Shown piece after piece: positions 1 through 64,000 of a DNA stretch of 64,000 nt. The DNA comes from Rubripirellula reticaptiva. GTDB taxonomy: Bacteria > Planctomycetota > Planctomycetia > Pirellulales > Pirellulaceae. The notes under the pieces are model-generated. The model was not told the origin of the DNA. It ran no database searches and was given only the letters and a program-made list of their open reading frames with translations. How positions within the stretch are numbered: the first letter of the stretch is position 1; the number at the start of each line of letters is the position of its first letter. The position numbers and the translations under genes are program-made. The DNA lies in NCBI RefSeq assembly GCF_007860175.1, contig NZ_SJPX01000001.1, positions 1,674,001 through 1,738,000 on the forward strand, written 5' to 3'.

Positions 1-159
1 GAACAACTTGCCATCAAATCCCACCAGCGCCGCTTCGTGACGTGCGGTCGGTTGGCCATTGGTGGAAATGGTTTCCCAGCTTGGTGCAGGACTGGGCTCA
101 GCGCCGCGGGCGATCGTCGTCAAGCAAAGCAGCACGGTGGGCAAGAAAATGAAACGCAT
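1..159 (-). CDS. Kelch-repeat-like secreted protein, 5' end only
   Basis: Partial gene running off the left edge. The reverse strand from the ATG at 159 reads 53 codons: a short hydrophobic signal peptide ending near ARGAEP, then a segment containing TARHEAALVGFDGK. That pattern is typical of the first blade of Kelch/galactose-oxidase-type beta-propellers in planctomycetes. The rest of the protein is outside the window, so catalytic or binding residues cannot be judged. It would be exported. The start is well placed directly before the signal peptide. Confidence 0.6.
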   Translation of the reverse strand, partial: MRFIFLPTVLLCLTTIARGAEPSPAPSWETISTNGQPTARHEAALVGFDGKLF

Positions 160-242
160 GGGATGGTGAGGACTCTGTTGAAAGTGGTGTTACGGGTCTT
201 GGTTCATCGCCTTGTCCAATACCGACAATCATGTCGATAGTA

Positions 243-971
243 CTAGCATCGCGTGGGCCGCCAAGCTTGGACGTCGACGGGCGCGGCGAACAACAAGTGT
301 GGTTCGGCTTGAAAGTCAAAATTGGTTGCGTTCCCCATTGTGTTCTGCCGGAGTTGCCAGCTTGCGTTCCGTAATTGCCAAGGTGGATGAAAGATCTCGC
401 CACGATAGATCGCATCACGCTTGTTGGCGCTGTACAGGCAATACCGCGCCGTCAGCCAGTGCTCGAGTGTCCCCGGTTCTGCATGGAACACGTCACCGAG
501 AGGCCGATACGTTGCGTCGAAAATTGCGGCTGGTTCGCGTCGGTGAGTTCGGTCTGAACGATACGTGATTTCACCGTTGCTCGCTTTTGTCGCAATCGAC
601 ATGTTGGCGTCCATGTAAGGCAGATTGAACGTTTTCCTTGCAATGCGAACCGCGACCGGATTGGCGGCATCGAGGGAATAGAACCAGACTCCTGGTTTGC
701 CGTCTTTGATCACATAGGTTCGGACATTCAGTTCAAGAAAGCGACTCAGCCACGGGACTGCGGGACATCCTCGTGGCGCGACATCGGACATCTGAAACGG
801 TACCACTCCCACCCACGCTTGCCCGCCGAAAGTGTCGACTTCTAATCCCGCCGGCAACTTGCTCGCAATCAGATCAGCATCGATCGGCCAGTGGGCGAAC
901 AGCAACTCGGACCACTGCATGCGCATGATCCACGGCGACGACGGCAGTGGCCAAGTTCGGTCATCGTTCAT
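243..971 (-). CDS. DUF2071 (YqjF-like) family protein
   Basis: About 242 residues from the ATG at 971; a TTG nine bases further out is also in frame but less likely. It shows the DUF2071 layout: an N-terminal MRMQWSELLFAHWPID segment, LPAGLEVDTFGGQAWVGVVPF, the central LNVRTYV strand, FYSLDAANPVAV and a C-terminal Trp-rich end. The family has an acetoacetate-decarboxylase-like beta barrel and is cytoplasmic with no settled reaction. It has no signal peptide. It stands alone, about 80 bases before the Kelch gene and 100 bases beyond the RND operon, on the same strand as both. Full length; no sign of damage. Confidence 0.85.
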   Translation of the reverse strand: MNDDRTWPLPSSPWIMRMQWSELLFAHWPIDADLIASKLPAGLEVDTFGGQAWVGVVPFQMSDVAPRGCPAVPWLSRFLELNVRTYVIKDGKPGVWFYSLDAANPVAVRIARKTFNLPYMDANMSIATKASNGEITYRSDRTHRREPAAIFDATYRPLGDVFHAEPGTLEHWLTARYCLYSANKRDAIYRGEIFHPPWQLRNASWQLRQNTMGNATNFDFQAEPHLLFAAPVDVQAWRPTRC

Positions 972-1078
972 TAAACACAAACCGGATGGAGTTCAGGAAT
1001 ACGGCGTATCAGTTTGCTGATTGAATTGGAATGCAGGCACTCGGCCCGCCGTACTAACCGTAATTTCCGTTCTTTCGA

Positions 1079-4000
1079 TCACCGGTTGGCAACTGGCGCC
1101 CAGTACCATCGCGCTGCCGCTTTGGTGTGTCTGCCCACGTCGGCTCCGATCAGAACCACGCAAGGCACCATGTACAAGGTGATCACCGTTGCAAACAGGA
1201 CTCCAAAGGCAAGCGATACCGCCATCGGGATCAAGAATTGGGCTTGGATCGACTCGTCCATCATCAAGGGCAGCAGACCCATGAATGTTGTGATCGAGGT
1301 TAAGAAGATGGGACGAAACCGTTTGCCGCCTGCTTCGAGTGCCGCATCATGCAGCGACACACCACTTGCTTGGCGTCGATTGATGTAGTCGACCATAACG
1401 AGCGTGTCGTTGACTGCGATGCCAGCGAGCGCCAGCATGCCAAAAATCGAAAGGTACGATGGCGTCAGGTCCAGCAGGATGTGGCCTACCAGTGCGCCGA
1501 TGATTGCGAAGGGAACCGCCAGCAAGACATAGATAGGCTGTACCAATGACTTTAACGCAATCGCCAGCAATCCGTAAAGCGTCAACATCAGCAGCGTCGC
1601 GCCGACGATCGTTTGCCGTTTCGTCTTCTCGGCTTCGGCGACGTAGCCAAGGAACTGGTACGAGAGGCCATTTTTTAGGCACATCGCATCGAGTTTGGGA
1701 GCTAGTTCCTTTGAAATGCCGACCACGTCAACGGTCTCGTCGACTGGTTGAGCGCCCAATCGAATGATTTCTGCGCGCTCGTTACGCTCGACGTGCGATG
1801 GCGCTTTCACAAGATTGATCTCAGCGATCGTTTCCAGTGGTACCTCGGCGCCGCGCGGTGTCCGAATTCTCATGCGATCAAGCGTGTGTAGCGATTGCCT
1901 CGCCTCAAGCGGCAATCGTACCATCACGCGAACGTCGTCGACTCCGCGTTGCAGTCGCTGAGCTTCCTCGCCAAAGAATGCTTGGCGAATTTGGCTAGCC
2001 AATGCGGACTGTGTCAGACCAAGTTCGGCGGCTCGCGGTTTAAGACGGATTTCCAGTTCGTCCTGTCGTTCGTTGATGTTGGCCCATTGATCTTTCAAGT
2101 CACCGTAGCCATCGAGCAGCGATCGAATGTCGCGTGCAACTTGTGACTTTTCGGGCGACGATGGTCCGCGCAGCTCGATGTTTAGATCTTCGTCGTCGTA
2201 CTCACTATCTCGGACGAGCGACGATTCGGATCGCGTTTCAAATCGTCTCGCCTCGGGCATCTCGCCCACCAATTCGCTCCATCGTGTCGCCATATCGCTG
2301 TTCTTCGGGCCGGGCGCGGTCCGTTCTTCCGGCGGCATCACCTCAAAAGCCAAGTATCCTTTCGACTTGTCGAAATCCGATCCCGGCCGACGTGCACCGG
2401 TCAATCGAACGATATTCTGAACCAGCGATTTGCCAGTGCCGGGATCAACGAACTCTGTTTTCAGTTGGTCAAGTGCATCGGAAATTCGATCCACATATCG
2501 CTCGGTAACTTCGAGTGGCGTATCGCTAGGAAGTTCAAGCTTGGCGCTGATCCGTGTGCTGTCGACTGAAGGAAAGGCGACGAAGCCCAATCGTCCGCCG
2601 ACACAGTAGCCCATCATTAACATCGCCATCGCGACAAATCCGGCAACCACAGCCAAGCGGTTTCGGACCGCTAATCGCAAAGTTGGTTGATAAATGGACA
2701 CAATAAACCGTTCCAGTCCCGATGCGATCGCAGCCTGGAATCGTGCGAATAGGCCTCGCCCAGTATCGCGGCGCAGGTGTTTCAAGTGAGCCGGTAAAAT
2801 CAACTTGGATTCGATCAGCGAAAACAGTAGCACCGGTGCTACTACGGGCGGAACTTGCCTTGCATAGTCGCCCCACGTGCCGTCAAAAAACATCAGCGGC
2901 AAAAAGGCAACGACTGTCGTAAGAGCACCAAAGGTGACCGGCGTTGCAACTTCCCGAGTGCCTTCAATGGCAGCTTCAAGCGGGTCGATGCCTTCCATGA
3001 TTTTGGAATACACGTTTTCGCCCGTCACGATTGCATCATCGACGACGATGCCCGTCACGATAATGAATCCAAACAGGCTCATCACGTTCGCGGTCAGGTC
3101 GAACCACGGCATGAAAAGGGCGGCGCCGGCGAAGCTAACCGGAATGCCAATCACGATCCAGAATGCCAAAGACGGCCGAATGAACATGCCCAGGATCAAT
3201 AGCACGAACAAACCGCCCTGCAGCAAAGACCACGCCAGCGTGCTAAGCCGATGCCGAATCGCCAGCGACTCATCGTCCCAAACCTCCAGTTCGATACCCT
3301 CGGGAAATCGAGTTCGCGCCGTTCGAACGTACTCACGAACTTCGTTTGAAATCCCCAGTGCGCTTTCGCTGCCAACTCGCATCACTGGGACGAACAACGC
3401 CGGCTTGCCGTTGAAGAACATTTTTTGATCCCCTTCGACAAAGCCGTCGCGAATCGTCGCAACTTCGCCGAGTCGTACTTCGGCGCCGGCGGTCGAGCGG
3501 ATCGGAATGTCGTTGAACTCGTCTTCGGAATACGCTTGCCCGCGAGTTCGGACGATGAACGTACCACTGTTGCTGTCGATCGCTCCGGCGGGCAGGTCGA
3601 TCGAGAATCCGCGAATCGCGTCCGCCAAATCTTGAAAGGTCAGGTTGTAGGCGAGTAGTTTTTCGACGTTGGCTTCAATCGAGACTTCGGATTCTTTGTC
3701 ACCGCGAATATCGACGCGGCTAATGCCCGGCATCTCCAGTAAGTCTCGTTGGACCTGTCGCGAAACGCGGCGCATGTCATGGGGCGACAAATTGCCCATT
3801 ACGGCAATTTGCAGAATGTCAAAGTAGTTGGCTGATTCGGGGATCAGCACCCGCGGTGGTTCCGTCTCGGCGGGGAATGTCGTGATCGTGTCGATCCGAG
3901 CCTTCACGTCGTCCATTAAGTTTCGCAAATCCTTACCGCGAGTCGCACGCAGAAAGAACTTGGCGCCGCCACGAAAACCGTCCGCGTTAAGCGAGTCGAT

Positions 4001-4225
4001 TCCGTCGACGCCTTCGAGCGCCGCCTCGATCGGGATCAGGATGGCCTGTTCGACATCTTTTGCCGTCGCACCGCGGTACTGCATCTCGATCATCACCGTG
4101 TTCCAGCTCAGCGCCGGCGTCACCTCGAGCGGTACATGATTGATCGCGACGTAGCTGCCGGCGACGATGATCGCCAGCATCAAGAAATTCGCCGCGATAC
4201 CATTAATCGTGAACCACCGGATCAC
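1079..4225 (-). CDS. RND efflux pump inner-membrane permease (AcrB/MexB family)
   Basis: 1048 residues, the usual size of a resistance-nodulation-division permease. It begins with a membrane helix (MIRWFTINGIAANFLML), has the first large periplasmic loop starting VPLEVTPALSWN, the TM4-type motif GIVVDDAIVTGENVY with the paired aspartates used for proton relay, and a second repeat ending in AGIAVNDTLVMVDYINR and RPIFLTSITTFMGLLPLM. It should export hydrophobic compounds by proton antiport across the inner membrane. The start is GTG, overlapping the adaptor gene stop by four bases (GTGA), which implies translational coupling. No outer-membrane TolC-type gene is adjacent. The substrate cannot be read from the sequence. 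Confidence 0.95.
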   Translation of the reverse strand: MIRWFTINGIAANFLMLAIIVAGSYVAINHVPLEVTPALSWNTVMIEMQYRGATAKDVEQAILIPIEAALEGVDGIDSLNADGFRGGAKFFLRATRGKDLRNLMDDVKARIDTITTFPAETEPPRVLIPESANYFDILQIAVMGNLSPHDMRRVSRQVQRDLLEMPGISRVDIRGDKESEVSIEANVEKLLAYNLTFQDLADAIRGFSIDLPAGAIDSNSGTFIVRTRGQAYSEDEFNDIPIRSTAGAEVRLGEVATIRDGFVEGDQKMFFNGKPALFVPVMRVGSESALGISNEVREYVRTARTRFPEGIELEVWDDESLAIRHRLSTLAWSLLQGGLFVLLILGMFIRPSLAFWIVIGIPVSFAGAALFMPWFDLTANVMSLFGFIIVTGIVVDDAIVTGENVYSKIMEGIDPLEAAIEGTREVATPVTFGALTTVVAFLPLMFFDGTWGDYARQVPPVVAPVLLFSLIESKLILPAHLKHLRRDTGRGLFARFQAAIASGLERFIVSIYQPTLRLAVRNRLAVVAGFVAMAMLMMGYCVGGRLGFVAFPSVDSTRISAKLELPSDTPLEVTERYVDRISDALDQLKTEFVDPGTGKSLVQNIVRLTGARRPGSDFDKSKGYLAFEVMPPEERTAPGPKNSDMATRWSELVGEMPEARRFETRSESSLVRDSEYDDEDLNIELRGPSSPEKSQVARDIRSLLDGYGDLKDQWANINERQDELEIRLKPRAAELGLTQSALASQIRQAFFGEEAQRLQRGVDDVRVMVRLPLEARQSLHTLDRMRIRTPRGAEVPLETIAEINLVKAPSHVERNERAEIIRLGAQPVDETVDVVGISKELAPKLDAMCLKNGLSYQFLGYVAEAEKTKRQTIVGATLLMLTLYGLLAIALKSLVQPIYVLLAVPFAIIGALVGHILLDLTPSYLSIFGMLALAGIAVNDTLVMVDYINRRQASGVSLHDAALEAGGKRFRPIFLTSITTFMGLLPLMMDESIQAQFLIPMAVSLAFGVLFATVITLYMVPCVVLIGADVGRHTKAAARWYWAPVANR

Positions 4226-5436
4226 GGTGTTGCTTCCATTTCAGCCGGCTCGCCCGCTAGCGAAGTGATCGAGTCGTCGTCAGGGATAATTCGCACCGAG
4301 CTTCCCTCGGGTGCATATACCAGCATCGACGTGGCAAGTAGATCGTTTTGATGAAATGAATGATTGGGGACGATGACATGTTTGGCATCCGACCAAAGCG
4401 GATCAATCGTCAGCGATCGCAGCGTTAGCTTATCGGAGTCAATCAGGTACACCTGGTCCAATCGGCGAACGGCATCACGAGGAATCGCAATCACGTCGCT
4501 GAGTGTCTCGCCGGTAACGGTCGCAGTAACGGGCTGGCCGATTCGCAAAATCGCATGGTCGGAGTGCAGTGCGAACGGATCGTTAATTCTGGCGATTGCG
4601 AAAAGTTCCAAAGAGTCCGGGTCAAGGCTGCCTTCGGTGCGAACGATCTTGGCTTTCCAGACGGATCCAGATGATGCGTCGATGGCATCATGCAATTCGA
4701 CTTCGACGGGCTCGTCGCCTTCCATTTCGGGCAACGTCAAGTGTTTCAGGTCTCTGCCGGCGATCGGCAATCGAACCTCCGCAAAGTCAACGGCGAATAC
4801 GTCGCCCAGCGCGGTGCCGGGACTGACCAGTTGTCCAACGCCGATCAACTTGGCGGCAACACGACCATCAAACGGTGCGTAAATTTTTGTTCGCTGTAAG
4901 TTTCGTTCTGCCTGATCGATGGCCGACGCTGTGATTTCAACCTGTGACTGGGCCTGTACGAGTGAGGCAAAGTCAGCGTCGACTTCGGACGTCGAAGCAC
5001 TATTGCGCTGTGCAAGCGTCTGGACTCGGTCGTGCGCGGCTTCGGCTAGTTTTAACGTCGCCTTGGCTAGCTTGTTTTGTTCTCGAGCGATCTTCAGTGC
5101 GGTCTGATAGTCACGGTCATCCATGTCTAACAACAGGTCGCCGGTCTTGAAGAACGAACCGACTTCAAAGGCAAGCTGCGTTGACCGGATGGTTCCGGTG
5201 ACTTCAGCACTCAAGGTCACCCGGTTGTGTGCCCCGACGACACCATTGGTTTCGATCTGAACGGCATAGTTGCTCGAAACAAGTGGCAGCACGCGACTGT
5301 GAATGACCTGTTCTTCCCCAGGTTCCGATTTCTCTTGTTCGGTTTCGACAGACAAGACCGAAAACCCATATCCGCCGGCGGCAAGGATACCAATCGGCAG
5401 CAGGAGACGGATCACAGCGGTAGCCAAGAACTTCAT
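4222..5436 (-). CDS. RND efflux periplasmic adaptor (HlyD/MFP family)
   Basis: 404 residues. An N-terminal membrane anchor (MKFLATAVIRLLLPIGILAAGGYGF) is followed by a lipoyl/barrel segment (RVTLSAEVTGTIRS), an alpha-hairpin rich in Ala, Gln and Leu from about residue 110 to 185, the second lipoyl half (RTKIYAPFDGRVAAKLIGVGQLV), and a beta-barrel and membrane-proximal region. This is the canonical membrane-fusion-protein order. It bridges the permease encoded immediately downstream to an outer-membrane channel that is not in this window. It is the first gene of the two-gene operon, so the promoter should lie within 5437-5771. Confidence 0.93.
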   Translation of the reverse strand: MKFLATAVIRLLLPIGILAAGGYGFSVLSVETEQEKSEPGEEQVIHSRVLPLVSSNYAVQIETNGVVGAHNRVTLSAEVTGTIRSTQLAFEVGSFFKTGDLLLDMDDRDYQTALKIAREQNKLAKATLKLAEAAHDRVQTLAQRNSASTSEVDADFASLVQAQSQVEITASAIDQAERNLQRTKIYAPFDGRVAAKLIGVGQLVSPGTALGDVFAVDFAEVRLPIAGRDLKHLTLPEMEGDEPVEVELHDAIDASSGSVWKAKIVRTEGSLDPDSLELFAIARINDPFALHSDHAILRIGQPVTATVTGETLSDVIAIPRDAVRRLDQVYLIDSDKLTLRSLTIDPLWSDAKHVIVPNHSFHQNDLLATSMLVYAPEGSSVRIIPDDDSITSLAGEPAEMEATP

Positions 5437-5771
5437 GTCGGAACATCGCCAAGGGGGTGGCGGGCTGAGGTGGGAAAGGAGGCGGGCGGCGAGAGCCTAT
5501 TATTGTGATCAATCAATCCCCAGCGTCGAGGGTGAACGCCGGACAACTTTGTCCGTCACGCTGTGGAGATGCCGCAAATTCTTCAGCGATTGCTTCGCTG
5601 TGCTCCAGCAAAAGCCTGCGATAAGCAGGCAAAAAAGACATTTCCGCACTCGGGGGACGCGGTCTGTGTGACCTTTTTGCTGCATCTGGTCCGAGGCGAA
5701 TCTTTTTTATGGATTGGTTGCATTATCTTGTCCTGGAAAGCGACTGAGGCTCGCCTCCTTCCCGAATGCGT
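5437..5771. promoter_or_regulatory. Upstream region of the RND operon
   Basis: About 335 bases with no convincing gene. It must carry the promoter of the adaptor-permease operon. A small hairpin (GCCTGCGATAAGCAGGC) lies near 5616-5632. No regulator gene sits beside the pump, so control may be in trans. I could not identify -10/-35 boxes with confidence. Confidence 0.35.
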
Positions 5772-5912
5772 TTAGCCAAGGTGCCCGCGTTCGTCGTGTT
5801 CGGCTAAGTCCAGACCAAGAATTTTGCCTCGGGATTCAATGTGAAGTCCGATCGTTTGCTTGATCACTCTCCATACGACGCACAAGATCGTGCCGTCAAC
5901 ACAGCCTACCTT
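5772..5912 (-). pseudogene. Remnant of an ammonium transporter (Amt) C-terminus
   Basis: The reverse strand is open for 46 codons between stops at 5915 and 5772, with no start codon. The peptide ends VIKQTIGLHIESRGKILGLD followed by LAEHDERGHLG and a stop. A final TM helix running into TIGLR-x-S-x-E-x-E-x-x-GLD-x-x-EHG is the pattern I know from the cytoplasmic tail of Amt/AmtB transporters, where the tail gates the channel and contacts PII protein. No other part of an Amt gene is visible upstream in any frame, so this looks like the leftover end of a deleted gene. The match is from memory and short, so it could be chance. Confidence 0.45.
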
Positions 5913-5915
5913 CTA

Positions 5916-6078
5916 TCATTCACGTTGCCGCTAAGTCCGAGATTCGAAGCGTCCTGGTCCGGCGATTTCGCGACTGTAATCAGGCTTGGCGGCCATCGCG
6001 GGGTTGATGCGTCGGTTGCGATGCAATTTGGCCCTTTGTTTTTTGTACTCTCGCCCACAGCAGAGCTGCGGCAATTGC
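5916..6078. other. Non-coding stretch between the Amt remnant and the RIO kinase gene
   Basis: About 160 bases in which I see no supportable gene. Short reading frames on both strands here have no recognisable domains and no signal for translation. It may be further decayed Amt sequence or simply the 3' untranslated region of the RIO kinase gene. Confidence 0.3.
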
Positions 6079-6924
6079 TTACTGGTCGAGCATTCTCTTT
6101 TGGCGTTCACGCTCCTCTTCATACGCATCGTCGATGATGCGCAGCACCGATGCGACGTCGGCTTTCTTGGTTGAAAATGTAAACTCGCCCGTTAGTTTTA
6201 GGTCGGGTTTTAGTTCGCCTTTTTCATGCAGTTCCCAAATCTCTTCGGCATAGTGGGAATCTGTTAGTTCGGGGGCATACTGTGCATAGTAGGTGGTGAT
6301 GTTGTCGACATCACGCTGTAGCATACGTTTGGCGTGGTTGTTGCCTGCGGCGTTGACGACTTGCGGCAAGTCAATGATGACTGGCCCGTCTTCGTTTTGG
6401 AGGACATTGAATTCTGAAAGGTCACCGTGAATCAATCCGACGCAGAGCATGCGCAAAACATAATTCATCACCTTGGCGTGATCCTTTACCGCTTGTTCTG
6501 GTGACAGGGTGATGTCGTTCAGGCGAGGTGCGACTTCGCCGTCGGGGCCCGTGATCAGCTCCATCAGCAACACGCCATCAAAAAGGCCATAGGCCTTTGG
6601 GACTCGCACGCCTGCTTTGGCAAGCAGGTGCAACGCATCAACTTCGGCGTTTTGCCAAACCACCTCTTGTTCATCACGACCAAACTTAGATCGCTTTTCC
6701 ATCGCGCGCTGGCGACGGCTGTTGCGAGTTTGTCGTCCTTCTTGATACTGTACCGATTTCTTGAAGCTGCGTGCAGTAACGTCTTTGTATACCTTGGCGC
6801 AGCGAATCTCTTGGCCGCAACGCACAAGAAAAACTTGCGCCTCTTTGCCGCTCATCAAGGATCGAAGGACTTCGTCAACCAGACCGTCTTCGATTAAAGG
6901 TTCAATGCGCTTGGGTGCTTTCAA
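6079..6924 (-). CDS. RIO-type serine/threonine protein kinase
   Basis: 281 residues. It has the RIO kinase signature: the ATP-anchoring lysine in RCAKVYKD (about residue 44), the catalytic loop HGDLSEFNVL (Asp 168) and the metal-binding loop PVIIDLPQ (Asp 185), where RIO proteins replace the usual DFG. In archaea and eukaryotes RIO1 acts in small-subunit ribosome maturation; the bacterial role is unsettled. It is a soluble cytoplasmic protein. The start is a TTG with an in-frame stop only a few codons upstream, so little freedom remains. It is monocistronic; 230 bases separate it from the next gene. Confidence 0.9.
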   Translation of the reverse strand: MKAPKRIEPLIEDGLVDEVLRSLMSGKEAQVFLVRCGQEIRCAKVYKDVTARSFKKSVQYQEGRQTRNSRRQRAMEKRSKFGRDEQEVVWQNAEVDALHLLAKAGVRVPKAYGLFDGVLLMELITGPDGEVAPRLNDITLSPEQAVKDHAKVMNYVLRMLCVGLIHGDLSEFNVLQNEDGPVIIDLPQVVNAAGNNHAKRMLQRDVDNITTYYAQYAPELTDSHYAEEIWELHEKGELKPDLKLTGEFTFSTKKADVASVLRIIDDAYEEERERQKRMLDQ

Positions 6925-7154
6925 CGGGGGCTTTCAGATTTTAAGTGCTTTCGAAACTTCGCTGCTTTACGAAATTCTACTACTTTGCGGGCACGAAGAC
7001 TTTCAGATAGAACGGTGACAGCCACCTAACGCCCTGAACTTAGCAGGAAGGTTCCTGCGAGGCCACTCGGCCAAGCATGCTCGTTGCGGTGCCAGTAAAT
7101 CTGGATATCGCCATCAGTATTGCCACGAGGTCGCAAGGAGATGCCGTCGTAACC

Positions 7155-8207
7155 TTAGGAGGCTGGAGCATCTTTGGGGAACGGCCTTAGGCCGAGCAAC
7201 ATCTCTGCTCGCTCGGTGAGCGGTTTGGCCGCGAACGAGATCTCGGTGTATTCCGCTAGGTGGCTGCTGACTAGGTCGTAGACGGTCTGGCGGTCTTGGC
7301 TGGTGTCGATCTCAACGCACCGATTCTTGCCCCTAAAGAACTCGACCGTTGGCAGTGTTTCTGCCTTGAAAGTGTCAAACCTTAGCTTCAGGCTGTCGGT
7401 GTTGTCGTCACTTCGGCCGGTGTATTTGGCACGACTCAAAATGCGGTTTTCAAGCACAGGATAAGGACACTCGAAAAATAGCATTTTCGGAAGTTCCATT
7501 TGCTTTCCCATGGCTTGGTTCCATCCATCCAGGTTGGCAAGCGATCGTGGAAATCCGTCAAGCAGGAAGTTGTACTTTCCCGTCGTTCGCGTCAAAAGCT
7601 CCATTGTGTTCTTTAGCAATGTTACCGCGATTTCGTTGGTGACTAGCTTTCCAGCAATTGCGAACTCTTCGATCACTGCCGCCGTCGGACCGCCGGCCTG
7701 TCGCTCGGCGCGCAGCAGGTCTCCCATCGATAAATGAGTCCAGCCGAGTTGAGACTCGGCAAGTTCGCACATCGTTCCTTTTCCGGCACCGGGGCCACCG
7801 AGGACAAAGACGACATTGGGTTGGGGGCATGGCTTTCTTGGGTCGAAGTGATGGACCAGGACCCGAGGCGCAGGCGAGACCCCCTTTTTATAGACATGCC
7901 ATTCTCGGTCTGTTGGCGGCATCGCGTCATCGGACGTAATGTCATAGGCAAGGTGGCCGTCGAGACGCGAGATCCGCCAGGACTGGTAGCTGTTGGAATA
8001 GGAAATCGCAGGGCTTCGAGCTGCTTTTCCATCAGCACGGTCCCACGCCATTTTGCCGTTCCAATAGCCCGGGCTTGATACCGTTCCCGATTCTGATTCG
8101 ACGGGTGGCGCAGTAGAAGGTACGAACAGTCCATCGACTTCGGGCAGGCCAGATCCGGAGACTTCAACATAGAAAGTGTTCGGTTTTGGCTCATTGATCT
8201 CGGTCAT
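7155..8207 (-). CDS. UMP-CMP/adenylate kinase-like protein with extra N-terminal module
   Basis: 350 residues. Residues 130-330 form a nucleoside monophosphate kinase: P-loop GGPGAGKGT at 137-145, MGDLLRAE, FLLDGFPRSLANLDGWNQAM and the LID/Arg region AKYTGRSDDNTDSLKLRF. The short LID and the FPRxxxNLxGWN and GRSDDN motifs are those of eukaryotic UMP-CMP kinases rather than bacterial Adk or Cmk, so it should transfer phosphate from ATP to UMP, CMP or AMP. The first 120 residues are a separate Trp- and Tyr-rich module (GSGLPEVDGLFVPS, NGKMAWDRADG, SWRISRLDG). It resembles small modules I associate with algal proteins. No signal peptide. Transfer from a eukaryote is an inference. Confidence 0.85.
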   Translation of the reverse strand: MTEINEPKPNTFYVEVSGSGLPEVDGLFVPSTAPPVESESGTVSSPGYWNGKMAWDRADGKAARSPAISYSNSYQSWRISRLDGHLAYDITSDDAMPPTDREWHVYKKGVSPAPRVLVHHFDPRKPCPQPNVVFVLGGPGAGKGTMCELAESQLGWTHLSMGDLLRAERQAGGPTAAVIEEFAIAGKLVTNEIAVTLLKNTMELLTRTTGKYNFLLDGFPRSLANLDGWNQAMGKQMELPKMLFFECPYPVLENRILSRAKYTGRSDDNTDSLKLRFDTFKAETLPTVEFFRGKNRCVEIDTSQDRQTVYDLVSSHLAEYTEISFAAKPLTERAEMLLGLRPFPKDAPAS

Positions 8208-8531
8208 GACGTCTTTCGCGAATAGCGGACTAGATTGGAAGCGTTAACGGTTTAACGTTGGTTCGGGTCGCGGATAGGTGTGATTCGAGTTCGTTACGAT
8301 GTGTTGTCCGCTGCGTCGTCAGGTCGAGTTGAACGTCATGAGCGTTTGTGCGTCAATAGCCGTTCCTGCAAGCGAAAATTTAGTTCCGGTACTGAGTAAA
8401 CCACGGGAATCATCGTCAAGGCTGGAAATAGTTTCGCTTGAACGATGACTGTATCATGCTAAGGTCTAGCCCCACCCTGCCGACCTTTCTGTTCGGCATG
8501 AACGATCTCCTTACGTTCTGCGGATACTGTC
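8208..8531. promoter_or_regulatory. Divergent promoter region
   Basis: 324 bases between the kinase gene (minus) and the DUF1549/1553 operon (plus), which must hold both promoters. A GTTAACGGTTTAAC element lies near 8241-8254. No gene or RNA is recognisable. I see no strong sigma-70 boxes. Confidence 0.35.
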
Positions 8532-11500
8532 ATGTCTGACTCAGTCTCAGTTCTCCTTTCTCGGGCCACGTTAGCCGTGATGCTGGCGTTGAACGCCCTC
8601 GGCATTGGACAGGGCCAAGACGCACCCGTTGGTGCTACGACTGCTCCGTCGAAGCCATCCGTGTCAGAGCCCGGTACCACACCGAAGATCAGCTATAGCC
8701 GCGACATTCGCCCGCTTTTGTCGGATCGATGTTTTCTCTGCCATGGACCGGATGAAAAAACTCGTGGCGCCGAACTCCGGCTTGACTCGTTCGATGATGC
8801 GATCGACGGTGGGGCGATCGAGCCCGGTGATGCCGATGCCAGTGAACTGATCCAACGGATCATCAGCGGTGACAAAGGCTACGAGATGCCGCCGGCCAGT
8901 TCACACAAGGCGAAACTGAAACCCGATGAAATCGCGATCATAAAACAGTGGATCAATGAAGGAGCGAACTACGAAAAACACTGGGCTTTCGAGTCGCCAC
9001 GACGACCGACTTTGCCCGTTAGCGATCTTCCAGCCTGGAACATCAGTCCGATCGATCGTTTGGTCATCGCCCGGCTAGCCGGCCGAGGCTTACAGCCAGC
9101 ACCGCCCGCGGACCGGCGCACGCTGTTGCGGCGAGCGTCATTTGATCTGGTCGGATTGCCACCAACACCGACTCAGATCGAAATGTTCTTGGCTGACAAG
9201 TCGGTCGATGCTTGGTCTAACGCTTTGGATCGGTTACTCGCATCGCCAGCGTACGGTGAACATCAGGCGCGACACTGGCTAGACGTTTCACGGTACGCCG
9301 ATAGCAACGGTTACCAATACGATTTCAGTCGCGACCAATGGGCGTGGCGAGATTGGGTGATTGACTCATTCAACCGAAATCAGCCTTTCGATCAGTTCAC
9401 GATCGAACAACTGGCCGGCGACTTGATTCCCGGTTCGACACCTCAGCAACGTTTGGCCACGGGGTTCAATCGCAACCACCCGATCACGGTCGAAGGCGGT
9501 GTGATCGATGAAGAGTATCGCACCGAATACGTGCTGGACCGTACCACCACTGCCGGCACCGCTTGGCTAGGTTTGACGGTTGGGTGTGCTCGTTGCCACA
9601 CTCACAAGTACGATCCAATCACGCAAACCGAGTTCTACGAACTGTCCGCGTTCTTCAACCAGATTCCCGAAAAGGGCATGAAAGGTTTTTTTCCGGACGA
9701 GCAGATTCCGTCGCCGTTTCAAGTCGAAGCGATCGACAACGCAAAACGAAAAGTTGATGCGGCAGAATCTCAATTTGCCGAATCGTTCGATCGATGGGGG
9801 CCCGACTTGGCCGAATTCGAGGCCGAGGCGTCGCTTGGTTGGGAAGAAGGCTGGGAAGTGATTCGTCCCACGATAGTAACATCGGATGGAAAAGCCACGA
9901 TGAACGTGCTCGGCGATGGCAGTGTTCAAGTTTCCGGCGCAAACCCAAGTCGTGATAACTACACAATGTGGTTTGATGCGGACGGCCAGCCGATTTACGC
10001 GATCCGTCTAACAGCGATGCCCAGTGGTCCGGATGATAAACCACTGCTCGGACGCAGTTCCAATGGCAACTTTGTTCTTTCGGAAATCGAAACCAAGGTG
10101 TCATCGAAACGCCAGCCAAAGAAATTTGAATCCGTAAAGCTAACCGCCGCGTTTGCCGACTTCTCGCAATCGGGGTACGACGTCGCCTTTGCCATCGACA
10201 GTGCGCTTGACTCGAAAGGCTGGGCAGTTCTTGGCGACCAGGGTGCCAGTCAGTCTCGCACTGCCATCGTTGTTCCGGCGACAGACTTGGCGCCTGCGTC
10301 TGGCGGCAAGTTGCAGGTGACTTTGAAATTCCAAAGCGGTTTTTCGCAGCACCAAATGGGGCGTTTTCAAATCGCGTTCGCTCGGAAACCCAAATCCGCT
10401 TTGTTGCCTGCTGCGTTGCCCGTTTTGAATAAGCCCGCCGACCAACGAACCGCCGCCGATGAACTTGCGATCCGCCAGTGGATCACGCAGATCAAAGGAT
10501 CGGTCGACGTCAAAGCGGCAATGAACGCCGTTTCCGAAGCTCGAAAAAAGCAAGCGGAATTGCTGGCCGAAGTGCCCAAAACAATGGTCATGAAAGAAAT
10601 GGACACGCCCCGGAAAACGTACGTGCTTGATCGCGGCGAATACGACAAGTATCTAGATGCGGTGCTGCCAGGGACGCCTGCCTTTTTGCCGCCGATGCCA
10701 GCAGGGGTGCCGAATAATCGACTCGGGCTCGCGCATTGGTTGACCATGCCCAGCCATCCGCTGACGTCGCGAGTCGCGGTGAATCGACTCTGGAGTCAGC
10801 TATTCGGAATTGGCTTGCTCGATACACCCGAGGATTTTGGTTTGCAAAGTTCATTGCCAAAGTTCCCCGAACTATTGGATTGGTTGGCGGTTGAGTTCGT
10901 TGAATCCGGCTGGGATGTCAAAGCGATTTTCAAGACCGTCATGATGTCGCAGGTCTACCAGCAATCGTCGGTCACGACGCAGGACTCCTTCGCAAATGAT
11001 CCCGAAAACCGCTGGCTGGCGCGGGGGCCACGCTTACGGCTTGATGCTGAATCGATTCGGGATTCTGCGTTGGCTGTCAGTGGTTTGCTGAACCCGAAAA
11101 TCGGCGGGCCAAGTGTGTTTCCGTATCATCCTGCGGGACTTTGGATGGAAGTCAACAATCGACCTGGCTATTCGAGTGCGTACAAGCAGGATACCGGTGA
11201 CAAGGTGTTTCGCCGTGGTGTCTATACCTTCTGGAAGCGGACGGTGCCACCACCGTCGATGGCTGTCTTCGACGCTCCGTCGCGTGAGTATTGCCAGGTT
11301 CGTCGGTCACGAACCAATACGCCGCTGCAAGCATTTGTAATGTTGCATGATCCCCAGTACGTCGAAGCCGCTCGCGTTTTAGCCGAAAAGATGATGGCCG
11401 CAGCAAGCCAAAACTTGCGTGGTCAACTTGCGTTTGGTTTCGAGACGGCCATCGGGCGGTCGCCATCCGAGCAAGAATTGGAACTGCTTCAAGTGACGTA

Positions 11501-11666
11501 TCAAGAGCGAATCGAATTGTACGAGGCCGATGCTGCGAAGGCAGAGAAGTTGCTTTCCATTGGCAATTCATCTCGCAACAGCGAATTGCCGATTATTCAG
11601 CACGCCGCCATGACAACGGTGGCGCGAGTAATTTTGAACCTCAGCGAATTCATCACCAAGGGTTAA
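8532..11666 (+). CDS. Planctomycete cytochrome C / DUF1549 / DUF1553 protein
   Basis: 1044 residues. After a signal peptide (cleavage near GIGQGQDA) comes a planctomycete cytochrome c domain with haem motif CFLCH at 67-71. DUF1549 follows from about 170 (ISPIDRLVIARL, with a second Cys pair in CARCHTHKYDP), then a variable central region, and DUF1553 from about 728 (NNRLGLAHWLTMPSHPLTSR to the end). This domain set is abundant in Planctomycetes and usually sits next to DUF1501 genes, as here. It is probably periplasmic or outer-surface and involved in polysaccharide use, but the reaction is unproven. Its stop overlaps the next start by one base (TAATG). Confidence 0.93.
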   Translation: MSDSVSVLLSRATLAVMLALNALGIGQGQDAPVGATTAPSKPSVSEPGTTPKISYSRDIRPLLSDRCFLCHGPDEKTRGAELRLDSFDDAIDGGAIEPGDADASELIQRIISGDKGYEMPPASSHKAKLKPDEIAIIKQWINEGANYEKHWAFESPRRPTLPVSDLPAWNISPIDRLVIARLAGRGLQPAPPADRRTLLRRASFDLVGLPPTPTQIEMFLADKSVDAWSNALDRLLASPAYGEHQARHWLDVSRYADSNGYQYDFSRDQWAWRDWVIDSFNRNQPFDQFTIEQLAGDLIPGSTPQQRLATGFNRNHPITVEGGVIDEEYRTEYVLDRTTTAGTAWLGLTVGCARCHTHKYDPITQTEFYELSAFFNQIPEKGMKGFFPDEQIPSPFQVEAIDNAKRKVDAAESQFAESFDRWGPDLAEFEAEASLGWEEGWEVIRPTIVTSDGKATMNVLGDGSVQVSGANPSRDNYTMWFDADGQPIYAIRLTAMPSGPDDKPLLGRSSNGNFVLSEIETKVSSKRQPKKFESVKLTAAFADFSQSGYDVAFAIDSALDSKGWAVLGDQGASQSRTAIVVPATDLAPASGGKLQVTLKFQSGFSQHQMGRFQIAFARKPKSALLPAALPVLNKPADQRTAADELAIRQWITQIKGSVDVKAAMNAVSEARKKQAELLAEVPKTMVMKEMDTPRKTYVLDRGEYDKYLDAVLPGTPAFLPPMPAGVPNNRLGLAHWLTMPSHPLTSRVAVNRLWSQLFGIGLLDTPEDFGLQSSLPKFPELLDWLAVEFVESGWDVKAIFKTVMMSQVYQQSSVTTQDSFANDPENRWLARGPRLRLDAESIRDSALAVSGLLNPKIGGPSVFPYHPAGLWMEVNNRPGYSSAYKQDTGDKVFRRGVYTFWKRTVPPPSMAVFDAPSREYCQVRRSRTNTPLQAFVMLHDPQYVEAARVLAEKMMAAASQNLRGQLAFGFETAIGRSPSEQELELLQVTYQERIELYEADAAKAEKLLSIGNSSRNSELPIIQHAAMTTVARVILNLSEFITKG

Positions 11667-13162
11667 TGTTGATGCCTCAGTCAATCGAAGAACATTACTT
11701 GCGAATCAATCGCCGTCACTTTTTTGGCGGCGGTCTTTCCGCTGCTGGCTTGGCGGCGCTAGGCACGCTGATGCCAGAAGCCATGGCGATCGAGGCGGCC
11801 AGCAAAACGATTTCGGCATCATTAGCGACGGGCAATGGGCCGGGGTATGGTCCCGGATCGATCGGGCCAACGCACTTTCCCGCTACTGCAAAACGCATCA
11901 TCTATCTTTGCCAGTCGGGTGCACCTAGCCAGATTGACACCTTTGACTACAAGCCCGAGCTGGAACGGCTCGATGGTACCGAGCTTCCTGATTCAGTTCG
12001 AGGCGGCCAGAGGTTAACTGGGATGACGGCAGGCCAAAAAGCGTTTCCCGTTGCCAAGTCGATTGCCAAGTTCAATCGGCATGGTAAGTCGGGTCAATGG
12101 ATCAGTGATTTGTTGCCCCACCATCACAAGATCGCCGACGATATCTGCGTGATCAAGTCGATGTACACGGAGGCGATCAACCACGATCCCGCCATTACGT
12201 TTTTCCAAACCGGGCACCAGCAACCTGGGCGACCCAGTCTAGGCGCATGGGCAAGCTACGGCTTGGGAAGTGAATCGACCGACTTTCCGGGCTTTGTGGT
12301 TTTGCTAGACAAGAACACCGATCTGCAGGCTCAGCCGTTGTACTCGCGGTTGTGGGGCAGTGGTTTTCTGCCGTCCAATCATCAGGGGGTAAAGCTTCGT
12401 TCCAGTGGCGATCCGGTTCTTTATCTTCAAGACCCCACCGGCGACTCGTTGCAGGACAAACGCGTCCTGCTAGACCGTTTGGCGGAAATGAATTCCATTC
12501 AGCACGGCGTGGTAGGTGACCCGGAAATCAACACGCGGATCGCGGCGTACGAAATGGCGTATCGGATGCAGACGTCTACACCGGAGCTGACTGACTTCGC
12601 GGACGAGCCACAGTCAACCTTTGATCTGTATGGACCGGACGCGAAGAGTCCCGGTACGCATGCCGCAAATTGTTTGCTGGCGCGTCGGTTGGCAGAACGT
12701 GGCGTGCGTTTTATCCAGATCTACCATCGAGGTTGGGATCATCACAACAACTTGCCCACCAAGCATCTAAGTCTCGCGAAAGAAGTCGATCAAGGATCGG
12801 CGGCCTTGGTGCAAGACTTAAAGCAACGTGGAATGCTCGACGATACGCTTGTCGTCTGGGGTGGCGAGTTTGGCCGAACCGTCTACAAACAAGGGAATTC
12901 CGAGCGTTTCGGTCGTGATCATCACCCGCGATGCTTCTCGATTTGGATGGCTGGTGGCGGAGTCAAGCCTGGGATCAGTCACGGCGAAACGGATGAGTTC
13001 TGTTACAACATCGCCGATAAAGCGGTCCATGTTCACGATCTCAACGCTACGATTCTGCACCTGCTTGGGTTGAATCACGAGCGTTTAACGTACCGGTTTC
13101 AGGGACGAGATTTCCGAATTACCGATGTCCACGGAAATGTCGTGAAGGACATTCTGGCGTAG
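11666..13162 (+). CDS. DUF1501 family secreted protein
   Basis: 498 residues. A Tat-like leader (NRRHFFGGGLSAAGLAAL) precedes the DUF1501 body, an alkaline-phosphatase/sulfatase-like fold: LCQSGAPSQIDTFDYKPEL near the start, the central GVRFIQIYHRGWDHHNN and the C-terminal VVWGGEFGRT and GRDHHPRCFSIWMAGGGVK. His and Asp residues in these blocks are the likely metal ligands. It is coupled to the DUF1549/1553 gene (TAATG) and very probably works with it on the same exported substrate. It converges on the sulfatase gene with only 21 bases between the stops. Confidence 0.93.
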   Translation: MLMPQSIEEHYLRINRRHFFGGGLSAAGLAALGTLMPEAMAIEAASKTISASLATGNGPGYGPGSIGPTHFPATAKRIIYLCQSGAPSQIDTFDYKPELERLDGTELPDSVRGGQRLTGMTAGQKAFPVAKSIAKFNRHGKSGQWISDLLPHHHKIADDICVIKSMYTEAINHDPAITFFQTGHQQPGRPSLGAWASYGLGSESTDFPGFVVLLDKNTDLQAQPLYSRLWGSGFLPSNHQGVKLRSSGDPVLYLQDPTGDSLQDKRVLLDRLAEMNSIQHGVVGDPEINTRIAAYEMAYRMQTSTPELTDFADEPQSTFDLYGPDAKSPGTHAANCLLARRLAERGVRFIQIYHRGWDHHNNLPTKHLSLAKEVDQGSAALVQDLKQRGMLDDTLVVWGGEFGRTVYKQGNSERFGRDHHPRCFSIWMAGGGVKPGISHGETDEFCYNIADKAVHVHDLNATILHLLGLNHERLTYRFQGRDFRITDVHGNVVKDILA

Positions 13163-13183
13163 CAGTTCAGGCGCCTCGCCCGC

Positions 13184-14608
13184 TCACTCGTGCGATCGGT
13201 CATCCTTTCCTTCGATGATGCGGATATGGTTTTTGCTGTGCGTCGTAAACCATGTCTTCCCTTCGCCCCACTCGGGTTCTGGAAGTTCACTTTTCCATTG
13301 GTTCAGCTCTTCCGTCATCGCGGCGACGCGTCCCGGTTCGCTCGCAGCTAGGTTGTGTCGTTCGCTCAGGTCGTCATCAAGATTGTAGAGTGCATAGCCA
13401 TAGTCTTGGACGTAGATCAGTTTCCAGGGGCCATCACGCATCGCGGAAAACCAAAGCTTGTGCCAAAAGAGTTTTTGGTGAGGAACAGAGCCTGTTTCGT
13501 TGGTCAAAAATGGCAACAGATTGACTCCGTCAAGCGGGTGAGCATCGCTTGCGTCGGATGACTCGTCGGGTGTTTCGCTAGACGCCAAGTCTCTGTTTGC
13601 GGCCGCCACGCACGTCGGAAGAATATCCAGGGAACTGACCATGGGAGCGAACGTTTGCCCGCCGGAAAAACGATTTTTCCAGTACAAGACAAACGGGACG
13701 CGAATACCGCCTTCGAACTTGATTCCCTTGTGCCCCGCTAAAGGCAAGTTGCTGGAAGCGTTTCCGGTTGCCCCACCGTTGTCGCTTAAGAACCAAATCA
13801 TCGTGTTGTCTGCGATGCGTTGTGCGTCAAGTTTCGCCAGTACCTTGCCGATGGCCCGGTCCATCGCCCAAATCATTGCCGCGTAAGTTCGGCGTTTTTT
13901 GTTTTCGATGTGGCTGAATCGCTCGAGGTCTTCTTTCGTCGCCTCCAACGGGCCGTGAGGCGCCGTGAACGATAGATACAAGAAGAACGGTTTGTCTGAT
14001 TCTTCGCCAATGAACTTGGTCGCCTGGTCGCCAAGTTCGTCGGTCAAGTATCCGTCAAACCGAACCTGTTTCCCATTTTCTTCGATGGCATGATGGTTGC
14101 CAGGCTTGTCGTCTTTCTTGTCGTTATAAAAGTAGCTGCGGCTTCCTTCCCTGAGTCCATAGAAATAATCAAATCCGCGTGACGTGGGGTACTGAGCTTC
14201 GGTCGCGCCGAGATGCCATTTTCCGACCAGCCCGGTACGGTAGCCCGCGGTTTGCAGTTTCTGGGCTAGCGTGACTTCGTCGATATTCATGCCGTGCGGG
14301 TAAGGCGGCGAATTGGCTTCATGTCCGAATCGTTGTTGGTACCGGCCTGTCAAAAGTCCAGCACGCGAAGGGCTGCAAACCGATGCGGAAACATGTCCGT
14401 CGGAAAATTGGATTCCCCCGGCCGCCAGCCGATCAAGGTTCGGTGACTTGATGTCCGCTGATTTTTGAAACCCCAAGTCTTCGTAGCCTAGGTCATCAGC
14501 CAAGATCAATAAGATGTTGGGTTTTTCGTTCGCCTGGGCTGGTTGATGGTGCATTTTCAAGCATGCGATCGCACAGCAAGCTAAAACTAGTCGGATAGCA
14601 AATGGCAT
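13184..14608 (-). CDS. Formylglycine-dependent sulfatase
   Basis: 474 residues with signal peptide (cleavage near PAQANEKP). N-terminal metal site ILADDLGYED, formylglycine motif CSPSR with the modified cysteine at about residue 78 followed by AGLLTGRYQQRFG, then GKWHLG, the metal-binding WFLSDNGG and GIRVPFVLYW. All core residues for calcium-dependent ester sulfate hydrolysis are present. The substrate is presumably a sulfated polysaccharide. Neither sulfatase-maturing enzyme type (FGE or radical-SAM anSME) is in the window, so maturation must be supplied elsewhere. About 80 bases downstream of the S9 peptidase gene on the same strand; they may share a transcript. Confidence 0.95.
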   Translation of the reverse strand: MPFAIRLVLACCAIACLKMHHQPAQANEKPNILLILADDLGYEDLGFQKSADIKSPNLDRLAAGGIQFSDGHVSASVCSPSRAGLLTGRYQQRFGHEANSPPYPHGMNIDEVTLAQKLQTAGYRTGLVGKWHLGATEAQYPTSRGFDYFYGLREGSRSYFYNDKKDDKPGNHHAIEENGKQVRFDGYLTDELGDQATKFIGEESDKPFFLYLSFTAPHGPLEATKEDLERFSHIENKKRRTYAAMIWAMDRAIGKVLAKLDAQRIADNTMIWFLSDNGGATGNASSNLPLAGHKGIKFEGGIRVPFVLYWKNRFSGGQTFAPMVSSLDILPTCVAAANRDLASSETPDESSDASDAHPLDGVNLLPFLTNETGSVPHQKLFWHKLWFSAMRDGPWKLIYVQDYGYALYNLDDDLSERHNLAASEPGRVAAMTEELNQWKSELPEPEWGEGKTWFTTHSKNHIRIIEGKDDRSHE

Positions 14609-14687
14609 AACAGGTTGCTCGTTAAGGTTTGTCGATTCAATTCAGTTTAGACCGTTCGTCAGCCGAACAAGCCGCAGTGGTGATTCT

Positions 14688-17168
14688 TTACGGATTCAAG
14701 TGTTCGACGAAGAACTCACGCATGCGACGTTGCCCGTACTTTCCGCCGTTGCTGTGCCCGACGCCCGGCATCATTAACAGATCAAAATTTTTGTCCGCTT
14801 TGATCAGCGCGTCGGCAAACCGAAACGTCGATTCGGGCGGCACGTTGCTGTCGAGTTCGCCGACCATCAACATCAAGTGGCCGCCAAGCGCGTGCGCATT
14901 CTCGATGTTACTGCACTCTGCATAGTGTGGTCCAACAGGGTATCCCATCCATTGTTCGTTCCACGAAGCTTTGTCCATTCGGTTATCGTGGCATCCGCAG
15001 GCAGCGTATGCTGCTCGGTAGAAATCTGAGTGAAGCAATACGGCAGCAGCAGCATTCTGGCCACCAGCCGATGTGCCGAAGATTCCAACACGCGAAACGT
15101 CCATCGACGAATCCTTTTGGGCGGCTGCTTTGATCCAAGCAATGCGGTCGGGAAAGCCACCGTCTTTGATGTTCTTCCAGCAGACGTCATGAAATGCCTT
15201 TGAACGATTGGCCGTTCCCATGCCGTCGATCTTTACAACGATAAAGCCCAGATCGTTGAGCTCTTGATAGCGATTGGAAACACTGAACGACTTGGGCACA
15301 AATGAATCATGCGGTCCAGCATAGATGTCTTCAATGATCGGATAACGCTTGTTTGGATCGTGGTCCGATGGGCGCCAGATAATGCCCCAAATGTCGGTCT
15401 TGCCGTCGCGTCCCTTCGCAACAAAAACTTCCGGAGTCACCGTGTTAAGACTTGATACGTCCGCTGTTTCTAGCCGGCAAACGAGCGACCCGTCATCTTC
15501 GCGTCGTAGTTCGTGAACCGGCGCTGCATCGACGCGGGAATAGCTGTCGATTAGAAACCGACGACCAGGGGAATAGGCAACGACGTGGTTTCCGTCTGCT
15601 TCCGTCAAAGCCACCAGGTTCTCGCCATCGAAGTCGACACGGTAGTGATGAATCAGATAAGGGTCTTGGTTCGCATTGCGCCCGCTAGCTTGGAACCAAA
15701 TTTGCCGAGTTGCTTCGTCGATGCAATCGACCTTGCGGACGACGAAGTCTCCCTTTGTAATTTGATTTTTCGTTTCACCGGTTTCCGCGTCAATCAAATA
15801 CAAGTGCCGCCACCCATCACGTTCGGACACGTAGACAATTTCATTGGTTTGTTCCATCCACGATACCAGCGGTACGCCGATGTTGGGGCCGTGTGCCGTC
15901 CAGATGAAAGTGTCGGATCGCTCGTCAATGATCGCTCGGGATTCGCCTGAATCAAGGTCGACTTCGATGACGCGAAAACGCTGATGGCCGCGGTCAATTT
16001 TATTAAACGTTAGGCACCGTTTGTCGTTTCGAAATCGTACTTGCGGGCGTCCAAAGTCGACGACTGGCACCGTGGGCTTGATCTGTTTTGCCGTCGCAAT
16101 GTCAAACAGATTCAATTCGTATTTATCAAACGGGTCGCCGGGTAATGCATAGCCACTGGATTGCAGTTTTGCGCGGCCGCCTCCGCGCGGGGATGATTCG
16201 ATTCGATAAACCTCTTTTGCTGGGAACGGTTGGACGCGAAAAGCAATCAATGTCTTGGAATCGGGTGACCAACGCAGTAGGTCATATTGGTGCCTCGGTT
16301 CCCCGTCGTCGCTAAGCTGATGTTGACCATTGCCATCGACCTCGCGGATGAACACGTTGTGGTTTTCGATCGCTGCCTGCCAGCGACCGTCCGGTGAAAG
16401 GTTGCTTGTGTTTCGAGGCCTTGCCTCTTTGTTGCGGGATCGGCGGGGCGGTTGCTGGTCTCGAATGATGACGTTCTTTGACAGTGGTTCGGCCACGGCG
16501 CCAATCAAGTCGTGGCCTTCTGCATCGACAGCCATCCAGACGTGTCCGGAGAAGGTGTGTTGATAACGCTGCTTGCCCGGCGAGACTGTTCCATAGCTCT
16601 GGCGTTCGCCATCGGGCCGGACCCACTGGATTTCAACCGGATGGTCAGTCTGGTTGTTGAAACAGATTTCGGTTTCTGGTCCTGTGTTCCTACTTCGCGA
16701 TGGAAGATCTCGTGGATGCACTCCGACACTGGCGGTGTCGTCCGCGACTGATTCGTCGGTGATGCAGGTGACTTGGTAGGTCGAACGATCACATTCCCAC
16801 CGAGACTGATCGATCGTAAAGCAAAATGTGTTGGTTGGGGTATCGAACTCGATTGCCCTGACTTGCAGTTTCTTGCCGTCGGCGTCGACGCCTTTTGCTT
16901 GTAACGCCTTTGCCAATCGGTTGTGGTCAAACGCAGGCTGGCGAGTGCCTGAGACCGCGTCGACGAGAATGTATTCAGACTCGACCTTGGGTAGCTCATT
17001 GCGATACCAAAACCGATCTCCGCCATCGAACCAGTGCGGTACGACACGGTCTTTGAAAATGCGGCCGGGCGTTTTCTCTTGGCCGTAGGTCAGATGCGGT
17101 GCGAAAAATACGGCAAGAACAATCGCAAGTGAAAGCGAGTTCGAAAGGGTGGGACGGCGAGTGATCAA
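14688..17168 (-). CDS. S9 family (DPP-IV-like) peptidase
   Basis: 826 residues with a signal peptide (FFAPHLTYGQEK). The N-terminal two thirds is a DPP-IV-type beta-propeller with WSPDSKTLIAFR and SERDGWRHLYLIDAETGE repeats. The last 250 residues form the alpha/beta-hydrolase domain: nucleophile in GIFGTSAGGQNAAA, aspartate in MVGELDSNVPPEST and histidine in MPGVGHSNGGKYG. It should cleave short peptides, possibly after proline, outside the cytoplasm. The start is TTG with AGGAG about ten bases upstream, and no better start is visible. The hydroxyproline operon close by handles compatible products, though the two are not co-transcribed. Confidence 0.92.
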   Translation of the reverse strand: MITRRPTLSNSLSLAIVLAVFFAPHLTYGQEKTPGRIFKDRVVPHWFDGGDRFWYRNELPKVESEYILVDAVSGTRQPAFDHNRLAKALQAKGVDADGKKLQVRAIEFDTPTNTFCFTIDQSRWECDRSTYQVTCITDESVADDTASVGVHPRDLPSRSRNTGPETEICFNNQTDHPVEIQWVRPDGERQSYGTVSPGKQRYQHTFSGHVWMAVDAEGHDLIGAVAEPLSKNVIIRDQQPPRRSRNKEARPRNTSNLSPDGRWQAAIENHNVFIREVDGNGQHQLSDDGEPRHQYDLLRWSPDSKTLIAFRVQPFPAKEVYRIESSPRGGGRAKLQSSGYALPGDPFDKYELNLFDIATAKQIKPTVPVVDFGRPQVRFRNDKRCLTFNKIDRGHQRFRVIEVDLDSGESRAIIDERSDTFIWTAHGPNIGVPLVSWMEQTNEIVYVSERDGWRHLYLIDAETGETKNQITKGDFVVRKVDCIDEATRQIWFQASGRNANQDPYLIHHYRVDFDGENLVALTEADGNHVVAYSPGRRFLIDSYSRVDAAPVHELRREDDGSLVCRLETADVSSLNTVTPEVFVAKGRDGKTDIWGIIWRPSDHDPNKRYPIIEDIYAGPHDSFVPKSFSVSNRYQELNDLGFIVVKIDGMGTANRSKAFHDVCWKNIKDGGFPDRIAWIKAAAQKDSSMDVSRVGIFGTSAGGQNAAAAVLLHSDFYRAAYAACGCHDNRMDKASWNEQWMGYPVGPHYAECSNIENAHALGGHLMLMVGELDSNVPPESTFRFADALIKADKNFDLLMMPGVGHSNGGKYGQRRMREFFVEHLNP

Positions 17169-17328
17169 AAGTGAGCAACTCCTGCGAGACTAGCGGGCGA
17201 ACGAAGGTAATATCCTAGTCCAGTTTGCCGACTCAATCTTATCCGAAATCGCAGCGTTGTCCGGCATCTACGCACATCGCCTGGGTTGGGAATGACTCAA
17301 TCGTCGCAGTTGCGCAGCCTGCATGCCG

Positions 17329-18093
17329 TCAGGCGTGCTCGTCTTCGGCCGCGATGTTCTCTCGATTGTCACGGTAGGCTTGTGGCGTTAGCCCGACCGA
17401 CTGTCGAAACCGCCGAGTAAAGGAACTTTGGTCGGAATAGCCGCAGGCCAAGGCAATCTGAGATATCGATTTTGCGGTGTGCGTGAGACTGTGTCGTGCG
17501 ACATCGATCCGCGTGCGGGTGATGTACTGTTTGGTCGAAACGCCAAATAGGTCGCGAATTCGGCGGTCTAACTGAAACGCCGAGAACCCCGATATTTTTT
17601 CCAGTTCATCCACCGTAATCGTTTCGGCGTAACGATCGCGAATAACGTCAAGGACTTTCGATACGGGTTCGATGTCGTCGCGATGGTTCATGCTGCTTGG
17701 ATTCAAGTCGCGTGAAATTCCGCACAATCCAACGATGGTGCCTTGGGCATCGGATAGCGGTTCTTTCCATGTCAGGCACCATCCTTCTTGACCGGTTGGG
17801 TAGAGATGCAGTTCGAGCTGTTCATGGATAGGTTGCCCGGTTCGAATGACCTCAATGTCTTGTGCACTAAAGACTTCTCCTAAATCTGGTGGAAAGATGT
17901 CTCTGGCCATGCGTCCCACAAGTTCGTGTTTGTGATGGAGTCCACATCGCTTGACCAGCGGCATGTTGACGGCCACGTAACGACCCTGGCAGTCTTTGAT
18001 GAAGAAAACTGTGTCTGGGATAGCGTCGAATACTTCGTCGCCGACGAACGGCCGGCCAATCAGTTCGAAGAACGACTCGGATGTGCTTGTCAT
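17329..18093 (-). CDS. AraC-family regulator with PAS domain
   Basis: About 254 residues from the ATG at 18093. The frame stays open to a TTG at 18288, but that extra stretch is Pro/Ser-rich and unlike a domain. The N-terminal half is a PAS fold (DAIPDTVFFIKDCQGRYVAV, then RDIFPPDL and GLCGISRDL). The C-terminal 100 residues are two AraC helix-turn-helix units (ISQIALACGYSDQSSFTRRF, then QSVGLTPQAYR). It is divergent from the hydroxyproline operon, the classical position of its activator, so it is likely to sense a pathway metabolite through the PAS domain. The ligand is unknown. Confidence 0.88.
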   Translation of the reverse strand: MTSTSESFFELIGRPFVGDEVFDAIPDTVFFIKDCQGRYVAVNMPLVKRCGLHHKHELVGRMARDIFPPDLGEVFSAQDIEVIRTGQPIHEQLELHLYPTGQEGWCLTWKEPLSDAQGTIVGLCGISRDLNPSSMNHRDDIEPVSKVLDVIRDRYAETITVDELEKISGFSAFQLDRRIRDLFGVSTKQYITRTRIDVARHSLTHTAKSISQIALACGYSDQSSFTRRFRQSVGLTPQAYRDNRENIAAEDEHA

Positions 18094-18311
18094 TGGTGAC
18101 GGAGTGAGGGCGACGGGGCTTAGAGGCTGCGACGGGTTCAGCGGATGGTCAGTGCAGACTGGGTGCTCGCACTGGCCTGTAATTTGCAGCGATCTAGCAT
18201 AGCGAGAATCGCTTTTGGGTGCTTCATCGCTCCGGACGCGGCCGACGCCATTGACCAATTTGTGATCGGAAACTTGTTTTTCAGTCAAGACATTGCAAGT
18301 CTCGCTCGACT
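18094..18311. promoter_or_regulatory. Divergent promoter between AraC regulator and hydroxyproline operon
   Basis: About 218 bases if the regulator starts at 18093. This is the expected site for AraC-type direct repeats and for both promoters. I could not define the operator half-sites by eye. Confidence 0.4.
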
Positions 18312-19313
18312 ATGTTTGATCAGATGAATCCCATGCAAATCATCCGAGTCGTCGACTCGCATACCGAAGGAGAGCCGACACGTGTCGTTGTCGATGGCGC
18401 CCCCTCCCTACGTGGTGACGACGTTCGCCAGAAACGTGATTGGCTTAAAGCAAACCATGATTGGCTGCGAACGGCTTGTTTGAATGAACCGCGAGGCAAC
18501 GAGGCGATGGTCGGGGCGTTGCTTTGTGACTCGAATCTCGATGATTGTGTTGCTGGCGTAATCTTCTTCAATAATGTCGGCTATTTGAACAGTTGCATTC
18601 ACGGCACAATTGGACTCGCCCAGACGCTTGCTCATTTGGGAAAAATCGGTGTCGGTGACCACGGCATTGAAACTCCGGTCGGACGCGTGACGGCAACCGT
18701 TCATGGCGATGGCACGATTTCAGTTCGTAACGTTCGCAGCTATCGATTTGCTACCGACATCAATGTCGTCGTTCCGGGCTTTGGTCACGTGCATGGCGAC
18801 GTTGCTTGGGGGGGGAACTGGTTCTTCTTGGTGCGAAGTTCGGTGCCGTTTCCGGTTCAAATCGAAAACATAGCCCAACTATCAGCATTTACTTTAGCGA
18901 TCCGTACGGCTCTAACCGCTCAGGCAATTCGAGGCGAAGACGACGGCGAGATTGACCACATTGAAATTGCGGACGACGCAGCCGGCCTGGCTCACGCCGA
19001 CAGCAAGAACTTCGTCCTTTGTCCTGGAAACGCCTACGACCGATCGCCTTGCGGGACAGGAACCAGCGCGAAATTGGCTTGCTTGTTCGCCGATGGGAAA
19101 CTGAGTCCTGGTCAAACGTGGCGTCAAGCCGGCATCCTAGAAACGGTCTTCCTTGGTACCATCGAAACCGCATCCCTGGGTGGTGTTGTTCCAACGATTG
19201 CAGGCCGCGCTTTCATCAACGGCGAAACGAATCTAATTATTGATCCACTCGATCCCTTTCGTTTTGGCATCCCCTCTCACTCAACAGTAAATTCGAGTTC
19301 GATCAAATGTTAA
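18312..19313 (+). CDS. 4-hydroxyproline epimerase (proline racemase family)
   Basis: 333 residues from the ATG at 18312; ATGs at 18324 and 18333 are equally possible and closer to the family consensus start IIRVVDSHTEGEPTR. The two catalytic cysteines are present: Cys 95 in NSCIHGTIG and Cys 247 in DRSPCGTGTSAKLA. The first motif reads C-I-H where most family members have C-G-H. It should interconvert trans-4-hydroxy-L-proline and cis-4-hydroxy-D-proline in the cytoplasm. The presence of both cysteines argues against the hydroxyproline dehydratase branch. First gene of a three-gene operon; its end overlaps the next start by seven bases. Confidence 0.88.
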   Translation: MFDQMNPMQIIRVVDSHTEGEPTRVVVDGAPSLRGDDVRQKRDWLKANHDWLRTACLNEPRGNEAMVGALLCDSNLDDCVAGVIFFNNVGYLNSCIHGTIGLAQTLAHLGKIGVGDHGIETPVGRVTATVHGDGTISVRNVRSYRFATDINVVVPGFGHVHGDVAWGGNWFFLVRSSVPFPVQIENIAQLSAFTLAIRTALTAQAIRGEDDGEIDHIEIADDAAGLAHADSKNFVLCPGNAYDRSPCGTGTSAKLACLFADGKLSPGQTWRQAGILETVFLGTIETASLGGVVPTIAGRAFINGETNLIIDPLDPFRFGIPSHSTVNSSSIKC

Positions 19314-20287
19314 ATCCATCGAGTGTGTTTTCGGGGTGCATCCCTGCTTTGATGACACCATGCAGCGAAGACGGAACGCCAAATTTTGACGCGCTCGTGG
19401 CCAAAGCTACTGAGCTTGTAGGGCTTGGCATGCGTGCCGTTGTGTACTGTGGCTCGATGGGCGACTGGCCATTGTTGACAGACGAAAAGCGTCAGGAAGG
19501 GGTGCGGTGTCTGGTCGACGCTGACGTGCCAGTGATCGTCGGAACGGGAGCCCAGAACTCTAAGATCGCGGCACAGCACGCAAAGCACGCCAATGATGTC
19601 GGTGCCGCTGGCCTGATGGTCATTCCTCGTGTGCTCTCGCGAGGTTCGTCTCCCACAGCACAGCACGCTCATTTCGCGGGTATCTTAGAATCGGCAGGCG
19701 AACTTCCCTCGGTAATCTACAACAGTCCCTATTACGGATTTGAAACCAAGGCCGACTTGTTTTTTCAGCTGCATCGCGAATATCCCCACTTGGTTGGCTT
19801 TAAGGAATTCGGCGGCGCAGATTCGTTGACATATGCCGCCGAACATATCACAAGCGGGTCACCTGATTTGACCCTGATGGTCGGTGTCGACACGCAGGTG
19901 TACCACGGTATTGTCAATTGCGGTGCCGTCGGTAGCATCACCGGAGTCGGAAATGCTTTGCCGACGCAGGTGCTAGCGCTCGTTAAACTGTGCCAGAAAG
20001 CTGCGGCCGGTGATGCTGACGCTCGTCAGTTGGCGCGCGAACTCAACGATGCTCTTCACGTCTTGTCGGTTTTTGATGAAGGCCCGGACCTTGTGCTGTA
20101 TTACAAGTATCTGATGGTGCTTGAAGGAAACGCCGAATACGAGCACCAAATTTATGGCTCCGACAAGTTGAGCGACAGTCAAAGGGCCTTCGTCCGCGAC
20201 CAGTGGCAATTGTTTCGCGACTGGTGGTCCACGTGGTCGGGAGTGGGTTCGATTGACAGTCCCGCTCAAAAGACCATCAAGGTGTGA
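19307..20287 (+). CDS. DapA-family lyase, probable pyrroline-4-hydroxy-2-carboxylate deaminase
   Basis: 326 residues, a class I aldolase TIM barrel. The Schiff-base lysine is in LVGFKEFGG (about residue 166) and the assisting tyrosine in VIYNSPYYG (about 138). By motif alone it could be dihydrodipicolinate synthase-like. Its position between a hydroxyproline epimerase and a D-amino-acid oxidase indicates the deaminase that turns 1-pyrroline-4-hydroxy-2-carboxylate into 2-oxoglutarate semialdehyde. The start overlaps the preceding gene by seven bases and the stop abuts the next ATG, so the three genes are translated together. The semialdehyde dehydrogenase that would finish the route is not in the window. 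Confidence 0.82.
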   Translation: MLNPSSVFSGCIPALMTPCSEDGTPNFDALVAKATELVGLGMRAVVYCGSMGDWPLLTDEKRQEGVRCLVDADVPVIVGTGAQNSKIAAQHAKHANDVGAAGLMVIPRVLSRGSSPTAQHAHFAGILESAGELPSVIYNSPYYGFETKADLFFQLHREYPHLVGFKEFGGADSLTYAAEHITSGSPDLTLMVGVDTQVYHGIVNCGAVGSITGVGNALPTQVLALVKLCQKAAAGDADARQLARELNDALHVLSVFDEGPDLVLYYKYLMVLEGNAEYEHQIYGSDKLSDSQRAFVRDQWQLFRDWWSTWSGVGSIDSPAQKTIKV

Positions 20288-21574
20288 ATGGCAATGTCAA
20301 CTAAACACAATTCAACAGGTTCGCTTGCATCACCTCGCACCGTTGTGGTTGTCGGTTCCGGCATTGTCGGTCTTGCGTGCGCCCATTACTTGACTGAGGC
20401 TGGCGTCAGCGTAACCGTCGTTGATAAGGGATCGATTGCGAACGGCTGTTCGCACGCAAATTGCGGCTACGTCAGCCCCAGCCATGTGTTGCCGTTGACG
20501 GAACCCAGTGCGATTGGTCTGGCAATCAAGTCGTTGTTCAATCCAAGCTCGCCATTTCGCGTTAAACCAAGTCTGAGTCTTGCGCAGTGGAAGTGGTTCT
20601 GGCAGTTCGCGCGGCGCTGTACGGATCGGCAAATGCTAAAGGCGGGCGCGCAACTAAAATCGATTCTTGATTCATCAATGAGTGAATACATCAAGTTGAT
20701 GGACCAGGAAAAGTTCGAGTGTGAGTGGAAAACGAATGGATTGCTTTTTGTTCTGCAAAGCGAAAGAGGAATGGAAAGCTTCGCCGAGAGCGATGATTTT
20801 CTAACGAAGCATTTCGGAGTCACCGCACGACGAATCGAAGGCCATGAACTGCCCGCGTTTGATGCTGCGCTAAAGTCCGGGTTAGGGGGCGCGTTCTACT
20901 ATGAAGACGACGCATCCGTGCGACCTGATCTGTTGAATCAGCAATGGGCCGAAAGATTGCGGGATCGAGGCGTTCAGTTCAGAGAGCAATGTGAAGTCAA
21001 AGAAATCCAACGAGACGGTGATCGGATTGCTTGTTTGAAGACAGATGATTTTGACCTAGAAGCAGAACGATATGTGTTTGCGACCGGAGCCTGGAGCCCA
21101 ATGCTTAGCAAAGGTCTGAGGTGTCACATTCCGATTCAGCCTGGCAAGGGATATTCGGTCACGATGTCAAAGCCAGACCCTTGTCCCCAATATCCGATGC
21201 TGTTTCCAGAACACAAAGTCGGCGTGTCGCCGTTCGAGCAAGGGTACCGACTGGGGTCGATGATGGAGTTCTGCGGGTACGACGATTCCATTCCAAGCTG
21301 GCGAATCGATCAACTCAAACGTTCGGCTGAACCCTACTTGGTCGCGCCTCATACCGACGGACCGCAGCAAGAGTGGTTTGGATGGCGTCCTATGACTTGG
21401 GATAGCTTGCCAATCATTGGTCAGGTCCCCAGCACACCAAACGCCTATTTAGCCGCCGGACACAACATGCTTGGGCTTAGCCTAGCGGCAGCGACAGGAA
21501 AGCTGATTGCCGAAATGATCCAAGGCCGTCCCACGCATATCGACGCAGAATCGTTCTCACCTAGCCGTTTTTAG
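20288..21574 (+). CDS. FAD-dependent D-hydroxyproline / D-amino acid dehydrogenase (DadA-like)
   Basis: 428 residues. The N-terminal FAD-binding motif is VVVGSGIVGLACAHYLTEAG followed by VVDKGSIANGCSHANCGYVS. The C-terminal DAO segment includes WFGWRPMTWDSLPIIG and AAGHNMLGLSLAAATG. It should oxidise cis-4-hydroxy-D-proline, made by the epimerase, to the pyrroline acid, passing electrons to the respiratory chain. It begins at the base after the lyase stop, so it is the last gene of a tightly packed operon. A general D-amino-acid specificity cannot be excluded from sequence alone. Confidence 0.88.
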   Translation: MAMSTKHNSTGSLASPRTVVVVGSGIVGLACAHYLTEAGVSVTVVDKGSIANGCSHANCGYVSPSHVLPLTEPSAIGLAIKSLFNPSSPFRVKPSLSLAQWKWFWQFARRCTDRQMLKAGAQLKSILDSSMSEYIKLMDQEKFECEWKTNGLLFVLQSERGMESFAESDDFLTKHFGVTARRIEGHELPAFDAALKSGLGGAFYYEDDASVRPDLLNQQWAERLRDRGVQFREQCEVKEIQRDGDRIACLKTDDFDLEAERYVFATGAWSPMLSKGLRCHIPIQPGKGYSVTMSKPDPCPQYPMLFPEHKVGVSPFEQGYRLGSMMEFCGYDDSIPSWRIDQLKRSAEPYLVAPHTDGPQQEWFGWRPMTWDSLPIIGQVPSTPNAYLAAGHNMLGLSLAAATGKLIAEMIQGRPTHIDAESFSPSRF

Positions 21575-21625
21575 GCTGCTGTTTTTCTGGGTTGACTGTT
21601 TTTGCTACGGGTATTTGTTTTGCGA

Positions 21626-22900
21626 CTATTTCTTCAGCAGTCGTCCTGCCTTCCCGACCAATTTCAGATAGTGGTCACTCGGCAATCCTTCGTACGTTAG
21701 AAACGCAGCGCCGTCACCCACGGGCGGTTCGTTGGTGCATTTGAAGATTGCGGTTCCTTCGTCGACTTCATCGAACATCGCAACGTACAGCATCTCGCAC
21801 CCGGCACGTTTCGCGGCTGTGATCTGCGACCACAGAAAATCGCCTTTCAAGCGAGGGATCGCGTCAAGTTTCTCGCCGGTCAGGTTGTGCCAACTGAATC
21901 CCGGAAACACGACGGGCATGTAATCGAGTTTCCGATCGCCGCACCACTGGATGTCCGGCTTCCAGAGTCTTTCTGCATGTCGATTGACTTCGTTGATGTT
22001 TCGATAACGTCCGATTGTCCAAGGGCTAAGAATGTCGGCTAACTGAAGGACCTCGTGCAATTCCGGATCGGCAACGGAATCGCGATCTAAGGCACGCCAA
22101 CCCGTCGGGACTCCCAGCATCACCGCGCAGCCGTCATTCTTCAGGAATTCGATTAACCGGCGGCATTCGCCGAGTGAATACTCGCGAGGCTTGTTTCCGT
22201 CATTGAAACCGATGCCCCAAACGGCAACGACCGGTTTGCCGTTGTGAAATTGATACGAGGAATCTTTGGTGATCTTCTGTTCCCGGCGAAGTTGGCTCCA
22301 ATCGTCTTGAACGATCTTGGTGCCTCCGGCCGGCAGCCCCGACAAGTCGTACATCACGACATAGCTACGTCCTGAAATCGTCGCACCTTCTCGCACGTGG
22401 CTGAGCACTGAGTCCTTGTGGCGTTTGACCAGATTGTCTTTTAGTCCGTTCGCGAATCGTTGCAGGAACGCACCGTCAATTCCGTATTCACGCATCCACT
22501 GAAAGTGCCGCAGAACTGTCTTTCGGTTGCCGCTGCTGAACACTTCCGCCGGGCTGCCGTCGGCGAGTTTGAATCCTGTCACGAAACGTTCGTCGTCGTC
22601 GAGTTCCGAAACATCGGGCCACAGGTCGACAGTCACGTTGCCTGGCGCAAAATCCTTTCGTCGGTTCTTTGACCAGTGCGTCCATCCGAGATCGGCGCCG
22701 TCAGCCTCGCAATTGAACCATCCCTGGTAGCCCACCATGACTTTGCCAGTCAGCGTAGTTCGGTCGACATTCGCGGCAGCTTCTCGGCCTCGCTCGTCGT
22801 CGGCCACAGGCAGGGCAACGGCTTTTGGCTCAGTAGCGCTGGCGGTCTGCGAGCCAACAACGGCGGTTATTGCGACCAGTATCAGGAGTAGATGTTTCAT
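21626..22900 (-). CDS. Glycoside hydrolase family 71/99-like secreted protein
   Basis: 424 residues with a signal peptide (MKHLLLILVAITAVVGSQTASA). Motifs resemble the GH71/GH99-like xylosidase/arabinosidase group: VMVGYQGWFNCEADGADLGW, LRHFQWMREYGIDGAFLQRF, KPVVAVWGIGFND and the C-terminal MLYVAMFDEVDEGTAIFK. In the family, acidic residues of the last block lie in the active site. It probably attacks a mannan- or glucan-type polysaccharide outside the cytoplasm, but the substrate is not readable. It converges on the hydroxyproline operon and stands alone. Full length and intact. Confidence 0.8.
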   Translation of the reverse strand: MKHLLLILVAITAVVGSQTASATEPKAVALPVADDERGREAAANVDRTTLTGKVMVGYQGWFNCEADGADLGWTHWSKNRRKDFAPGNVTVDLWPDVSELDDDERFVTGFKLADGSPAEVFSSGNRKTVLRHFQWMREYGIDGAFLQRFANGLKDNLVKRHKDSVLSHVREGATISGRSYVVMYDLSGLPAGGTKIVQDDWSQLRREQKITKDSSYQFHNGKPVVAVWGIGFNDGNKPREYSLGECRRLIEFLKNDGCAVMLGVPTGWRALDRDSVADPELHEVLQLADILSPWTIGRYRNINEVNRHAERLWKPDIQWCGDRKLDYMPVVFPGFSWHNLTGEKLDAIPRLKGDFLWSQITAAKRAGCEMLYVAMFDEVDEGTAIFKCTNEPPVGDGAAFLTYEGLPSDHYLKLVGKAGRLLKK

Positions 22901-23269
22901 TAAGATTTGTTTGGACTGAACGTCGTTAATGTCGCGGGTTTAAGACCATTGTTCACGGTCCGAGAGGCGAGACAAAACTTTGCGTTGCCTGATCGTCGCC
23001 GTCCGATAGTCTAAGTGAAACTGGCTTAGCAGAATGGTCGACCAAGGATTTTTGATCGTGTTCTTGTCAAGTCTTTCGTTGGGGGTCGATAACTATCGAA
23101 ACAGCAACTTCATTGAAAGGAAGTGGACGAAGATCAGTTAGAATGCGATCACTATTCGGACAATCCGGCCCGCAATTCAGGATTGGCGAAATTGAGGTTT
23201 TGATCGCCGTTGTCGCGTTCACTCACCGATTCGTAGAGTGCTTTCCAAAAGTTCAGAAAATTGGCTGCC
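22901..23269. promoter_or_regulatory. Divergent promoter region
   Basis: 369 bases between the GH71/99-like gene (minus) and the DUF6797-like cytochrome gene (plus). A short inverted repeat TCGATAACTATCGA at 23086-23099 could be an operator. No gene or RNA is recognisable. Confidence 0.35.
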
Positions 23270-26200
23270 ATGTTTCAGTGTCGTTTGCAATGGTTGATGC
23301 TTTTCCGATTCCTGTTTTGTTGCCTCGTTTCGATGGCGTCCGATGCAGATGCTCAAACGCTGCGACATCCATTGGCGATGGAAGAACAGTTGAAGCATGC
23401 GGGAGTCGATTATCTTGCCGGTCAAGCAAGGTTGCGGGGTGATCCCAAACGCGGTGCGTTGGTTTTCTATAAGTCCGCGGCTGCCTGCGCAACGTGTCAC
23501 CTGGAAAGCGGAAAGTCGTCACCTTTGGGGCCAAACTTGGCGACCTTGGGCGAAGTGACGGACCAGTATGTGATCGAATCGTTGCTCTATCCGTCAAAGG
23601 CGATTCGCAAAGGTTTCGAAAACCATTCGGTGATAACAGTCGATGGTCAAGTTTTGGTTGGCATGATCACCGCTCGCGATGATGACTCGTTAACAATGCG
23701 AATCGCTTCGGAACTGAATCGCGACAAAGTTATCCCGATGGACGACGTCGAAGCGATGAAGAAGAGTGATCATTCAATCATGCCGGATGGATTGATCGCA
23801 TCATTGATCACGCAACGTGACTTTTTAGATTTGGCCCGCTACGTCATGGAGGTGGCTGCGGGTGGTCCTGAGAAATCGGACAACCTAAAGCCGAGCGCCG
23901 AACAGCTTGCCGTTCAAGACGACACTAAGAATCTGGATCACGCAGGTATCATCAAGAAACTCGGCAAGCGTGATTTTGACGAAGGCGCGTCGATCTATCA
24001 CGGTTACTGTTTCAATTGCCACGGCAGTGACGGGAATACGCCTTCGCTGCCAACTGCTCGAGCGTTCGGAACTCAGAAGCTGCGTTTTGGTGCCGACCCT
24101 TATCGAATGTTTCTGACGCTTTCGCATGGAAACGGATTGATGGCACCAATGTCACATTTGACGCCAAAGGAACGTTATCAAGTTGTGCACTATTTGCGAG
24201 AACAGTTCATGAAGTCGTCCAATTCTGAATACTTTCAGGTCGATAACGATTACTTGGCTGGACTACCCAAAGGCACCGAGAACGGAACCAAAGTCGCCGA
24301 CGTTCCGCGTGATTTCGGGCCGGCGTTGAGATCGCAACTTCGCCGCGAAATTAGCAGTGCAATGACGATACCGCTGGGCGGAGTGACGATTTCTTACGAC
24401 TTGCACTCGATGGACCAAGCTGGTATCTGGAGCGGCGGTTTTCTGGATTTGACTCAAACCCAGCATGTTCGTGATCGGGGCGAAGGGACCGCCAGTCCAA
24501 AAGGTGACGAGATTGCGGCTGCCGCTCGATGGCAATGGGGCCACGATGGAACCCTGGACTATCCCACCGATGATCTTTTGCTTCGCGGTCCAATGCCGTC
24601 GCGATGGATGGAATATCATGGTCACTACCAATCGGGCGAAGCCGTCGTTCTGAGTTATTCGATCGACGGTCGTCGTATTCTGGAACTGCCGCGATCGGCC
24701 AGCACCACCCGCGTCACGCACTCGCTGCACCTCTCACCGGGCCGATCGCTGATCTTGTGGGTTGCTGATGATTTTGAACAGGTCCAGCAATCACAGCACG
24801 ATGCGTTGTCGGTCGTCGGAAACCAGATTGCATTGACGCTGCGTGGCGATACCGAGGGTGCGGGTTGGTCAGTCGATGGTCAGGGCCGTCTGACGTTGAA
24901 CATTCCCGCCGATCAACAGCCTCGCAATTTGGATATTGTGCGAGCGTGGGGGAAGTCATCGCAGCAGTTGGCCGAAATCGTTAGCACGCACTCGCAGGAG
25001 CTGCAGACTCCGTTGCCACAATCCATGACCAATGGCGGCCGCGTTGTTTGGCCCGAAGAGGTTAAAACTGTCGGGACACTTGGTTTAGAGAAAGGCGGCT
25101 ACGTTTTGGACACTCTGACTTTGCCAGATGCCACGATGTCGAATACCTGGTTTCGTACCTCCGCGCTTGACTTTTTTTCCGACGGCCGGATGGTCGTTGC
25201 CACCTACGGCGGCGACGTTTGGATTGTTTCGGGCGTCGACGAGAGCCTGTTGGATTTGCGATGGAAAAGGTTCGCCGCCGGTTTGTATGAACCCTTCGGA
25301 CTGAAAGTAGTCGATGGTGAAATCTACGTGACTTGCAAAGACATGATCACCAAACTGCACGATCAGGACGAGAATGGCGAGGCCGATTTCTATGAGTGCT
25401 TTAGCGCCGACACCGATGTATCGGTCAACTTTCACGCCTTTAATTTTGATTTGCAAACCGACGAGGAAGGAAACTTCTACTACTCCAAGAGTGGTCACGG
25501 GGCGGATTCGGATTTACCGGGCGTTGTTTTCAAGATTTCGCCTGACGGTAAACATCGCGAGGTCTTCAGTACTGGCTTCCGGACTCCTAACGGAATGGGA
25601 GCGATTCCAGGCGATGACTCAAATGGATTTCGGATCACTAACAGCGACAACCAAGGGCAATGGACGCCGGCATCAAAAATCAATGTGCTAAAGAAAGGCG
25701 GTTTTTATGGTTGGGTGCCAACCTATTCGATTCCCGGTATGTGGGAACCAGGCGGTGGAACGATCGACATCACGAAAGTGAAATCGCCTGACCGGTTTGA
25801 TCCTCCCTTGGTTTGGATGCCACAGGAGTTCGACAACTCGTCGGGCGGACAACTGTGGGTCGATGATCCGCGTTTCGGGCCGTTGTCGGATCACTTGCTG
25901 CACACCAGCTTTGGCAAAGGATGGATGTCGTATTTGATGATCCAGGACGTGGGGCAAACATCGCAGGCGGCGATTATTAAATTGCCATTGAACTTTTCGA
26001 CCGGCATCATGCGTGCTCGGGTCAATCCGGTCGACGGTCAAGTCTATGCAACGGGATTGCAGGGCTGGAACGGTGGCGGCCGAGTCGGCTTGGCCGACGG
26101 TGGAATTCAACGAGTCCGCTATAAAGGAACGCCAACACCGATGGTGATCGACGCTCGTGTTGTTTCCGGCGGATTGGAATTGGATTTCAATTTTGAACTC

Positions 26201-26509
26201 GATCCCGACTCGGCGACGAATGTCGGCAACTACGTCACAAGCCAGTGGGACTACCTTTGGAGCCGCAACTACGGATCGGACCAATACGTTCCTGGTACGG
26301 ATCGTGTTGGCACCGAAGTTTTAAAAATTGAATCGGCAACGGTCCAGCCAATCAAAGGTGATTCCGGTGGATGGCGAGTTCGCTTGTCGACACCGAGCAT
26401 TGGCCCCGTCGACCAATTGCACCTCGTGCTGCATTTGAAAGACATCAACGGCGATGCATTTGACGAAGAAATCTATTGGACGATCAATGCCATACCATCA
26501 ACCGAATGA
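23270..26509 (+). CDS. Large dihaem cytochrome c protein, DUF6797-like
   Basis: About 1079 residues from the ATG at 23270, preferred over a TTG three codons upstream because the signal peptide (LFRFLFCCLVSMASDADA) then starts cleanly. A first cytochrome/haem domain has CATCH at about 73-77 and the Pirellula/Verrucomicrobium haem pattern GPNLATLGE. A second cytochrome has CFNCH near residue 250. Then comes a region matching my memory of DUF6797 (GGVTISYDLHSMDQAGIWSG) and a beta-propeller-like part (FFSDGRMVVATYGGDVWIV) ending in a beta-sandwich. It is an exported redox protein of unknown substrate, full length. Confidence 0.82.
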   Translation: MFQCRLQWLMLFRFLFCCLVSMASDADAQTLRHPLAMEEQLKHAGVDYLAGQARLRGDPKRGALVFYKSAAACATCHLESGKSSPLGPNLATLGEVTDQYVIESLLYPSKAIRKGFENHSVITVDGQVLVGMITARDDDSLTMRIASELNRDKVIPMDDVEAMKKSDHSIMPDGLIASLITQRDFLDLARYVMEVAAGGPEKSDNLKPSAEQLAVQDDTKNLDHAGIIKKLGKRDFDEGASIYHGYCFNCHGSDGNTPSLPTARAFGTQKLRFGADPYRMFLTLSHGNGLMAPMSHLTPKERYQVVHYLREQFMKSSNSEYFQVDNDYLAGLPKGTENGTKVADVPRDFGPALRSQLRREISSAMTIPLGGVTISYDLHSMDQAGIWSGGFLDLTQTQHVRDRGEGTASPKGDEIAAAARWQWGHDGTLDYPTDDLLLRGPMPSRWMEYHGHYQSGEAVVLSYSIDGRRILELPRSASTTRVTHSLHLSPGRSLILWVADDFEQVQQSQHDALSVVGNQIALTLRGDTEGAGWSVDGQGRLTLNIPADQQPRNLDIVRAWGKSSQQLAEIVSTHSQELQTPLPQSMTNGGRVVWPEEVKTVGTLGLEKGGYVLDTLTLPDATMSNTWFRTSALDFFSDGRMVVATYGGDVWIVSGVDESLLDLRWKRFAAGLYEPFGLKVVDGEIYVTCKDMITKLHDQDENGEADFYECFSADTDVSVNFHAFNFDLQTDEEGNFYYSKSGHGADSDLPGVVFKISPDGKHREVFSTGFRTPNGMGAIPGDDSNGFRITNSDNQGQWTPASKINVLKKGGFYGWVPTYSIPGMWEPGGGTIDITKVKSPDRFDPPLVWMPQEFDNSSGGQLWVDDPRFGPLSDHLLHTSFGKGWMSYLMIQDVGQTSQAAIIKLPLNFSTGIMRARVNPVDGQVYATGLQGWNGGGRVGLADGGIQRVRYKGTPTPMVIDARVVSGGLELDFNFELDPDSATNVGNYVTSQWDYLWSRNYGSDQYVPGTDRVGTEVLKIESATVQPIKGDSGGWRVRLSTPSIGPVDQLHLVLHLKDINGDAFDEEIYWTINAIPSTE

Positions 26510-26529
26510 TCGTCACGAAGTCGCCGAAA

Positions 26530-26571
26530 CGCTCCGCCGGTTCGGTGTTGAAGATTCCGTCCGACGGAGCG
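26530..26571. terminator. Possible bidirectional terminator
   Basis: Inverted repeat between convergent genes: arms CGCTCCGCCGG (26530-26540) and CCGACGGAGCG (26561-26571), eleven bases with one mismatch, loop of twenty. There is no clear T-run, so factor-independent termination is only plausible. Confidence 0.4.
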
Positions 26572-26580
26572 GTCTGGCGA

Positions 26581-28023
26581 CTAAAAATCACGAAACGGGC
26601 CTCGAGGCTCGGCCGCTTCCATTTCATTGAGCCAGTCTGCGTAGTGTGCTTTCACCATTTCGAGAATCTTGGGACGCGACTCTGACAAATCATTTTGTTC
26701 TTTGATGTCGGTTTCCAGATCAAACAAGCCGCCTGCGTCACCCATTTTTACCCACTTCCACTTGCCGATCCTCGCCCCCAGCTGATCTCGCCGCTTCCAA
26801 AACATTTCCTTTCGTGGCGATGTTGTCTCGCCGCGAAGTGTCGGCCACCAATCGAAACCATCCAGCGCGATGTCGGTGGGCAACTCGGCGCCGGCTGCCG
26901 ATGCAAGACTGGGCATCAATTCCAGACTCGACAGAAACGCATTATTAATCGCTCCTGCCCTCACTCCTCCGTTGGGCCAGCGAACGATGCAGGGCACGCG
27001 AATGCCGCCTTCCCAAGTTTGCCCTTTGTGACCTCTCAGTGGCGAGTTGTCCGCTCCCCCGCTGCCGCCATTATCGGAAAAGAAGATGACGATCGTATCG
27101 TCAAGAATCTGTTTTTGATCAAGCATGTTCAGCATCTCGGTGATCGCCGCGTCCATGCAGGTTACCGCTGCACGATAGTCGCGGCGTCTTGCATCCGCCG
27201 TCGCCAACGTGGCCGGCGTTCCGTACCGATACTTGGTGGCAATTTTGGTTTCCGCGTCCACCGGCGGGTACATCTCTTTGAACTTATCCGGAGCCTGCAC
27301 CGACGAGCGGGTCGTTGGATCGAGTGCCGACGAGTTGTGCGGTGCATTGAACGGAACATAAAGGAAGAACGGTTTTTTGTTGGCATGCTCACCGAGAAAT
27401 CGAACCGCTTCCCGTTGAAAGAGATAAGTGCAGTAGGTTCCCTTGTCTGTATCGGTTGGCGACAAATTGCGAACCATGCACGGCACGCCGTACCGCTGGT
27501 GAGTGAAGTAGTCGATTCCCGTGTTGACGAAGCCATAGAAATCATCGAAACCGCGCGACGTCGGCAAGAATCGCTTCAACGCCCCAAGGTCCCACTTTCC
27601 ATAAATACCACTCTTGTAGCCGACCGGTTTTAAGACCGCTGGAATGATGACTTCGCGCTCGTCCATGCCGCCAATGCGTTCAAACGTGACGGCGTACTCA
27701 TCCGGCGAATACTTGTGACCGTAGTCAGGCGCTTCGTTGCGAATCATGTCGTAGATGCCGTTACGCTGCGGATATCGTCCCGTCAACAGGCTGGCCCGCG
27801 ATGGCGTACACGCTGGCCATGACACATAGAAATTGGTGAGCCGTGTCCCTTCTCGTGACAGTCGGTCAAGCGCAGGCGTGATGATGCCGTTGCCAAGTTC
27901 GCCAAGGTCGTTGTACCCCTGATCGTCCGAGACGATCAGCAGGATGTTGGGACGCTCGGCAGCTTGAATTGCCGTTGCCACCGCCATCAAAACATAGGCA
28001 ATCAACAGAGGCTTCATTTTCAT
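26581..28023 (-). CDS. Formylglycine-dependent sulfatase
   Basis: About 480 residues from the ATG at 28023, chosen because an AGGGAAG ribosome-binding site sits just upstream and the signal peptide MKMKPLLIAYVLMAVATAIQ begins there; the frame is open ten codons further. Motifs: LIVSDDQGYNDLG, modified cysteine in CTPSRASLLTGR (about residue 72), GKWDLGALKRFLPTSRGFD and FFSDNGGSGGADNSPLRGHK. All core residues are kept, though the usual GKWHLG reads GKWDLG. It is exported and probably acts on a sulfated glycan. It sits 55 bases before the DapA-family gene stop and may be read from the same transcript as that pair. Confidence 0.94.
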   Translation of the reverse strand: MKMKPLLIAYVLMAVATAIQAAERPNILLIVSDDQGYNDLGELGNGIITPALDRLSREGTRLTNFYVSWPACTPSRASLLTGRYPQRNGIYDMIRNEAPDYGHKYSPDEYAVTFERIGGMDEREVIIPAVLKPVGYKSGIYGKWDLGALKRFLPTSRGFDDFYGFVNTGIDYFTHQRYGVPCMVRNLSPTDTDKGTYCTYLFQREAVRFLGEHANKKPFFLYVPFNAPHNSSALDPTTRSSVQAPDKFKEMYPPVDAETKIATKYRYGTPATLATADARRRDYRAAVTCMDAAITEMLNMLDQKQILDDTIVIFFSDNGGSGGADNSPLRGHKGQTWEGGIRVPCIVRWPNGGVRAGAINNAFLSSLELMPSLASAAGAELPTDIALDGFDWWPTLRGETTSPRKEMFWKRRDQLGARIGKWKWVKMGDAGGLFDLETDIKEQNDLSESRPKILEMVKAHYADWLNEMEAAEPRGPFRDF

Positions 28024-28078
28024 GGAGTCGCTTCCCTGGTTCATCGTTTCCACCTCGATACGCCGGAGTTCGATCGTT

Positions 28079-29152
28079 TTATCTTAACCATTCGTCCAGA
28101 TGCTCTTGCACAAACGAATCGTCGTTGAGATGCGGATACGCCATTGTGACGCGGGTGATCTCTTCGGCTTGTCCGGGTGATAGGACTTCACTCGGTTCAA
28201 TGCACCACGTCCCGGTTAGTAAACCTTGACGGCGTAACACTTCGTGGATGCCTGGGATGCAACCAGCGAACTGATTCGCAGCATCGAAGAACGCGGCATT
28301 GCAGTCGGTGATCTCAATCCCTCGAACAAGTAACTCGGCAGGAACGTCGCCACCTCGATCAAGCGCCGCGTGAATCTCGTTGAGAAGCTCAGCGGCTGAT
28401 CGAGTCCAGACGCTCCAGTGGCCGAGCAAACCACCGCGGATGCGAACTCGCTTGGCTGCGTCAGCAGTCACGATCCGATACTCGGTAACGAGATCCGCGA
28501 CAATATTGTCGTCATTGCCGGTGTACAGCGTGATGGTGTTTTCTCGCCCGGCATCACACACGGCGCGAACAACGTCGAGTGTTTGGTAGCGATTGAATGG
28601 AGCCATCTTGATTGCGATGACGTTGTCGATTTCCGCGAACTCGCGCCAAAAGCGATACGGTAACGGGCACCCACCCACCGCGGGTTGTAAATAGAATCCG
28701 ATCACCGGCATAACGCTGGCGACTTCGCGACAGTGGGTGAGCAATGCGTCGTGGTTGTCTGACGCCATCGCAGCGAGACTCAGTAGACAAGCGTGGTAAC
28801 CGTTCGACTGGGAAAATGTCGCTTCACGGATCGCTTGATCGGTTCGCCCACACACGCCGGCGACTTTGAATATTTCTCGGTCCGTCGATGCCGAGTAATC
28901 GTCGATCACCTGCGACGCCAAGCTTAGTACCGGTTCGTACAATTCAAAACGTGGTTCGCGAATCGCAAACTGAGTCGTGTGAACGCCTACCGCGATCCCT
29001 CCGGCACCGGCGTCGATATAGTACCGTGTCAAGGCAGTTTGATACCTGGGATCAAACCTTCGGTTGGAATCCAGCGCCAACGGTTGTGCTGGGATAACCA
29101 TTCCGCGGCGCACGTTGGCAACGATTTCGGCAGGTAGGTCGCTGATTTTCAT
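28079..29152 (-). CDS. DapA-family (dihydrodipicolinate synthase-like) lyase/aldolase
   Basis: 357 residues from the ATG at 29152 (MKISDLPAEIVANVRRG). The frame continues upstream into the preceding gene but that part overlaps it and is not domain-like. Class I aldolase features: GAGGIAVGVHTTQF, the tyrosine in VIGFYLQPAVGG and the lysine in VIAIKMAPFNRYQ. The enzyme should cleave or condense a pyruvate-type substrate. It follows an NAD-dependent epimerase by 100 bases on the same strand, and I have the impression such pairs occur in planctomycete sugar-acid pathways. The substrate is unknown. Note the long active-site loop compared with true DapA (about 290 residues). Confidence 0.82.
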   Translation of the reverse strand: MKISDLPAEIVANVRRGMVIPAQPLALDSNRRFDPRYQTALTRYYIDAGAGGIAVGVHTTQFAIREPRFELYEPVLSLASQVIDDYSASTDREIFKVAGVCGRTDQAIREATFSQSNGYHACLLSLAAMASDNHDALLTHCREVASVMPVIGFYLQPAVGGCPLPYRFWREFAEIDNVIAIKMAPFNRYQTLDVVRAVCDAGRENTITLYTGNDDNIVADLVTEYRIVTADAAKRVRIRGGLLGHWSVWTRSAAELLNEIHAALDRGGDVPAELLVRGIEITDCNAAFFDAANQFAGCIPGIHEVLRRQGLLTGTWCIEPSEVLSPGQAEEITRVTMAYPHLNDDSFVQEHLDEWLR

Positions 29153-29252
29153 ATCGATGAGTGTGGTGTTGATTGGTAGTCGCTGATCCGCTCCGCCGGT
29201 TCGGCAAGGAAGACTCCGATTGCCGGAACTTTCGGTCGACGACTGATCGCCA

Positions 29253-30293
29253 CTAATACGTCCCGTCGTTGACTTCAAAGTGAGTTGGTTTGCCCAGCGA
29301 TCGACCACCGATCTTGGTCCAATGGGCCTGCCAGCGGATGAGCTGCTGGGCGGATACCGAAGGACGACCAAATAGTTCGGTTGCCTTCGTGCTGTTGCTT
29401 AGATACGAACGTTCGCTCGGTGTTGAGCTGAATCGAACAGGCTTGCCAAGCAACTCGCCCAGTTCATTAGCGACCTCTTCAGTGCTTAGCGTCTCTGGAC
29501 CTGTCACATTGATTACGCGGGCGGGCGACGAACAATGGCCAAGGCATTGCAGTGCTTGCTGGTTGGCGTCGCCTTGCCAGATCATGTTGAACGCACCCGA
29601 ACCGTTGTCGACGGGCTCGCCTCGCCAAATCCTATCTGCAATATCGTGCAAGACGCCGTATCGAAGGTCGATGGCGTAGTTCAAACGGTAAAGACAAACC
29701 GCAGTTCCCCAGGCCTTGCTGGCGTACTCGAACACTCGTTCACGCCCCAAGCAGGATTGAGCGTATTCGCCGACGGGGGCGGGAGCAGCGTTCTCGCTCG
29801 GCGCTTCACCCACCCGGGCCAACGGATAAACACATCCTGTTGAGAACGCGACGATGTTGGAATCACGAAAATGATCGGCGACGTTGGCGGGAACTATCGT
29901 ATTCATTGCCCAAGTCAACGACTCGTCACCGGCCGTTCCGAACTTGCGTCCTGCCATGAACAGCACGTTCCGAACTTTGGGAAGCGCCGAAACGGATTCG
30001 CGGTCCAGTAGATCACAGCGAATCGTCTTGACACCGCTTGTTTCGAGTTGTTCACGGGCGGCAGGGTTGGAAAACCTCGCCACACCGATGATTTGCTTCG
30101 TCACGCCAGCTGCCCCGATTGCGGAAACCGCAAGTTGCCCCAAGCTGACTCCCATTTTTCCAGCAATCCCGAGAATCATGAGATCGCCATCGAGACCCCG
30201 CATGAACTCGACCAACGCATCCGAGGGTCTGCAGAGCAATGCATCGAGCTGCGTTTCGGCGTCGATCAACGAAGGAAGTGGGCTGTCAGTCAT
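29253..30293 (-). CDS. NAD(P)-dependent epimerase/dehydratase-like protein
   Basis: 346 residues from the ATG at 30293; a GTG four codons upstream is also in frame. Rossmann-type start LMILGIAGKMGVSLGQLAV, then FMAGRKFG, NIVAFSTGCVYPL and RLNYAIDLRYGVLHDIADRI, in the order of extended short-chain dehydrogenases. The usual catalytic YxxxK is not obvious: YAQSCLGRE stands in its place, so the activity may be altered or the protein may be only a sugar-nucleotide or keto-acid reductase relative. Cytoplasmic. It is the first gene of a likely pair with the DapA-family lyase and is divergent from the Nramp-type transporter. Confidence 0.8.
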   Translation of the reverse strand: MTDSPLPSLIDAETQLDALLCRPSDALVEFMRGLDGDLMILGIAGKMGVSLGQLAVSAIGAAGVTKQIIGVARFSNPAAREQLETSGVKTIRCDLLDRESVSALPKVRNVLFMAGRKFGTAGDESLTWAMNTIVPANVADHFRDSNIVAFSTGCVYPLARVGEAPSENAAPAPVGEYAQSCLGRERVFEYASKAWGTAVCLYRLNYAIDLRYGVLHDIADRIWRGEPVDNGSGAFNMIWQGDANQQALQCLGHCSSPARVINVTGPETLSTEEVANELGELLGKPVRFSSTPSERSYLSNSTKATELFGRPSVSAQQLIRWQAHWTKIGGRSLGKPTHFEVNDGTY

Positions 30294-30492
30294 GGGGTGT
30301 CTCACGGGGCGACTTGCTGCTGATCTGAGTTGCTCGATCTGAGCTAACGCTTAAACGGCGCGGAAGAAATATAACGTGCCGGTGATCGCGCGTATTCGAA
30401 AATTGTTTGTGCTTGTTCGTCCGGTTCACTATTCTCGTTGGCTGCATCCCTCGTGCGGCACACAAGTTCACTCACTTTATGAAAACAACTTC

Positions 30493-31824
30493 ATGACCGA
30501 TACCGCATCAGCCAACGCACCGCTCGCACGACCTTGGTATCGGCGAGTTGGCCCGGGGCTGATCACTGCCTGCGTCGTGATTGGCCCCGGCAGTATCATG
30601 ACCAGTTCCACGGTCGGTGCGAACAAAGGTTACTCGATGTTGTGGGTGGTGGTTGTGTCGGTCACCTTCATGCTTGTCTACATGACGATGGCAGCGAAAC
30701 TGGGGGCAGTGAGCAGCCTTTCGCCGGGCGATCTGATTCGCCAAAAAGCCGGTCGCCCGCTGGCAATTTCTGTGGGCCTGATTGTGTTCTTCATTGCTGC
30801 CGCGTTTCAGTCGGGTAACAACATTGGCGTCGCCGCAGCGTTTGAAACTTTCGTCGACTCGAAAGCAATCGTTGCTGGACTGGTCGTTGCCTTCAACGCG
30901 ATCGCGATTACTTTTCTGTTCGCGTTCAAGAACCTGTACAAGGTTATGGAACGCTTGATGATGGTGTTCGTTGCCATCATGCTGGTCAGTTTTGCTGTAA
31001 ACTTGTTGACGCTTGAACCGGACCCTGTCGCACTCGTTCAAGGCTTTGTTCCGTCGACCGGCACGATCGATATCGCCTTGCTCGGGTTGATCGGAACAAC
31101 GTTCGTGATCTCCGGTGCTTTCTATCAAGCGTACTTGGTTCAGCAAAAAGGCTGGAGCGAGGCTGAGGTGCAAAGCGGAATCATCGATGCTCGAGTCGGT
31201 GCCGTCATCATGGCTCTTATCACGACCATGTTGATGTCGACTGCCGCAGCGGGTTTGTACACTGGATTGCCCGTGACACTGTCTGATCCCGTTGCGGTGG
31301 CTGAGGCACTGGAGCCGACGTTCGGCAAGACTGGCAAGTTTATTTTTTGCCTCGGACTTTTTTCGGCGGCTTACTCGTCGTTTCTGATCAACTCGATGAC
31401 CGGCGGTTTCATCTGTTCCGATGGCCTCGGGCTCGGTAGCGGCGTTCAAGATCGTTGGCCGCGGATCATCACAACACTCGGTTTATTGGCGGGAATGGTC
31501 GTTGGACTCGCGACGCTGTTGTTCGACTTTGATCGCACGCCGACAATTATCGCCGCCCAAGCCGTGACGGTCGTTGGCGCGCCTTTGGTAGCGGGAGTCC
31601 TGTTGTGGTTGGCCTGCAGCGCCGATGTGATGGGGGAATTTGTTGCCGGCTCGTTCACCAAAATTGTCGCCGGGATTGGCTTGGTTATCTTGCTGGCGAT
31701 GGCGGCGAACACCGCCTTTGTGACACTGCCGAACAAGGTGAAGCAGTATCGCGAAAAACAAGCCACTGTTGAATTGGAACCGACGATGCGAACCACGCAG
31801 CGTTTAGAACACGAGTCAACTTAA
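30493..31824 (+). CDS. Nramp-family transporter with non-canonical metal motifs
   Basis: About 443 residues from the ATG at 30493 (MTDTASANAPLARPWYRRVG), with some eleven hydrophobic helices and the fold order of Nramp/MntH divalent-metal transporters. The hallmark TM1 motif DPGN reads GPGS (VIGPGSIMTSSTVGANKGY), so the metal-binding aspartate and asparagine are missing. The TM6 Met-Pro-His region reads VISGAFYQAYLVQQKGW. Canonical Mn/Fe transport is therefore doubtful; Mg, another cation, or a small organic substrate are alternatives. Inner membrane. Monocistronic, divergent from the epimerase/lyase pair and convergent with the haem protein gene. Confidence 0.85.
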   Translation: MTDTASANAPLARPWYRRVGPGLITACVVIGPGSIMTSSTVGANKGYSMLWVVVVSVTFMLVYMTMAAKLGAVSSLSPGDLIRQKAGRPLAISVGLIVFFIAAAFQSGNNIGVAAAFETFVDSKAIVAGLVVAFNAIAITFLFAFKNLYKVMERLMMVFVAIMLVSFAVNLLTLEPDPVALVQGFVPSTGTIDIALLGLIGTTFVISGAFYQAYLVQQKGWSEAEVQSGIIDARVGAVIMALITTMLMSTAAAGLYTGLPVTLSDPVAVAEALEPTFGKTGKFIFCLGLFSAAYSSFLINSMTGGFICSDGLGLGSGVQDRWPRIITTLGLLAGMVVGLATLLFDFDRTPTIIAAQAVTVVGAPLVAGVLLWLACSADVMGEFVAGSFTKIVAGIGLVILLAMAANTAFVTLPNKVKQYREKQATVELEPTMRTTQRLEHEST

Positions 31825-31899
31825 GCTGAGAATTGTCGTAAACAATCGTTTTCTTGGTCAAGGAACCGAAGCCGATTCTTAATCTAACAATCGTTGGGA

Positions 31900-34323
31900 T
31901 CACGGTGCTTGCATCAGGTAACCGATCAAGTCGGCCATCGCTTGTCGATCGATCGAGTTCTCAAACCCTTCGGGCATGATCGACAGCCCCGTGCTTTTCA
32001 TCTGATCGATCTCGATCCGCAGCACACTCTCAGTCACATTCTCGGCACGGCGCAGCGTCACGCTGGTCGCCCCCTCATCGACAATCGTCCCACTCAGCAC
32101 TCGGCCATCGGTGGTGACGATAACGTGGTTGATGTACTGCGGATTGACTTCGCGGTTGGGATCAAGCACCGACGTCAGCACGGTTTCGGCGCCACGCGAT
32201 TTGATCGTTGCCAGATTCGGTCCTATTTCAAAGCCGATCCCATCGACACGGTGACAGCCGCTGCAGTGTTTCTTGAATTGCTCGCTTCCTCTTTCCAAAT
32301 CCACGGGCAGTGTCAGCACGCCGTCGTACCTTGCCAGAACTGCTTGTCGCTGTGCCTTCGTTTCGGCCGACCGATTCACAACGGGCTGTGGTTTGGGGTG
32401 AGTGTCTCCGCCGGATCTTGAGTCCGTGACTCGGCTACGGATCGAGATCTGCTCGTCAAGTCGTTTGGTTAGCTCTGGCAGTTCACCAGCGAGCGATGTC
32501 TTGAGCTGTCGTGCTTCGCTGCCGACTGCATTCAGGACCGCTGCGGTGATCCAGCGGTTTGACGGGTTTTGCTTAGCAATGCGTGCGAGAGCCTCCACTT
32601 TCCTGTCACGCGGCCATGCCCCAAGTGTGAATGCAAGCTGGTATCGAACTTCGATCGACGTGTCATCGGCTAATCGTAATAATGCATCGGTCAGTTCATC
32701 AGTTACGGCAATCGTGTCGATTAGACGCACAGCGTGTCGACGCACTTGCGGATCCGTATCTCGCAGCGCTCGCAGTAAGCTGGCTTCATCAAGCGCAGCG
32801 AGTCCCGACAAGGCATACAACGCATGCATTCGACCCAGCGGTGATGCACTTTCACCAGCCAGTTGGCGAAGTGGTTTGGCAGCGGCCTGATCTTGCCGCT
32901 CGTATAGTAATCGTGCCGCAGTCTCGCGGTGCCACGCGTTATCATGCTTCAAGGTTTGCACCAGTTCGGATATCGACATCGCTTGAAGACTTGCCGGAGG
33001 TCGCGGTGCCCGGTCTTTTGCAGCCAGCCGGTAGATGCGGCCACGGTCGCGTCCCGACGTCAGATCCAAGTGCTTCTTGATTTCTTCGGGCAAGGACAGC
33101 GGATGCTCAATGACTTCGCGGTACACATCGACCACGTGTAAGGTTCCGTCGGGGGCGTTGGCGAATTGCGCGGGACGAAACCAAATATCCGTGGAAGTGA
33201 CGAACTCGCTTTGCTGGTCGATTCGCTGCGCAATGAATTCCAGACCGTCTTGTTGAAGCTGTTTGCGGTGAATCAGATTGCTGCCGACGTCGCCGACGAT
33301 CGCGGTGCCCTTCCATTGCTCGGGCCACGCATCACCACGATAAATTGTGACCCCCGTGGCGCCTGTAAAGTATCCTGCCGCGCGTCCACCACCTTCGATC
33401 GGTCCCTTGGCTTGTCCCGACACACGCAGTCGAGTTCGCAGAATCCGCCATGGTTCAACGGGGCTGGTGCGAAATACTTCCGCCTGCGGTCCATCCGAAG
33501 CAATCGAAATCCGCGACGGCGGCGGGATCACATACGGATTGCGAGCGATGTAACGATCCTCGAACATGACTTGTTGGATGTGGTCGCTGTTGGAGGACAC
33601 AAACTTACGTCCCCAGTCATCAAAGCCCATGCCATGTTGGGCCGCGCCGCTGGTAGGTTCGAAAACATAGGTTCTCGGGTCAAGTGCGATATCTCGGCCA
33701 CGGATGTTGATGCTCGGCGAGTCGTTGGTCGCATGCCCGGTGCGAATGTCACCACCGACACTGCTACACGCAATATGAATGCGATTGTCGAGTCCCCAGC
33801 GAAACGAATTCATCAGCCCCTGAACATTCGAAGTTCCAAATCCTGTCAGCACTCGCTGCTTCACATCGCTGACGCCATCGCCATCGGTGTCTTTCAAGTA
33901 CCACAGATCGGGAGCATCACCAACAAACAAGCCGCCGTCGAACGGAAACAAGCCGGTCGGCCAATTCAAGCCATCGGCATACGTCGTTCGCGAATCATAC
34001 ACACCGTCTCCGTCATTATCCGTGAGCTTTGCGATTCGCGAGATCCCATCATCGCGGTTTTCGCTGTAGCCTCGCATTTCGCAAACAAACATCGCACCGC
34101 TGGCGTCCCACTCGATCGCCACCGGACTGGCTACTAAGGGTTCGGCCGCCACAAGTTGGATCTCGAATCCATCGGCGACGGCAAATGAGGCGAGTGCCGC
34201 GGTAGGTTCCCTTGGTGAGACTCGTGGCAATTCAGATCCGTAGTCAACGTCAACCGCCCGCGACAACGAGTTGCCGCCAATCACCAACAGAAACGTGAAC
34301 AAAACCCATGCACTTCGCATCAT
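31900..34323 (-). CDS. PVC-type haem-binding CxxCH / membrane-bound dehydrogenase-domain protein
   Basis: 807 residues with signal peptide (WVLFTFLLVIGGNSLSRA). Residues 45-430 form a beta-propeller of the planctomycete membrane-bound dehydrogenase type (FEIQLVAAEPLVASPVAIEW, TDNDGDGVYDSRT). A HEAT-like alpha-repeat stretch follows (about 450-620), then a C-terminal cytochrome with HCSGCH at 686-691 and IGPNLATIKSRG. It probably oxidises a sugar or alcohol outside the cytoplasm and passes electrons to haem. The start overlaps the stop of the ceramidase-like gene by four bases (ATGA), so the two are coupled and probably used together. Confidence 0.92.
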   Translation of the reverse strand: MMRSAWVLFTFLLVIGGNSLSRAVDVDYGSELPRVSPREPTAALASFAVADGFEIQLVAAEPLVASPVAIEWDASGAMFVCEMRGYSENRDDGISRIAKLTDNDGDGVYDSRTTYADGLNWPTGLFPFDGGLFVGDAPDLWYLKDTDGDGVSDVKQRVLTGFGTSNVQGLMNSFRWGLDNRIHIACSSVGGDIRTGHATNDSPSINIRGRDIALDPRTYVFEPTSGAAQHGMGFDDWGRKFVSSNSDHIQQVMFEDRYIARNPYVIPPPSRISIASDGPQAEVFRTSPVEPWRILRTRLRVSGQAKGPIEGGGRAAGYFTGATGVTIYRGDAWPEQWKGTAIVGDVGSNLIHRKQLQQDGLEFIAQRIDQQSEFVTSTDIWFRPAQFANAPDGTLHVVDVYREVIEHPLSLPEEIKKHLDLTSGRDRGRIYRLAAKDRAPRPPASLQAMSISELVQTLKHDNAWHRETAARLLYERQDQAAAKPLRQLAGESASPLGRMHALYALSGLAALDEASLLRALRDTDPQVRRHAVRLIDTIAVTDELTDALLRLADDTSIEVRYQLAFTLGAWPRDRKVEALARIAKQNPSNRWITAAVLNAVGSEARQLKTSLAGELPELTKRLDEQISIRSRVTDSRSGGDTHPKPQPVVNRSAETKAQRQAVLARYDGVLTLPVDLERGSEQFKKHCSGCHRVDGIGFEIGPNLATIKSRGAETVLTSVLDPNREVNPQYINHVIVTTDGRVLSGTIVDEGATSVTLRRAENVTESVLRIEIDQMKSTGLSIMPEGFENSIDRQAMADLIGYLMQAP

Positions 34324-35729
34324 TCCTTCTCCGCAACGTCCAGAAGACTTCGCATCGCATCCATCAAGATTGGTTCCGTGTCAGGCCCGACATTCGAAGC
34401 CGGTTGGCTCGTTTCATAGCCACCCTGTCCGTAAGCCTCGGCCGTGCCGATGTACCCGGGCCCATAGTCGCCGTAGGCTGCCATTGTAATTTTCAAATCG
34501 GGACGCATCGCCTTCGCGGCAAGTTGGTATTCAACAAACAGCTCGCCTGGTAAATACAGCGCTCGCACATCGCCAACTGATAGACATCCGACGTCAATTT
34601 TGTGTCCGGCTTCACATCGCAGCAGCCAAGCCAGTTTGTCGGGACTGCCCCAGTACGTGACGCCATCCCACTGAGCAAGCGATGCGGTGAGTTCATCGCG
34701 TTCAAGGTGCTTCGCGGGCGGCAATGCGACGGCTTCGACATTCCAGTGGATGTCGTCGGCTGTCACGTCAAACTTTTCGGTAGCATCGAGCGCCTGCTGC
34801 ATGGCCGTGGCAACTCTCGTCGCCAGTATCAAGCGATTCTGGGGCGATCCATCGTTGAACTTGCCCGCACCGATGTTTCCGCCGGCGCCATTGAAATGCA
34901 CGTACATTGGTCCCGGCGAATTTTGGCTTTGCATGAACCGAGCAATGCCGGGGAAATCGGGACTCGGGATTCCTGTGCGATAGTAGCTTTGCGGATGGCA
35001 AGCATAGTAGCTGATCACAGCAATCGGTTTGTCGTCATTCCAAAACGAAAGTGAGCTTAAAACAGGATCGATCGTGCCCTCGGGAAACGCACGAATCGAC
35101 GCGTCTCGAGTCGCCGTATAGCGTGTGGCAATGACTTGGCCTGATTTATCCTGGATTCGCCGGTTCGACGCTACCTGTTCGACATTGGCGACTCCGAAAC
35201 CGGCTTGCGTCACGGGCTGAGCGACCTCGATGGCACGAGAAATTTCGTCGCAGAGTCGATCAATCACTTGGCGGGCAAACCTGCCATCGTGCGCACCCAA
35301 GTCCGATGCACCGGCTTGTTGCAGCAATGACTCAGCGCCAAAGTCGCTGCGAGGAGCGTCGTGTTGATGCAGCGTATGCACGGCAACTCGTGAGGGCGTC
35401 GTCTCGACTGCGGCTGCGATTCGTTCACGAAAAATGTCATGACTCTGATTGCCAATCCCAATCCAGTCCATCGCACACAGCACGATCGGTTCGCCCGACC
35501 CCAGCAGTACAATCCCTCGACAACGCAGCCCTAATTCATCAAGACGTCGAACTCGATCATACGCCATCATCGACCCGATCGGTGGCGTTGAGTCGATGTC
35601 AAAAGTGGCCACAGTAAGCTGTGAGTCACTCGCACTGTCTTCGGCGGGCAAACGGTTCTGAGGGAGCGCGATCGCAATCGCCAGAAAACCGAGCGTGAAT
35701 TTACACAGACGGGAATTCAACAAATTCAT
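34320..35729 (-). CDS. Neutral/alkaline ceramidase N-terminal-domain-like secreted protein
   Basis: 469 residues from the ATG at 35729, chosen because the signal peptide (LCKFTLGFLAIAIALPQ) begins there; the open frame extends 53 codons further without domain sense. Features of the ceramidase N-terminal fold: FDIDSTPPIGSMMAYDRVRRLDEL split over residues 40-65, CAMDWIGIGNQSHD, AVHTLHQHDAPRSDFGAE and AVISYYACHPQSYY. The histidines of the last two blocks are candidate zinc ligands. Planctomycetes carry many such proteins without sphingolipid substrates known, so true ceramidase activity is doubtful. It precedes and overlaps the PVC haem protein gene (ATGA). Confidence 0.82.
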   Translation of the reverse strand: MNLLNSRLCKFTLGFLAIAIALPQNRLPAEDSASDSQLTVATFDIDSTPPIGSMMAYDRVRRLDELGLRCRGIVLLGSGEPIVLCAMDWIGIGNQSHDIFRERIAAAVETTPSRVAVHTLHQHDAPRSDFGAESLLQQAGASDLGAHDGRFARQVIDRLCDEISRAIEVAQPVTQAGFGVANVEQVASNRRIQDKSGQVIATRYTATRDASIRAFPEGTIDPVLSSLSFWNDDKPIAVISYYACHPQSYYRTGIPSPDFPGIARFMQSQNSPGPMYVHFNGAGGNIGAGKFNDGSPQNRLILATRVATAMQQALDATEKFDVTADDIHWNVEAVALPPAKHLERDELTASLAQWDGVTYWGSPDKLAWLLRCEAGHKIDVGCLSVGDVRALYLPGELFVEYQLAAKAMRPDLKITMAAYGDYGPGYIGTAEAYGQGGYETSQPASNVGPDTEPILMDAMRSLLDVAEKE

Positions 35730-35754
35730 GATGGGCTTTCGATGTGAGAACGAT

Positions 35755-38589
35755 TTAGTCCTGCATATTGATTCGCGCCAGATAGACGGAGGTTTTGAAA
35801 TCCGAGTTGCCAATTTCGTGCGACGAATAGTAACTGACCCACAATTGTTCGTCGTGCCAGACCAGTCCGGCGTAACTGCAGTCACCACCGGACGGCAGGG
35901 TCAGGAACTCGGTCAGCTTGCCCGTATCCTGATTCAGCCAACACAGCGACGTGCGGACGCGATGGTCGTACAGACGCACCGCTGCAACGATCCGGCCATC
36001 GGGCAATTGGATCAGTTGAGGGCCACCGACCCGTGTCTCGGTATCGATCCAATTCCAGTCATCGTAGGGTGGCAACGCCTTACCGAGCTGAGCCGTTTTA
36101 CTGGCCGCGTCACGTCGCAAAAGTGCAATCGCTTGCTCGCCTTCACCAAACAAGATCGATGACTCGTTGGGATACCCGTCGACTAACAGGCGATCGACCC
36201 AGCTTTGAAAACTGCGGCCATCGTCTTGGCTGCGAAATAAACTGACATGCTTATCCGCTGGGTCACCCGTGTGATATCCAATCGAGTATCCGTCTGGACC
36301 GTGCCAGGTTGTCCGCCATAGCCAATAGTTGGGCGGTCCGATGTTGATGACATCGGACCATTGCTGGCCATCTTTCGAAAACCAAGCCATCGATTGATGC
36401 CGAATGTCCGACCCGGGTGGGAAAGCGCCCGCGCCGGAAAGCATCAGTTCACCGCTGGGCGTCACGGTTAGCTTGGCATCGCGAAGATCGGCTTGCGGAT
36501 GAGCGATCTGCGCCGCCGAAGTCCACTCCTCGCCATCATCCGAGACCAAGACTTGCAGCGCTCCGTCGTCCGACACATGAGCCGTCCCGGATCGATAGAC
36601 ACAATAAAACTTGTCCTGAAAACGAAGCAAGTCGGTGAACGCATTGTGCTTGGACTGATCGCCGATCCGCCTGACGCTGACAATTTTGCTGCGATGCAGT
36701 TGAGTATAGATCTGTGACAGTGGCAGCTTGCGAATCACCGACGTGGAAAGCTGCTGCCCCGGCTGCTGACGACCGTCAACGTGTGCGATTAGCAGGGAGT
36801 CATCGACCCACTCGATGGCCGTGTAGCAATACCAACCTTCGGGATCCGCAGCGATTGGAATCGAATCGGACCAAGTGACACCGTCGTCGCTGGATACCGC
36901 CAGCGATAAAGGAGTACGATCGCGCGACACGGACTCTCGGTATCCGTGGTCATTCCAAATCGCCAAGAGGTCGCCTGTTGCCGGCACACGCTCGATTGAA
37001 GCGGGCGATCGTGGCGATGTGAGTGGAAATGGTTTCAGCGGAGTCCATGTTGATCCTTGATCGTGCGACAGACTTTGGTACTGCGTCGGCTGATCGGTCC
37101 GCACCCACATCAGCAAACTTCCATCACGCCGCTGGACCACTCCGGGTTCCTGGGCCATGATCCGCTGACCGTCTGCATTGGTCCCGGGGAACAGCGCCCG
37201 CGAACGATGCCAACTGATTCCCCCGTCGTCCGAAAAATAACAACCCACTTTGCCGTGCCAGTCCGCCTCGTCTTGATCCGGTGTCCGATGCAGTGCCACC
37301 GGCGCGATTAGTCGTCCGCTGATTAGCTGGATGACTCGGTCGTTATTAAGAACGTAGTACCCTATCTCGTCGTCTGGGATTATTTCAGTCGGTTCGCTCC
37401 AAGTTTGCGCTTCGTCTGACGAGAATCGAACCACGGGCCGGCAATCGGTTTCCGAGTTCTTGCGAAGGTAAAACAGAGCGATGCGGTCTTTGGCCAGCCG
37501 TAATAAGGATACGGACATGACATTCATTTCGCCCTCATTAGCGACAACCGTAATGTCGTCCTCGCTCCAACTCGCACCACCATCGTCGCTAATTCGACTG
37601 GTCAACGTAGCCGATGCGTGATCGCCGGAACCCGATTCGAACCGTGAATAGACGTACAGAATGCGGCCATCGGCCAGTCGCACAAAATCTCCTTCACTGT
37701 TTCGTGGATTGCCTTTGCCGGGCGCGAACGTGTGTCGCGGGATCAGCGATTCGATCCACTGCATCGCCGCCGCGTACCGAAATCCGAATTCACGCAGCGA
37801 AGGTGAATCGAAATGCGTCGAATCGCCCTTGTCGGTCAAACCATCCGAGGCGACCATCGCCGTCCGCGCGACGTGTCTGGTCGTCCGCTGCTGTGCCGCG
37901 TCGACCGCGCGCCGTCCGTCGGTCCAGGGACGCTCGGCGAATTGACCGAGTTGTCCGATCAAAAATGGAAGCTGTGGGTCGCCAACGACTTCTCGAAAAC
38001 GATAAATCAAATCGGTCAAACGAGATTCGTATTCTTCTGATGCCGGCGAGTTCGAGTCGCTTTCCCCTTGATGCCACAGCACTCCCTTGACAGTGCCCTG
38101 TCCATCGACCTGCTTAATGCGGGCCTGCATGTCATCCCAAGGATGCGATTTGGTTTGTGTGTGAAAACCACCAGGCTGCCAGGTGTCGATCGCGGAACCG
38201 CCGACTGCGCAGGGAATCAAACCGACTGTGACCCCCGGATGGTGCTTGGCATACTCGGCTGCAAAAGAGCGACCAATCCCGACACCGACCATTCGGGGTT
38301 TGTCGAAATGCAGCGGGTCCGCGGCCACGCGCCAGTTCCCTTCTTGATCCAATGAAAGTACCCGCGCGACTGGTTTCTTATCAGCATCCGAAACCTTGCC
38401 GCGGCCAGCCATATTGGATTGGCCTGCTAAGATAAACAGATGAAAGTTGTCGGGATCGCTGAGGACAACGATGTCCGGCGCTGCAGCGCCGGAATCGTCG
38501 CTGTGAACGATCGGCAACGAATTCAAGATGCCGGCAAACAGAATGCCCAGCGCGATCCAAAATCGCGGGACGAATGAAATCCGAAACAT
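35755..38589 (-). CDS. Sialate O-acetylesterase / sialidase fusion protein
   Basis: 944 residues with a signal peptide (WIALGILFAGILNSLP). Residues 45-275 are an SGNH-type acetylesterase: LFILAGQSNMAGRGKVSD holds the serine nucleophile, CAVGGSAIDTW the glycine and GVLWHQGESDSN the block-III-type motif, with a histidine in STHFDSPSLREFG. From about 285 onwards come repeated Asp boxes of sialidase propellers (SDDGGASWSED, SDDGGISWHRS, SSDDGVTWSDS, SDDGEEWTSA, SQDDGRSFQSW), apparently two consecutive propellers. It may de-acetylate and cleave acidic sugars in one exported protein. It lies 25 bases upstream of the ceramidase-like gene, so is likely in that operon. Confidence 0.88.
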   Translation of the reverse strand: MFRISFVPRFWIALGILFAGILNSLPIVHSDDSGAAAPDIVVLSDPDNFHLFILAGQSNMAGRGKVSDADKKPVARVLSLDQEGNWRVAADPLHFDKPRMVGVGIGRSFAAEYAKHHPGVTVGLIPCAVGGSAIDTWQPGGFHTQTKSHPWDDMQARIKQVDGQGTVKGVLWHQGESDSNSPASEEYESRLTDLIYRFREVVGDPQLPFLIGQLGQFAERPWTDGRRAVDAAQQRTTRHVARTAMVASDGLTDKGDSTHFDSPSLREFGFRYAAAMQWIESLIPRHTFAPGKGNPRNSEGDFVRLADGRILYVYSRFESGSGDHASATLTSRISDDGGASWSEDDITVVANEGEMNVMSVSLLRLAKDRIALFYLRKNSETDCRPVVRFSSDEAQTWSEPTEIIPDDEIGYYVLNNDRVIQLISGRLIAPVALHRTPDQDEADWHGKVGCYFSDDGGISWHRSRALFPGTNADGQRIMAQEPGVVQRRDGSLLMWVRTDQPTQYQSLSHDQGSTWTPLKPFPLTSPRSPASIERVPATGDLLAIWNDHGYRESVSRDRTPLSLAVSSDDGVTWSDSIPIAADPEGWYCYTAIEWVDDSLLIAHVDGRQQPGQQLSTSVIRKLPLSQIYTQLHRSKIVSVRRIGDQSKHNAFTDLLRFQDKFYCVYRSGTAHVSDDGALQVLVSDDGEEWTSAAQIAHPQADLRDAKLTVTPSGELMLSGAGAFPPGSDIRHQSMAWFSKDGQQWSDVINIGPPNYWLWRTTWHGPDGYSIGYHTGDPADKHVSLFRSQDDGRSFQSWVDRLLVDGYPNESSILFGEGEQAIALLRRDAASKTAQLGKALPPYDDWNWIDTETRVGGPQLIQLPDGRIVAAVRLYDHRVRTSLCWLNQDTGKLTEFLTLPSGGDCSYAGLVWHDEQLWVSYYSSHEIGNSDFKTSVYLARINMQD

Positions 38590-38712
38590 GGCGGGGTCAG
38601 ATATAAGAGGTAGGATATAGGCGGGATTCCCACTATAGCAGCCAGCGTGAGCGTGCGTGCATGAAAAGATGCGGCGCCGGGGAGGTCACGGTGTTTGCGG
38701 ACATCAAGTTTT

Positions 38713-39933
38713 TCATTCTTCAAAGTAGGCATCAAACACATCGCAAAGTTGACGCCCATACAGCATCCAATTCTCGGCCGACGGACGTTCCTGTAGGCCC
38801 TCGATCCAATTGGCGTTCAATTCATGCACCGCCGCGTCGATACCAAATCGTGACCACCATCCCTGGCCCAAGGTCGCCGGGCTGTTATGGAAAGCACCAG
38901 TGGTGCCTTCGCGAAACCACGACTTCGCTCGCAGTATTTCTTCGAGTCGTAACATGCGGACTAAGTAGTCGGAATTGTCGGCGTCCTTGGTGTCACTCAA
39001 ATGCAGCTTGCCGCTGGAATCGTTGTGCATTTCCAAAGCGAGATGAGGCCGTTTGCCTGTGTCCAGCATCGTCGTCAACCATTCCTCAAGCGCCGCATTC
39101 TCCGGACACAGTTGGGGATTCGCCGGCGCATCCCAGTCTCGATTGAGATCCTTGCCGAGCATGTTGAATCGACTGCGTCCCATCGCAACGCCGTCCTTGT
39201 TCGCCATCGGCATGACGTAGACGCAGAAGTGGTCGAGGTAGGCTTTGTCTTTATCGTCAGCCGTCGCAATCAGATGTCGAATCAATCCTTCGACAACCCA
39301 GTTGCCACCCGATTCCCACGGGTGAGCGCGTGCTCTGATGAACACTCGGTGTGGTGCATCCTCTCGCCCCACACGCACAATTTCTAGCGGACGGCCCTGC
39401 ACCGTTTTTCCAATCGTTGTGATTTTAACCTGCGGATGTTCACGAATTTCATCGAACAGACGATTGAGTTCACTGATGCGATACGGCGGCAGGCGTGCGA
39501 CATGTACACTGCCCGATGCAGGAACGTGAAGCGTGAATTTCAGTTGGCTCGACTCCGCTAAGAAATCAGTCTCGATCGGCTGCCAGTCCCTACCATCTAG
39601 GCTGATGAATGTGATCGTTTCGTCATCAGCCGCCAGACCGATACGCCCGTTGTAGACATTGTGAAAGTTGTTCAGTATCAACGAGAGTTCACAACCGGGC
39701 TCGGCGTCGACTCGAAAGTGCCAGTGCAAAGCAGCCCGATTGGGTGACTGTCGCTCGTGGTCATACAGCAGGTCCACTCGTACGGTTCCGTCGTCCAAGA
39801 GTTCCCAGTCGAGCGAAGACCCGTTTTCGATGCTGGTGTCAATGAAATGTAGCTTGTCTGCACTTTGGGCGGTCCCAACGCTTAAAACAATCATTGTCGT
39901 TACGAATAAAGCACAGCAAATGATTCGTCGCAT
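38713..39933 (-). CDS. M14-family zinc carboxypeptidase
   Basis: 406 residues from the ATG at 39933, where the signal peptide MRRIICCALFVTTMIVLSVG begins; an open extension of 22 codons upstream is unlikely. An N-terminal beta domain (to about 150) precedes the peptidase. Zinc ligands are the HxxE of ARAHPWESGGNW and the later histidine in LALEMHNDSSG; the arginine/asparagine pair is in DLNRDWDAPANP. The C-terminal NANWIEGL follows a VHELN block with the likely catalytic glutamate. It trims C-terminal residues of peptides or peptidoglycan stems outside the cytoplasm. About 120 bases upstream of the sialate esterase gene on the same strand. Confidence 0.88.
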   Translation of the reverse strand: MRRIICCALFVTTMIVLSVGTAQSADKLHFIDTSIENGSSLDWELLDDGTVRVDLLYDHERQSPNRAALHWHFRVDAEPGCELSLILNNFHNVYNGRIGLAADDETITFISLDGRDWQPIETDFLAESSQLKFTLHVPASGSVHVARLPPYRISELNRLFDEIREHPQVKITTIGKTVQGRPLEIVRVGREDAPHRVFIRARAHPWESGGNWVVEGLIRHLIATADDKDKAYLDHFCVYVMPMANKDGVAMGRSRFNMLGKDLNRDWDAPANPQLCPENAALEEWLTTMLDTGKRPHLALEMHNDSSGKLHLSDTKDADNSDYLVRMLRLEEILRAKSWFREGTTGAFHNSPATLGQGWWSRFGIDAAVHELNANWIEGLQERPSAENWMLYGRQLCDVFDAYFEE

Positions 39934-40055
39934 GGCGTGGTCTCGTGGTTCAAAGGATCGTCTGGAAAGACCATCATAGCGCCTCGGTCCGGACGACACT
40001 CTGGTTTGCTCCGTTCCTTCGAAGGTTCTTCAAGAAACTTGTGCAGTGCGGGTGG

Positions 40056-41012
40056 CTAAATGTCGTTTGATTTCAGACCACAGTTGCAGTTCTCGCGGAG
40101 GTAATCGATGCTCTTGAGGAACTCGGCTCGCTGGTGCTGTTGGTCGAACTCTTTCTTGTTAACGCCAGACGCGGGTTCGTCGACTTCGATGGCGTGCCCG
40201 CGACGGCATAGTTTCAGGAAGTCTTTGATATCGGCTGCTTTCAAGTCGGGATAGCCCTTCCAGTGCTCGTCGGTCAGGAAAGGGATCGGTCGCGCTGAAT
40301 TGGAAATCGATTCAACGAAGATCGGCATTCCAGGTTTCGACTTCGCAAGCGTCTGCACGTAGGTCGGCACATCCATCAACCCGTCACCGACCGCGGTCCA
40401 CTGAAAAGTTGCTCCTTCGTCGGATTCCCAAACCGTGTAATCTCGCAGGCTGTTACAGACAACATGAGGTGCGAGTGATTGCAGGTGAATCATGGGGTCT
40501 TCCATCGCCCACAGTCCGTTGCCGGGGTCAAGCATCACGCCGCATACATCGGTTCCCACGGCTTCAACCAGTTCAAGTAATTCTTTGCTGCGAAGATCGG
40601 CCGCATGATTTTCGAAGCCAAATTTGATGCCAGCATCCTTTGCGAGTTTGCTGGATGCTTTCAATACTCGAACGGCTTCATCAATTCGCGGCTGAATTCC
40701 GCCGGGTAGGAAGCGGTCGTCGATGCTGCCGATGCGAACATTCACCACAGGCGAATCGACAGTGGTCGCTACTCGAATCGCCGTTGCCAGCAGGGTCTGC
40801 GCATCGCCCCACTGGTCAGAAAACTTTGCCGCGTTTTTGCAGACGGCACCTGCACCGATGTAGATCTTCAAATCATGTTGGTCGGCCAAATCCTTGATTT
40901 GCAGAAGGTGCGATTCTTCGAGGCTTTCGAAATAGTGGAAGCCATTGAGTAGTACCGCATCGAGGCGTTGCTCGGCGGCAAATTCAATCAATCGTTTTGC
41001 TTTCCACTTCAT
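40056..41012 (-). CDS. Sugar phosphate isomerase/epimerase-type TIM-barrel protein
   Basis: 318 residues in the intact frame. It has the AP-endonuclease-2 barrel pattern: DLKIYIGAGAVCKNA, GIKFGFENHAADL, DVCGVMLDPGNGLWAMEDPM and MPIFVESISNSARP, where the acidic and His residues bind metal. The barrel lacks its usual first strand: the reading continues upstream without a stop as IPLGLDGHSLRG and a Tat-like leader, but no ATG, GTG or TTG is in frame. An ATG at 41167 is one base out of phase. The protein as annotated from 41012 is therefore probably an N-terminally shortened form of a longer exported protein. It follows two sulfatase genes on the same strand. Confidence 0.75.
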   Translation of the reverse strand: MKWKAKRLIEFAAEQRLDAVLLNGFHYFESLEESHLLQIKDLADQHDLKIYIGAGAVCKNAAKFSDQWGDAQTLLATAIRVATTVDSPVVNVRIGSIDDRFLPGGIQPRIDEAVRVLKASSKLAKDAGIKFGFENHAADLRSKELLELVEAVGTDVCGVMLDPGNGLWAMEDPMIHLQSLAPHVVCNSLRDYTVWESDEGATFQWTAVGDGLMDVPTYVQTLAKSKPGMPIFVESISNSARPIPFLTDEHWKGYPDLKAADIKDFLKLCRRGHAIEVDEPASGVNKKEFDQQHQRAEFLKSIDYLRENCNCGLKSNDI

Positions 41013-41167
41013 CCCTCGTAGCGAATGCCCGTCGAGTCCGAGCGGGATGCGGGCTGGATTGCCTACGTCAGTTGCAGCAAGGTTCGTGTCGAGCCCCGCT
41101 GCAGCAATCGTGGTGGCCGTGCCAACGAGAAAATCGCGGCGCCCGAGTGATTGGGGGGAAGAGTCAT
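41013..41167 (-). pseudogene. Out-of-frame leader region of the TIM-barrel gene
   Basis: In the frame of the downstream barrel this segment encodes SLGRRDFLVGTATTIAAAG, a twin-arginine-like signal peptide, then a linker and the first barrel strand. The natural ATG at 41167 reads MTLPP and then leaves this frame at a run of six cytosines near 41155-41160. One extra C would join the two perfectly. It may be a real frameshift, a sequencing error in the homopolymer, or a start at an ATT (41204). Confidence 0.7.
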
Positions 41168-41222
41168 TGGAACGTTCGTCGAATGAGTGTTGCGTGTTGG
41201 GAATCGGCGGTCGTTGACCTTG

Positions 41223-42803
<1,581 letters not shown>

Positions 42804-42906
42804 GGAATATCGATCTCGATTTTGAAGGGGCTGGGACGGGCGAAACGTGTTTCGCGAAATCACAAAGCGGCAGGGCAAGAGACCGATTGCGACTTTCATT
42901 CTCGCT

Positions 42907-44685
42907 TTACTTTCGTTTCAAGATCACCTGATGCGGGCCTTGGGTTTTTCCGTCGAAATTCACTTCAACATCCAGCCTGACCTTCCCCGCAGGAATCTTC
43001 AGTTGCGCGATGTTGCCAAGTTGCTTGCCGGCAGGAATATCAAGCTGTGTCGTGGCTTTGCCTGCGGTGATCGTCGCGGTTCCCATCGGCGGCGGCGACG
43101 CAAACAAGACCTCTACTTCGTAAGCGGCGTCGTCCAACGCTTCCAACAACCAGAAGCCCGCCGAATCTTGTGCCCACGGTCTTCCGCGAAGATGTCGCCA
43201 GTCTTGACGTGTCAGAACGGTCGTTAGCTCATCTTCGGTTCCGATCACAATTCGCGGCGGGGCATAATTGTCGGGCCGCGTCGAGCTGACATCCTTGAAC
43301 CAAGCCTCGTATCCTGCAGAGAGTCGCTGCACAACGTCAGGCTGTTGATCGGCTAAGTCGTTGTTTTGGCGAGGGTCTTTGCTCAGGTCATAGAGCTGCA
43401 GCTTTGGCTGGCCCTTGAGTTTTTCGTTGCCGAAGCCACTCGGATGCACTAGTTTCCACGGTTCCTCATGAATCGCGAAGTGATTGAATAGCTGCGGCTG
43501 GTCGCCGCGGTGAGATTGGAATACGACTTGTCTTGTTGGCCAGTCTGAATCTTCGCCCGTTAACATCGGCAAGAAACTTCGCCCGTCCAGATGTTGTTCT
43601 GCTGGAACGGTGACATCACACGCATCAAGGATGGTGGGTGCGACATCGATGTGCGCGCACAGCTTGGTCACGGTCTTGTTGGCCGAAACCTTTGCAGGCC
43701 AATGAAACAGAAGCGGCGAGCGAATGCCGCCATCGTCGACGCCGGTCTTCATGCCGCGCATGTTGCCGACATACCGCATCGTGTTCGGGCCGTTGTCGTT
43801 CAGATAGATCACGATGGTGTTTTCAAGGATGTCAAGCTCGACGAGCTTGTCAAACAGTCGACCGACATTCTGGTCAATGTTCGTAACCATCGCCGCGATC
43901 CGAGCCAGTTTGTCGGATTCCTGCTTGAGTCGATCTGGACGAAAGTTGCCGATCATGATCGGGGAGAAATCGACTTTGCGATATTCCTCGTATAGTTGTT
44001 GGGGCACGTCGTCGAAGGGCCCGTGGGGCGCGTTGGTTGCAATGTAAGTAAAGAAGTTGTCGCCCGACTCAACGCTGTCGCCAATGAATTCCATGGCGGC
44101 GTCAAAGAAGATGTCCGTACAATATCCTTGCTTTTTGACCTCGTCGCCGTTCTTAAAAAGCGTCGGATCGGTGTACTTTCCTTCGGCGCCGATGGGATCC
44201 GACGGTTGGCCGATCCCACCACCACGATGCACAAGACTGTCCTGAAAACCCTGGTCCATTGCCCGCAGCGGATAGTTGTCACCGAGGTGCCACTTTCCGT
44301 AGATGCCGGTCCGGTAACCAGCCTGCTGAAGCGACTCTGCAAGCGTCACTTCATCAGGGTCCATCATCGACCGGCCAACGTACGTGTCGATGCAACGAGT
44401 CCGGTAGTTGTACCGGCCAGTCATCAGGCTGGCCCGAGTCGGCGCACAGACTGGACTGACATAGAAGTTGCTCAGAAAACCGCTGCGTGAATGCATCGCG
44501 TCAATGTTCGGAGTTCGGATCAACTCGTTGCCCTGAAAACCATAGTCGCCCGTCCCCTGATCGTCGCTCATGATCAGAATCACGTTGGGCCGAGACACGT
44601 CTGGTGCGGCGCACGTAAATTCAGTGGCAGTGCAAACCAGAAGCAATGGCAGGACGTAAAGCAGGTGTTGTGATTTCAGTAGCAT
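42907..44685 (-). CDS. Formylglycine-dependent arylsulfatase with C-terminal beta domain
   Basis: 592 residues with signal peptide ([19 protein letters not shown]). [13 protein letters not shown], modified cysteine in [18 protein letters not shown] (about residue 80), [31 protein letters not shown]. Unlike the other five sulfatases it carries about 100 extra C-terminal residues ([20 protein letters not shown] onward), predicted beta-strands that may help bind polymer. It lies 270 bases downstream of the FecR/LamG gene and may belong to the ECF-controlled region. Confidence 0.94.
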
Positions 44686-44955
44686 GGATTGTCAGCCAGT
44701 TGAATAGTCGGTAGGGGAATGCAGGAATCAAATAGTCGGAAACTGCTCGTGCATTACGCAACCACCTGATCCTAGCACGACTCGCCAGCGAGTGTTCCTT
44801 TGCGTAACACTTGCCGGTCGGTTGTTAATCGATTTCTGGTCGTGTTTTAGTCTGCGAAAGAGCGAACCGTAGACACGATTTGGCAGAGCGAAATAGGACC
44901 GATCTACTGCGTTGGATTACTTGTTGGCGAGTGGTGCTTGTATCGGAATCCTTCA

Positions 44956-46605
44956 TCAGTTCGGAACTCCCAACTCATACAAGTTCGTAATCTCGTCGCC
45001 GGACAACGGTTCTTGATAGATCAAAAACTCATCGACTCGTCCGTTCAGGTTTCTAACTGGAAACGACTCGCCTTCAATCGGCAAACCCCAGTTTCCAATC
45101 TCACATGCACCGAACGTCACTTGGCGTCCATCCTGATGATGTTCGCTGAACTCACGACTAACTTCCTTGCCATCGAAGTACTGCACTGCTTCGCCAGTCG
45201 TTGCATCGAAAGTAACCGCAATGTGATGCCAACGCCGACCGGCGGCGTTGAAGATCGGCGGCGTATAGTAAATCTGGTTCTGACGATTCGGTTTGCGCTT
45301 CTGTTTTGCATCGTTTGGGGACCGCAGGTAGTTAACGGAGAACATCAGGCGGCCCGATTGGTCAATTTGCCAGTGCGGTTCTCCATCTTCGTATCCGTCG
45401 GATAACAGCAATGCGTTGTACTTGCGGTCCAGTCCGTCGACTCGAAGCCACGCGGCCATCGTTAAACCTTCATATTCATCTTTCCCCAAATTGATGCGGA
45501 CACGGTCGCCGGGGCTCTTGAACTCTAACGCAGGTTTGCTGGGCCAACGTCCGTCAACCCAGCGGGCGCCGACGGCGGAACCGTGACTATACGGACGTTT
45601 CGGAATCGCAAAGTTGTTGACAAGTCGATCCCACTTCTCATCTTCCCAACGCCAGAATTGATAGCAGCCAATGATGCGTTCATCTGAACGCACTTCATTC
45701 ATCGCCGTACGCCATTGTTTTGTTTTTGTTTGATAGTACTCTTCCTTGCGTCGTTCAAACTCCTCCACGCTCGGAAAGTCCGCTGGATTGGAGACGCCCG
45801 CCACGACAGGAAGGTCGGTAGCTTTTTTGAGACTGCTGCCTTCACGGATGATTTGCATTTGGGAGCCCGGTACATGAGCTTCGACTTCGCCATCGAAAAC
45901 ATGTAGAGATGATTCGGCCCCATCGACCTGGACAGCGAACTCGGTTCCAAGATCGACGACTTTCATGCCCGGAAGTGTCAGGCGGAAACCGATCGCAGGT
46001 GGAGGCACGTGCATCGTGACTTTGCCTTGCGCACACTCTGCTTCCCAGGAACTGATCAACTGCACTTCTGCCGCTTCGTCGATCAGCATGGTCGCACCGC
46101 TGAAGAAGTCGATTTGCACCGCACCGGAAAGCAACTTGAGCTGTCCCGGTTGCAAGGAGTCACCTTCTTGATACTGCACTTCTCCGGCAAATTTTGCGTC
46201 CACCACACGCGACAGCACCGCGCAGCCTGCTTCGACGACTTCGTCCGAGTCATTGGAGGCAACTTCTGAGGCGGCAATTTGTGGTTCCGCATCACGATTG
46301 CGGTCGAGTCCGATTCCGTAGCCGATCGCGAGTAACAATACGGCGGCGACAGCGGCGAGAATGACGACCCGAGCACTCACGCCTTTCGCTTTCGTCGATT
46401 CTCGTAACGAATCAGCACTAACAGGCGTTTCGATCACGACTTCACTCATCAGCCGCAAATCTGCGTCCAAGCCACAGACGTCCACAAATTCGCTGCGTCG
46501 ATCTGCGGAGCTTTCCAGCACAGTTTGAAGTTCCGCAGATTCGGTCTCAGTGAGCGAACCGTCGAGCCAGTTGGAGACAAGTTCCATGAATCGTAAGTCG
46601 TTCAT
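44956..46605 (-). CDS. FecR-domain membrane protein with C-terminal LamG-like domain
   Basis: 549 residues from the ATG at 46605, which overlaps the ECF sigma stop by four bases (ATGA); an open extension upstream is inside the sigma gene. Layout: cytoplasmic N-terminus with Leu- and Glu-rich helices (NWLDGSLTETESAELQTVL), one membrane helix at 81-100, a FecR-like periplasmic region (GKVTMHVPPPAIGFRLTLPG, VVDLGTEFAVQV), a Glu/Lys-rich linker, and a concanavalin/LamG-type beta-sandwich from about 385 (LTMAAWLRVDG, WHHIAVTFDATTGE). It is most simply the anti-sigma partner of the ECF factor, sensing a glycan outside the membrane. Confidence 0.88.
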   Translation of the reverse strand: MNDLRFMELVSNWLDGSLTETESAELQTVLESSADRRSEFVDVCGLDADLRLMSEVVIETPVSADSLRESTKAKGVSARVVILAAVAAVLLLAIGYGIGLDRNRDAEPQIAASEVASNDSDEVVEAGCAVLSRVVDAKFAGEVQYQEGDSLQPGQLKLLSGAVQIDFFSGATMLIDEAAEVQLISSWEAECAQGKVTMHVPPPAIGFRLTLPGMKVVDLGTEFAVQVDGAESSLHVFDGEVEAHVPGSQMQIIREGSSLKKATDLPVVAGVSNPADFPSVEEFERRKEEYYQTKTKQWRTAMNEVRSDERIIGCYQFWRWEDEKWDRLVNNFAIPKRPYSHGSAVGARWVDGRWPSKPALEFKSPGDRVRINLGKDEYEGLTMAAWLRVDGLDRKYNALLLSDGYEDGEPHWQIDQSGRLMFSVNYLRSPNDAKQKRKPNRQNQIYYTPPIFNAAGRRWHHIAVTFDATTGEAVQYFDGKEVSREFSEHHQDGRQVTFGACEIGNWGLPIEGESFPVRNLNGRVDEFLIYQEPLSGDEITNLYELGVPN

Positions 46606-47132
46606 GACAATCCCTGATCTGCAAGCGTTTGTTTCACACACATCAAAAGTTTTTGCCGAAGTCGATGAACGGCCTTATAGATCGCCTGTTCGGGACGAGA
46701 ATTCTGTTGAGCGTACCCGCGAATGGTGACGCCCGGCTGATGCACCTTGAGGATCAATTCTCGTTTGGCCTGGTCGAGCTTTTGTAAGCATCCTTCCAGA
46801 GCTTGCTGTCGATCTGCGTTGCCAGCAACAATGTTGCCTACTGAATCAGCTAACTGTTCGGCGAGTTTGTCCGAAAACACCAACGGGCTTCGGGCAATTG
46901 AACGTCGATACTTGAGCGACTCAAATCGAGCGATCGTCATCACCCAACCACCAAAACGATTGATGTCGTCAAGCTCGTCGAACTTCTTCCATGCAATCAA
47001 ACTGGTTTGTTGAACGACCTCCTCCACATCGTGCCACGTTGGAACGAGCCGGCGCACGTAGGCCTTCACGGCTGACTCTTCCTCAATCAGCAGTCGCACG
47101 AATGTTTCGTAGCTTGATGAATTCTCGTTCAT
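46602..47132 (-). CDS. ECF-type RNA polymerase sigma factor
   Basis: 176 residues with both ECF regions: sigma-2 (AYVRRLVPTWHDVEEVVQQT, KKFDELDDINRFGGWVMTIA) and sigma-4 ending in a helix-turn-helix (GVTIRGYAQQNSRPEQAIYK). It matches the group often named Rhodopirellula/Verrucomicrobium ECF factors. It overlaps the esterase gene upstream and the FecR/LamG gene downstream by four bases each, so all three are coupled. It probably directs transcription of this locus, released when the FecR/LamG protein senses its signal. Confidence 0.92.
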   Translation of the reverse strand: MNENSSSYETFVRLLIEEESAVKAYVRRLVPTWHDVEEVVQQTSLIAWKKFDELDDINRFGGWVMTIARFESLKYRRSIARSPLVFSDKLAEQLADSVGNIVAGNADRQQALEGCLQKLDQAKRELILKVHQPGVTIRGYAQQNSRPEQAIYKAVHRLRQKLLMCVKQTLADQGLS

Positions 47133-48097
47133 TCCTCAGTGCCATCCGTGCTGGCGGTTTGGTTCTTTAGCGTTCGATCGAAAAAGGGAACGGCCGCGTC
47201 CATCATCTGATCGAACCAGACCTGCTTGACCGTAAACGGATGCGGGGCGTCTTTGATGATGGTCAGTCCGTTCTCAATGCCAAAGTCGTCCATCTTCTGA
47301 CGCAGTGAATCGGCGCGAGTGCTTGAGTCATCTTTCTCGCCGGTGATGAGCCAAACCGGTGGATCGTTCTTGTCGAGGTGGGCCAGTGGTGAAGCGAGTC
47401 GGTAGGTCTCGGGGACTTCCTCTTGCGAACCTCCGAGAAACTGTTGCCAGATAGCTGCACTCGCTGATTTTTCACGGTTTCGCTGCGACATGAAGTCCGT
47501 CTGGCCGCCCATCGGAACCACCGCTTGGATCGCGCTGCTGAATTCGGCGTTGCCACCGTCACCGTCGAGTTCCGCAACTCCTGCCGACGTTGCCAGCAGC
47601 GCTGCCAGATGACCACCCGCGGAGTGGCCGATTGCGCCGATGTGGTCAGCGTCGATGCCGAACTCGTTCGCATTGGCACGCAGGAACCGGACGGCCGCTT
47701 TGCAGTCGTGAATATGAGCCGGGAACTTTGCTTCCCCGCTCAAGCGATAGTCAATCGACGCCGTCACGTAGCCTTCCGCTGCGAGGGCTTGAGCGACATT
47801 GCGATGATGAATCTTTGCTCCTTTTCCCCAGCCGCCACCGTGAATGCAGACGATCGCCGGCAACATTCCCTGCGCATTCTTCGGACGATAGAGGTCCATC
47901 TGCAACGTTCGGTCCCCGTACTTTGCGAACGTCACGTCAAGTCGTTCGTCCAACCGTTCCAAGGTGGCCTTTGGAATGACCGTCTTTCCGTCAGCACCAG
48001 GGGGGTTGTCATCAGCAACGCCAGACAGTCCAGAAGCTGTGCAAAGTAAGCCCAGCAAAACAGCACGGGCAATGGGCAGATGGGGAATCGTAGTCAT
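47129..48097 (-). CDS. Secreted alpha/beta-hydrolase (esterase/BD-FAE type)
   Basis: 322 residues with signal peptide (ARAVLLGLLCTASGLSGVADD). Oxyanion motif CIHGGGWGKGAK, nucleophile in GAIGHSAGGHLAALL, acid in LITGEKDDSSTRAD and histidine in KDAPHPFTVKQVW. This is the BD-FAE/acetyl-esterase pattern, so it may remove acetyl or feruloyl groups from polysaccharide. It is read from the same strand as the DUF1592 gene (24 bases upstream) and overlaps the ECF sigma gene by four bases. Confidence 0.88.
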   Translation of the reverse strand: MTTIPHLPIARAVLLGLLCTASGLSGVADDNPPGADGKTVIPKATLERLDERLDVTFAKYGDRTLQMDLYRPKNAQGMLPAIVCIHGGGWGKGAKIHHRNVAQALAAEGYVTASIDYRLSGEAKFPAHIHDCKAAVRFLRANANEFGIDADHIGAIGHSAGGHLAALLATSAGVAELDGDGGNAEFSSAIQAVVPMGGQTDFMSQRNREKSASAAIWQQFLGGSQEEVPETYRLASPLAHLDKNDPPVWLITGEKDDSSTRADSLRQKMDDFGIENGLTIIKDAPHPFTVKQVWFDQMMDAAVPFFDRTLKNQTASTDGTEE

Positions 48098-48121
48098 AGT
48101 GCGTTTCAGTTTGGAAAGTGG

Positions 48122-50569
48122 TTAGTTATCAATAAACACTTCGCTAGTGACGATCAGTTCAACCAAATTGTGCAAACCATCACCTTTTGCGGTAAGCTTG
48201 CCAACGATCGATTCGATCACTGGCCGGTCTTGGAAACCAACTTCTCGCCCTAGTGCGTAGGTGAGCATCTTTTCGGTCAGACAATGAGCGAACTGATCCT
48301 TTTGTTTTAAAAGCAATTGCTTGAGCTGGGCGATATCAGTAAACGATTCTCCCGTCGGCAAAGTTCCGGTGGTGTCCACCGCGCCAATGGGCTTTCCCTT
48401 GCTGTCATAATACTCGCGACGAAGCGAACCGATGGGATCGAAGCTTTCTAGAGCGAATCCGATCGGATCAATTTTGCGATGGCACTCGGCGCACGTGGCG
48501 ACATTACGATGCTTGGCAAGCTGTTGACGAATGGTGGTGGCGCCTCGGATATCCGGTTCCAGCGGCTCGACATCCGGCGGCGGTGGCGGAGGTGGTGAAC
48601 CGAGAATATTTTCCAGCACCCAGATGCCGCGAGTGACCGGCGAGGATTCGACTCCATTGGAAGTTGCTGTCAGCACACTCGCGTGACCGAGCAGCCCTCC
48701 GCGAAGCGAATTTTTCGGCAGTGAAATTCGCCTAAACTCGTCTCCCTCGATCGTGGGCAGACCGTAATGTGCGGCCAGATAGCGATTGGCGAACGTAAAG
48801 TCCGAATCAATGAAATGTTCAATGCTCAGGTTTTTATGCAGAACCTCTGCGAAGAACAGCTGGGTTTCCCGTCGCATCAACGGCTCAAGCTGTCGATCAT
48901 AGTAGGAAGTAAACTTTTGCGTGTCCGGCGGCATTGATCCGAGTTCATTCAGGTGCAGCCAACTGTTTGTGAAATTCACGATGAACGCTTCCGCTCGCGG
49001 GTCTTGCAACATGCGTCGCGTTTGAGCGAGCAGCGTCTCGGGTTCACGGAGCTTTCCGCTGGCAGCGGCGCGGAACAACTGGTCATCCGGCATCGAACTC
49101 CACAGAAAGTACGACAGGCGCGACGCGAGTCGGAACGCTTGATCGCCGCTTTCACCGGCATCAGGTGGAGTTTCCACGTACAGAAAATTCGGCGAACAGA
49201 GGATCGCTTTGCAAGTTGTCAGAAATGCGGTCTCTTCGGATTCGCCAGCGCCCATTCGTGACTGGCAGAAAGTCTGATACCGAGCGACTTCCGATTCCAA
49301 CGGTGGACGACGGAAAGCACCATATAGAAATGGTTCGAGTGACCGCTGGTGCTTGTCCGCCAATAAATCTGTCGTCGATTCGTCGCGTTGCTCCGGCCCG
49401 GCGATTTCCATTTGATGGATTCGCATGCGAGGCCCTTCGTAGGCGTCGGACATCCAGACGTCGAGAATCTCGGAAGGCTCCGTCGAGAAGACATCTTTCC
49501 AGTTGTTCGTCAACGTTTCGGGATGGTACTTTTGCACCAACTTCACCAAGGAAGTTCTGAAGTTCAGCGGCCCGTTGGCGTAGCGAATGACGGGCACAAA
49601 TCCTTTGTCCAGCCAAACTCGGAACTCGTACACCTTCGTCTGGTGATCGAGCAGCGGAACGGTAGCCACGACGCGGTCGGAAGAATTTTGCCCCGCCGCC
49701 GGACGAGCGACTTTGGGGTTGGTCGCAATGACTTGCATCTTGATCGGCTCGGTACGATCGACTTGCAAAGAATTGGGCGCGTAAGGATGCTCGCGGTTGA
49801 TCCCTTCTGCCTTGACGCGAATGGTGTAATGCCCGTCTGCCGGAACACCTTTGAATCGAGTGGCGTGGACCCGCGGTAGACTAGGATCGCTGTGGCCGAC
49901 GTCGACATAGTCGCCTGTTGGATTGACCTCAAAATAAACAAACGGACGGAATTGGTATTTGCGTTGGCACATATCCTGGGCTCGCAACAATTCGTTAATG
50001 GGGGCGACGACTGCTTGAGCCTGAACGGCTTTGTCGATGCTCTGCGAAGCCGCGTCTAGATAGCACTGCAACAGGTAGTCTGACAGAACCAAACTTTCGC
50101 CGATGTTGTCGAAACCGTCGACTCGATCGTCCGCTGGGAATGACGTGGTCGGATCGAACGAGTCCATGTTGACTCCAAGAAGATCGCGAATCGTTTTGCG
50201 GTACTCGTAGCGATTGAGCCTCCGGAATTGTTCATGACCACCCGATGCAAGGGCGTCGCGAGCCAGTTCGAGCTGACGTGAAACGGTGGCGACAAATCGC
50301 TTGGTCTCATCGGCCGAAGGTTGCGGCTCGTCCTCGGGAGGCATCTCGCCAAGATTGACGACGTCAAGAATTTCCTGCCACTGTTCCGCGATTTGATAGT
50401 CCGAAAGCTCAGCTTGCAACGTGTCGAATCGTCGATCCGCGTTCTGTTCCTCCACGCCGTGGCAGCGAATGCAGTGGTTTCGCAGGTAGGCCTTGGTGTC
50501 AAAGTCGTTATCGGCGGACAGGCACGTCGATGGGAAGAGCAACAGGATTATGAGGAAGATATTTTTCAT
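48122..50569 (-). CDS. DUF1592-family cytochrome (DUF1587/1592/1588/1585) protein
   Basis: 815 residues with a very short signal peptide (MKNIFLIILLLFPSTCLSA). Haem motif CIRCH at 33-37, then DUF1587 (FRRLNRYEYRKTIRDLLGV), DUF1595-like, DUF1592 (LASRLSYFLWSSMPDDQLF), DUF1588 (LRGGLLGHASVLTATSNG) with CAECHRKIDPIGFALE, and a C-terminal DUF1585 part. This multi-domain protein normally pairs with a DUF1552 gene, which is here displaced by a small cassette. It is exported and probably redox-active; the substrate is unknown. The first codons of the signal peptide (ATGAAAAAT) coincide with the end of one inverted repeat of the cassette. Confidence 0.92.
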   Translation of the reverse strand: MKNIFLIILLLFPSTCLSADNDFDTKAYLRNHCIRCHGVEEQNADRRFDTLQAELSDYQIAEQWQEILDVVNLGEMPPEDEPQPSADETKRFVATVSRQLELARDALASGGHEQFRRLNRYEYRKTIRDLLGVNMDSFDPTTSFPADDRVDGFDNIGESLVLSDYLLQCYLDAASQSIDKAVQAQAVVAPINELLRAQDMCQRKYQFRPFVYFEVNPTGDYVDVGHSDPSLPRVHATRFKGVPADGHYTIRVKAEGINREHPYAPNSLQVDRTEPIKMQVIATNPKVARPAAGQNSSDRVVATVPLLDHQTKVYEFRVWLDKGFVPVIRYANGPLNFRTSLVKLVQKYHPETLTNNWKDVFSTEPSEILDVWMSDAYEGPRMRIHQMEIAGPEQRDESTTDLLADKHQRSLEPFLYGAFRRPPLESEVARYQTFCQSRMGAGESEETAFLTTCKAILCSPNFLYVETPPDAGESGDQAFRLASRLSYFLWSSMPDDQLFRAAASGKLREPETLLAQTRRMLQDPRAEAFIVNFTNSWLHLNELGSMPPDTQKFTSYYDRQLEPLMRRETQLFFAEVLHKNLSIEHFIDSDFTFANRYLAAHYGLPTIEGDEFRRISLPKNSLRGGLLGHASVLTATSNGVESSPVTRGIWVLENILGSPPPPPPPDVEPLEPDIRGATTIRQQLAKHRNVATCAECHRKIDPIGFALESFDPIGSLRREYYDSKGKPIGAVDTTGTLPTGESFTDIAQLKQLLLKQKDQFAHCLTEKMLTYALGREVGFQDRPVIESIVGKLTAKGDGLHNLVELIVTSEVFIDN

Positions 50570-50601
50570 TAGTTATTTGATATTAGTCATTTGTCATTGG
50601 G
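50558..50601 (-). repeat. Left terminal inverted repeat, heptamer array
   Basis: Read on the minus strand, this is a run of near-7-base units (CCAATGA, CAAATGA, CTAATAT, CAAATAA, CTAATGA) ending in AAAAAT. It matches the right copy at about 50999-51045 with few differences. Its end overlaps the ATG of the DUF1592 gene. Confidence 0.7.
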
Positions 50602-50626
50602 CGAGTACTTGTCGGGGCGATGGTGA

Positions 50627-50989
50627 TTACGTTTGCTTGGCTGTCTTGATCGATGCGTTCAGGATTCGGCAGAGTTGTTGGTTTTCGTCAATCAGGTCGT
50701 TAAGCAATTTTGACGGCATGAGTTCGGCGCGAACGACCATTTTCAGCCAGACACAGCTTTCGTTGAGTTCCTTGAGCGCGATCCTCAGCTTGTGAATAAA
50801 ATCCGCGTTGCTTTCGGCTCCACGTGCTTCCGCGTAATTCGGTGCTGGTGAAGTGCCTGATCTCAATAACTGATTTGCAATGTGCTTTCCTGCGGGTGAC
50901 TTCGGCAACGCGTCAGCGACTCGAATCACTCGGACAGCAAAATCAATCAGCCGCTCTTCAATCTCATTCGCCTTCGCCGCATCCCCCAT
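50627..50989 (-). CDS. Four-helix-bundle protein (IVP / 23S rRNA intervening-sequence protein family)
   Basis: 120 residues, almost entirely helical. Family motifs: a first helix rich in Ile and Val (IDFAVRVIRVADALP), GKHIANQLLRSGTSPAPNYA, EARGAESNADFIHKLRIALK and ELNESCVWLKMVVRAELM. This family (Pfam-type S23/IVP) is the fold of the Avd accessory protein of diversity-generating retroelements and of proteins encoded in 23S rRNA intervening sequences. Such proteins form basic pentamers that bind nucleic acid. Here it is free-standing, outside rRNA, without a reverse transcriptase nearby. It has no signal peptide. It lies in a secreted-protein operon but is flanked by inverted repeats, so it probably arrived as a cassette. 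Confidence 0.85.
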   Translation of the reverse strand: MGDAAKANEIEERLIDFAVRVIRVADALPKSPAGKHIANQLLRSGTSPAPNYAEARGAESNADFIHKLRIALKELNESCVWLKMVVRAELMPSKLLNDLIDENQQLCRILNASIKTAKQT

Positions 50990-50998
50990 CGCCCCAGC

Positions 50999-51045
50999 CT
51001 CCCAAATGACAAATAACTAATCCCAAATAACAAATGAAAAATCTG
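50999..51045 (+). repeat. Right terminal inverted repeat, heptamer array
   Basis: Plus-strand copy of the repeat described for 50558-50601, reading CCCAAATGA, CAAATAA, CTAATCC, CAAATAA, CAAATGA, AAAAAT. It ends six to ten bases short of the stop codon of the DUF1552 gene. Confidence 0.7.
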
Positions 51046-51050
51046 TTTTT

Positions 51051-52322
51051 TTAGCGAAGCCCCGCAAGCGTACCGGTGCTGGTTCCGAAGCGATCGGATT
51101 CCACACCAAAACGCTGTAACATCGACAGGTACAAATTGCAGGCTGGCGTCTGCGGGCCTCCAGTTGCCGGGTACGCCTTGTGCTGGCCGTGCTCGAAGCC
51201 ACCACCAGCCAGCAGCAAAGGTAGCTTGCGATTGGAATGAGAACTCGCGTTGCCAAGACCACTTCCGAACAACACCATCGTTCGGTCCAGCAGCGATGCA
51301 TCCTCGGCAACCTGCGAACGCTTCAGGCCATCCAAAAACCTCGCGAGCTGCGAGGTGTGGAACTGTTCAATGACGCCGAGCTGCTGCAGCTTGGATTCAT
51401 CGCGACCGTGGTGCGAAAGGTCGTGATAACCCTTCGTGACACCCGAAAGCCCCGAGTCGCCTGTCCATCCGTGAATAGCCAGGGAAATCACGCGAGTCGA
51501 ATCGGTTTGCAATGCCAACTTCATCAGGTCGTAGAACAGCGCAACTTCTTCGGTGAAACTGGTCGGCAATTGTTTCGGCAACGTGTAGTTCGATGTTGGC
51601 TTCGGTTTGTTCAACCATACCTCCGATTGTTCCAATCGCTTTTCGACTTCGCGTATCGAAGTAAAGTACTCATCAAGTTTTGTCGAGTCACCGAGACTGA
51701 TTCGCTTTTCGAGCGCCGCCGCATCCTCACCAACGACATCCAGGATGCTGCGGTTGACGGCGAATGCACCAGCCTGTCGTTTCCGCTTTGATTGAGGTGT
51801 TTCCAAGAACAACGCATCGAACATGGTTTGCAGTCGCGTGATCGTTGGAATCTCGACACCGTTCCGCGTCCACGAAACGCCGCCACCGCCCAGCCCCACT
51901 TGGATGGATTGATATCGCGTCTGGGCACCGGCAAACTCAGCCGCCCGTTGATCGACGCTAACGTTGCCTTCGGGATATTGTTTCGCTTGATCCGATCGAA
52001 TGCCTGACAGAAACGTGTGCGTCGACTGATGCCCGCCCGTGACTCCTGGATGATCCAAGTCAGAGAAGACGGTGAAGTCGTTTTTTAACGCCGCCAACGG
52101 AGACAACAAGCGAGGCAACTCGTAGTCGCGACCGGTTTGCTTCGGAAAAAAGTCGTTCGGATAGAGCCCGTATTCAAGGCCGACGCAAACCATCCGCATC
52201 GGTGATCCTGCCGCGCCTTCTGCGGCCTCCGCGTATTTCGGTACCGCCAGGGACTCCAAGAACGGCAGAGCAACGACGGCTCCAGTTCCACGCAGCAATT
52301 GTCGTCGGTCGAGTCGATTCAT
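51051..52322 (-). CDS. DUF1552 family secreted protein
   Basis: 423 residues from the ATG at 52322; the open frame extends 45 codons further but the Tat-like leader LDRRQLLRGTGAVVALPFLE sits just after this ATG. The DUF1552 body has MVCVGLEYGLYPNDFFP, HPGVTGGHQSTHTFLSG, SVDQRAAEFAG and the C-terminal FGSGLGNASSHSNRKLPLLL with His/Asp-type metal candidates shared with DUF1501. It is exported and normally acts beside a DUF1592 protein. It is the most upstream gene of the long minus-strand run; 436 bases separate it from the divergent ECF operon. Confidence 0.93.
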   Translation of the reverse strand: MNRLDRRQLLRGTGAVVALPFLESLAVPKYAEAAEGAAGSPMRMVCVGLEYGLYPNDFFPKQTGRDYELPRLLSPLAALKNDFTVFSDLDHPGVTGGHQSTHTFLSGIRSDQAKQYPEGNVSVDQRAAEFAGAQTRYQSIQVGLGGGGVSWTRNGVEIPTITRLQTMFDALFLETPQSKRKRQAGAFAVNRSILDVVGEDAAALEKRISLGDSTKLDEYFTSIREVEKRLEQSEVWLNKPKPTSNYTLPKQLPTSFTEEVALFYDLMKLALQTDSTRVISLAIHGWTGDSGLSGVTKGYHDLSHHGRDESKLQQLGVIEQFHTSQLARFLDGLKRSQVAEDASLLDRTMVLFGSGLGNASSHSNRKLPLLLAGGGFEHGQHKAYPATGGPQTPACNLYLSMLQRFGVESDRFGTSTGTLAGLR

Positions 52323-52758
52323 CTTTCCATTCCCTGTGAATTGGTCATCCTGCGATTTTGTCGTCGTTGGGTGAGGATGCGAGCTATCCTCTCTCTCCCG
52401 GACCCTCGAAAGTTGGACAACCAACTTTGTGATTCTCGAAAAAGATTGAAATTTCACTTCTCGGGGTCGGTTGCGGAGTCAGGGCACAAGGGTTGTCACA
52501 ATCGCTGCTCACCAATTCCCAACCGCACTACCAAATACAAGTGCATTTGCATGGCTCAATCGATCCACTGCAGTTTCCGAATGTTTGGGTTAAGTTAACG
52601 TTGCTCGGTGAGAATCGACGGAGTACGGCAGCTGCGACCAAACATACGTACTCGCGAAAACTGGTGCATGTTGTCCGCGTTGAGAAATCTTCAGGGAATT
52701 TTGTCCCCAAACGTCCGTTTCGCGACAGTAAGGGTGTTGGAAATTTTTCAAATCCCAT
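52323..52758. promoter_or_regulatory. Divergent promoter between DUF1552 operon and ECF operon
   Basis: 436 bases with no supportable gene. It should hold promoters for both the long minus-strand run and the five-gene plus-strand operon, including any autoregulated ECF promoter. A GTTAAGTTAAC element lies near 52588-52598. I did not find a convincing pair of matching ECF boxes. Confidence 0.4.
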
Positions 52759-53316
52759 TTGGACGTTGTTTTGGACAAAAAGGCGCGAACAGCATTTGAG
52801 ATTCTGGCCCGCGAAAATTCGCGGATGCTGATGGTGTATTTGCGTAGTCTGGTCCGAGACGAGTCGGCGGTGGACGACCTGTTTCAGGAAGCAATGGTTG
52901 TTGCGTGGCGGCGGCTGGATGAATGTAATCTGGATCAGCCGTTTGGGCCGTGGCTCAGAGGCATTGCTTCTCGGTTGGTGCTGGCTCACTACCGCAAACA
53001 AAAGACCGCTCCGGTGATGCTGCATGAATCGGTGCTGCAGGTCGTAGACCGTCACTTTGAGAACATCAACCTGTTGGCGGGCGACACGTGGGACGACAAA
53101 GTGGCTGCTCTGCGTGAATGCATTGATGCGTTGCCCGAGCGGCAGAAGTCGGTGATCGGTGGCAGGTACTTCGATAATCTGTCCGCTGCTGAAGTGGCTG
53201 AGCAATTTGAGTTGTCGCTGGAAGCTTGCAAAAAGCGGCTTCAGCGTGGTCGCACGATGCTGGCTGAGTGCCTGAAAACGAAAGGCGTCTTTTCAGTGTC
53301 GGAGGCGGCGTCATGA
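52759..53316 (+). CDS. ECF-type RNA polymerase sigma factor
   Basis: 185 residues from a TTG at 52759 (another TTG at 52771 is possible; no ATG or GTG is in frame after the upstream stop). Sigma-2 region: YLRSLVRDESAVDDLFQEAM and FGPWLRGIASRLVLAHYRKQ. Sigma-4 region: CIDALPERQKSVIGGRYFDN and SAAEVAEQFELSLEACKKRL. It differs from the sigma factor at 46.6 kb and belongs to its own operon. It overlaps the next gene by four bases (ATGA). It probably controls this operon and other genes for polymer use. Confidence 0.9.
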   Translation: MDVVLDKKARTAFEILARENSRMLMVYLRSLVRDESAVDDLFQEAMVVAWRRLDECNLDQPFGPWLRGIASRLVLAHYRKQKTAPVMLHESVLQVVDRHFENINLLAGDTWDDKVAALRECIDALPERQKSVIGGRYFDNLSAAEVAEQFELSLEACKKRLQRGRTMLAECLKTKGVFSVSEAAS

Positions 53317-54332
53317 GTGATCAAATTCACAAAGTTCTGTCTGAGTGGTTCGATAGTGACGCTGAGATTCCGGAAAGCGACAGTGATGTTTCTGCCAGTG
53401 AAGCAAGCGAGATCGTTGCTGATTCGATACTGATTCACGGGCTGCTGTCCGACATTGGAAGCCGCGAGAACGATGCTGATCGGATTCACGCTGTAATGCA
53501 GCGGATTGATGCTGAGTCTGAATCATCTCTTGTGACCAATGTAGCCCCCGATGAGCCACAACGACGGCGTTGGTTCGCGATGCTGACCTCCGCTTTGACG
53601 ATCGCGGCCGCCTTGATGGTGATGTTCTTTGTTTTCGGTCCGCATCAAAGCGTTTCCGCAGCGATGGCTTCGCTTGAGAAAGTGGTTGAAGCTGCAGCCA
53701 AGCCATTTGATCGCACTTACAGCGTTCGTGTGATTGACGAATACTCCCGCGACAAGCGTCCGCGAAACATGCCGCAGGAAGATTGGGATCGCGAAACAGA
53801 AGAGCAAATCGACGGGTCGACGTTGTATGTTCGCGGAGCCAATCAGTACGTGATGACGGTGATGCTGAACTCGGGAGAGAAACGGACTTCTGGTTTCGAT
53901 GGAAAACAAAGCTGGGCGTTCCGTCAGAACGGCCCCGTCCGCGTCAGCACCGATCCCAATCGGTTTCGTGGCGGAGTACCGGGCGGGCAGCAAGACATTC
54001 CGTTTCTAAACATTCACGCAAACCTATCGCAGTTGCGGACTGGTTACGACATTGAACTGGGCGACGAGCATGAGAACGCGGGCAACGGAGCGGCCCTTTC
54101 AAAGTTGATTGGCGTTCGTAAGTCGCGAGATGTGCGAGGCCCCAAGCAAGTTGAAATCTGGTTCGATGTGGACAACGGCACCGTTCACAAAATGTTGCTC
54201 GATGGACTCCCGCGTGGCGGAGGTGGTCCCAAAAGCTTGACGCTGGAATTGATTGACCAATCTGAATTGGACTCCCAGTTCTTCTTTCACGAATCACATC
54301 ACGAATTGGGACGGAGAGTCATCAGTGAATAG
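53313..54332 (+). CDS. Single-pass membrane protein, probable anti-sigma factor
   Basis: 339 residues from the ATG at 53313, which overlaps the sigma stop (ATGA). Residues 1-85 are acidic and cytoplasmic, with helical segments. A membrane helix lies at about 89-108 (MLTSALTIAAALMVMFFVF). The periplasmic part of about 230 residues has beta-type repeats (DGSTLYVRGANQYVMTVML, KRTSGFDGKQSWAF) resembling LolA/MucB-like lipid-binding folds. Position and topology fit an anti-sigma factor, but no zinc-binding anti-sigma motif or FecR domain is visible, so this is inference. The last bases overlap the GTG start of the next gene. Confidence 0.7.
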   Translation: MSDQIHKVLSEWFDSDAEIPESDSDVSASEASEIVADSILIHGLLSDIGSRENDADRIHAVMQRIDAESESSLVTNVAPDEPQRRRWFAMLTSALTIAAALMVMFFVFGPHQSVSAAMASLEKVVEAAAKPFDRTYSVRVIDEYSRDKRPRNMPQEDWDRETEEQIDGSTLYVRGANQYVMTVMLNSGEKRTSGFDGKQSWAFRQNGPVRVSTDPNRFRGGVPGGQQDIPFLNIHANLSQLRTGYDIELGDEHENAGNGAALSKLIGVRKSRDVRGPKQVEIWFDVDNGTVHKMLLDGLPRGGGGPKSLTLELIDQSELDSQFFFHESHHELGRRVISE

Positions 54333-55815
54333 TTTTTCTAGGTTCCTTCTCCTTTTCGTCATTGCCATTGCGATGTCGATGCTTGCGTCAGGAAACGCAA
54401 TCGCGCAAGACGGGAAGCAACGCGGTGGTGGAAGCCGACTTGGCGGCTACACAGAACCGCCTCCGGTGAACAACGTCCCAAATCATCCCTTCAACATTCT
54501 TTTGGGAAGATTGACGGACACCAGTGGAACCGTTCGAGTGCTATGTCACTGCGATGTGAATGCGTATCTGAGCTATGGCGATCAGTCTGAAAAGCACACA
54601 AACAAGACCGAGGTCCGTCAGCTTCACGCTGGTGAGCCATTCGATTTCGTGATTGGCTCGCTCAACAAAAACTCGCGATACTACTACCGGCTTGTCTACG
54701 AATCAGACGGCAAGACGGTGGAAAGTGACGAGTACACCTTCCACACACAGCGAGCTTCTGACAGTCCGTTTGTCTTCACCGTGCAGGCGGATTCGCATCT
54801 GGATGAGAACACTAGCGGCGAAGTCTACTTGCGAACTCTTGGCAATGCGTTGGCTGATCAGCCCGACTTTCACTTCGCTCTCGGCGACACGTTCATGACG
54901 GGCAAGTACGTGAAGCCCGACCTGTCACTGCCTCAGTATCAGGCTCAGCGTTACTACCTCGGTCACTTGTGTCATTCTGCATCGTTGTATTTTGCGTTGG
55001 GAAACCACGATGGCGAGTCAGGTGATCGCGGCTCGAATGTTTGGGCCACGACCACTCGCAAACGCTACCTCCCGAATCCGTTTCCGAATGACTTTTTTAC
55101 CGGCAATGAACATCGTGAGGCAGAAGTCGGCTTGCCGGAAAATTACTACCAATTCGAGTGGGGTGACAGTAAATTCATCGTGCTTGATCCGTTTCGTCAC
55201 ACGACCGTTCGCAATCGTGGCGGGGAAAGCGACAACTGGAACTGGACACTCGGCGAACATCAGTATCAATGGTTGAAGCAGTCACTGGAACAAAGCGATG
55301 CCAAGTTGCGATTCGTATTCCTGCATCATTTGGTCGGTGGCAGCGATCGAAACAACCGGGGTGGAGCGGAAGCTGCACCCTTTTGGGAATGGGGGGGCAA
55401 AAACGAATCAGGAGAAGATGAGTTCGCAGCGAAACGACCAAACTGGTCGAAACCAATTCACCAATTGTTGGTTGAACATGACGTCGACATTGTCTTCCAC
55501 GGACACGACCACATGTTCATCAAGCAAGACCTCGACGGCATTGTCTATCAACTCGTTCCGCAGCCGGGACATCCGCGTAGCGGCACGAAGAGTGCTGTCG
55601 AATATGGCTATCTCAGCGGCGATATCCAAGGCAGCAGTGGGCATGTCCGAGTCCGCGTTGATGGCGATTCGGCTCGCGTCGATTACGTCCGAGCTTATTT
55701 GCCGGCGGCTGAAGGCGGGAGCCAGCGGAACGGCGATGTGAGCTATTCGTACATGTTGGACCGAAGAGATTCACGCAAAGGCGCGAAGACGCCAAGGCAG
55801 GAAGAAATAGAATGA
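54325..55815 (+). CDS. Secreted metallophosphoesterase (purple acid phosphatase-like)
   Basis: 496 residues from a GTG at 54325, overlapping the previous gene by eight bases and starting the signal peptide FSRFLLLFVIAIAMSMLAS. Residues 40-150 look like a fibronectin-type N-terminal domain as in purple acid phosphatases. The metal centre follows: TVQADSHLDE, HFALGDTFMTG, YFALGNHDGESGD, LHHLVGGSDRN and VDIVFHGHDHMFIKQD, which supply the Asp, Asn and His ligands of a dinuclear site. It should hydrolyse phosphate esters outside the cytoplasm. The stop overlaps the sulfatase ATG by four bases. Confidence 0.9.
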   Translation: MNSFSRFLLLFVIAIAMSMLASGNAIAQDGKQRGGGSRLGGYTEPPPVNNVPNHPFNILLGRLTDTSGTVRVLCHCDVNAYLSYGDQSEKHTNKTEVRQLHAGEPFDFVIGSLNKNSRYYYRLVYESDGKTVESDEYTFHTQRASDSPFVFTVQADSHLDENTSGEVYLRTLGNALADQPDFHFALGDTFMTGKYVKPDLSLPQYQAQRYYLGHLCHSASLYFALGNHDGESGDRGSNVWATTTRKRYLPNPFPNDFFTGNEHREAEVGLPENYYQFEWGDSKFIVLDPFRHTTVRNRGGESDNWNWTLGEHQYQWLKQSLEQSDAKLRFVFLHHLVGGSDRNNRGGAEAAPFWEWGGKNESGEDEFAAKRPNWSKPIHQLLVEHDVDIVFHGHDHMFIKQDLDGIVYQLVPQPGHPRSGTKSAVEYGYLSGDIQGSSGHVRVRVDGDSARVDYVRAYLPAAEGGSQRNGDVSYSYMLDRRDSRKGAKTPRQEEIE

Positions 55816-57296
55816 CCTCGATAAAGAAACTTTGCGTCCTTGCATCTTTGCGTGAGACATTTTTTCTACTTTGTATCACGTTGCTCTTATCGGCAGCCTC
55901 ACGTGCCGCTGATCGTCCGAACATCGTGTTCATGATGTCCGACGATCAGGCGTGGAATGGACTTTCTGTACCCATGCACCCCGATCTGGATTGGTCGAAG
56001 AGTTCCATCGTCGACACTCCCAATCTCGAAAAGCTAGCCGCACAAGGCATGCGGTTTTCAGCGGCGTATGCGCCGGCATCGGTCTGTTCGCCAACTCGAA
56101 TCAGTCTGCAAACAGGAAAGAGTCCTGCTGCCATGCACTGGACGAAGGCAGCGCCAGCTGAAGAAGGTCACAAGATGGTTGAACCTCGCAATATTCGCTC
56201 GATTCCTGCTTCGGAAATCACCATCGGCGAACTTCTGCAGTCTGCTGGTTATGCGACCGCTCATTATGGAAAGTGGCATATAAACGGCGGAGGACCTGCA
56301 GCGAATGGCTATGACGAGGGCGATGGCGACATCGGCAACGAGTACGCTCACGACTACGGCGATCCGAACCCTGCGGACATCTTCGGCATGGCAGATCGTG
56401 CTGTGGCTTTCATGAGAAAAAACAAGGAGGCTGGCAAGCCGTTCTTCGTTCAAATGTCGTGGCACGCATTACACGCTCCGCAGAATGCGATGAAGACCAC
56501 TCTGGCCAAGTACGCTCAGAAAATGGGTAGCAGTGTCGACGACAAACGAGTCGGCAGTGCGGCGATCGCAGAGAATCTGGACACCGGAGTTGGCATTGTC
56601 GTCGATGCGATCGATCTTTTGGGACTCGCCGACAATACCTTCGTGATTTACATGTCCGACAATGGCAGTGGCGGCGGGGGTGGTGGCAAAGGAGGAGGCA
56701 AACGTGGCGGTCTGGCCGGTGGCAAGGGTGGCGTGTGGGAAGGCGGCATTCGTAGTCCCATGATCGTCCGCGGTCCCGGTGTGCCAGCAGATTCATGGTG
56801 CCACGAACGAGTCGTCGGCTATGACTTTTTTCCCACGTACTGTGAATGGGCTGGGATTCCATCGTCGAAGCTGCCACGAGACATAGAAGGTGGCAGTCTC
56901 GCCAACTTGCTGGATGATGGCAAAGGCAACGTGAAACGCCCTCGTGAAGAAATGGTGTTTCATTTCCCGCATTATCAAGGTGGTGACGGACCGCATTCGG
57001 CGTTATTCCTCGGCAATCGCAAACTGATGAAGTTCTACGAGGACGGCCGCCTCGCGTTGTTCGACATTGCAGCAGACATCTCCGAACAAAACGATCTGTC
57101 GAAACAGTTGCCTCAGATGGTGAAAGAACTGGACAGCTTACTGGTAAGGCATCTCGACGATATTGACGCCCAAATGGCGACTCAAAACCCGCAATACGAC
57201 CCAGTTAATCCACCAGTCGCACGCAAGGGCGGCGGTGGTGGAAACAAAACGGAAAAAAACAAGAAACCAAATCCGAACAGAAGGGAAAAGCGATGA
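55812..57296 (+). CDS. Formylglycine-dependent sulfatase with glycine-rich insertion
   Basis: 494 residues with signal peptide (ETFFLLCITLLLSAASRAAD). FMMSDDQAWNGLS, modified cysteine in CSPTRISLQTGKSP (about residue 92), GKWHINGGGPAANGYDEGDG in place of GKWHLG, and VIYMSDNGSGG. Between the metal-binding DNG and VWEGGIRSPMIV sits a glycine/lysine-rich insertion (about residues 286-311), and the C-terminus is a basic Gly/Lys/Asn-rich tail. It belongs to the same subfamily as the sulfatase at 62.3 kb (shared AWNG and QTGKSP). It starts within the phosphatase stop and its own stop overlaps the next ATG. Confidence 0.93.
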   Translation: MTSIKKLCVLASLRETFFLLCITLLLSAASRAADRPNIVFMMSDDQAWNGLSVPMHPDLDWSKSSIVDTPNLEKLAAQGMRFSAAYAPASVCSPTRISLQTGKSPAAMHWTKAAPAEEGHKMVEPRNIRSIPASEITIGELLQSAGYATAHYGKWHINGGGPAANGYDEGDGDIGNEYAHDYGDPNPADIFGMADRAVAFMRKNKEAGKPFFVQMSWHALHAPQNAMKTTLAKYAQKMGSSVDDKRVGSAAIAENLDTGVGIVVDAIDLLGLADNTFVIYMSDNGSGGGGGGKGGGKRGGLAGGKGGVWEGGIRSPMIVRGPGVPADSWCHERVVGYDFFPTYCEWAGIPSSKLPRDIEGGSLANLLDDGKGNVKRPREEMVFHFPHYQGGDGPHSALFLGNRKLMKFYEDGRLALFDIAADISEQNDLSKQLPQMVKELDSLLVRHLDDIDAQMATQNPQYDPVNPPVARKGGGGGNKTEKNKKPNPNRREKR

Positions 57297-58042
57297 ACCG
57301 AATTGCACAAACTCTAAGTGCGCTGATGTTGATGGCAGTTGCTCTGTCAACCGTGAACGCACAGCAACCGCCTCGGAAGCCCCGCATCGACGACACCATC
57401 AAAGCGAACGTCTACGCGGACAACTCGTTCAAGCTTTACATCAATGGCGAACTGGTTGCCGTCGATTCTGTTGCGTTTGTTCCTCACAACGTCGTGTCGG
57501 TTGATGTGTTGCCTGCGTATCCGATGACGATTGCGGCCATGGGCATCGACAACGCTGATCCTAAAACTGGAATGGAATACGCAAACACCAGCATCGGTGA
57601 TGGCGGATTCATCTTGAAGTTTGGCGACGGTACCGTGACCAACGCGTCATGGAAAGCGAAGAAGTTCTCTTGGGGGCCGATTGATGGCGACATGAAGAAC
57701 CCGCGCGTCGAGAGTATTCCAGTTCCTGACGATTGGTTCACCGTCCAGTTTGACGACAGCAATTGGCCTAACGCCAAAGAATACACCGAGGAAGAAGTCG
57801 GGCCAAAGGAGCCCTACTTTGAGCATGACTTCACCGGAGCGAAGTTCATTTGGTCCGATGATGTGAAGCTGGACAACTTGGTCTTGTTCCGAACCTTTGT
57901 GAAATCACCGCCCGATGGAAAAGAACGCCCCGACTTTCGTGGATTAGCGGAAGTCGTGCCACAAGGTGGCGGTGGCGGACGACAAGGCGGCGGTGGTCGA
58001 CAAGTGGGCGGGGGAAACGGTTCACAGAAGCCACCTCGATAG
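57293..58042 (+). CDS. Secreted protein with beta-sandwich region and Gly-rich tail
   Basis: 249 residues with signal peptide (LSALMLMAVALSTVNAQQPP). I do not recognise a named family. Residues 30-215 have the look of a galactose-binding or lectin-type beta-sandwich (ANVYADNSFKLYINGELVAV, DWFTVQFDDSNWPNAKEY, AKFIWSDDVKLDNLVLFRTF) with Trp and Asp typical of sugar contacts. The last 30 residues are a Gly/Gln/Arg low-complexity tail. It ends the coupled operon (ATGA overlap with the sulfatase), so it may bind the same polymer the sulfatase and phosphatase act on. Confidence 0.8.
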   Translation: MNRIAQTLSALMLMAVALSTVNAQQPPRKPRIDDTIKANVYADNSFKLYINGELVAVDSVAFVPHNVVSVDVLPAYPMTIAAMGIDNADPKTGMEYANTSIGDGGFILKFGDGTVTNASWKAKKFSWGPIDGDMKNPRVESIPVPDDWFTVQFDDSNWPNAKEYTEEEVGPKEPYFEHDFTGAKFIWSDDVKLDNLVLFRTFVKSPPDGKERPDFRGLAEVVPQGGGGGRQGGGGRQVGGGNGSQKPPR

Positions 58043-58127
58043 ATAGCAAGTTCAAGATCGCAATAGCCAGTCGACAAAGCTTGCGGCGTTCAAGTTCGAC
58101 TCATTCACATCGCGACGCCGATTGTTT

Positions 58128-58219
58128 AACCCCGTTGGGGTTGGATGTAGATCGGGATTCGAGACCCGGGGTGCGCTGCGCGACCCCGGGCTGTGCTGTT
58201 GAACGCTTTCGGCGTGAAT
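58128..58219. repeat. REP-like palindromic element, copy A
   Basis: Begins with the palindrome AACCCCGTTGGGGTT (58128-58142), then about 20 bases, then a stem ACCCGGGGT...ACCCCGGGC (58164-58191) around a GCGCTGCGCG core, then GTTGAACGCTTTCGGCGT. It lies just downstream of the transposase-like pseudogene and is in opposite orientation to copy B. Confidence 0.75.
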
Positions 58220-58220
58220 C

Positions 58221-58673
58221 TCAATCCCAAGCGTAGCGCTCGTCAATTTCAACACCATACTTCGCACACAACCGACGGAATTCCTCTTGAAACGTTTCCT
58301 TCCGATGATGCTCTTCCTGATTCGTGATGTATTGCTTCAACGCGTCGACGTGACTCGGGCTAGCCGAGAACGCTCCTTATCCCGTTTGCCAATAGAAGTT
58401 TCCAATCTTCAATTCGGTCTTCGCCCATTCAGAGGAATCCTTCTTCAGTTCACGGATCAACTTTGCGATATCGATCGTCTTCCCCAACCGACACAGAAGA
58501 TGAACATGATCTTCCACTCCACCGACGATGACGGCTGGACATTTTTGGTTGCCACATACACCGGCGAGGTACGCATGCATTCGCTTCCGGGATTCGGCAT
58601 CCCGTAGCAACGCTTTTCGGTACTTTATTGAAAATACAATGTGAACATAAATCTGAACGAGAGATTGACCCAT
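58221..58673 (-). pseudogene. RAYT/IS200-like transposase (Y1_Tnp), inactivated by a stop codon
   Basis: From the ATG at 58673 the frame encodes about 150 residues: VQIYVHIVFSIKYRKALL, the HUH-type metal motif GGVEDHVHLLCRL, LIRELKKDSSEW and FYWQTG, then a TAA at 58377-58379 where family members read Y in GYGAFS. After it the frame continues GAFSASPSHVDALKQYITNQ (with the likely catalytic tyrosine) and ends at 58221. The single-strand transposase is therefore cut before its catalytic tyrosine. It is flanked by REP-like palindromes in inverted orientation, the arrangement of REP-associated tyrosine transposases. An open extension upstream of 58673 is a repeat read-through, not gene. Confidence 0.85.
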
Positions 58674-60750
58674 GAATGCTGTCCAGTATGAAGTCGTTGA
58701 CGTTCTACGTGGAATCGACCGCGAAGTGGTGCAACAACACAGCCCGGGATCGCGCAGCGCACCCCGCGTATGTAAGCGAAATATGCCCGGAACCTCAGCG
58801 GGGTTCAACAACCAACGGCCCAATCCAGCGAAGGATTGTGCAACCCCGTTGGGGTTGAAGTTGGATTCACTATCGTTACCCAGGGTGCGCTTCGCGACCC
58901 TGGGCTTTGTTGTTGAACGCCTTCAGCGTCGGTTCGCCATCGCTGCTGCTCTGTTGTTGATCACAGCGTTGACAGACCGCACCGCCAACGCTCACGAGGG
59001 CCATTCACACGCACCTTTGCCTGAAGCAAAACAGAAAATCGTTCAGCTCAACACAGAGCCGCCGAAGCATCATTTCGTCGTATTTCAAAACGGGGCGGAA
59101 GCAACCGTGCCCGAGCTGGCCAAGCTGTTTCAACCATTCGAGAAAACCGTAAACGTTCGGTTCGACAATGATTTCCTCTTCGTTGAATCCAATGGCATGC
59201 CAGAGCATCCGATGATGATCGGCATTACCGCTTGGCAACAACAAGTACCGTTACCGCAGGCGTATTTCGGTGACAATGCTTATCGAATTCCGTTGCATCC
59301 GGTGCCAGCGAAGAATCCGATGTCAACGAAGGAGCATTTCTTTCGTGGGGCGATTGCTGTCGCGGTCAACGGGATACCGATCTTCAATCCGATCAAGAAC
59401 GATGGCAAAACGGATACGTTGCAAGCCGGTGAACTTGACCAATGGGGTGGGCACTGTGGTCGAGCCGACGACTACCACTATCACATCGCTCCGGTTCATT
59501 TGGAGAAGATCGTTGGTGCGGGTAGCGCCGTGGCAGTCGCTCTGGATGGCTATCCAATCTACGGCTACAACGACCCGAATGGACAGCCTCCCACGGACCT
59601 CGATTGGTTGAACGGCCACAAAGGTCCCGATGGCAAGTATCACTACCACGCAACAAAAACATTCCCTTATTTGAACGGGGGATTTTATGGCGAGGTTGTC
59701 GAACGAGACGGGCAAGTTGATCCGCAGCCACGAGCTCGACCTTTGCGACCGTCACTGTCCGGACTCAGGGGTGCCAAGATCAACGGCTTTGAGAGTCCAA
59801 AGCGGGGCAGCTATGTGTTGCTCTACGATGTCGATGGCGACAAAAGGTCGATCAACTACACCGTCGCCGATGACGGGTCAGCAAGGTTCAATTTTGTATC
59901 GCAGCAAGGTACGAAAACCGAAACGTATACACCGCGTGAAGGCGGCGGTGCCGGTGGAGGCGACCGTAATGGAGCGCCGTCTCCTGATGAAAAACGTCCA
60001 CCGCAAGGCGACCGACCGGCCAACCAGCCCAACGGTCAGCGTGGGGGCGGCGGTGGCCAAGGAGGTCAGCGAGAAGGTGGCAGCGGCCGCCAAGGCGGCG
60101 GTCAAGGCAGCGGAGGGCAACAGCAAGGCGGCGGTCAGCGACAGGGTGGAGGAGGCAATCCGTTTCTTCAAGCACTTGACGCCAACCGCGACGGAATCCT
60201 CGACAAAGCCGAGATACAGAACGCAACAACCGCACTTCTCACTCTCGATAAAAACAAAGACGGACAAATCTCCGGCGAAGAACTCCGTGGCCCCGGTGGT
60301 GGACAAGCCGATCGCCCCGATCAAGCGGGCGGCCCAAATGTAGGCGGCCCGAATGCGGGTGGTCCAAACGCTGGTGGACAGCGCGGACCACAACCCGGTG
60401 ATGGTCCACGTCAACCTTGGATTCTGGTTCATGCCGACGAAATCGATCTCGACAAGAACAAGATCATCAGTCGCGATGAAATCGTTGGTGAAGCGACCAA
60501 GGCTTTCGATGGTTACGACGCCGACAAAGACGACACGCTGACCGATGCCGAATTGAACAGTCGCGGCGGATCACGCAGCGCCATGGGCGGCTTTCTGAAA
60601 GGTCACATGAAAGAAATCGATCGCGACGGCGACGGCATCCTGACTCGAGCGGAAGCCGTCGGCAACGCCGAACGCATGTTCGCCAAGATGGATACCAACG
60701 GTGACGGGAATATTTCAGCCGAAGAAATGGAAGCCTCACGGCGAGAATAA
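58672..60750 (+). CDS. YHYH-domain secreted protein with six EF-hands
   Basis: The frame is 692 residues from the ATG at 58672, but residues 1-80 are encoded by REP-like repeats and transposase flank. The signal peptide starts only at about residue 87 (RRFAIAAALLLITALTDRTA), so a TTG near 58849-58861 may be the real start. Residues 130-400 include the YHYH pattern (HCGRADDYHYHIAPVHLEKI, GPDGKYHYHATKTFPYLNGG). A Gly/Gln-rich linker follows, then six EF-hand loops (DANRDGILDKAE, DKNKDGQISGEE, DLDKNKIISRDE, DADKDDTLTDAE, DRDGDGILTRAE, DTNGDGNISAEE) for calcium. The function is unknown; YHYH proteins are often found beside copper or phosphoester genes. Confidence 0.8.
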   Translation: MNAVQYEVVDVLRGIDREVVQQHSPGSRSAPRVCKRNMPGTSAGFNNQRPNPAKDCATPLGLKLDSLSLPRVRFATLGFVVERLQRRFAIAAALLLITALTDRTANAHEGHSHAPLPEAKQKIVQLNTEPPKHHFVVFQNGAEATVPELAKLFQPFEKTVNVRFDNDFLFVESNGMPEHPMMIGITAWQQQVPLPQAYFGDNAYRIPLHPVPAKNPMSTKEHFFRGAIAVAVNGIPIFNPIKNDGKTDTLQAGELDQWGGHCGRADDYHYHIAPVHLEKIVGAGSAVAVALDGYPIYGYNDPNGQPPTDLDWLNGHKGPDGKYHYHATKTFPYLNGGFYGEVVERDGQVDPQPRARPLRPSLSGLRGAKINGFESPKRGSYVLLYDVDGDKRSINYTVADDGSARFNFVSQQGTKTETYTPREGGGAGGGDRNGAPSPDEKRPPQGDRPANQPNGQRGGGGGQGGQREGGSGRQGGGQGSGGQQQGGGQRQGGGGNPFLQALDANRDGILDKAEIQNATTALLTLDKNKDGQISGEELRGPGGGQADRPDQAGGPNVGGPNAGGPNAGGQRGPQPGDGPRQPWILVHADEIDLDKNKIISRDEIVGEATKAFDGYDADKDDTLTDAELNSRGGSRSAMGGFLKGHMKEIDRDGDGILTRAEAVGNAERMFAKMDTNGDGNISAEEMEASRRE
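58731..58808. repeat. REP-like palindromic element, copy B (inverted)
   Basis: Reverse-complement copy of the element: GCAACAACACAGCCCGGGAT and CGCGCAGCGCACCCCGCGT, lying on the other side of the transposase pseudogene from copy A. The stem has several mismatches and appears to be decaying. Confidence 0.6.
58842..58930. repeat. REP-like palindromic element, copy C
   Basis: Same order as copy A: AACCCCGTTGGGGTT (58842-58856), then the stem ACCCAGGGT...ACCCTGGGC around GCGCTTCGCG (58878-58904), then GTTGTTGAACGCCTTCAGCG. It lies inside the open frame of the YHYH protein and directly before its signal peptide. Confidence 0.75.
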
Positions 60751-60801
60751 ACGAGCCGCCAATCATTTCGACACGATTGGATTGAGCGTTCCAGATCCAA
60801 C

Positions 60802-61315
60802 ATGAATCGATTCGTTTCCAAAACACGATGGCTCACACGTTACGTGCTGCCGACAATCATCCTTGTCGGCAGTGCCGTCGCGTTTTACCCCATGGGTTCG
60901 ACGCCGGAAGTGCCTCGCAAGCCGAAGACTGCCATCAAGGCAACGGTTGTTGAAGTCGCCGAAATCCATGCACTCGATGGACCGCTGACCATCGAAACGA
61001 CGGGCGAAGTGGTCCTTCATCGCGTGTTGTCGATCGCTTCGGAAGTGGAGGGGCGAATTGTATTCAAGCACCCAAATCTTCGGGTCGGCGAACAGGTTGA
61101 CGCTGGTGAAACGCTGATAAAAATCGATCCACAGCGATTCGCGTTGACTGTGCAGCGACTTGATATCACGGTGAATCAAGCCGCAACAACACTCAAACAG
61201 CTTCAGCAAGATAGGGCGAACCTAGCGGAGCAGGTAACGCTCGCTCGTCAGTCACAACAAATTTTGGTTGATGACCTTGAGCGAATCCTGAAACTCGATC
61301 GATCGCAGGCGACAT
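60802..61315 (+). pseudogene. RND efflux periplasmic adaptor, 3'-truncated
   Basis: About 170 residues of an HlyD/MFP adaptor: signal anchor (YVLPTIILVGSAVAFYPMG), lipoyl-type start (LHRVLSIASEVEGRIVFKHP, RVGEQVDAGETLIKIDPQRF) and the beginning of the alpha-hairpin (VNQAATTLKQLQQDRANLA). The sequence then runs into transposase DNA near 61315 and the second lipoyl half, beta barrel and any permease partner are missing. The frame reads 48 further nonsense codons to 61458. It is 52 bases downstream of the YHYH gene. A short truncated protein could still be made but would not be functional. Confidence 0.82.
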
Positions 61316-62044
61316 CAACTTCTCCGTCAGCGCGAAGTCCGTGTCGCCTCGCAAGAAGACTTTGCGAAAGCCCGCCGAGCGACAACGCTCAGCGGCAAGG
61401 TCGAAGTAGAACGCGGAGTTTTCATTGCTGGGTCGATTGCCGCTTCGGTTGGCGCTGAACAACGGTTCGCGTGTATTGGCCAGCGTGACGACCAGTGGAT
61501 GGTAGCCCGATTGTCCCTTGTAGTTGATGCCGATGCCTTACTTCTTTTCGGCGGACGTTTCGATTTGTGTACCATCGCCTTTGATGACCGCACAGTCAAA
61601 GAAGTCGTCGAGTTGTTGTTTCCAAACTTTCGCACGTACGCGATTGAAGGCGTTCATCAAGTGCAACACGTCGGCTGTAACAAAGCGACGACAGAAGTCA
61701 CCCTCGGTGGTCGGATCGGGAATCCGATCGGCGCCCACTGCGCTAAGATAGGCTTCGTCCTGTCGGCGGACTTCAATGTGCTCAAGGCAATTGCCACTGG
61801 CGAGCAGGTTCAAAGCGATGTTGAAGACATGATCGGCCTCGTCGTAAGGCATCTACAACTTGAAGAGCGGAATGGCTCGATTGATTTCCTTTCGCAGGCC
61901 CAGTCGTTTGGCCAGTTCGATCAGCGCGCCGATGCCGCCTGCGGCGATCGCTCGCTGCTTATCCGCCAGTTCGTACTTGATGCTCTCGGGCCGAATCATC
62001 GGCGAAGCACCGGACCATTTATTTTTGTCGATTGGCCGCAGCAT
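61311..62044 (-). pseudogene. IS1380-family transposase remnant
   Basis: One frame from the ATG at 62044 reads an IS1380 transposase N-terminus (KYELADKQRAIAAGGIGALI, ELAKRLGLRKEINRAIPLF) with a TAG at 61853 and a TAA at 61538, yet protein identity continues through both: DPTTEGDFCRRF, KGDGTQIETS, then NYKGQSGYHPLVVTLANTRE, NRSGNRPSNENSAFYFDLAA and LRGDTDFALTEKL. The C-terminal half, including the last catalytic acid, is missing at the junction with the truncated adaptor gene. The element is dead and probably caused the loss of the end of that gene. Confidence 0.85.
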
Positions 62045-62089
62045 TTTTCGCTAGCGTGCTTTGGCCTGTCGCCTTACTTTAGCGTTCGC

Positions 62090-62166
62090 TCGAAACCCTC
62101 GTTTGCGTGCGTGAATTGAAGTCTTAGTAACCTCCAATACACGCGTAAAACGCCGAGGGTTTTCGA
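62090..62166. repeat. Inverted repeat beside the IS remnant
   Basis: Arms TCGAAACCCTCG (62090-62101) and CGAGGGTTTTCGA (62154-62166), complementary except for one extra base, separated by about 52 bases. It lies outside the transposase start and may be part of an IS end or of another palindromic unit. The remaining bases up to 62278 hold no gene. Confidence 0.45.
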
Positions 62167-62278
62167 GTTCTTCAAAAATTCGCGAATGCAGGCTTCGCTT
62201 GATCAAGGCCTAGCACACGCTTGCGCTGCGTGCTTGTACTAAGCCGAGACCTCACCGGAACGAGTGCTGGCAACATGC

Positions 62279-63838
62279 CTACTTTTCGTCTTCCTCGAGC
62301 GGTCGTTCGCCTTCAAACGGTCCCCACAGAACACGCTTCGCATATCCTTTGTCGTCTTTGTAAACGGCCGCGTCGTAGTCGGGATTTGGCTTGGGGATTC
62401 TTGCGCCGACTTCTTTGAAGTACGCAGTCATTTCGTCGTACAGTTTCTTGTGTTGCTCGGGTTGCTGCGTCGCGATGTTGCTTGCTTCGCTCATGTCGTT
62501 CGACAAGTCGAATAGCATCGGAACGTCGGGTCGTTCGTAGAAATGCAGCAACTTGTGATTACCCGAGACGACTGCTGAGTGCGGCATCGTTTCGCGGTAG
62601 TGCGGGTAGTGGAAATACAGATTGCGATTCAGGAAAGCATCGTCCGGAGTCTTGCCTGCCATGTAGCCGGCAAGACTGACGCCGTCGATGTTCTTCAGTT
62701 CCCCAGAATTACCGCCCGCCCAATCGACAAAGGTTGGCAGGAAGTCGTAGTTGACGACGTTGCCTGCGAAGCTTCCGCCCGCTTCGATTCCCGGACCCTT
62801 CACGATCATGGGGACTCGAATGCCGCCCTGCCAAACCCACCACTTGTGGGCATGGTGCGGCTGGGTAAGTCCGGGCTGGATGTGTAGTTCATGATGCCGA
62901 TAACCGTTGTCGGACATCATCACGACGTAGGTGTTGTCTTCGATTCCTAATTCCTTGATTCGATCCAGGACCGCACCGATGCGTCCATCGAGATCATCCG
63001 CCATCCCAAACCAAACCGCCGGGTCATCACCGAGTCTGACGGTGTCTTTGTCTTTGCGATTCGCCTTGTACCATGCTTGTACGAGTGGATGATCGGCATA
63101 CTTATCGCGAGTTGCTGGTAGGCATTCTTGCCCGGCGTGCATGGCGTAGTGCGAAATTTGCAGATAGAACGGTTTGCCAGCTGAAGTTTGTTCCTCCATG
63201 AAACGGATCGCCTTTTCCGTGACGCTGAACATCAGCTTGGGATCTTTCAAGTCCAGAGGAAGTCGCCGCGGCTTTATCTCACCTTCCTTCAGACCTGTCT
63301 TTAGTGTGTTACCTGGGTTGTTGTCCGTGTCTCCGTCGTGCAGCGCATAGCCTTCGTCGCCAGGGTTGCCTCGCATATGCCACTTGCCGATGTGGGCGCT
63401 GACGTAGCCAAGCGGTGCGAGTGCTTCAGGGATGGTGACCGTGTCGGGATCGATCGTCATGTCTGAAACGCACGGAATAACCGGGTATTCGGGATAGCCT
63501 TTCGCGTCGTAATAATCCTGTCCCCGGTCATTTAGGTAGACGGTGAATCCGCTACGAGGCGAAGACTTGCCCGTTTGAACGCACACTCGCGACGGCGAGC
63601 ACTGTGGAGACCCATAGGCATTGCGAAACTTCATGCCTTCCCGAGCGAGTCGTTCGATGTTCGGCATTTGCAAGATTGGCATTCGCGAGTTCCTTAGCGA
63701 ATCGTCCATCGCAACCGGCGATCCGTTCCATGCCCAGTCGTCGATGAACAGCAGGACGATGTTGGGCTTTTCGTCGGCGTGGGACCGACCGCATAAGGCG
63801 GCCGCAACGAAAAGGCACAGCGAAATTTTGTTGAGCAC
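62279..63838 (-). CDS. Formylglycine-dependent sulfatase
   Basis: 519 residues from a GTG at 63838, directly before the signal peptide [38 protein letters not shown], modified cysteine in [14 protein letters not shown] (about residue 80), [20 protein letters not shown] and [20 protein letters not shown]. It shares AWNG, QTGK and the GxxDGD loop with the sulfatase at 55.8 kb, so the two form a subfamily. There is no glycine-rich insertion here. It is exported and monocistronic, with its promoter in 63839-64000, which otherwise holds nothing recognisable. Confidence 0.94.
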
Positions 63839-64000
63839 GAAAATTCGTCCTGACGAAAAAATGTGGATGGTGAGTTTGCTAAGTATGCCGGCACGAGTCG
63901 CCAGCTAGTTGTTGATTGCTTTGATTGGACGATGAACCGACGCCTAGCAAGGTGCTCGCATTTCGTCTCGTGCGGGTTTCAGGTCATCGGCATGTTGTTG

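Follow-up and report, generated by a model that had tools for sequence, protein, structure and literature searches.

Intervening sequences (IVSs) that carry an S23/IVP gene are known from the 23S rRNA of Leptospira, Coxiella and others, and their terminal inverted repeats form one stem around the open reading frame (ORF). We take the IVP family to include pentameric members of solved structure and to be related to Avd. The Coxiella IVS is 428 nt long and is cleaved in vitro by RNase III, and tandem heptamers adjoin its S23 gene; it is only from the rRNA form that excision by this enzyme is known (PMC4990558). Avd has been described as resembling PF05635, with a structural alignment to 2GSC, and the kinship of IVP with Avd is taken here from the available part of that literature (PMC10053308). 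The cassette described below has a protein of the same family as the rRNA IVS, a similar size and a predicted stem of the same kind. However, it lies between the protein genes DUF1552 and DUF1592 instead of in a 23S gene, and its kin are dispersed over many sites.

The STRR repeats of cyanobacteria are heptanucleotide repeats. In the cyanobacterial trnL intron, the heptanucleotide repeats of P6b classes I/II form an RNA hairpin by pairing; they differ in number and undergo wholesale replacement (PMC4476775). Beggiatoaceae carry TAACTGA repeats (PMC4679880). These cyanobacterial and Beggiatoaceae repeats have the 7-nt period of the IVP cassettes. The accessible text of the two reports links no IVP gene to the trnL P6b or TAACTGA repeats (PMC4476775, PMC4679880), and the link to IVP proposed below is one that we infer. 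The REPIN/RAYT systems combine short inverted hairpins, a dispersed ORF-less form and a nearby gene with cognate repeats, to judge from the accessible portion of PMC3116915, and the same combination is found for IVP in two genomes here. The cognate gene of REPINs is a Y1 transposase, whereas that of the IVP cassette encodes a PF05635 four-helix bundle without known catalytic activity. IVP cassettes also differ in having no conserved REP motif, in their 7-nt tandem arrays, and in carrying the gene inside the hairpin. Among the titles and abstract openings of the matches listed from the open-licence PMC literature, none concerned matched heptamer arrays around free-standing IVP genes.

The cassette between the DUF1552 and DUF1592 genes

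The window, which is the whole 64-kb stretch of DNA analysed, contains the following features.

51051..52457, minus strand: upstream neighbour, DUF1552 (HXXSHH) gene, with its stop codon 8 nt from the cassette
50561..51042, minus strand (element orientation): whole IVP cassette, 482 bp, with ends at the sharp loss of homology to cassettes at three other sites
51002..51042, minus strand: 5' arm (left in element orientation), an inverted repeat of near-7-mers ATTTTTC ATTTGTT ATTTGGG ATTAGTT ATTTGTC ATTTGG
50627..50989, minus strand: IVP gene, an open frame for a 120-aa four-helix-bundle protein (PF05635 / TIGR02436)
50561..50599, minus strand: 3' arm, CAATGAC AAATGAC TAATATC AAATAAC TAATGAA AAAT
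48122..50569, minus strand: downstream neighbour, DUF1592/PSD gene, domains DUF1592/1588/1585/1587/1595

The cassette ends were read by eye from the alignment with the cassettes at three other sites, whose flanks have no protein match in common with those of the window cassette. They are close to the ends claimed by the first-pass annotation (50558-51045), which had proposed an IVP cassette with inverted heptamer repeats at this junction. The proposal is confirmed by the arms, by the domain matches of the ORF (PF05635, E 3.9e-18; TIGR02436, E 1.5e-26) and by the flank score given below. Its statement that one repeat supplies the DUF1592 start also holds: the start codon (50567-50569) falls within the cassette end AATGAAAAAT, the first codons of the gene, ATGAAAAAT, come from the cassette, and the last 9 nt of the 3' arm are the first three codons. 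The other repeat was said to adjoin the DUF1552 stop, and the cassette end lies 8 nt from it. As had been noted, there is no transposase gene inside the cassette. A reverse transcriptase is likewise absent from the 482 bp, which leave no room beyond the IVP ORF; in contrast to the DGR/Avd system, the cassette has neither this enzyme nor a template repeat or variable repeat.

The arms are inverted repeats of about 39 nt built of near-7-mers, one on each side of the IVP gene. The inverted pair at 50556-50601 and 51002-51047 spans 46 nt at 85% complementarity with a separation of 400 nt, whereas the longest inverted pair in the same kilobase that is unrelated to these arms has 16 nt (75%). Aligned in inverted orientation, the two IVP flanks score 34, and none of 125 distant-flank controls exceeds 24. 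At lag 7 the window arms reach 20/28, just below the threshold of 21 used in the flank survey, and the 3' arm passes the periodicity threshold at lag 14. This lag-14 array (50557-50598) is the sole array in the window at the lags tested (4, 5, 7, 8, 10, 11, 13 and 14). In the predicted fold of the transcript the two arms pair with each other (z -3.87).

The first-pass annotation had suggested looking for an empty site, and the nearest relative (G001) provides one: its DUF1552 and DUF1592 genes overlap, without insert and without repeats, and its DUF1552 match is 91% identical to that of the window. The same match holds one in-frame TAG. No target-site duplication is visible at the four sites compared, which are the window cassette and three others, young insertions not being among them.

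Arms of 7-nt units across IVP loci

The flanks of 168 distinct IVP loci were surveyed with a lag-7 array threshold of 21/28. Periodicity at lag 7 was found in 155 of 336 near flanks and in 5 of 312 distant flanks. Other lags were less frequent (near versus far: lag 14, 76 versus 1; lag 8, 14 versus 0; lag 6, 4 versus 1). The repeat unit differs from locus to locus, and the two arms of one locus are alike. Among the 85 of 168 loci with lag-7 arrays of at least 19/28 on both sides, 67 have arms that match at one mismatch or fewer, compared with 3.7% across loci (0 of 5000 permutations as low). The matching also holds within a single junction, nuoC-nuoD, with 14 representatives (0 of 20000 permutations). 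Left-arm units are 41% G and 10% C. The constant features of IVP cassettes are structural: a period of 7, matched arms and a C-poor inward strand.

Inverted heptamers accompany many other IVP genes, and here the first-pass annotation had pointed in the right direction. It had named two outcomes against its proposal, namely that other IVP genes lack the repeats or that all relatives carry the gene at this site with unrelated flanks; instead, the repeats recur and the nearest relative is empty. Its units CAAATGA and CTAATGA are not a genome-wide signature, as the 18-base pattern of the window has one match in G000. In free-standing cassettes matched heptamer arrays with locus-specific units are the common rule, whereas heptamers in the rRNA IVS rest on Coxiella (PMC4990558, in the part available). 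The rule has exceptions. For 39 of 143 loci the inverted-flank score stays within the 99% limit of the controls, and some IVP genes (e.g. L017, L018, L378 and L379) show almost no flank repeats. Heptamer arrays are not exclusive to IVP genes, because distant flanks on IVP contigs also carry them (45 arrays in 593 kb, some of which may lie near other IVP genes).

Two simple accounts of the units were considered. A role of the units in placing stop codons in all three frames was rejected, with stop trinucleotides at 50/104 against 47 +- 4 after shuffling of the unit letters. The Mesorhizobium unit TGAATGG equals the stop plus start of the empty nuoC-nuoD junction of L228, as a unit taken from the target would; other nuoC-nuoD units show no such agreement, and that of TGAATGG may be a coincidence.

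In 145 of 168 loci the outer 130-nt ends are predicted to share 15 or more base pairs, which holds for 69 of 168 controls; overall fold energy is lower than in neighbouring control stretches in only 42 of 168 loci. ORF-less hairpins that share a unit with an IVP cassette were found in two genomes. The hairpin in G021 has window-like units (z -8.6), and that in G069 has the unit GGGATGA, which is the unit of one of this genome's IVP cassettes. Four genomes were sampled for inverted heptamer pairs at 400 kb each: G069 has five (8 IVP-profile matches), G000 none (6 matches), and G089 and G127 none and one, respectively (no match in either, PF05635 itself not run on these two). Thus a genome with no IVP-profile match has one ORF-less hairpin and a genome with 6 IVP genes has none.

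Sites, orientation and mobility

Like cassettes with like units occur at four unrelated sites, including that of the window. At non-homologous sites, units agree within one mismatch in 53% of 32 locus pairs with more than 70% protein identity, compared with 1.5% of 4014 pairs that have less than 35% identity or do not align. Among 59 nuoC-nuoD junctions read in the genus Mesorhizobium, 38 are empty, 20 are filled by IVP and 1 holds another insert. Two separate IVP types occupy this junction within a single genus; it also holds a class-B IVP from the window's own order (L138, G101). In the order to which L112 belongs, 16 of 199 genomes encode a relative of its protein. Some junctions (nuoC-nuoD, sdhA-sdhB) are common within lineages. 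The IVP gene is co-directional with both neighbours in 107 of 161 loci and opposed to both in 12 (p 3e-20), as read from crude longest-ORF calls in which some GC-rich neighbours are misread.

The first-pass annotation had described a free-standing, mobile form of IVP placed at gene junctions. The like cassettes at unrelated sites and the empty sites agree with the former, and the neighbour orientation and junction survey bear out the latter. A reading of the arms as the ordinary terminal repeats of a non-autonomous DNA element finds no support: their sequence is common to close relatives only, and no duplication is seen at the four sites.

In-frame fusion of IVP to host proteins was rejected: at 12 loci read by eye, the long frames around the IVP matches, of up to 889 codons, look like products of chance in GC-rich DNA that enclose the IVP start. 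With one IVP protein as query, phages gave no match and 32 plasmid records matched, mostly from cyanobacteria; a filled/empty pair was absent from the four plasmid regions examined. Two 23S motifs are absent from all IVP loci collected, and by this measure no rRNA-located IVP is among them.

Nature of the element

We favour, with a probability of about 0.6, a widespread class of small mobile elements that are free-standing relatives of the 23S rRNA IVS. Each element has an IVP gene flanked by two inverted arrays whose unit is generally 7 nt long, as observed in the flank survey; by the crude gene calls, most elements sit in sense orientation between the stop of one co-directional gene and the start of the next. 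Pairing of the arms in the polycistronic transcript is predicted to give a single long stem whose loop holds the ORF. The observed avoidance of C on the inward strand may serve to limit pairing within an arm and favour the partner some 400 nt away, although a protein that reads inward along the DNA from each end could explain this strand-specific composition equally well. The stem probably shields the insert from the flanking cistrons or keeps it apart from them, and RNase III may cut it as it does the rRNA version; that the stem forms and is cleaved in mRNA is a prediction or an analogy with rRNA. The unit changes over time in both arms together, perhaps by slippage combined with template switching from one arm to the other, or by selection for pairing. 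IVP probably binds the hairpin as RNA or ssDNA and helps to spread or maintain the element, and may also act in trans on ORF-less hairpins with the unit of its cassette. The enzyme that cuts strands or copies the element would be supplied by the host or by another element.

An unlikely alternative is that a Y1/HUH transposase of the IS200/IS605 or REP-associated type acts in trans to mobilise the cassette as a single-stranded DNA hairpin. The arms would then be DNA hairpins, IVP a passenger or co-factor, and the ORF-less copies beside IVP cassettes REPIN-like derivatives. Hairpin ends and the lack of duplication at the four sites fit this, and Y1_Tnp is found in 112 of 118 IVP-profile genomes against 99 of 130 without a match (p 2.7e-5). 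The contrast shrinks to 93/98 versus 74/84 (p 0.11) among genomes of known size of at least 5.5 Mb, and no Y1 match was obtained in six IVP genomes (G029, with 4 IVP genes, G078, G100, G130, G253 and G273). Moreover, the cassettes have no common terminal motif, whereas REP sequences are strongly conserved in the accessible part of PMC3116915.

Retro-mobility is rather improbable. Here IVP would act like Avd on the transcript hairpin, a host reverse transcriptase would copy it, and re-entry would occur at nicked or transcribed junctions. The sense orientation and predicted transcript stem would suit an RNA intermediate, and one report treats the Avd protein of DGRs as a relative of PF05635 (PMC10053308). 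However, reverse transcriptase (PF00078) is no commoner in IVP genomes (91/118 versus 96/130, p 0.56), and 27 of them have no match, including G209 with 7 IVP matches and G101 with 5. With no association across the 248 genomes, it was rejected as an obligate partner. Insertion may predate loss of the enzyme in such genomes.

A classic MITE, whose TIRs a lost or unlinked transposase would recognise by their sequence, is very improbable. Like MITEs and insertion sequences with TIRs, the dispersed IVP cassettes have inverted repeats at their exact ends and no transposase gene inside. Unlike them, their terminal sequence is common to close relatives only and differs between elements even at one junction, the ends are 7-nt tandem units, no duplication was seen at the four sites, and the sense bias is strong. 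By sequence comparison the IVP cassette appears to be mobile, and lacking both a common terminal motif and a visible duplication it does not look like a classic MITE. An immobile, vertically inherited operon gene with slippage-prone regulatory repeats is scarcely credible: it would suit the junctions common within lineages (nuoC-nuoD, sdhA-sdhB), but not the patchy presence (20/59 Mesorhizobium-genus junctions; 16/199 for L112 relatives), the like cassettes at unrelated sites or the unrelated IVP types at one junction.

The favoured element class can be extended in a more tentative way, which we consider possible but would not bet on. IVP cassettes may recognise shape and not sequence: the shape would be a hairpin of 7-nt periodicity, and concerted change would keep its two arms similar as their sequence drifts. 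With IVPs acting in trans, the scattered heptanucleotide hairpins of bacteria, including the cyanobacterial repeats and the trnL intron P6b stem, might be ORF-less descendants, and the 23S rRNA IVS might be the rRNA-inserted branch of an mRNA-inserting element.

IVP proteins are common and annotated, as 'four helix bundle protein' or 'S23 ribosomal protein', yet unexplained. If the favoured reading is true, many IVPs would be parts of one element class spreading between genes in many bacterial phyla, and their role would be directly testable through the heptamer hairpin. Heptanucleotide repeats described so far without an origin would gain a candidate one, and two repeat arrays 400 nt apart would be a case of joint sequence change.

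The cassette in the window and its ends

A gene of the IVP family of four-helix-bundle proteins lies between two larger genes, at the following window positions:

48122-50569, minus strand: DUF1592-type gene, one neighbour of the IVP cassette
50627-50989, minus strand: IVP gene, 120 aa (PF05635, E 3.9e-18; TIGR02436, E 1.5e-26)
51051-52457, minus strand: DUF1552 gene, adjoining the cassette

The IVP gene is flanked by inverted arms of 46 nt that are 85% complementary and made of near-7-mers. The inverted alignment of the flanks scores 34, against a maximum of 24 in 125 control pairs of distant flanks. The arms are degenerate, with 20 of 28 matches at an offset of 7 nt (lag 7). Solved homologues of the protein (2GSC and 2RLD) each have five chains.

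The ends were mapped by eye in an alignment of five elements: the window cassette, two cassettes with closely related IVPs at different sites (L122, same class, 80% identity; L022, same genus, 74% identity), a cassette of the genome G021 (L416) and an ORF-less hairpin (L391). DNA homology between the window and L122 or L022 is confined to the cassette. Likeness in the 3' arm runs to a terminal AAAT and is then lost, and its onset in the 5' arm is equally sharp. The flanks of the four cassettes have no protein match in common at E 1e-3. Because homology breaks at the arm ends and the flanks are unrelated, the window element is 50561-51042. No direct duplication flanks the cassette at any of the four sites compared. 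The final nine bases of the window cassette (ATGAAAAAT) are the opening codons of DUF1592. Like the window cassette, L416 terminates in GAAAAAT, and the remaining cassettes end in GACAAAT; since the terminal sequence is common to cassettes at other sites, the DUF1592 start codon was brought by the cassette. The nearest relative (G001) has a DUF1552 match of 91% identity, and there the pair of genes overlaps and lacks both insert and repeats. Because the beginning of DUF1592 differs in that genome, the empty site is not exact to the base.

Period-7 arrays beside IVP genes

IVP loci were gathered by protein and never by repeats (n=185): 34 from the window's genome and its relatives; the best 80 named loci (cyanobacteria, proteobacteria, Bacteroidota, Bacillota, Chloroflexota, Acidobacteriota, Planctomycetota and others); 30 from the class, among the matches listed; 39 from two further searches; and 2 from plasmids. 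Removal of 11 duplicates and 6 loci with short flanks left 168, of which at least four (L143, L196, L198, L212) are severed by contig ends, have shifted coordinates and count as misses. Arrays (at least 21/28 matches at lag 7) occur in 155 of 336 near flanks, no more than 200 nt from the protein match, versus 5 of 312 far flanks at 1.1-1.3 kb. Multiples of 7 follow (near versus far: lag 14, 76 and 1; lag 21, 38 and 2), and other periods are rare (lag 8, 14 and 0; lag 6, 4 and 1). At least one flank is arrayed in 108/168 loci and both in 56/168. Inverted alignment of the flanks exceeds the 99% control score in 104 of 143 loci and the control maximum in 71; among 12 previously unused loci, 10 score at least 17. 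All four IVP loci fetched from the genome G069 carry arrayed arms in inverted orientation, with a period of 8 in one locus. One IVP clade in the window's genus (L003, L019, L020, L032) has 6-nt-like units (GTGCTC, GAGTAC) and L415 has 8-nt units; thus the period itself differs among cassettes.

Away from the IVP genes the same loci hold 45 lag-7 arrays per 593 kb, some possibly near further IVP genes, versus 3 at lag 8, one each at lags 10 and 11 and none at lag 5. G021 has ORF-less hairpins built of window-like units on contigs C307 (two), C273 and C13, and such units also occur in single arms on C7 and in an IVP cassette on C302. A C307 hairpin of 130 nt has a predicted fold of z -8.6, and L391:3066-3268 on the same contig carries more than 20 near-perfect TTAGTCA units with no partner arm of like length. 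A lone arm without an inverted partner lies on C11 of G001. One ORF-less hairpin of G069 has the unit GGGATGA, as does an IVP cassette in that genome. Random 400-kb stretches held five hairpins in G069, one in G127 and none in G000 (the window's genome) or G089. Decayed IVP copies with in-frame stops (L022, L023, L020, L120), some with recognisable heptamer arms, represent gene turnover.

Occupied and empty gene junctions

By crude longest-ORF calls, both neighbours are co-directional with the IVP gene in 107 of 161 loci and both opposed in 12 (p 3e-20); the mixed arrangements +- and -+ number 28 and 14. Among 78 co-directional loci with strong repeats, an upstream stop lies within 30 nt of the left arm's end in 60 and a downstream start within 30 nt of the right arm in 44. 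The median cassette length is 480 nt (54 loci tight at both sides).

Junctions named by Pfam
nuoC|nuoD: L112, L138
sdhA|sdhB: L098
carA|carB: L095
yicC|gmk: L058, L073
enoyl-CoA hydratase-type gene|thiolase: L103
peptidyl-arginine-deiminase-type gene|CN-hydrolase: L101

Within G276's genus (L112 is its locus, titled Mesorhizobium) nuoD was matched in 97 of 99 genomes, and 59 of 70 fetched nuoC|nuoD junctions could be read by the pattern (11 unreadable). Of these, 38 are empty (stop-start gap 0 to 9 nt), 20 are filled by an IVP gene and one has another insert (L223). The IVPs are of two types: the unit is TGAATGG in 8 and GTAGTGA-like in 12. In a genome of the window's order (L138 in G101) the same junction holds an IVP of class B, which is split from the others with a branch support of 99 (FastTree, 171 rows, few columns). 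The two types and the separate L138 indicate that this junction was entered more than once.

An insert of approximately 600 nt without a recognisable IVP gene occupies nuoC|nuoD in one genome of the Mesorhizobium genus (L223, G542). By eye, L112, L194, L202 and L046 have an apparent small extra hairpin (e.g. TCGCC..GGCGA) after the right arm, ahead of the nuoD start codon. Five other loci (L008, L039, L047, L051, L079) have flanking homologues in common, which by eye resemble DNA methylase genes (CGSG motif in the translation), possibly an intragenic hot spot. IVP genes also cluster within a few kb (G028:C70:34908 and 37419, with differing units; G193:C2:1277476, 1280852 and 1285497; G000:C6:198064 and 209927).

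Matched arms, predicted stem and proposed mechanism

Units differ between loci, as in the six IVP loci of G000, and agree between the arms of a locus. Among the 85/168 loci with both arms arrayed (threshold 19/28 at lag 7), the left-arm unit and the reverse complement of the right-arm unit are within one base of each other in 67, versus 3.7% across loci. Their mean distance is 1.01, versus 3.24 when re-paired (lowest of 5000 permutations, 2.93). The arms also match when nuoC|nuoD is taken by itself (14 representatives, units e.g. TGAATGG, GGCAGTC, GCGAATA, GTAGTGA; 0/20000 permutations). Among cassettes at non-homologous sites, unit similarity follows protein similarity, with a mean unit distance of 1.5 above 70% identity (32 pairs) and 3.45 for pairs below 35% or unaligned (4014 pairs). 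The unit therefore moves along with the cassette and drifts, both arms drifting jointly. On the inward strand G makes up 41% and C 10% of the left-arm units (28% each in far flanks).

In the predicted transcript folds, 145/168 elements have 15 or more pairs between their outer 130-nt ends, versus 69/168 controls (median end-to-end pairs, 43 versus 11). Overall fold energy is below control in just 42/168. The window's predicted fold (-161.6 kcal/mol, z -3.87) pairs the arms.

A Y1 transposase as the mover would agree with its association with IVP genomes (112/118 versus 99/130 others, p 2.7e-5); among genomes of at least 5.5 Mb the association weakens to 93/98 versus 74/84 (p 0.11; sizes known for 241/248). 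Sequence-specific transposition is unlikely, because ends are alike only among close relatives and no duplication is visible. Retro-mobility finds no reverse transcriptase association with IVP genomes (91/118 versus 96/130, p 0.56).

No description of the general cassette architecture was found in the open-licence literature among the matches listed. PF05635 resembles Avd (PMC10053308), and the Nostoc trnL P6b stem is built from paired 7-nt motifs of unknown origin (PMC4476775). The intervening sequence of 23S rRNA is described as a selfish hairpin-bounded element with the same protein, excised by RNase III, and in Coxiella it has heptamers in tandem (PMC4990558). IVP cassettes share with it the protein family and inverted ends predicted to form a stem, and with the Coxiella form the tandem heptamers as well. 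The predicted stem may be processed by RNase III as in the rRNA form. The IVP protein may bind the hairpin and help in trans, and the concerted change of the arms might come about via template switching or selection.
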